The position numbers were made by a program, and so were the translations under genes. This document shows, piece by piece, positions 1 through 23,211 of a DNA stretch of 23,211 nucleotides. How positions within the stretch are numbered: the stretch's first letter is position 1; each line of letters starts with the position of its first letter. A model generated the notes under the pieces. The model searched no databases, had not been told where the DNA came from, and was given only the letters and a program-made list of their open reading frames with translations. This DNA is from a virus, in IMG/VR virus record IMGVR_UViG_3300009515_000028, positions 1-23,211 of that record; one strand, 5' to 3'.

Positions 1-10
1 GGGCACGGTC

Positions 11-2164
11 GTGGCCCGGAGAGGCCATTTCCCTCAGGACAGCACCTCCTACCTGCAAGAGATGCGCGATAATCGTCAGCGCTATAAGAAGTACGTGAAT
101 GCCGGCTGGCATTTCTCCTTCTTGGGGGGGGCACAACAGGTCAGTTCAAAAATCACGGCCTTTTGCCATAGCGAATACCAACGTGACAAGTCAAACGAAA
201 GCATTCGATTCGTTGACGTGACCGGCGGCCAATGGGAAGACGGTTATAAGCGCCAATTCGCAAACCGTCCACGCATGGAAATGGACATGGTGAGCCGCAA
301 AGTCAACATTTTCAACGGCGAATGGCGAAGCGGTCGTTTTTCGGTGAAGTTTTTGCCCGACGATCAAATCACAAGCGAAGACGACGCCGACATTTTGAAC
401 GGTTTGTTTCGTCGCGATTGGCGCCGGGACAACGGCAACCAAAGTGCCGACAACGCTGTCAACGAAATGTCGAAAGGCGGCCTTGGCGCAATGCGTCTTT
501 CAACGCGCTATCTTGTTGAAGACGACCCCGAAGACAAAAGGCAAGTAATTGTCTTCAAACCTATTTTCAACGCTTACAACACCGTTGTGTGGGACCCACA
601 AGCCAAAGAAGAAGACAAAAGCGACGCGCGTTGGTGCGCGGTGCTTACAAGTTACACGCAAGAAGCATTCGAAGAAGAATACCCCGGCTTCGAAATGTCT
701 TCAGCTTTCACCCCCGAAAATCGAAGCATTTTCAACTTGAACACGCAAAGTTTGATTTACGTTGCAGAATATTATCGCGTCGTGAACAAAAAAGGCATGG
801 CGTTCAAGTATGTCAACAAAATGACGGGTGAAAAACGAACATATTTCAAAGACGAAGTGAAAGACTACCTAGGCGAACTTTCCGACCTTGGCTTCACCAA
901 AGAAAGCGAACGAAGCATTTCGAAACGAACCATTGAAAAGTCGGTTATGTATGGCGGCGGGTATCTTGAAGAACCGAAGAAAATTGCCGGCAAACGCATA
1001 CCAATTGCGCCTTGCTATGGCTATCGAAGCTATGTCGACGGTCAAGAATATTGGTACGGCATGGTTGAAAAGAACAAAGACGCGCAACGCCTTGTCAACA
1101 TGGGTTTTTCAAAGAATGCGGAAAACGCGGCCACAAGCACGAAGTCGGTGCCAATTTTTACCGACGCCGAAATTTTGGGCAAAGAAGACCGTTGGTCGAA
1201 AGCGCACCTTGGCGAATATAACTACCAAACAGTGAATTCGGTTGACGAAGACGGCGAACCCATAAGCCCTAGAAACATTCAATACACAAGACCGGCCGAA
1301 GTGGACCCGAACACGCAGTTGTTGCTTCAAGGGGCCGCACAATTCATTCAGGGCGCTTCAGCTTCAGAAAAGCAAGAAGTCACCAACCCCGACGCAAGCG
1401 GCAAGGCGATCAACGCGGCGCAAGTTATCGACGACATGACAACATACACGTTGCTCGACAACATTGCTTCGATGATGGTCAACGTTGGCAAAATCTATCA
1501 CGGCATGGCCGACGATGTTTACAGCGAACAACGCTTCGAAAAGCTTGTTGCTGAAGACGGCACCGACACGTCGGTGTTGTTGCAAGAATATGTTCTTGAT
1601 CGTCGCCAACAACGATTCGTCAAATTGAACGACGTGACCGGCAAAACTTTCGAAGTGATCGTTGAAACCGGCCCAAGTTTTGCAAGTCGAAGACGGGAAA
1701 CGGCCGATTTAATGAAAGATATACTTGTTGCAACCCCGACCGACTCACCCTACCACGCCGTTATATATGCCGGCCTGATTGAAAACGTTGACGGTCCGGG
1801 AATGGATAGCGTCAAGAAGTTCAACAAAAAACAAAAAATTCTTTTAGGTATTGAAGAACCTGAAAGCGAAGAAGAAATTGCAATGGTTCAACAAATGAGT
1901 GCGCCGAAAGAACCAAGCGCGCAAGAAGCCTATTTGTTGGCTGAAGCTGAAAAGTCACAAAGCGACGCGGTGAAAAATCAAACCGCTTCGCTTGTGGACG
2001 TTGCCAACGCGACGTTGAAAGGTGCGCAAGCAGAAAACACCAAGGCCAAAACGGCTGAAGTGATTGCCGGCTTGCAAACCAAAAAACTTGAAGACGGGGT
2101 GAAGTTTGCAAGCTCCCTTCGTCTTCTTACCGACCAAGCAAACACAATAATTCCTTCCATATAA
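11..2164 (+). CDS. Portal protein, P22 gp1-like (5' end uncertain)
   Basis: Forms the dodecameric ring at one capsid vertex through which DNA is packaged and ejected. The 717 readable residues compare with 725 in P22 gp1. Resemblance runs the whole length: VVWDPQAKEEDKSDARWC (192-209) matches the P22 VIWD...DKSDARHC stretch, a TYFKDEVKDYLGELSDLGF-type stretch follows near residue 280, and a VETGPSF segment comes late. The C-terminal 100 residues are Glu/Ala/Lys-rich helix, as in the P22 barrel. A GTG at 11 gives the quoted start, but the frame stays open to base 2 and no ribosome site is visible before it. The true start may therefore lie left of the window; an internal ATG at 62 is less likely because it would trim a conserved helix. 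The scaffold gene follows after 55 bases. Identity is secure; the start is not. Confidence 0.93.
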   Translation: MARRGHFPQDSTSYLQEMRDNRQRYKKYVNAGWHFSFLGGAQQVSSKITAFCHSEYQRDKSNESIRFVDVTGGQWEDGYKRQFANRPRMEMDMVSRKVNIFNGEWRSGRFSVKFLPDDQITSEDDADILNGLFRRDWRRDNGNQSADNAVNEMSKGGLGAMRLSTRYLVEDDPEDKRQVIVFKPIFNAYNTVVWDPQAKEEDKSDARWCAVLTSYTQEAFEEEYPGFEMSSAFTPENRSIFNLNTQSLIYVAEYYRVVNKKGMAFKYVNKMTGEKRTYFKDEVKDYLGELSDLGFTKESERSISKRTIEKSVMYGGGYLEEPKKIAGKRIPIAPCYGYRSYVDGQEYWYGMVEKNKDAQRLVNMGFSKNAENAATSTKSVPIFTDAEILGKEDRWSKAHLGEYNYQTVNSVDEDGEPISPRNIQYTRPAEVDPNTQLLLQGAAQFIQGASASEKQEVTNPDASGKAINAAQVIDDMTTYTLLDNIASMMVNVGKIYHGMADDVYSEQRFEKLVAEDGTDTSVLLQEYVLDRRQQRFVKLNDVTGKTFEVIVETGPSFASRRRETADLMKDILVATPTDSPYHAVIYAGLIENVDGPGMDSVKKFNKKQKILLGIEEPESEEEIAMVQQMSAPKEPSAQEAYLLAEAEKSQSDAVKNQTASLVDVANATLKGAQAENTKAKTAEVIAGLQTKKLEDGVKFASSLRLLTDQANTIIPSI

Positions 2165-2204
2165 GTGCAAATATGAGAGTTTGACGGTCATTCCCCTGCT
2201 ATCT

Positions 2205-2209
2205 AGGAG
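2205..2209 (+). promoter_or_regulatory. Ribosome binding site deciding the scaffold start
   Basis: AGGAG ten bases before the ATG at 2220. It favours that start over the upstream in-frame TTG at 2181. Confidence 0.7.
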
Positions 2210-2219
2210 CAAAGATACG

Positions 2220-3050
2220 ATGTCGAAAATAGACAACCCCACCGGAAACGGTGAGCAAACCAAAACGCAAAAAACCGAAGCCGAAATCGCTGAAGAAAAG
2301 AAAAAAGCAGCGATTCAACGAAGGCTTGGCAAGAAAGCCGACAAAGCAGTACAAGAAACGGAACGCTTAAGAAAGGAAAAAGAAGCCCTTGACGAAGAAA
2401 ACCGAATCTTGAAAGAAAAGCTGAACCCGGCACCCGCTACAAAACCAACGCTTGCGGACTACGGCGACAATGTCGAAGGTTATGAAAAAGACCTTAATCG
2501 GTATTATCAAGGCCAAAGCGCGCAAGAAGTGAAAAAAGGCGTACAAGCGGGCGTTCAACAAGAACGTGAAAACCAAGCAATCGAAAGCAACAATGCACGC
2601 ACGCAAGCACTTATTGACGAACACTATGTCAAAGCTACAAATGCGAACATTGAAGGCTATGACCAAGCCGAAGCCAACGCTTTGGAATGGCTAGGCGACG
2701 CAATCGTCGAAGGCATAATCAAAGTTACTGACAACGCACACGAAGTTCTTCATTTGCTTGGCAGTAATCAAGACGAAGCCGACAAGCTTCTTGCAATATT
2801 AAAAGAAGATAACGTGCGCGGAACCGCGGCAATCGGGCGTTTGTCCGCAAGGGCGGCCAAGTTTGAACAAAAACAAAACGACGATTTTGACCCCGAAAAC
2901 ATACCAAGCGGCGGAAATTTGCCAGTGAGTGACGCGGCCCTAAAAAGGCGGCATGACAAGCTAGTCGAAGACTGTTCAACGGGCAAGGGCGACATGAAAG
3001 AATTGACGAAAGTTCGTTCTCTCATGCGTGAAAAGGGTCTAATCGAATAA
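2220..3050 (+). CDS. Scaffolding protein, P22 gp8-like by position
   Basis: Probable internal scaffold that guides coat assembly and then leaves the procapsid. It is 276 residues, lies between portal and coat exactly as gp8 does in P22 (303 residues), and is highly charged, Gln/Glu/Lys-rich and predicted almost wholly helical. Residues 17-68 form a likely coiled coil. The C-terminus (about 230-276) is a basic helix-turn-helix-like segment ending RSLMREKGLIE, the kind of end that binds coat protein in P22. The ATG at 2220 is chosen because AGGAG at 2205-2209 lies ten bases upstream; a TTG in the same frame at 2181 has no such site. Sequence similarity to gp8 is weak, so the call rests on position and composition. 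Confidence 0.8.
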   Translation: MSKIDNPTGNGEQTKTQKTEAEIAEEKKKAAIQRRLGKKADKAVQETERLRKEKEALDEENRILKEKLNPAPATKPTLADYGDNVEGYEKDLNRYYQGQSAQEVKKGVQAGVQQERENQAIESNNARTQALIDEHYVKATNANIEGYDQAEANALEWLGDAIVEGIIKVTDNAHEVLHLLGSNQDEADKLLAILKEDNVRGTAAIGRLSARAAKFEQKQNDDFDPENIPSGGNLPVSDAALKRRHDKLVEDCSTGKGDMKELTKVRSLMREKGLIE

Positions 3051-3082
3051 AATTAAACCTTTTTAAATAAGCGAGAAACATT

Positions 3083-4336
3083 ATGCCTTCACAATTCCCT
3101 AAAGAAGTGACCGTTGCATTTAGCGACGGCGTAAAAGGCTTCGATTCTGACAACATCGTTGCAAAGCAAACAAGCCGCACCCGTCCGGGTGGGCAACAAT
3201 CGTTTCGTTCGGCTTTCACCGAATGGCGCGTCACTGAAATGATCTCAAGAACGGTTGACGGTCTTGACATTACTTCGGAACTTGGTCGCACGTTGACCGA
3301 ACTTTCGATACCTTTCGACATCGACACAATTCCGAACGTGCCGTTTACGTTAAACGCACAAGAATTGAACGACCCGTCGGAAGTTACGAAGAAAGTCAAG
3401 AGTGCAATCAAAGCTTTAAGTGCACGCTTAAACCGCGACGTTTTTCAAACGATCTTGTTTGAAGCCGGTCAAACGGTTACACAAGCGGGCGCTTTGACTA
3501 CTTATAATGATGTTGCGGCGTATGAAAATGCGTTATTGCGTCAAGACTTACCCGAAGAAAGCATGAAAACCTTAGTTTTGAACTTAGGCGATCACACAAC
3601 CGTTGCGGGCAACCTTGCGGACCGTTCCGACATGGGCAACAAAGTGTTAAGTGCGTATGAAAAATCGCTTGTTAGCATGTCAGCGGGTTTCGACATTTTC
3701 CGCACAAGCTACACGCCACTATTGACAGCGGCGGCACCCGGCGGCGCGGTTACGGCTACGGGCGCACAATCGCACGTTCCCGTTGCTAGCGTGTTAAACG
3801 CACAAGGGCGGCCTTCAAACGTTGACAACCGTTTCTTTGACTTAATCGTCAACGACACAACCGGTTTGAAAGCGGGCGACCGTTTCACCGCGGGCGTGAA
3901 CGAAGTGTCTTTGCAAAACAAAGAAGACACGGGCGAATTGCGAACTTTTACAATTCGTGAAGTGGTTGACGGCACAACATTGCAAATTTCACCGGCCCCG
4001 GTCGCCTTAGACGGCGGAACGTTGCCCGAAGAAGAATATGCAAACGTTGACACGGCTATTGCTAACCTTCAAGCGTTGACTTTTATCAACACAAGCGACG
4101 CGAAAGTGAACGCGTTTTGGGAAAACGACAATATCTCAATCAATGTCGGGAACCTAGCCGTTGAAGGTCTTGCGGGCGTGAATACAATGACAGACAACAC
4201 CGATTCAGGTGTACAACTTGTCATTGCTTACGAAGGCAGCGTCGGCGACTTTACAAACCAATATCGGGTGACCGGTTTTTGGGGCGTGACAATGAAAGAA
4301 CCCATGAAAGCGGGTATTGGTTTAGCAAATCAATAA
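3083..4336 (+). CDS. Major capsid protein, P22 gp5-like coat
   Basis: Builds the icosahedral shell (HK97 fold). It is 417 residues; P22 gp5 is 430. The most telling part is residues 223-345: TATGAQSHVPVASVL, then NVDNRF, TTGLKAGDRF, VVDGTTLQISPAPVALD, YANVDTA and FWENDNISI. These line up in order with the P22 coat TVSGAQSFKPVAWQL, NVDNRF, TTGMKRGDK, VVDGTHVEITPKPVALD, YANVNTS and FWADDAIRI. That span is the P22 insertion (I) domain, so the phage keeps this accessory domain. The ATG at 3083 follows AT-rich sequence with a weak GCGAG site. A strong terminator lies about 20 bases past the stop, so coat probably ends a transcription unit shared with portal and scaffold. Confidence 0.97.
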   Translation: MPSQFPKEVTVAFSDGVKGFDSDNIVAKQTSRTRPGGQQSFRSAFTEWRVTEMISRTVDGLDITSELGRTLTELSIPFDIDTIPNVPFTLNAQELNDPSEVTKKVKSAIKALSARLNRDVFQTILFEAGQTVTQAGALTTYNDVAAYENALLRQDLPEESMKTLVLNLGDHTTVAGNLADRSDMGNKVLSAYEKSLVSMSAGFDIFRTSYTPLLTAAAPGGAVTATGAQSHVPVASVLNAQGRPSNVDNRFFDLIVNDTTGLKAGDRFTAGVNEVSLQNKEDTGELRTFTIREVVDGTTLQISPAPVALDGGTLPEEEYANVDTAIANLQALTFINTSDAKVNAFWENDNISINVGNLAVEGLAGVNTMTDNTDSGVQLVIAYEGSVGDFTNQYRVTGFWGVTMKEPMKAGIGLANQ

Positions 4337-4358
4337 GTTTTCAAGTTAGTAGTGTGTT

Positions 4359-4390
4359 AAAAAAGCGCCCTTTCGGGGGTGCTTTTTTAT
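4359..4390 (+). terminator. Rho-independent terminator after the coat gene
   Basis: AAAAAAGCGCCC (4359-4370) pairs with GGGTGCTTTTTT (4377-4388, one G-T pair), leaving a short TTTCGG loop and ending in a run of six T. It is the strongest terminator-like hairpin seen in the window and separates head genes from the following gene. Confidence 0.88.
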
Positions 4391-4417
4391 TTTTACAAAG
4401 AATTTACAGTTTTAAAC

Positions 4418-4436
4418 AAAATTTATATTTTAGGAG
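4418..4436 (+). promoter_or_regulatory. AT-rich leader and ribosome site (copy 1)
   Basis: The 11-mer AAAATTTATAT (4418-4428) is followed two bases later by TAGGAG (4431-4436), eight bases before the GTG at 4445. The same 11-mer, again just before an AGGAG, occurs at 15264-15281. The region may be a translation-enhancing leader or part of a late promoter; the sequence does not decide which. Confidence 0.4.
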
Positions 4437-4444
4437 TGCAACCT

Positions 4445-5086
4445 GTGGCTAGAAATGACTCACGAAAAGCGAATCGAAACGCTTCGTTTAAGGAATACCC
4501 GAAAATGGTTGAAAGCCCCGAAGGCGTTGGCATTCTTGCGAAAAATGAAGTGCAAGAAAAGTGCATAAAAAAGGGTGAACCCTTCCCGGCTGAAGAAACA
4601 AAAGCCAAGGTCGAAGACAAAGGGCCGAAGGAATACCCGAAAGCAATTGAAAATTCTGAAGGCGAACAACAAATCGTTCGTTGCAAAGAAGAAGAACACG
4701 CCGCCAAAAATGGCGAAGCTTGGGCACCCAAAGCCGAAGCCGACGAAATTGTGCGTGACGCAACGAAAGGCCCTTCGGAATACCCGAAAATGGTTGAAGT
4801 TGAAGGCGAACAAGTTCGTGTTCGCAACGCGGCTGAAGAAGCGGCGGTTTTAGGCGAAGAAGTTGAAGAAGAAGTTGAAGAAGAAGAAGTTGAAGAAGAA
4901 GTTGAAGAAGAAGTTGAGGGCGACTCAAACGAAGAAGCCGTTGACCTCCAAGCCATGACAAAAAAGCAGCTTGAAAAATACACGCTTGAAGAATTCGGCG
5001 TTGATCTTGACTTGCGCAAAACAAAAGACGACCTAGTTGTTGAAGTGCAAGCTTTAATCGACGACGACGACTTGGGGCTTGAATAA
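4445..5086 (+). CDS. Acidic repeat protein with C-terminal SAP/HeH-like domain
   Basis: Not recognised as a named protein; probably a head decoration or other virion component given its place between coat and gp4-like adaptor. The 213 residues hold three imperfect units of 46-49 residues, each opening EYPK (residues 17, 63 and 112) and containing a Glu/Ala-rich segment with GE near its end. Short EYPK/YPKMV-type repeats are found in many phage virion proteins (recalled knowledge). Residues 138-158 are an almost pure Glu/Val tract. Residues 168-206 (LQAMTKKQLEKY, then FGVDLDLRKTKDDLV) look like a SAP or HeH helix-extended-helix fold. The GTG at 4445 is chosen for TAGGAG at 4431-4436. It is the first gene after the coat terminator, so it either depends on read-through or has its own promoter. 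Confidence 0.75.
   Translation: MARNDSRKANRNASFKEYPKMVESPEGVGILAKNEVQEKCIKKGEPFPAEETKAKVEDKGPKEYPKAIENSEGEQQIVRCKEEEHAAKNGEAWAPKAEADEIVRDATKGPSEYPKMVEVEGEQVRVRNAAEEAAVLGEEVEEEVEEEEVEEEVEEEVEGDSNEEAVDLQAMTKKQLEKYTLEEFGVDLDLRKTKDDLVVEVQALIDDDDLGLE
4856..4918 (+). repeat. GAA/GTT simple repeat tract
   Basis: Codon-level repeat of GAA and GTT encoding 21 residues of Glu and Val only. It separates the three EYPK units from the C-terminal domain and is a likely site of length change by slippage. Confidence 0.85.
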
Positions 5087-5089
5087 AAT

Positions 5090-5551
5090 ATGTCGACGGG
5101 GCGAAAACTTTGCGAACGTGCGTTGAATATCATCGGCGCGCATTCGCCTATAAAAAAGGCGAAAGGCGAAACGTTTCAAGTCACTTTTGAAGCACTTGTC
5201 GGTATTCTTGAAACCTATGCTTCGCAATCGGTCGCAATGGGCAACAACATACCCGCTTTGATCGGTGACGAAGTAAATGAACCGCCACAAGTCACGACGC
5301 CCCTTGAATACATTTTGGCCGTGAAAGTTGCGCCTTACATTCGCAAAACGGCGAATGTCACCCCCGAAATTCGAAAAGAAGCAAAAGCCGGTCGTCAAGT
5401 GATCTTGACGCAATTCGGTTCGAAGCCGGCGAATCAATACCCGGATAGCTTGCCAATAGGAAGCGGAAACAAAACGCGACCAATTGGCGCGGCATTTTAT
5501 CCCGAAGAAGAAACACTTGACGGTTCAAGCGGGTCACCAATAACAATATGA
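5090..5551 (+). CDS. Head-to-tail adaptor, P22 gp4-like tail accessory factor
   Basis: Adaptor that binds beneath the portal ring and starts tail assembly. It is 153 residues (P22 gp4: 166). The N-terminal half is helical as in gp4 (about 1-75). A segment near 65-110 (TPLEYILAVKVAPYI, ITPEIRKEAKAG-like helix) matches the gp4 AVFHNLACRIAPDY region, and the C-terminal YPDSLPIGSGNKTRP...FYPEEE resembles P22 YPSRMPTGSGNSF...YFPGE. The position after portal, scaffold and coat is that of gp4. The start is three bases after the preceding stop, and the stop overlaps the next start (ATGA at 5548-5551), indicating translational coupling. P22 gp4 also has muralytic activity; no catalytic motif could be assigned here. 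Confidence 0.85.
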   Translation: MSTGRKLCERALNIIGAHSPIKKAKGETFQVTFEALVGILETYASQSVAMGNNIPALIGDEVNEPPQVTTPLEYILAVKVAPYIRKTANVTPEIRKEAKAGRQVILTQFGSKPANQYPDSLPIGSGNKTRPIGAAFYPEEETLDGSSGSPITI

Positions 5552-7161
5552 CAAAGATTGCTTTACTATCACAAGTTGACAACATCGACGACATTGCCGG
5601 GCAATTTGCCTTTGGTGCTTTTGGTTCGTTAAACACTTACGGCGTGACAAAAGAAGTTTTGGCCGCCTATATTTTGGCCCAAGTTGGCACCGACATCGTT
5701 GCCGGGACCGACAAGCAAATACAGTTCAACGAAGGCGGCGCTTTCGGTGCTTCGTCAAACTTGACGTTTGACTATAACACCGGCAACTTGTCAGTGAATG
5801 GCAACGTTTTCGCAACACTTGTGAACGGTGTCGCTTTGACGGCGGTCGGTGTTGGTGACGCTTGGCTTGATAATGCGGGCAACTACACGGTGCCGGTTGC
5901 GGGCGCCGGGGGTGCGAACTTCAACGTGCAATTCAACGACAATGGCGTGATTGCCGGCGACGGGAATTTCAATTGGAATAAAAACACCGCAACTTTGACA
6001 ATAAACGGCCGTATTTCGGGCATTGTCGCCCCGGTAGCGGGTAACGATGCAGCCAACAAAGACTATGTTGACGCGGCCGACACGGTGTTGCAAGGCAACA
6101 TCGACGCAAATGCGGCCAACATAGCCGCAAATGCGAACAATATTTTAATAAATGCGGCGGCAATCGCTGTCAACAATGCCGACATTTCAACGAACGCGTC
6201 GAATATTGCCACGAACAACGCTGACATTTCGACAAATGCGGGCAACATTGCCGCAAACACCGCCGACATTTTGTTGCGCATACCCACGGCCGAAAAAGGC
6301 GCGGCGAACGGTGTCGCCACCTTAGACGGCGGCGGCGTCATACCTATTTCGCAAATTCCTTCGTCGGTTCAAGGTGGTATAAAAGTGATCGGGTCTTGGG
6401 ACGCGAACACAAACACCCCCGACTTGTCTGCTTTAACACTAGACCAAGGCGAAGCGTATATTGTAAGCGTTGCGGGCAACACAAACTTGAACGGCCAAAC
6501 AAATTGGAAGGTGAAAGACCTTGCCGTTTGGTCCGACTCGCTTGCGGGTAATTATTACAAGTTAGACAACACCGACGACGTTCTTTCGGTAAACGGAAAA
6601 ACGGGCGTTGTTGTTCTTGTGGCCGCCGACATTGCCGATTTTCAAAGCACGGTTTCGGCGAATGCCGACGTTGCCGCCAACACGGCCGCAAGGCACGACG
6701 CGGTCACGTTGAACGCCGACGCCAAGACACAAGACGCGCTTGCGCTATCGGGTCAAGAAATACAAATCAAACTTGACGTTTATGACAAAGCGAACGAAAC
6801 CGGTGTTGAACAAATTACCGGCGGCATTATCACGCCCCCGGCGTTGGCCGCACAAGCGGACGATTACAACCCCGCCGGCTTTTCAACGGCAAACATGATT
6901 CGCCAAGACGTGACGGGGGCTGACCAAGACATAAGCGGGTTCGTCGCGCCGCCGGTCGGGGTGAATAGAATTATTCACATTTGTGACATTTCATCGTCGG
7001 GGTTCAGAATAGTATTTTTAAACAACCACGCGGGAAGCGTGGCGGCAAATCGACTTTTACTACGTGACAACAACGACCGGTCGACAAGGGTAAACGAAAC
7101 GGCTTCGTTTTGGTACGACCATACTTCACAACGTTGGCGACAATTTTCGCAAATAGGCTAA
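5548..7161 (+). CDS. Fibre-like virion protein with trimeric coiled coil
   Basis: Probable tail fibre or head-attached fibre; the exact attachment is unknown. The 537 residues show a beta-rich N-terminal part with phage-fibre phrases (VQFNDNGVIAGDGNFNW, SGIVAPVAGNDAANKDYVDA around 130-177). A heptad coiled coil follows at about 180-242 with regular Ile and Asn core positions, including two near-identical 14-residue units. Then come NGKTGVVVL near 350, common in fibre proteins, and a C-terminal beta domain (about 450-537) ending FWYDHTSQRWRQFSQIG. Ile/Asn heptads are typical of homotrimeric fibres. The gene overlaps the gp4-like gene by four bases. P22 has no gene here, so this is an insertion relative to the P22 order. 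No enzymatic motif was seen. Confidence 0.8.
   Translation: MTKIALLSQVDNIDDIAGQFAFGAFGSLNTYGVTKEVLAAYILAQVGTDIVAGTDKQIQFNEGGAFGASSNLTFDYNTGNLSVNGNVFATLVNGVALTAVGVGDAWLDNAGNYTVPVAGAGGANFNVQFNDNGVIAGDGNFNWNKNTATLTINGRISGIVAPVAGNDAANKDYVDAADTVLQGNIDANAANIAANANNILINAAAIAVNNADISTNASNIATNNADISTNAGNIAANTADILLRIPTAEKGAANGVATLDGGGVIPISQIPSSVQGGIKVIGSWDANTNTPDLSALTLDQGEAYIVSVAGNTNLNGQTNWKVKDLAVWSDSLAGNYYKLDNTDDVLSVNGKTGVVVLVAADIADFQSTVSANADVAANTAARHDAVTLNADAKTQDALALSGQEIQIKLDVYDKANETGVEQITGGIITPPALAAQADDYNPAGFSTANMIRQDVTGADQDISGFVAPPVGVNRIIHICDISSSGFRIVFLNNHAGSVAANRLLLRDNNDRSTRVNETASFWYDHTSQRWRQFSQIG
6175..6258 (+). repeat. Tandem 42-bp repeat encoding coiled-coil heptads
   Basis: Two adjacent 42-base units encode NADISTNASNIATN and NADISTNAGNIAAN (residues 210-237 of the fibre-like protein). 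A partial third unit, TADI, follows. The copies differ mostly at third codon positions, so the repeat is old or under protein-level selection. Confidence 0.8.
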
Positions 7162-7164
7162 AAT

Positions 7165-7917
7165 ATGAGACTTTACAAAGAAAATGGCGAAATCTATCCG
7201 GCGGTGAAAATTTTACAAGACGCGGACCCCGCGCCGGCCGGCTACACCGAAGTGACCGACATCGAAGAAGTGTATGCCCTAGGCCAAAACGCCATTTCGA
7301 TTTCGACACCGGGTTGGACCGACAAACTTTGCTTTCGAAGCAAACTAAAAACTTTAATATACACAAAGATGCAAATTGCAGCCCCCGCCGACGTTTCCGA
7401 CCCGGCAAAATGGGCGTTGCTAAGTGACGCCGAAAAGTCAATCGCCGCACACTTGTTTCTTGTTGCCGAAGACGCTTTTTTGCTTGAAGTCAAAGACGAT
7501 TCGCGGTATTGGCTAATTGAAGCCGGCAAGTATAGAAATTGGACCCAAGCCGTTCGAACCGAACGCGCCGAAAGGGCCGAATCAATTGTTTTCATGCGAA
7601 TGCAAAACTTAGGCGACGCAAAACTTGTGCTTGCCGATTTAAGTCAAATTTCAAAAGATACGGTTCTTGACGTCGACGACATCACAAAAGGTTTGAAAGT
7701 TAAAGCCAAGGTCAAACGCTTAAACCGAATGTATATTGAAGGGCTTGAAGACGAAGAACACGACGGCATTGTCGCAATTAAAGATTGGATTCAAAGCAAA
7801 GCCGGCACCCCCTTCGAAACGAATGGTTTTAAAAATCTAAGTTACCCACTAAAAACCGGGCACACTTATGACAGCGTTGCGAATGAAATGTTGTCGATTT
7901 TAGACGGCACTTTTTAA
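7165..7917 (+). CDS. Unrecognised 250-residue protein in the virion block
   Basis: I do not recognise this gene. The product is a soluble, mixed alpha/beta protein of 250 residues without signal peptide, membrane segment or coiled coil. The first 50 residues (MRLYKENGEIYPAVKILQDA...) resemble a small N-terminal beta module, followed by a helical part with a Cys-poor, Lys/Asp-rich composition. It starts three bases after the fibre-like gene and ends one base before the gp10-like gene, so it is almost certainly expressed with them. Its place suggests a chaperone for the fibre, a fibre-attachment protein or a minor virion protein; nothing in the sequence chooses among these. Confidence 0.72.
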   Translation: MRLYKENGEIYPAVKILQDADPAPAGYTEVTDIEEVYALGQNAISISTPGWTDKLCFRSKLKTLIYTKMQIAAPADVSDPAKWALLSDAEKSIAAHLFLVAEDAFLLEVKDDSRYWLIEAGKYRNWTQAVRTERAERAESIVFMRMQNLGDAKLVLADLSQISKDTVLDVDDITKGLKVKAKVKRLNRMYIEGLEDEEHDGIVAIKDWIQSKAGTPFETNGFKNLSYPLKTGHTYDSVANEMLSILDGTF

Positions 7918-7918
7918 C

Positions 7919-9295
7919 ATGACCGAACGACGCGTCACATTCCCGAAAGGCTTGGCGGGGTTGAAAGACTTCCCGCGCAAACACGAAGGTCTTTTCAACA
8001 TGTTCAACACCGGGCGCGACGAACTATTGCCGCGACCCGGCATTGACTCGTTTGCTGAAGGCGTTGCAAATTGTCGCGGCCAACACAAGTTCAAAAATAT
8101 TCTTTATCAAGTTAGCGGACAAAAACTTATTCAAATCGACCGTGACACCACTGTCACCGAACTAGGGCCGATTGATATTACTTCGACCCAAGAAACCGAA
8201 ATGGACGACGATTTTGTCAACTTGGTCATTGTTGTGAAAGGTGACCGTGGCTATTTTTACGACGGCGCCACGGTTCAAGAAATAACCGACCCGAATTATA
8301 TTACAAGTATTGACGTTGCCAACATTTCAGGCCGTTCGGTGTTCATTCCCGAAGACGGCGGCCCGGCGTTTTTTAGCGACGAATTTGACCCCGGCACAAT
8401 TCAAGCAGCTAGCTTTTTCGACGCGGAAACACAACCGGATTTCAACACCGGCGTGATTAACTTGCGCGAAAGGTTGTACATTTTAGGCGAAGAAACTTGC
8501 GAACCTTTCCGCTTCACGGGAACGGGCACAATTCCGTTCGCAAGAATCGAAGGCGGTTCGGTTTGGACCGGTTACACGGCGGGCAAAGTTTTTTATAAAA
8601 ACAGCTTTGCATTTTTAGGCAAAGACAAAGACGAAGGCTTCGGCTTTTTTGTCATGGGTTCGGGTGAAGCGACGCGCATTTCAAGCCCCGAAATCGACGA
8701 AATTTTGAACGACGAAAACGAATACTCAATCGAAGACTTAAAGTCATGTATTGGCAACCGTTTTCAATGGAAGGGTCTCGACGCGGTCGCTTTCAGATTG
8801 CCGGGGCGAACCTTGGCTTTCAATGGTGTTGGGTGGGTGTTTCTCGAATCCCTTGTTGACGGCGCCGAAATTGTGCCTTGGTTCACGAAGTACATTACCC
8901 ACGCTTACGGCCAATATTACACCGGCCAAGCAAACAACGCACAAATCGGCAAACTTTCCGACGCGGCAACCGATTTCGGCGAACGCGTTGAATTCGGTTT
9001 TGACACTTACGTCAAAGGCGCGCGTCAAGACTACTTCACACTAAACAGCGTACAACTTGACGGTCTTGCGGGGCAAATCACCCCCGAATTCACCGTGGGC
9101 CTTGAAATGAGTGACGACGGCCAAACATACGGCGAAAGGTTCTATGAAGGTTTAGGCGAAGTCGGTGAAGTGCTTCAGCAAGTCACTTGGGAGTTTCCCG
9201 GCGGTTTGGGCGATTATGAAAGTTTTGCGGGTATGCGTTTTCGAACGGCGGCACCGGTTCGGATTTCTTCGGAAGGCGTTCTTGTCGATATTTAG
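7919..9295 (+). CDS. Tail hub / packaged-DNA stabilisation protein, P22 gp10-like
   Basis: Ring protein that sits below the gp4-like adaptor, plugs the packaged head and carries the tailspikes in P22. It is 458 residues (P22 gp10: 472). The resemblance is to the family as a whole: an N-terminal LPRPGIDSF where gp10 has LRSFPGITK, then GQKLIQIDRDTTVTEL, INLRERLYILGEETCEPF matching the gp10 WRDFIVCFGSSTIEYF region, KNSFAFLG...FFVMGSGEATRISSPEIDEIL matching SYAFIS...VYIIGSGQASPIATASIEKI, and YGERFYEG near the end. The fold is expected to be mainly beta-propeller. One base separates it from the preceding stop, so it is translated from the same message. Confidence 0.87.
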   Translation: MTERRVTFPKGLAGLKDFPRKHEGLFNMFNTGRDELLPRPGIDSFAEGVANCRGQHKFKNILYQVSGQKLIQIDRDTTVTELGPIDITSTQETEMDDDFVNLVIVVKGDRGYFYDGATVQEITDPNYITSIDVANISGRSVFIPEDGGPAFFSDEFDPGTIQAASFFDAETQPDFNTGVINLRERLYILGEETCEPFRFTGTGTIPFARIEGGSVWTGYTAGKVFYKNSFAFLGKDKDEGFGFFVMGSGEATRISSPEIDEILNDENEYSIEDLKSCIGNRFQWKGLDAVAFRLPGRTLAFNGVGWVFLESLVDGAEIVPWFTKYITHAYGQYYTGQANNAQIGKLSDAATDFGERVEFGFDTYVKGARQDYFTLNSVQLDGLAGQITPEFTVGLEMSDDGQTYGERFYEGLGEVGEVLQQVTWEFPGGLGDYESFAGMRFRTAAPVRISSEGVLVDI

Positions 9296-9581
9296 CCAAC
9301 CGCAACACGGCGAAGCGATTGCCACGAAAAACGGCAAAGCAACCCGTCAATTTGCAACATTTTTGCAAGACGTGGCAAAAGAACTTTCACTTGAAAACGT
9401 ACCCGACGAAGACGAAATCATTTTTGAAAAAGGCAAAGCAAGTTTTCAATTAAACACTTTTATGCAAGACGCGGCCACGGCGGCGGGTCTTTTCAACGTA
9501 CCCTTTGAAGGCGAAACAATACTAAACAAAAGGGCCGCGACATTCCCTTTTCAAACATTCATTGACGATTTAGCGAGTTAA
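9282..9581 (+). CDS. Small triple-repeat protein in the gp26 position
   Basis: Unrecognised 99-residue protein. It contains three units of about 33 residues (11-35, 44-70, 78-99) sharing Glu-x-Ile, a Lys/Gly-Lys-Ala-Thr/Ser turn, then Phe-x-Thr-Phe-Leu/Met/Ile-x-Asp, for example KNGKATRQFATFLQD, EKGKASFQLNTFMQD and NKRAATFPFQTFIDD. It lies where P22 encodes the gp26 tail needle, but is far shorter than gp26 (233) and has no long coiled coil, so it should not be called a needle. The TTG at 9282 is chosen because GGAAGG at 9271-9276 precedes it and the 14-base overlap with the gp10-like gene fits coupled translation; the frame is also open further upstream inside that gene. The start is uncertain. 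Confidence 0.6.
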   Translation: MSIFSQPQHGEAIATKNGKATRQFATFLQDVAKELSLENVPDEDEIIFEKGKASFQLNTFMQDAATAAGLFNVPFEGETILNKRAATFPFQTFIDDLAS

Positions 9582-9584
9582 AAA

Positions 9585-10682
9585 ATGGGCCTTTCACTTT
9601 CAGATTTAAACCCGGTCAAAGCAATCAAAAGCGGGTTCAATTCAATCACCGGCATTTCGGCGCAACAAGACGCGATCAATAGTGCGTCAAGAAGCAAACG
9701 AAAGTCGCTTGAAGCCGCGCTTGAAGCTTTGCAAAAAGGTGACGCTTCAGCAATTAAACGTTTAATGGAAGGCCGTGACACCGTTTTGGGGGCGGTCAAC
9801 ACGGGCTTCGACGAAGGCATATCAAGCTTCGGGCAAATTGCCGACTTATTCAACCCCGAAGGCATTCGCCAAGGTTTGACCCTTGAAGGCATGGGCAACA
9901 CTTTCAACCAAATATTAGACCCAAGCGGGCCTTTCGCGGGGCTTATCGACGCACGCCAAGCCGACGCAAACACCGCGCTAAGTTCGGCCGGATTGCGCCG
10001 AAGTGGTGCGGCGGCTGAAGCGGCGGCCGAAATACCCCTTGAATTTGCTTTGGGGCTTTCTGACAAACTTTTCAATCGAAACATAAGCAACCCGGCCTTG
10101 GGCGCAATCGGAAACATCGCGCAACTTCAAGTCAACCGGGGCGGCGCAATAGGCGACATCGAAGGCGACTTGGCTTCAAGTTTAGCCGGCATTGACCTTT
10201 CGGGCGCTTCAAACGAAGCAAACATATTGACGGGCCAAGGCGCGGTTGACGCGAATCAAGCCCTTGCGCTTGGTCAACTCGACGCACAATCAACGCAAGG
10301 ATTGACGAACCTTTTCGGCGGCCAAGCGTTGCAAACTATTCAAGGCGGCGGGCAAGATATACTTGGCGGCATATTAGGCGGCGGGGGCGGGGGCGCAATG
10401 GACATCGCCTCGCTTGCGGGTCTTATTGGTATGTTTTCCGACGAAAGAATGAAAACGAACCTTGAAGAAGTCAGCCGCGACGGGCCTTTCACATTTTATC
10501 AATGGGATTGGAAACCCGAAGTTTTAGCACTTGACTTGCCTCTTATGGACGTCGGACTATTAGCGCAAGACGTTCAAAAAATTGCGCCTGAATATGTTCA
10601 CGAAATTGACATCGGCGCGAATGAAAAAGTGTTGACGATTGACTACACCGGGCTATTTGAGGACCCTAGAAAATGGCATTAA
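9585..10682 (+). CDS. Ejection-type protein with C-terminal S74 chaperone domain
   Basis: First of three genes in the positions of the P22 ejection proteins gp7, gp20 and gp16. The 365 residues begin with an Ala/Ser/Gly-rich helical region (about 1-250) holding ISAQQDAINSA near the N-terminus and NTALSSAGLRRSGAAAEAAA near 125-145, typical of podoviral DNA-transfer proteins. A Gly run (about 258-272) leads to a Peptidase_S74-like domain at 285-365: SDERMKTNLEEV, then FTFYQWDWKPE, VGLLAQDVQKIAPEYV and LTIDYTGLF. In tailspikes this domain is an intramolecular chaperone that cuts itself off at the Ser of SDER. The Ser is present here, but whether cleavage occurs is unknown. The stop overlaps the next start by ten bases. 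Confidence 0.78.
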   Translation: MGLSLSDLNPVKAIKSGFNSITGISAQQDAINSASRSKRKSLEAALEALQKGDASAIKRLMEGRDTVLGAVNTGFDEGISSFGQIADLFNPEGIRQGLTLEGMGNTFNQILDPSGPFAGLIDARQADANTALSSAGLRRSGAAAEAAAEIPLEFALGLSDKLFNRNISNPALGAIGNIAQLQVNRGGAIGDIEGDLASSLAGIDLSGASNEANILTGQGAVDANQALALGQLDAQSTQGLTNLFGGQALQTIQGGGQDILGGILGGGGGGAMDIASLAGLIGMFSDERMKTNLEEVSRDGPFTFYQWDWKPEVLALDLPLMDVGLLAQDVQKIAPEYVHEIDIGANEKVLTIDYTGLFEDPRKWH

Positions 10683-12040
10683 GACCCGTACAAATTCAGC
10701 GATCAAACCCCGCGGCAAATCTAGCCGGTATTGACGTCGGCGCCGGAATTGCGCCGCTTCAATCGGCGACCGGCGTCATAAAAGACGCGGTGAAAACCGG
10801 CGAAGGTTTCGAAAAACTTCGTGAAGAAGACGCGGTCAAACGTGTGTTGGCTGAAGACACCGAAAGCATTCTTGAAGGTGACGCCGAAGCGTTCAACCGT
10901 CTTATTGCTTTGCCCGGCGGCCGTGAAGCGGCAACAAGTATCATTGAACTAGGCAAGACACGCGACGCGGGTGTTTTGTCGGGCGTGACAACAAGCTTGA
11001 CGAAAAACAAAGTGTTCAATTCTATGGCGTTGAAAGAAACCAACACCGACACTTTGCGCAAAACTATTCGGGCCGAAGCACAAAAACGCCTTGGCGCCGG
11101 CGATATGGACGGCGCCGAAGAACTTTTGAACATTTCACAATTGCCAACACTCGACGCCATGCAAGGCGAACTTTCGGCCGATTTAGCCATTGCCGACGCC
11201 GGTTTGGCTGCTTTGCAATCAGTTAGTTCAAAATCGAAAGCCAATTTTCAGAAAACACGAACATTTTTGATCGAAGACGACAAAGGCAACACGAAAATAA
11301 TCACCGGCGTGTTTGACCCTAACACGGGCGCGATCACAACAAGCGAAGGTTCTTTCAAAGGCAAAATTTTATCGGCCGAAGGTGAAACACCCGCCGAAGC
11401 CGCCGCACGGGAAGCGGCAACCGCCGGCGCTAAGAAGCGCGCCGAACAAGAAGCCATTGCCGACACCGCGGGCGACATTGAAGTCGAAAAAGAAACGGCA
11501 AGAAGGGGCCAACGTGCTATTGACGACGCCTACCAAGTTGGCGAAGGCATACCCGTGCTTAATAGGTCGCTTGAACTTCTTGACAGCGTGGCAACGGGTG
11601 GTTTTAACAACGCCAAGATTCGCGCAAAACAAATGTTTGGGATTGAAAGCGCCGACGAAGGTGAATTGTCGAACTTGTTAGGCAAAGCCGTGCTTCAACA
11701 ACTTCGGGTCACTTTTGGCGCGGCGTTTACGGCTGAGGAAGGAAATAGCTTAAAAGAAATCGAAGCCGGGCTAAGTTCAAACCCCGAAGCAAACAGAAGA
11801 CTTTTGCAAAACGCAAAAGAATTGGCGCAACGCACAATAAAACGCGGCATTCGTGAAGCGCGAAAAGCCGGTGCTGAAGAAGACGCGCTTGAACTTGAAG
11901 CATTGCTTGAAGCCAAGTTTGAATTTGACGACGAAAAATTGCCCGAAGGGGTGACCGAGCAAGACATTTCTGACACGCTTGCGGCGAACCCCGGCTTGAC
12001 GCGCGAAGACTTAATGCAAAGATTAAAGGCGGCCCAATAA
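10673..12040 (+). CDS. Putative internal virion / DNA ejection protein (455 aa)
   Basis: Second gene of the ejection-protein trio, comparable in length and place to P22 gp20 (about 470), but without clear sequence identity to it. Nearly all predicted helix and rich in Ala, Glu and Lys. Residues about 235-275 (AEGETPAEAAAREAATAG then AKKRAEQEAIA) form a long charged helix. Residues about 325-390 (LLGKAVLQQLRVTFGAAFT, EEGNSLKEIEAGLSSNPEANR) match a pattern seen in many podoviral ejection proteins. The C-terminus ends in a short two-helix element (EQDISDTLAANPGLTREDL). There is no signal peptide or membrane segment. The start lies inside the previous gene, and the stop shares an A with the next start (TAATG), showing tight coupling. 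Confidence 0.72.
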   Translation: MALRPVQIQRSNPAANLAGIDVGAGIAPLQSATGVIKDAVKTGEGFEKLREEDAVKRVLAEDTESILEGDAEAFNRLIALPGGREAATSIIELGKTRDAGVLSGVTTSLTKNKVFNSMALKETNTDTLRKTIRAEAQKRLGAGDMDGAEELLNISQLPTLDAMQGELSADLAIADAGLAALQSVSSKSKANFQKTRTFLIEDDKGNTKIITGVFDPNTGAITTSEGSFKGKILSAEGETPAEAAAREAATAGAKKRAEQEAIADTAGDIEVEKETARRGQRAIDDAYQVGEGIPVLNRSLELLDSVATGGFNNAKIRAKQMFGIESADEGELSNLLGKAVLQQLRVTFGAAFTAEEGNSLKEIEAGLSSNPEANRRLLQNAKELAQRTIKRGIREARKAGAEEDALELEALLEAKFEFDDEKLPEGVTEQDISDTLAANPGLTREDLMQRLKAAQ

Positions 12041-14121
12041 TGGTAGATTTATTAAAAGACCCGCGGTTCGCTGAAAAGTTGAAATCGCCCGTTGTTAAAA
12101 AAGAACCTTTCACGGCCTCTCAAATTCTAAAAAACCCGAACATGTTCGACGAACAAGGGGTTTTTGTTGGTAGCGAACAAGTGCGCCCCGACAACACTTC
12201 TTTCGGTGCGGCGACTTTAGACACCGCGGGCGATCTTGCCGGAAACATAGGCGTCGGCGTTGGTGCGGGCCTTAGTGGTCTTTTTCAACTTGCTTTTTCG
12301 CAAGACCCCGAACGCGCCGCGCAAGCAATACAAGAATTCCAAACAAAGCACGGGTTTTCGCCGGACAGCCCAAGAAGCAAAGAACAAATGCGCGAAGTCG
12401 CTGACTTTGCGAAAGGTGTCATTGACAAGTTCAACATTCCCGTTTCGGGAATTGCCGGCCTTGGTGAAATTGTTGCCGGCGAAGGTATTGACCAAGCGGG
12501 CCAAACAATCGCGAACGTTCAAAAACAAGGTGCCGGCGCAACTTTAGGCGACCGAACACTTGAAGAAACTGGCAACCCATTAGCAGCAACGGCGGCTTTT
12601 ATGGCGCCCGACTTAATCCTTGAAGCGGCCGGCCTTGGTGCTTTTACTAAAACACGACCACTTCGCCAAAGTGCGAGAAACGCCGCGGCAAAAGTTGGTC
12701 GGCAAGTTTCCGAGGAAGGGAAAGGCATAGCTTCAGAAATTTTCACCACGCAAAGCAAGGCCAAGCAAGAAATAGGCCGCTTAATCGAAAAAGGCGTGGC
12801 CGACAAAAGAACCGCGAAATTTGAATTGAAAAACCCCACGAAAAAAGCCGGCGCGCCGAAGGTTGAAGAACCCGGCAAAGAAGTCGCAATTTTTGAAGAA
12901 TTCAACCCAAACAAAAAAGACTTGGCTGAAGCCGACGCAAATTTCAACAAAGACCTTGTCGACGGTGACGAAGGCTTGAAAGCCGACGTTGAAGAAGACT
13001 TGCTTGTCGAACCTGAAGCCAATGCCGTCGAGACATTCACCGAAACTTTGCGTGTTGGCGCGCCTAAAGTTCGCAAAGACAAAGTCGCCGTTGAAGCTAT
13101 AAAACAAGGCTTTGACGAAGGCATCATCGGAATGATTAAAGGCGGTTCAACCTTAGACAAAACAAAAATGCGTTCAATGGTTGAAAAAATGCGCGCCGGG
13201 AAAACTGACGCCAAAAAAGCGGCCCTTGAAAGACCGAGTGACGTTGCGGGGGAGTCATTGACACAACGATTTCAACACGTTGTCGAGAAAAACGCCGAAG
13301 CGGGCAAATCAATCGACATCGAAGCCGAAAAGTTGAAAGGACAAACGGTTGAATTCGGTGAAGACGTTGACACTTTTGTGGGTGACCTTCAAGGAATAGG
13401 CGTTGAAATTGGCGACGATTTAACGCCGAACTTTATTGGTTCCGACATTCAAGGAAGCAAAGGCGCCGAAAATGTTGTCAAAAACGTCGTCGAAAGAATG
13501 GTCAACCTTTCCGGCACCCCCGACGCTTTTGCCGTTCACCAATTGAAAAGATTTATTGACGAACAAGTTTCATACGGCAAAACGGTCGAAGGTTTGACCG
13601 GCAAAACCGAACGAATTTTGAAAAAGCTTCGGCGAAACCTTGACGCGTCACTTGACCAAAAGTTCGACGAATACAATCGAGTAAACACAACTTATTCAGA
13701 AACACGCGACGCAATCGACAATTTGCAAGACGCGGCGGGCCGAAAAATCGACTTGTCCGGTGACAACGCTGACAAAGCGGCCGGCACGGTGCTTCGTCGT
13801 TTATTAAGCAATGCGCAAGGCCGGGTCAACTTGCTTGATTCAATCAACGAACTTGAAACCGTCGCGCGCCAATACGGCGCAACTTTTGACGACGACATTT
13901 TGGCGCAAGTGCTTTTTGCCGACGAACTTGACGCGGTCTTCGGTCCGGTTGCAAGAACTTCGCTTCAAGGCCAATTCGTACAAGGCGCAAAAACGGCGGC
14001 AAGATTCGCCGACGCACCGGTTTCAACTACAATCGACAAAGCGGTCGAAGGGGTTGAAAAACTTCGCGGCATAAACGAAGAAAACGCTTTCAAAACAATC
14101 GAAGAACTTTTGAACAAATAG
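12040..14121 (+). CDS. Putative large internal virion / DNA ejection protein (693 aa)
   Basis: Third and largest of the ejection-type proteins, in the place of P22 gp16 (609 residues). No catalytic motif was recognised: there is no lysozyme-like or transglycosylase Glu motif. The N-terminal part holds two Gly/Ala-rich hydrophobic stretches, about 63-86 (DLAGNIGVGVGAGLSGLFQL) and about 178-203 (NPLAATAAFMAPDLILEAAG). These could insert into or cross the host membrane during ejection, which is the role of this class. Residues from about 245 are highly charged Lys/Glu helix, and residues about 400-690 form a long helical domain (for example SYGKTVEGLTGKTERILKKL). The start overlaps the previous stop; the tailspike-like gene follows after nine bases. 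Confidence 0.72.
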   Translation: MVDLLKDPRFAEKLKSPVVKKEPFTASQILKNPNMFDEQGVFVGSEQVRPDNTSFGAATLDTAGDLAGNIGVGVGAGLSGLFQLAFSQDPERAAQAIQEFQTKHGFSPDSPRSKEQMREVADFAKGVIDKFNIPVSGIAGLGEIVAGEGIDQAGQTIANVQKQGAGATLGDRTLEETGNPLAATAAFMAPDLILEAAGLGAFTKTRPLRQSARNAAAKVGRQVSEEGKGIASEIFTTQSKAKQEIGRLIEKGVADKRTAKFELKNPTKKAGAPKVEEPGKEVAIFEEFNPNKKDLAEADANFNKDLVDGDEGLKADVEEDLLVEPEANAVETFTETLRVGAPKVRKDKVAVEAIKQGFDEGIIGMIKGGSTLDKTKMRSMVEKMRAGKTDAKKAALERPSDVAGESLTQRFQHVVEKNAEAGKSIDIEAEKLKGQTVEFGEDVDTFVGDLQGIGVEIGDDLTPNFIGSDIQGSKGAENVVKNVVERMVNLSGTPDAFAVHQLKRFIDEQVSYGKTVEGLTGKTERILKKLRRNLDASLDQKFDEYNRVNTTYSETRDAIDNLQDAAGRKIDLSGDNADKAAGTVLRRLLSNAQGRVNLLDSINELETVARQYGATFDDDILAQVLFADELDAVFGPVARTSLQGQFVQGAKTAARFADAPVSTTIDKAVEGVEKLRGINEENAFKTIEELLNK

Positions 14122-14130
14122 GGCTTTAAA

Positions 14131-15264
14131 ATGAGCAGACAGCTAGACCCGAACAGAACCTACATTTTTGACGGCACGGTGCGAATTGGTGCGCGTGCAT
14201 ACTTCGGCTTGCCTAACACCGACCCTCGCGTTGTTGCGAATCGAATCCCGATATTTTCAAACAAAGCCGGAACCGTGGAAATTCCACAACCGCAACAAAC
14301 CGACGAACAAGGCGTTTTGCCGAACATATACGTGAACGCGCAAGAATATTCTTTCGCCGTTGATACGGCACCCGAAGAAAACAGCGAACAAATTGTGTAT
14401 GAACCCGCACTTGAAGGTTTCAACTCGCCCGGTTTAATCACCTCCGACATTGACATGAACGGTTTCAAGCACGTTAATGTAGCCAATGCGACGGCAAACA
14501 ATCAATACCTTACACTAGGCCAAGCTTACCAGAAAATGCCGCAAGCGGTTGTCGTCGACGTTCTTTCGACACGAAACGCAATCGTTGCAAACTTGCCCGT
14601 GAACCCCGACGCTTTACTGTTTGGGCAACCTATCAGAACCTACTTGACGCACGACGAAAATGATTCAAGCGGCGTCACGGTAAAACTTGGCGCGTTTGAC
14701 GCGAAGCAAACCTACAAAGGCAACAATTTGCCGCTTGACATCGGTGACACTTGGGGCAATGGCGCGTTTTGCGACTGGCTTTATGATAGCACGTTAGATA
14801 AATACCAACTTTTAAACCCTGCAAAAGTCAACAAAGCGATCAATTCGGACACTTTAGACGAACAAGACCCCTCGTTTTATTTAGACCGCGCCAACATGAC
14901 GGGCACGCAACTTCTCAACACTATTTCCGACGCGGGTTTGTTTGCTGCTTGGAATGCTTTCAACGGCAACGCTTCGGGCAATGAAGGCTTTTTAATCGAC
15001 TTGCCCGTGTCTTCAGGTTCGCCCACCAACTATTTGCGTGTTCAAGGTGATAGAAGAACGTCGAACACGGACGCCGCGCAATCATTCAGTTTCATTTTGC
15101 CTTTTGCCGCGGTGCCGATTGTATTGCTTCAGCGCATAGGCGCGAACGAAGCTGAAATTTACCCGGTCACAACCGTTTCGCCGACGGGTTTCACAGTGAA
15201 CAGAATAGACACTGCTTTCGGCGGCGACTTTTACTATGTCGCTTTTGGTCGGCACGAAATATAA
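14131..15264 (+). CDS. Tailspike-like receptor-binding protein with P22-type head-binding domain
   Basis: Binds the virion through its N-terminus and probably the host through its C-terminus. Residues 10-98 resemble the P22 tailspike head-binding domain: DGTVRIGARAYFGLPNTDPR, NRIPIFSNKAGTVEI and PQPQQTDEQGVLPNIYVNAQ correspond to the P22 AVANGKIYIGQIDTDP, NQIPVYIENEDGSHVQI, TQPLIINAAGKIVYNGQ. A fibre linker (ITSDIDMNGFKHVNVANAT, 103-121) and LDEQDPSFYLDRANMTGTQ (about 237-255, the common fibre phrase before a receptor domain) follow. The last 90 residues form a beta domain ending GDFYYVAFGRHEI. At 377 residues it lacks room for the parallel beta-helix endorhamnosidase of P22 (666 residues), so sugar cleavage is not supported. 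AGGG precedes the ATG. Confidence 0.82.
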   Translation: MSRQLDPNRTYIFDGTVRIGARAYFGLPNTDPRVVANRIPIFSNKAGTVEIPQPQQTDEQGVLPNIYVNAQEYSFAVDTAPEENSEQIVYEPALEGFNSPGLITSDIDMNGFKHVNVANATANNQYLTLGQAYQKMPQAVVVDVLSTRNAIVANLPVNPDALLFGQPIRTYLTHDENDSSGVTVKLGAFDAKQTYKGNNLPLDIGDTWGNGAFCDWLYDSTLDKYQLLNPAKVNKAINSDTLDEQDPSFYLDRANMTGTQLLNTISDAGLFAAWNAFNGNASGNEGFLIDLPVSSGSPTNYLRVQGDRRTSNTDAAQSFSFILPFAAVPIVLLQRIGANEAEIYPVTTVSPTGFTVNRIDTAFGGDFYYVAFGRHEI

Positions 15265-15281
15265 AAATTTATATACAGGAG
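15264..15281 (+). promoter_or_regulatory. AT-rich leader and ribosome site (copy 2)
   Basis: AAAATTTATAT (15264-15274) repeats the 11-mer found at 4418-4428 and again is followed within three bases by AGGAG (15277-15281), ten bases before the ATG at 15292. The 11-mer is also the right part of a perfect palindrome, ATATAAA-AA-TTTATAT (15259-15274). Confidence 0.4.
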
Positions 15282-15291
15282 CAAAAAACCA

Positions 15292-15618
15292 ATGTTTAAA
15301 AATGAATATGACAAGATCGGCGCAAGGTTAGCGCCGAACGACCCCGCAACAATCAAGAACAATTCAGGCAATTCGGTCAATCAATGGACCGTTGACACCG
15401 ACGCGACGGCGGGAACTTTGACGGTCAATTTTGTACCGCGCCTCGGCAAAACCCCCGAACCTATGTACGAACCCGACGGCGTCACGCCCGTCGTTTTAAA
15501 CCTAGCCAACCCGAAGCGCACAATTCTAAGCGCGGCGGCCATTAAAGAACTTCAAATTGTTGCGGCCGGCATGAACGGCACTTTTTACGCGGTGAATGCA
15601 AGCGGCGGGGATTACTAA
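15292..15618 (+). CDS. Unrecognised 108-residue protein next to receptor-binding genes
   Basis: Not recognised. The 108-residue product is predicted mainly beta-stranded: NNSGNSVNQWTVDTDATAGTLTVNFVP in the first half, then a proline-containing loop (PRLGKTPEPMYEPDGVTPV) and a short helix (SAAAIKELQIVAAGM, about 80-94). No signal peptide or transmembrane segment. It has one of the best ribosome sites in the window (AGGAG ten bases before ATG), which suggests high expression, as for a structural protein. It lies between two receptor-binding candidates and may be an adaptor that joins the downstream two-domain protein to the particle; that role is inference only. Confidence 0.7.
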   Translation: MFKNEYDKIGARLAPNDPATIKNNSGNSVNQWTVDTDATAGTLTVNFVPRLGKTPEPMYEPDGVTPVVLNLANPKRTILSAAAIKELQIVAAGMNGTFYAVNASGGDY

Positions 15619-15620
15619 CA

Positions 15621-16886
15621 GTGGCTAAGCCAGTGACAGTACTTGGCGTCACGGGGAAAAGCGTCATTGCGAACCCGGTGCGAACTGAAAACCCGGTTTC
15701 GGGCGGTGTTCCTCCTTTGTTCTGCACATGGATATCTTACACAAATCAGGGCGACACATGGACAACACCGGCGGTTTTTAACAGCGGATTGCAATCCGTC
15801 ACGCTCGAGAATACCGCGGGTTTTGCGTCTGCAAACTATCAGTCAACACAAAATTGGCAAACGGTTGACGGTCTAGTTAGCTTTGAAAATGTGGTTGAGC
15901 AAATCGACAACGTTTCTTCGTTCGACCAATCCTTTTTTGCTGCTGACATCGCACAAGGCGAACTTATTGCCGGGGCTTACGCTACCAACTTAAACGGCGG
16001 CGAGTTGAGAAACGCTTACAACGGCGTGCCTATCGGCCCCATAGCAATGGGCGTGGGGTACAAAAACGGGTTCAAACTTGACGCTGAAAACAGTCAAGTC
16101 GTTATATACGACAACCAAGCGAACGAAGCTACCGAAGCTTTCAACCCCCTTTATAACCCCGCTAACGTTCTAAATTTTGGTTTCAACTTCAGCACACTTG
16201 GTTCAAACAAATTCGTCAATAAATTAAATACGGGAAGCGCAGCATTTGAATTGCCACAATCCCAAGGCACGTACTGTTCGCCTTTTGTTGATATTTTTTG
16301 CGCCCCCGTTAATTTTTCTATAAGCCAACCGCCGCCGCCAAACGATCAAACTATGATCTTGACGGGTGCGGACAACTTGACCCTTGAAACTGCCTCACTA
16401 GGCAATACAGGCGTTCAAGCGGCCGTGTTTGCCGCCGAAACTTTCCAAACACTAACCGAAGAAGTCAAAATTGAAGGCACCATGATTAAGGACACCACCA
16501 CAGGAGCGTCTTACTTTGGCAACGTGTTTTTTCAATCGCCGAATGTGATTTCGGGGGTTCAATATCTGCCGAACTCTAACGGCGGCGAACTAATTGACGC
16601 CCAAAACGGCGCGCCGTTAGGCAATAGCATCGCCGCGACGGCTCCGTACACCCTTGCTTCGTATCTCGATGCCAGTGGCGTCGGAAGGTTCGCAGCGGGC
16701 GAAGGCGCGGTTGATAATAGTGGCGCGTTGTCTGTTAATGGTGCTTATAACAACGCGAACCCGGTCAACATGCTTGGTTTCGCGGTTGCGGGTGAAAACG
16801 TGGGCGACGAACTAGACGTGACTTTTAACTTCGGAAGCTCTGCTTTCGTTTTAGGTGAGGACGCCGAAAGGTGGTGTAAGGTATGA
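15621..16886 (+). CDS. Putative receptor-binding protein with two tandem beta-rich domains
   Basis: Likely host- or glycan-binding virion protein. The 421 residues contain an N-terminal segment (1-50) and two related domains, about 60-222 and 250-420, joined by a Pro linker (SQPPPP, 235-240). Matching anchors 195 residues apart show the duplication: NGGELRNAYNGVPIG (125-139) against NGGELIDAQNGAPLG (320-334), and FELPQSQGTYC (209-219) against FVLGEDAERWC (409-419). The pattern of an aromatic core, VVIYDN near 160, NFGFNF and then GSAAF recalls SPRY/concanavalin-like lectin sandwiches, but this is only a resemblance. Codon use differs from its neighbours (GAG, CTC, TCC and GGA appear), suggesting later acquisition. 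The start is a GTG two bases after the preceding stop. The stop overlaps the next start (ATGA). Confidence 0.75.
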   Translation: MAKPVTVLGVTGKSVIANPVRTENPVSGGVPPLFCTWISYTNQGDTWTTPAVFNSGLQSVTLENTAGFASANYQSTQNWQTVDGLVSFENVVEQIDNVSSFDQSFFAADIAQGELIAGAYATNLNGGELRNAYNGVPIGPIAMGVGYKNGFKLDAENSQVVIYDNQANEATEAFNPLYNPANVLNFGFNFSTLGSNKFVNKLNTGSAAFELPQSQGTYCSPFVDIFCAPVNFSISQPPPPNDQTMILTGADNLTLETASLGNTGVQAAVFAAETFQTLTEEVKIEGTMIKDTTTGASYFGNVFFQSPNVISGVQYLPNSNGGELIDAQNGAPLGNSIAATAPYTLASYLDASGVGRFAAGEGAVDNSGALSVNGAYNNANPVNMLGFAVAGENVGDELDVTFNFGSSAFVLGEDAERWCKV

Positions 16887-17086
16887 AAATAAAAGTGAAA
16901 TTTACACAAGGTTTATTATTCGAGGGGCAGAATAGGCGTTCTACTGAACATAGTGTTAAATGTAGCAACACCGAAAAATTTGCGAACGGCGTGCCCAAAC
17001 CGGTTAATAAGAAATGGGACGGCATATTGAGCACGATTCATTTGCCCGTCGAAGACCACGAACCGAAATACGAAATTGTGGAATAG
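16883..17086 (+). CDS. Small protein of unknown function (67 aa)
   Basis: Not recognised. The 67-residue product is basic in its first half (MKIKVKFTQGLLFEGQNRR) and acidic at the end (HEPKYEIVE). It has a single Cys and no membrane segment, so it is not an obvious holin. The ATG overlaps the stop of the two-domain receptor-binding gene by four bases, which argues that it is translated from the same message. It could be a chaperone or accessory subunit for that protein; this is a guess from position. Confidence 0.6.
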   Translation: MKIKVKFTQGLLFEGQNRRSTEHSVKCSNTEKFANGVPKPVNKKWDGILSTIHLPVEDHEPKYEIVE

Positions 17087-17089
17087 CTT

Positions 17090-17491
17090 TTGTCTAGTTT
17101 CACCCGTGACATTCAATATTTGCCGAAAGGCGACTTGCACGCGAATGTCGAAGACTTTCTTTTTTATTTAGACGGTCCGAACAAAGGACCGTTCGCACGG
17201 GTGCCGGCGAATTCGTTGACGAACTTCGGTTCAATCCCAAAGATAAAAATAATTCGCAAACTAATCAAACCCGAAAAATACAAAAATTCTTATGCGTTAC
17301 ACGACGCACTTGTGGGCGAATTTTGGCCGGCAATAAAAGTCACTGATAGGTTTGGCAACGCAAAGCTTTTGACATGGAAAGAAAGCGCCGCTTGGCTTCG
17401 TGAAGCCCTTCGCGTTGAAGGTTGCCCACTTTGGGAACGTCAAGCCGTCTATTTGTCAGTGAAAGCCTACGGGCTATTTGTGAAACGTTGA
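17090..17491 (+). CDS. DUF1353 family protein
   Basis: Member of the DUF1353 family, common in phages near tail or lysis genes; its biochemical function is not known. The 133 residues follow the family pattern: a beta N-terminus (FLFYLDGPNKGPFARVPANS), a turn with FGSIPKI (46-52) in place of the usual F-T-D-x-A-S-x-P, SYALHDALVGEF (67-78) with the conserved His-Asp, a charged helix KESAAWLREALRVEG (97-111) and a C-terminal YLSVKAYGLFV (121-131). The start is TTG at 17090, two bases after the previous gene, with no strong ribosome site, so translation is probably coupled. It is the last rightward gene, and its 3' end overlaps the converging leftward gene by 18 bases. Confidence 0.75.
   Translation: MSSFTRDIQYLPKGDLHANVEDFLFYLDGPNKGPFARVPANSLTNFGSIPKIKIIRKLIKPEKYKNSYALHDALVGEFWPAIKVTDRFGNAKLLTWKESAAWLREALRVEGCPLWERQAVYLSVKAYGLFVKR
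17171..17191. repeat. 7-bp perfect inverted repeat inside the DUF1353 gene
   Basis: ACGGTCC (17171-17177) and GGACCGT (17185-17191) with a seven-base spacer. It lies within coding sequence and may be chance. Confidence 0.3.
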
Positions 17492-17671
17492 AACACCTGA
17501 AAAATTTTTTGAAAAATATTCGGCGACTCTTTTTTGCTTTCTTCTTTTGGCTTGTTGTTTTGGTTTTTCTATTTCTTCGGCAACGTCGGCGGGGGGTGTT
17601 GAAGGCCCGAACATTTCTTCAGCTTCTTCGCGCGAAATCCACTTGACCGGCATGACAAAAACTTCTTTCAT
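17474..17671 (-). CDS. Small protein of unknown function with a basic C-terminus (65 aa)
   Basis: Not recognised. Last gene of the leftward block. The first half is acidic (ISREEAEEMFGPSTPPADVAEE) and the second half is strongly basic (KPKQQAKRRKQKRVAEYFSK), which would suit nucleic acid or partner binding. A GGTGA site lies just before the ATG, overlapping the TGA of the kinase-like gene upstream, from which it is one base away. Its 3' end overlaps the DUF1353 gene on the other strand by 18 bases. It is short, so some doubt remains, but spacing, ribosome site and strand all fit a real gene. Confidence 0.6.
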   Translation of the reverse strand: MKEVFVMPVKWISREEAEEMFGPSTPPADVAEEIEKPKQQAKRRKQKRVAEYFSKNFSGVSTFHK

Positions 17672-17672
17672 T

Positions 17673-18098
17673 TCACCAACCCGCCTTCACAAGTTTCGTT
17701 GATATGGTTGAAAAATAAATGCCGTAGTCAACGCACACTAGCTTCTTTCCTAACACCCCGAAATTTTCCCTTTTCAAATCCCCCAAAAATTCAGGCACCT
17801 TGTCAGGCAACTTAAAACTTGAAGGCACCGGGTCGCATTTTCTTTGAAGTAGTATTCGACCGTCGGGGCTTAAAAACTCACACGGCGCAAGCCACTTCGA
17901 AATTGCTTGAATGTCTTTTGTGTCGTCGAAAAGTTTTTGTTCGATAACATTCGCAAAAATTCTGAAGTCAGCTTCTTCAACCTTCACCACTAAATCGGGC
18001 CGTATTTTACACTCAAACACGCGCCGGCTTTCACCTTCGCCGATTAAATCCCCACAAAGCAAATTGAATGCTTCTTCGTGTATAGTTTCAACGCTCAT
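17673..18098 (-). CDS. Minimal protein-kinase-like protein (141 aa)
   Basis: The sequence carries the kinase landmarks in order: a Gly loop GEGESRRVF (20-28), VVKVE with the candidate ATP-binding Lys39, Glu53 in a following helix, a hinge-like strand ILLQRKCDPVP (82-92), a catalytic-loop-like GDLKRENFG (Asp107, Lys109, Asn112) and VDYG (Asp124) in place of DFG. The chain ends 15 residues after DYG, so the activation segment and the rest of the C-lobe are absent; ordinary kinases need about 250 residues. It may be a small phosphotransferase of the kinase fold or a pseudokinase. No substrate can be named. AGGGG precedes the ATG. The SEC-C gene lies nine bases upstream and the 65-residue gene one base downstream, suggesting a three-gene unit. 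The assignment is my own motif reading. Confidence 0.65.
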   Translation of the reverse strand: MSVETIHEEAFNLLCGDLIGEGESRRVFECKIRPDLVVKVEEADFRIFANVIEQKLFDDTKDIQAISKWLAPCEFLSPDGRILLQRKCDPVPSSFKLPDKVPEFLGDLKRENFGVLGKKLVCVDYGIYFSTISTKLVKAGW

Positions 18099-18107
18099 TT
18101 CAAACCC

Positions 18108-18299
18108 CTATTCACAAAGATCATAACAGCAATTTTTGAATTTCTTTTCACTTCCACAAATACATTTTGCGTTTCGCATTTTTGACTTTTTGCAGTCTTT
18201 CGGCAATTTGAATTTTCGCGGTTCGGCTAGGCCCCGCTTTATTTTTTCGGCTTGTATTTTATTAACGACCGCAATTTTCAGTTGTTCCGCAATGCTCAT
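18108..18299 (-). CDS. Small SEC-C motif zinc-binding protein (63 aa)
   Basis: Short basic protein ending in a SEC-C zinc motif: KCICGSEKKFKNCC (45-58), with Cys46, Cys48, Cys57 and Cys58 in the C-x-C-x8-CC spacing of the family. In SecA this motif binds zinc and SecB or ribosomes; stand-alone phage versions have no assigned job. The rest is a Lys-rich helix (EQLKIAVVNKIQAEKIKRGL). The ATG overlaps the TGA of the upstream helicase gene (ATGA at 18296-18299) and has AGGGTG before it, so it is co-translated with the helicase. A role as adaptor to host SecB, ribosome or nucleic acid is inference. Confidence 0.75.
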   Translation of the reverse strand: MSIAEQLKIAVVNKIQAEKIKRGLAEPRKFKLPKDCKKSKMRNAKCICGSEKKFKNCCYDLCE

Positions 18300-19705
18300 A
18301 ATTTCACCCTTTTGTTTAAATCTACGCGCAACGCTTCAAGAAGACTTCGTTGCGTTTTGTTTTTACTTGCTAACCTTTCCAAAACCATTTCGTCGACCGT
18401 GTCTTCGACGACTACTTCATAATAAATCGACGGCCGGTCATGCCCGCTTTGTTTTTGCCGCACCGGTCCCATTCTTTCGTTGAGTTGTTGAAACAATTCA
18501 AGTGAATGCGTCAAGCCAAACCAAAACAAAACGTTACCCCCGTCTTGAAAGTCTAAACCGTGACCGGCGCTTGCCGGGTGTAACACTAGCAACGGAATTT
18601 CGCCCCGGTTCCATTTTTCGCGAATGCCTTGACCGCTTTGAAAGTGGACCGCTTCGGGGTACGCTTTCAAAATTCTTTCGCGGTCACTAATAAACGAATA
18701 AGCAATCAACAAAGGTTTGCCGTTCATGCTTTCAATGACTTCGTCAAGAATGTCAAGTTTCAAATTGTGAATGACTTCATAGCTTTTGTTTTCGAAGTAT
18801 GGCGCGCCATTGCAGAATTGCAAAAGTTTGTTCGTCAAATCCGCGGCGAAGTTGGCTTCAACGTGGTCTTTGTTTAATTCAAGAACCATTTCTTTTTCTA
18901 GTTCGGCATACATTTCGCGAAGCTTTCTTGGCAATTGTATTTTGCGAACTATGTGAATTGGTTCTTTTATTTCAAGATAATCTTTCGCGTCAAGCGTCAA
19001 ACAAATGTCTTCAATTCTTTTGTATATTATTTCGTCGGCGCCTTTCTTCAACGTGTATGTTTTATAGTCGCCTTTGTCATGCGTGTGAAAAAATTCGTCG
19101 GTGAAAGCTTTGAAAGTTTTGCCTAATCTTTGGCCTTGGTCTAAAAGGTATATTTGCGGCCAAAGGTCAAGCAAGCCGTTGCTTGTTGGCGTGCCGGTTA
19201 GTTCAACAACACGAACGCATTTTTGAACAACACGGCGCAACTTTTTGAAACGTTTTGTTGTGCGGTCTTTGAACATGCTTGATTCGTCAATGATTAAAGT
19301 CGAATACGGCCATTTTTTGCCGTAGTGATCTACTAGCCAAACTAAATTCGTGATTGAAATCACGTCGATTTCGCATTCGTTTTGCAAAGCTTTCGCGCGT
19401 TGTTTTGGGTTGCCGGTTATGTGTGCGCAAGTCAAATGCTTTGTGTGTTGCCACTTTGGGATTTCGTGCGGCCAAGTATCATTCGCAACATTCAACGGCG
19501 CAACAATCAACGTTTTGTCGATCATAAAATTGTCAAGCAATCGCGCAAGGGCCGTCAACGAAATCAAAGTTTTGCCCAAGCCCATGTCAACAAAAAGCGC
19601 GCACTTCAAAACCTTTTCGACAAAGTCAGCGGCGCGCCATTGGTAGCCATGAACTAAGCTAGTCGGCAAACAGTCTTTTTCCTTTTTCAATGTTGTCAAT
19701 GACAT
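18296..19705 (-). CDS. SNF2-type superfamily 2 DNA helicase
   Basis: ATP-dependent DNA translocase or helicase, probably used in phage replication or recombination. From the ATG at 19705 it has 469 residues with two RecA-like lobes: MGLGKT (41-46, Walker A), LIIDESS (137-143, motif II), ELTGTPTSN (168-176, motif III), SAGHGLDFQ (379-387, motif V) and a motif VI region QLNERMGPVRQKQ (407-419). Motif VI departs from the usual Q-x3-R-x2-R-x-G-Q because the second Arg is displaced by two residues. The length matches compact phage SNF2 helicases without accessory domains. A TTG at 19669, with AAAGGAAAA before it, is an alternative start that would cut the overlap with the VRR-NUC gene from 47 to 11 bases without losing any motif. 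Confidence 0.9.
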   Translation of the reverse strand: MSLTTLKKEKDCLPTSLVHGYQWRAADFVEKVLKCALFVDMGLGKTLISLTALARLLDNFMIDKTLIVAPLNVANDTWPHEIPKWQHTKHLTCAHITGNPKQRAKALQNECEIDVISITNLVWLVDHYGKKWPYSTLIIDESSMFKDRTTKRFKKLRRVVQKCVRVVELTGTPTSNGLLDLWPQIYLLDQGQRLGKTFKAFTDEFFHTHDKGDYKTYTLKKGADEIIYKRIEDICLTLDAKDYLEIKEPIHIVRKIQLPRKLREMYAELEKEMVLELNKDHVEANFAADLTNKLLQFCNGAPYFENKSYEVIHNLKLDILDEVIESMNGKPLLIAYSFISDRERILKAYPEAVHFQSGQGIREKWNRGEIPLLVLHPASAGHGLDFQDGGNVLFWFGLTHSLELFQQLNERMGPVRQKQSGHDRPSIYYEVVVEDTVDEMVLERLASKNKTQRSLLEALRVDLNKRVKL

Positions 19706-19925
19706 AAACTTCAAAACCTTGTTTTTTAAGTCGTGCGTGAACTAGCAATTGTTTTTTGCGCGGTAATTTTCCCGGCGCTTTGAATTCTATCATTATCACC
19801 CGGCCGTTTTTGAAGAACAACCGGTCGGGCAACCCCGCCGTGTTCGCTGACTTCCATTTGTACGAAAGCCAACCTTGCAACACGGCGAACGCGACAACGG
19901 CTTTTTCGACATGACTTTCGCGCAT
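19659..19925 (-). CDS. VRR-NUC domain nuclease
   Basis: Stand-alone nuclease of the PD-(D/E)xK fold, a family whose phage members act on branched DNA. At 88 residues it is the domain alone. Visible active-site pattern: Glu7 in the first helix, AGLPDRLFFKNG (30-41) with Pro33-Asp34, then VIMIEFKAPG (43-52) with Glu47 and Lys49, and Gln59 in the last conserved helix. All expected catalytic residues are present. The ATG overlaps the stop of the upstream gene (TAATG), and the helicase gene starts inside or just at its end. This fixed pairing with a SNF2 helicase recurs in many phages and suggests joint work on replication forks or junctions. Confidence 0.9.
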   Translation of the reverse strand: MRESHVEKAVVAFAVLQGWLSYKWKSANTAGLPDRLFFKNGRVIMIEFKAPGKLPRKKQLLVHARLKKQGFEVYVIDNIEKGKRLFAD

Positions 19926-20236
19926 TATTGTTTCGGCGCATTTTTAAACGACAAGCACTTGCAAACTTTCATTGTTGGCGCGTTACCTAAACCGCAAGCC
20001 GGGCACAACCAACCCCGCGCAAGAACACGGCCTTTTTCAATAGCTTCTTTTTCTTCGAGTTCGGTCGGGTATATGACTTCGCAAATAACACCGACGCGGG
20101 GTTTTGTTATTTCAACGACAAAGAAAGCGTCGACCGTGGCTTCGACCCGGTGCGCTTTCCCGCGGTGCTTTGTCAACGTTTCCGCGGCGGCAATGGCCGT
20201 CAACGGGTCTTCATAGGGTGTTTGATTTTCGTTCAT
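19925..20236 (-). CDS. Putative zinc-ribbon protein of unknown function (103 aa)
   Basis: Not recognised as a family. The N-terminal half (about 12-60) is alpha/beta, with AAAETLTKHRGKAHRVEATV and then VGVICEVIYPTELEE. The C-terminal part carries WLCPACGLGNAPTMKVCKCL: Cys78, Cys81, Cys92 and Cys94 could bind one zinc ion in a C-x2-C-x10-C-x-C site. AAGGTGA precedes the ATG. The gene shares its stop with the start of the VRR-NUC gene and so is very likely co-expressed with nuclease and helicase. A DNA- or protein-binding accessory role is plausible but not shown. Confidence 0.7.
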   Translation of the reverse strand: MNENQTPYEDPLTAIAAAETLTKHRGKAHRVEATVDAFFVVEITKPRVGVICEVIYPTELEEKEAIEKGRVLARGWLCPACGLGNAPTMKVCKCLSFKNAPKQ

Positions 20237-20258
20237 GGTTTCACCTTTTAAAAATGAA

Positions 20259-20276
20259 CCCCCGCCGAAACGGGGG
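20259..20276 (-). terminator. GC-rich hairpin, probable weak terminator or RNA-processing element
   Basis: CCCCCG and CGGGGG (20259-20264 and 20271-20276) flank a six-base loop. In the leftward transcript the stem is followed by TTCATTTTT. It sits between the gp49-like gene and the zinc-ribbon gene and ends ten bases before the latter's ribosome site, so it may reduce rather than stop downstream expression. Confidence 0.55.
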
Positions 20277-20284
20277 TGGTGTTT

Positions 20285-20590
20285 CTATGCGGGGTCGCAA
20301 GCCAAGCTTTCTTTTAAAAGATAACCTTCAAGCGCCCAAACTTTAGAACGCGCGTTTTCGAAGGCTCTTTTTTGGCCGATTTCGGCGTCAAAGTTTTCAG
20401 GGCTTGCACAAGCACTTTCACCCGTAACGGTGAAACCGTTTTGCAAAGTTAAACAACAAACAGTCAAACAAGTTTTTTCAAACACATGAAAATCTTTGTC
20501 TTTTATTTTGCTGTCTATTTTTTCGGGCGTCAAACGTGGCGCGTTCAAGCCTTTTTCTTGTATTTCCTTTTCTATTTCTTGTTCACTCAT
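20285..20590 (-). CDS. Phage protein, N4 gp49 / Sf6 gp66 family
   Basis: Member of the N4 gp49/Sf6 gene 66 family, widespread in phages but of unknown function. The 101 residues show the family landmarks: NAPRLTPEKIDSKIKDKDF (16-34), a hydrophobic strand TCLTVCCLTLQNGFTVTGES (40-59), then ACASPENFDAEIG (60-72) and the C-terminal NARSKVWALEGYLL (79-92). The hallmark NGFTVTGESACASPENFD is fully kept. The ATG at 20590 is preferred to a TTG 15 bases upstream because a GAGTG lies about ten bases before it. It lies between two hairpins (20259-20276 downstream and 20620-20652 upstream), which sets it apart transcriptionally. Confidence 0.9.
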   Translation of the reverse strand: MSEQEIEKEIQEKGLNAPRLTPEKIDSKIKDKDFHVFEKTCLTVCCLTLQNGFTVTGESACASPENFDAEIGQKRAFENARSKVWALEGYLLKESLACDPA

Positions 20591-20619
20591 AATTTTTTCA
20601 CTCAATTTTTAGGGGCTCG

Positions 20620-20652
20620 TTTTTAAACGGTGCGCCCTTTACCGTTTAAAAA
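20620..20652. repeat. Perfect 12-bp inverted repeat between two early genes
   Basis: TTTTTAAACGGT (20620-20631) and ACCGTTTAAAAA (20641-20652) are exact reverse complements separated by nine bases (GCGCCCTTT). It starts right after the stop of the DHH gene and lies about 30 bases before the gp49-like start. The 3' arm of the leftward transcript ends in A rather than U, so it is not a normal intrinsic terminator. An operator, an RNA stability element or a bidirectional structure are all possible. Confidence 0.75.
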
Positions 20653-21594
20653 TTAGTCGCCGGCCACTTCGTCAACCGTGTTGTTCACAAGCTCAAATTG
20701 CCCGACGCGGTTGTGCGGGACCGTAAAACCGGCCGCGTTTTTGTGACCCCCGCCGCCGTATGCTTCGGCAATTTTCGAAACGTCAACACTTTCTTCGTTG
20801 TCTTTGTCCGAACGCAATTGAAATGTTCGGCCCTTTTCGGTGTCGGAATAACACGCCGCAAAAGCTTGCCCCTTGGCTAAAATGTTGCCTACGTCCGACG
20901 CCATTGAATGCGGAACGTTGCAAGCCGGTACGATATGGCCGCCGATTAAAAGGTCGCGTTTGTTTATGCCTGAAAGCTGATTGATTTGTTTTTGTTCAAA
21001 ACGTTCAACCGCTTCACCTTGTTCGAAAAGTGCAAACGCCGTTTTCGGGTGTTCTAAGTGGTGCGCTAAAAAATCCCAAGTTATAAATTCATAGTAAAAA
21101 GTTTTAAACAAAGCGGTGAAAGCGTGCGTTCCTTCATACTTGAATTGATACAAGTCACGGTCTTGAACCGTTTTAATCAACAACGGCGGTTCTTCGTCCG
21201 GGAAGTAATGAAGCCAAGCCAACATTGCACCGCTTCTTTTCATGTCGAACTTGCCTTCAACATTTGAAAATTCAAAAATTCCTTCAAGGTCGGCTTCGGC
21301 TGTCTTGTGATGATCTAAAATGACAACGCTTTCGGCGTCACCGATCAATTTCAACATGTCGTCGCGTTTATAGGAAAAATCAACAATGACCACGTTGCGG
21401 CCTTTATAGTCGGGCACGACTTCGTCGTCATAGTTCGCCGGGAAAAATTCGCAATTTTCTTCGCCAAGTGCTTTTCGCACAACCCATGCGGCGGTGAAGC
21501 CGTCGGCACAATTCGCGTGATAAATCACAAGCGTTCGTTCGGGTCTTTTTTGGGTTGCAACTTGTTCAAGTGTTCCTTCATTTTGGTCGTTCAT
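20653..21594 (-). CDS. DHH/DHHA1 family phosphoesterase
   Basis: Manganese-dependent phosphoesterase of the DHH superfamily (RecJ, NrnA, GdpP relatives), which cut single-stranded DNA, short oligonucleotides or cyclic dinucleotides. The 313 residues hold all usual motifs: YHANCADGFTAAW (25-37; His26, Asp31), IVDFSY (70-75; Asp72), ILDHHKTA (92-99; Asp94-His95-His96), QDRD (144-147; Asp145) and the DHHA1 GGGGHKNAAGF (280-290). The two-domain DHH plus DHHA1 layout and length fit the NrnA/RecJ-core class without OB domains. Which substrate it uses cannot be read from the sequence: nucleotide recycling, RecJ-like exonuclease activity or destruction of a signalling dinucleotide are options. GAGG precedes the ATG. 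Confidence 0.9.
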   Translation of the reverse strand: MNDQNEGTLEQVATQKRPERTLVIYHANCADGFTAAWVVRKALGEENCEFFPANYDDEVVPDYKGRNVVIVDFSYKRDDMLKLIGDAESVVILDHHKTAEADLEGIFEFSNVEGKFDMKRSGAMLAWLHYFPDEEPPLLIKTVQDRDLYQFKYEGTHAFTALFKTFYYEFITWDFLAHHLEHPKTAFALFEQGEAVERFEQKQINQLSGINKRDLLIGGHIVPACNVPHSMASDVGNILAKGQAFAACYSDTEKGRTFQLRSDKDNEESVDVSKIAEAYGGGGHKNAAGFTVPHNRVGQFELVNNTVDEVAGD

Positions 21595-21614
21595 GGTCTT
21601 GCCTCTTTTTGGTT

Positions 21615-21884
21615 TTAGTAAATTGAAAAAATGTCGTCTTCACAATCGAAAAAGCAAAGTTCTTCGGCGATTGTGTGCGAAAAGCTGTCTTCGACGGCTT
21701 GCTTGTATATTTCTTTTGAACATTCGAAACGCTTCACGTTTTCTTTCGCCCAAACAATATAGCCGGGGTCGTTGTATAGAATTTCGCGCGGCGTTTTGTT
21801 CGCGTACTTTCCAAAACCGAAGGGGGTGTCGTCGGCGTTTGCTTCAAGAAAGTTTTCTAAAATGTCGAAGTCTTCTTCACACAT
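21615..21884 (-). CDS. Stand-alone ExoX C-terminal-like domain protein (89 aa)
   Basis: Small acidic protein containing PFGFGKYANKTPREILYNDPGYIVWAKENV-type sequence (21-50, quoted in part: FGFGKYANKTPREIL and DPGYIVWAKEN). This F-x-F-G-K-Y-x-x-K-T...D-P-x-Y-I-x-W pattern defines the domain found at the C-terminus of exodeoxyribonuclease X and in DUF3820-type proteins. The exonuclease domain itself is absent. The remainder is Asp/Glu-rich, ending CEDDIFSIY. AAAAGGTGA precedes the ATG, and the polymerase stop lies 13 bases upstream, so the two are probably co-expressed. It may help bind DNA or a polymerase; its activity is not established. Confidence 0.8.
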   Translation of the reverse strand: MCEEDFDILENFLEANADDTPFGFGKYANKTPREILYNDPGYIVWAKENVKRFECSKEIYKQAVEDSFSHTIAEELCFFDCEDDIFSIY

Positions 21885-21897
21885 AATTTTTCACCTT

Positions 21898-23211
21898 TTA
21901 TTTTCTATACCTTTTAGCTTCGTACCCGTCGCCGTCAAGGGGCAAACCTTCGGCCCATGTTGGCAACTCGCACATAAGTTTTTTGAATTCTTCTAAGGTG
22001 CCGACGCCTTCGTCAACTTCGGCAATGATTTCATCGTGAACGGTCAAAACTATTTCATAGCCCAACGGGTCAACTTTCAACATACTTGCGGCCATAAGGT
22101 CACGCGCAACCGCTTGCGTGATGTTTTCGACAAGTTTGCCGCCGTAAGTGTTCATTAGACCGAAATGCTTGGTTGTTGAATTGGTGCCTAAAAAATGAAT
22201 TTGATCTTTGCCGAATTTTCCTTCGCGCATTGTTGGCTTATAGTAAGAAATTAAACGGCCCGAAGGGAGTCGACAAAACAAGAAACCGTTTGCAACTCTA
22301 AATTTTATCATTCGGCACTTGTAAGTCGTGCCGGGGTTTAAAACGGCGTTTTGTGCGGCGCGGTCGATGTCATACCAAAACTTCACAATTTTCGAATTTG
22401 CTTTGCGCCATGACTGAACAACTTTCAACGCAAAATCGTCGGAAACTTTCACGCCGTAGTTTTTCGCCATTTGTTGAAACGCACCGACGGCGCCTTGATA
22501 GCCAAGTGCTAAAATTGCAACCTTTCCGACCATGCGTTCGTCACCGCGAATTTTTTCACTTGGCTTGCCGTAAATTTTGCCGGCTTGGTTTTCATACACC
22601 AAACCACCTTCGGCGAAAAGTTGAACAAGGTCTTGTTGGCCGGAAAGCCACGCCAAAACGCGCGCTTCAATTGCTGCAAAGTCACAAACCAAAAACCGCT
22701 TGCCTTTTTCGGCTTGTATCATGCTTCGAACGCAAGAAGAAAGAACTTCCATTGGTGCCCCGTAGGTCATGTCAAGCAATTCAGGGTCTTCATACTTGAA
22801 CAACTCGACCGCGCCTTCGGGGTCTTTTAACGTCGGCCGGGTGAGGTTTTGCGGCTGAAATAGATTGCCGCTCCACCTACCCGTTGACGCGCCATGAAAA
22901 CGAAGCAACCCACGCGCGCGACTGTCTTCTTTGTCGACGATGCCGACTAGCGAATCATATTTCGCAATGGAAGTCTTGCTTGTTTGTGTTCGTATCTCGA
23001 CGATCTGCTTTACCTTTTCGGGCAAAGTTTTGTCTTCTAGTACTTCGGCTAAATATTCTTTTTGTGTGTTCTTTAAAATATACCCGTATTTTTTGGCGTA
23101 GGCTATCAATTGAGGCCGACTATTTACGTTCGCAAGTTCGCCGCCGGTTATTTCGTCAACTGAAGCCAACAATTTTTCTTTTTCAATGTCACGGATGACG
23201 CGGGCGTGTTC
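21898..23211 (-). CDS. Family A DNA polymerase, C-terminal part (5' end beyond window)
   Basis: Replicative DNA polymerase of the PolA family. The frame is open to the right edge, where it reads EHARVIRDIEKEK, so the N-terminal portion, including any 3'-5' exonuclease domain, lies outside; 437 codons are visible. Counting from the TTG at 23172: GASTGRWSG (94-102) of the template-binding region, motif A LVCDFAAIEARVLAWLSG (161-178; metal-binding Asp164), motif B ERMVGKVAILALGYQG (212-227; Arg213, Lys217, Tyr225) and motif C LTVHDEIIAE (376-385; His379-Asp380-Glu381). The YQG in place of YG in motif B is usual for a phage subgroup (recalled). All catalytic residues are intact. The gene heads the leftward cassette within this window. 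Confidence 0.95.
   Translation of the reverse strand, partial: EHARVIRDIEKEKLLASVDEITGGELANVNSRPQLIAYAKKYGYILKNTQKEYLAEVLEDKTLPEKVKQIVEIRTQTSKTSIAKYDSLVGIVDKEDSRARGLLRFHGASTGRWSGNLFQPQNLTRPTLKDPEGAVELFKYEDPELLDMTYGAPMEVLSSCVRSMIQAEKGKRFLVCDFAAIEARVLAWLSGQQDLVQLFAEGGLVYENQAGKIYGKPSEKIRGDERMVGKVAILALGYQGAVGAFQQMAKNYGVKVSDDFALKVVQSWRKANSKIVKFWYDIDRAAQNAVLNPGTTYKCRMIKFRVANGFLFCRLPSGRLISYYKPTMREGKFGKDQIHFLGTNSTTKHFGLMNTYGGKLVENITQAVARDLMAASMLKVDPLGYEIVLTVHDEIIAEVDEGVGTLEEFKKLMCELPTWAEGLPLDGDGYEAKRYRK

What the first reader, a model, noticed from the sequence alone, without database searches (positions are those of the whole stretch)
17673..18098. A 141-residue kinase-like protein with the catalytic landmarks but almost no C-lobe
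Seen: GEGESRRVF, VVKVE (Lys39), Glu53, GDLKRENFG (Asp107, Lys109, Asn112) and VDYG (Asp124) occur in the right order and roughly the right spacing, and then the protein stops about 15 residues later. Known kinases need an activation segment and several more helices. Inference: either a minimal phosphotransferase, a pseudokinase that binds nucleotide, or a decoy for host kinases or toxins. It sits at the end of an early, leftward unit where host-takeover genes often lie.
Basis: partly seen in the sequence, partly recalled or inferred. Interest (0 to 1): 0.6.

Follow-up and report, generated by a model that had tools for sequence, protein, structure and literature searches.

The report
Phage mini-kinase lacking a C-lobe
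This phage gene makes a very small relative of protein kinases that keeps every residue needed to bind ATP and transfer phosphate but has no second lobe; the same protein occurs in over a hundred phages, so it is a real, conserved and probably active mini-enzyme whose target is unknown.

Summary
Confirmed and explained in part. The 141-aa ORF (17673-18098, minus) is real, has a Shine-Dalgarno-like AGGGG, and lies last but one in a leftward replication block of a P22-like podovirus fragment. It belongs to PHROG 4301 (unknown function), with relatives in about 80-100 phage records and >100 IMG/VR contigs. In 73 aligned members K39, E53, D107 and D124 are invariant and N112 is 97% kept, at only about 32-57% identity. 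All stop 16-35 residues after the DFG-like Asp; median length 146. AlphaFold2 (pLDDT 95.9, pTM 0.88) shows a kinase N-lobe, catalytic loop and DYG strand, and no C-lobe helix. Foldseek's top matches are kinases, best the 159-169-aa effector kinases NleH and OspG. Best reading: an active minimal phosphotransferase, probably a protein kinase in phage-host conflict (about 0.6). Rivals: small-molecule kinase, pseudokinase. Early host-takeover placement is not general: many relatives sit beside terminase, portal or head genes. Some relatives are already labelled 'kinase' in GenBank; none found characterised.

The parts
17673..18098 (-). CDS of the 141-aa C-lobe-less kinase-like protein (PHROG 4301)
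   Evidence: translation; phrog_4301 E=4.6e-32; homologues in 96 phage records and 108 IMG/VR stretches
18105..18109 (-). Shine-Dalgarno-like AGGGG just 5' of the start codon; it overlaps the stop codon of the upstream SEC-C gene
   Evidence: sequence
18015..18041 (-). glycine-rich loop GEGESRRVF, residues 20-28 (G22 95%, R25 100%)
17982..17984 (-). Lys39, beta3 ATP-binding lysine equivalent, invariant in 73/73
17940..17942 (-). Glu53, alphaC glutamate equivalent, invariant in 73/73; lies in predicted helix 49-60
17757..17783 (-). catalytic loop GDLKRENFG, residues 106-114 (D107 100%, K109 96%, N112 97%, G114 100%)
17721..17729 (-). DYG, residues 124-126, equivalent of DFG (D124 100%); 15 residues remain after it
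17474..17671 (-). 65-aa ORF just downstream (last gene of the block); no kinase C-lobe, function unknown
18108..18299 (-). 63-aa SEC-C zinc-motif mini-protein immediately upstream
   Evidence: SEC-C E=1.9e-7

Best explanation
The gene encodes a stand-alone, minimal, probably active phosphotransferase of the protein-kinase-like fold, made of an N-lobe plus only the catalytic loop, one beta-hairpin and the DYG metal-binding segment. Shown: fold (predicted), motif order, invariance of the catalytic residues, and family-wide absence of the C-lobe. Inferred: Lys39-Glu53 position ATP, Asn112 and Asp124 bind the Mg ions, and Asp107 orients the acceptor hydroxyl. Because the activation segment and helices alphaF-alphaI that normally bind substrate are missing, the target must be recognised as a docked partner protein. 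Most likely that target is a host (or phage) protein phosphorylated during infection, as T7 gp0.7-type kinases do to host and defence proteins.
For: AlphaFold2 model pLDDT 95.9, pTM 0.88, with strands and helix in kinase N-lobe order and no helix of 4 or more residues after residue 67; a second, distant member (L092) gives the same core at pLDDT 91.5. The top 50 PDB Foldseek matches of both models are kinases (E down to 5.3e-5, prob 1.00; PRPK TMq 0.63), the second list including one fold-related APH(2''). K39, E53, D107, D124 invariant in 73/73 and N112 in 71/73. 16 of 69 members hit Pfam YrbL-PhoP_reg, best E=3.2e-4, a family listed in the PKinase clan by PMC9758233; profile-profile with YrbL 86% probability over the N-lobe. 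The catalytic loop DLKxEN is the protein-kinase type. Precedents: HopBF1 and the T7-type JSS1_004 kinase (PMC9950578, PMC12345140).
Against: No biochemical data. No direct hit to Pfam Pkinase; profile-profile with bacterial Ser/Thr kinases is not significant (0.6%), although the catalytic loop and DYG align. Global TM-scores to PDB kinases are only about 0.45-0.63. Loss of alphaE/alphaF removes the normal anchor of the catalytic spine. The HRD histidine and arginine are absent. No substrate or fixed genomic partner was found.
Confidence: 0.6

Rival explanations
1. Active kinase, but of a small molecule, nucleotide or nucleic acid instead of a protein (as aminoglycoside phosphotransferases do within the same fold).
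For: With no substrate-binding C-lobe, protein specificity is not evident; APH(2'')-IIa appears among the fold matches of the second model; the gene here sits in a DNA-replication block, and Yuavirus relatives carry thymidine hypermodification genes (PMC11946847).
Against: Catalytic loop is DLKxxN with Lys (96%) as in protein kinases, whereas APH-type enzymes use HGDxxxxN (established knowledge). Yuavirus phages are described with a 5hmdU kinase of their own. No constant association with nucleotide-metabolism genes.
Confidence: 0.18
2. Pseudokinase: binds nucleotide and works as an allosteric partner or scaffold, without phosphotransfer.
For: The C-lobe and activation segment are lost; N112 is His in 2 of 73 members and K109 is His or Thr in 3.
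Against: D107, which has no role in nucleotide binding, is invariant in 73/73, as are K39, E53 and D124; pseudokinase families usually lose at least one of these.
Confidence: 0.14
3. Split kinase: the missing C-lobe is supplied in trans by a neighbouring gene, by a host protein, or by homodimerisation.
For: A composite HipA kinase from two genes has been proposed in Legionella (PMC9758233).
Against: No neighbour gene family recurs in more than 7 of about 95 loci; the 65-aa downstream ORF shows no kinase match. A host-supplied lobe or a dimer is not excluded.
Confidence: 0.06
4. Decoy or inhibitor that mimics a host kinase or HipA-like toxin.
For: Phage origin and small size only.
Against: A decoy does not need an invariant catalytic base and metal ligands; neither model returned HipA among its best 50 PDB matches.
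Confidence: 0.02

Closest known systems
PHROG 4301 (phage protein family, function unknown)
   Same: Direct member: E=4.6e-32 for the window protein and hits for all 16 members of alignment A1
   Different: No difference; the PHROG carries no function. A few members are named kinase in GenBank (PAKlein3, Pan1, Lydia)
Kinase-PolyVal (PF18762) domains of phage polyvalent proteins (Iyer et al. 2017, PMC5512222)
   Same: [quoted passage not shown] a Gln in the last N-lobe strand (Q85 here, 56/73 Q and 17/73 M); carried by phages; stand-alone versions exist
   Different: No PF18762 hit in any of 69 members; no catalytic-loop His, hence no His-Asp insert; found mainly in phages of Proteobacteria instead of Verrucomicrobia and Bacteroidetes
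YrbL (PF10707) PhoP-regulated kinase-like protein
   Same: G-x-G-x-x-R-x-V-[FY] loop and the following Val/Lys strand; 16/69 members hit the HMM; profile-profile 86% over the N-lobe
   Different: YrbL is about 190-230 aa and bacterial; the window protein itself is not hit; the alignment covers only the N-lobe
NleH / OspG / HopBF1 minimal effector kinases
   Same: Best solved-structure matches; stripped-down kinase folds of 159-176 residues in the PDB, active in the case of OspG and HopBF1
   Different: No sequence relation detected except one member at E=0.05; secreted into eukaryotes; they are longer and retain C-lobe helices (established knowledge)
T7 gp0.7 / JSS1_004 phage kinase
   Same: A phage kinase that phosphorylates many host and defence proteins (PMC12345140)
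   Different: N-terminal kinase domain plus a C-terminal shutoff domain, nearly restricted to Autographiviridae; the 'gp0.7; T7-like' label on the Lydia relative was not confirmed here

Membership tests
PHROG 4301 | Profile match over most of the protein | tested here: met
   E=4.6e-32, residues 4-133
Protein-kinase-like (PKL) fold | N-lobe with Gly-rich loop, beta3 Lys and alphaC Glu | tested here: met
   Predicted strands 15-21, 25-30, 36-41 and helix 49-60; K39 and E53 invariant
Protein-kinase-like (PKL) fold | Catalytic Asp, Asn and DFG-type Asp in order | tested here: met
   D107, N112, D124; spacing 5 and 12 (D107 to D124 = 17)
Protein-kinase-like (PKL) fold | Structural match to solved kinases | tested here: met
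   Foldseek best E 5.3e-5, prob 1.00, kinases throughout the top 50; moderate TM-scores
Classical eukaryotic-type protein kinase (PF00069) | Activation segment, APE motif and helices alphaE-alphaI | tested here: not met
   Chain ends 17 residues after D124; no C-lobe helix in the model; 16-35 residues in all members
Classical eukaryotic-type protein kinase (PF00069) | Match to the Pkinase HMM | tested here: not met
   No Pkinase hit among 69 members; hhalign 0.6%
Kinase-PolyVal (PF18762) | HMM match | tested here: not met
   Not among the Pfam families hit by 69 members at E<=1
Kinase-PolyVal (PF18762) | Complete loss of C-terminal subdomain with active site intact | tested here: met
   definition from PMC5512222
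Kinase-PolyVal (PF18762) | Conserved Gln in last N-lobe strand | tested here: inconclusive
   Q85 in 56/73, Met in 17/73
Kinase-PolyVal (PF18762) | Insert between catalytic His and Asp | tested here: not met
   No catalytic-loop His; sequence is P-x-F-x-x-D-x-K
YrbL-PhoP_reg (PF10707) | HMM match above cut-off over about 185 positions | tested here: not met
   Window protein has no hit at E<=10; 16/69 relatives weak, best 3.2e-4
Any active kinase | ATP-dependent phosphotransfer | not testable with these tools
   Needs biochemistry

The most novel reading that the evidence does not exclude
A widespread phage family of catalytically active protein kinases that work as a single lobe with no activation segment and no alphaE/alphaF anchor, smaller than the solved minimal kinases it resembles, used to phosphorylate a specific host defence or takeover target.
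Probability: 0.4. Interest if true: 0.7.

Novelty: new variant of a known kind. Interest (0 to 1): 0.42.

Why it matters
The family offers a natural test of how little of the kinase fold is enough for phosphotransfer: about 146 residues, conserved active site, no C-lobe. It occurs in cultured Pseudomonas aeruginosa phages (YuA, M6, PaMx11, PaMx25), so activity and gene-deletion phenotype can be tested directly, and a target could reveal a new phage control point or counter-defence step.

Tried and rejected
Single-protein search of viral contigs found nothing because the exact patterns were too specific; the 7-sequence alignment found 108. PDB sequence searches gave only chance hits. Kinase-PolyVal could not be fetched for a profile comparison, as no searched genome rang. 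A frameshift or truncation artefact was rejected: 73 members end at the same place, and a different ORF starts one base after this one. A conserved C-lobe-bearing neighbour was looked for and not found. NleH and OspG were not fetched, being injected effectors; they are named from search results only.

Full report
The start codon is preceded by AGGGG, and the ORF lies between a SEC-C mini-protein gene upstream (stop at 18108-18110) and a 65-aa ORF that starts one base downstream. The ordered motif set occurs in none of 200,000 shuffles of the protein.

Family. Pfam gives nothing for the window protein, but PHROGs gives phrog_4301 at E=4.6e-32, a family without function. tblastn finds 96 phage records at E<=1, all below 60% identity; 83 of them match over at least 80% of the protein, and the weakest tail is chance. 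They include Mesyanzhinovviridae (Abidjanvirus, Yuavirus) and related Pseudomonas phages such as PaMx25, two Nanhaivirus phages, Sphingobium phage Lacusarx, Erythrobacter phage L02 and, more distantly, Vibrio jumbo phages; Asteriusvirus 121Q matched only marginally (E=0.5) but aligns through the motifs and hits the same PHROG. A few are annotated as kinases: 'serine-threonine kinase' (PAKlein3), 'cyclin-dependent kinase-like 5' (Pan1), 'protein kinase, gp0.7; T7-like' (Lydia). IMG/VR gave 108 relatives. Bacterial genomes gave one (Pseudohongiella; it sits beside portal, terminase and head-morphogenesis genes) and plasmids one. So this is a phage family.

Conservation. In 73 aligned members (about 32-57% identity to the window protein), R25, K39, N50, E53, A71, S77, P102, D107, G114 and D124 are invariant, N112 is kept in 71 and K109 in 70. 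Retrieval used patterns that include the DLK loop, which could bias D107, K109 and N112; in the 62 members that do not match that pattern D107 is still 62/62, K109 59/62 and N112 60/62. K39, E53 and D124 lie outside both patterns. Median length is 146 and every member ends 16-35 residues after the DYG Asp. The missing C-lobe is therefore a family trait, not a truncation.

Structure. AlphaFold2 with the 69-sequence alignment gives mean pLDDT 95.9 and pTM 0.88: helix 3-14; strands 15-21, 25-30, 36-41; helix 49-60 carrying Glu53; strands 73-76 and 82-86; then only short strands 100-102, 113-116, 119-122 and 136-138. There is no helix of four or more residues after residue 67. A distant member (L092) gives the same core (pLDDT 91.5). 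Foldseek against the PDB lists kinases throughout the top 50, best NleH1/NleH2, OspG, Rio2, MEK1, HopBF1 and PRPK; L092 gives JAK2, Rio2, NleH1, OspG, LIMK1, HopBF1 and one APH(2''). Against viral models the closest are PaMx11 (TM 0.94) and Lacusarx, then viral protein kinases. TM-scores to solved kinases are moderate (0.45-0.63), as expected when only one lobe aligns.

Sequence links to kinases. 16 of 69 members hit YrbL-PhoP_reg (best 3.2e-4), which PMC9758233 lists in the PKinase clan. A profile of 26 YrbL-type sequences aligns to the family profile over the N-lobe with 86% probability (E=5e-6 for one comparison). A profile of 19 bacterial Ser/Thr kinases is not significant (0.6%), but its alignment pairs D-K-N and DFG with D107, K109, N112 and D124.

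Mechanism. By the established roles of these positions, K39 and E53 should hold ATP, N112 and D124 bind Mg, and D107 orient the acceptor. The invariance of D107, which nucleotide binding alone does not need, is the main reason to prefer an active enzyme over a pseudokinase. The catalytic loop DLKxxN is of protein-kinase type. Without activation segment and alphaF-alphaI, substrate must be recognised differently; HopBF1, described as a minimal and atypical kinase that phosphorylates HSP90, shows that docking can suffice (PMC9950578), and the phage kinase JSS1_004 shows the use of kinases against host defence (PMC12345140). That the target is a protein, and that the purpose is conflict, is inference.

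Context. The window is a fragment of a P22-like podovirus (P22_portal 1.2e-118, P22_CoatProtein 8.3e-71). The leftward block holds PolA, DHH/DHHA1, VRR-NUC (weak match), SNF2 helicase, SEC-C, the kinase and a 65-aa ORF, with a strong terminator-like hairpin at 20277-20258. In relatives at least 24 of 85 loci have head, packaging or connector genes within six ORFs and 8 have helicase, primase or polymerase; these are lower bounds, since most neighbours are unlabelled. No neighbour family recurs in more than 7 loci, which argues against an obligate partner gene.

Comparison with the known. Kinase domains that lost the whole C-terminal subdomain were described in phage polyvalent proteins, with stand-alone versions in Bacteroidetes (PMC5512222). 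The present family works like these but is not a member by the tests possible here: no PF18762 hit in 69 members and no His-Asp insert; the Gln of the last N-lobe strand is present in 56/73. I rate it a new variant of a known kind: the architecture has a precedent, the family has a PHROG number and scattered kinase labels, and I found no paper that characterises it.

Noticed in passing
18108-18299 (-): 63-aa mini-protein that is little more than a C-terminal SEC-C zinc motif, directly upstream of the kinase and overlapping the helicase gene by 4 bases
   Followed up: partly
20258-20277 (-): Strong terminator-like hairpin (ACCCCCGTTTCGGCGGGGGT + T-rich tail) inside the leftward gene block, suggesting it is not a single transcription unit
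   Followed up: no
21898-23172 (-): PolA-type polymerase ORF of 424 aa whose best matches are in Streptococcus phages P9 and BV-0002 (about 42%), although the virion genes are P22-like
   Followed up: partly
17090-17491 (+): DUF1353 protein at the right end of the rightward (virion) block, facing the kinase gene
   Followed up: no
L029:1691-2119, L047:2914-3405: Two kinase-family members with His in place of the catalytic-loop Asn (DLKxSHFG) and an extra residue before the loop; possible pseudokinases or altered metal site
   Followed up: no
L054, L060, L069, L002, L008, L078, L087, L027, L093, L097: In several relatives the mini-kinase gene lies directly beside or near the terminase, portal or MuF-type head morphogenesis gene
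   Followed up: partly
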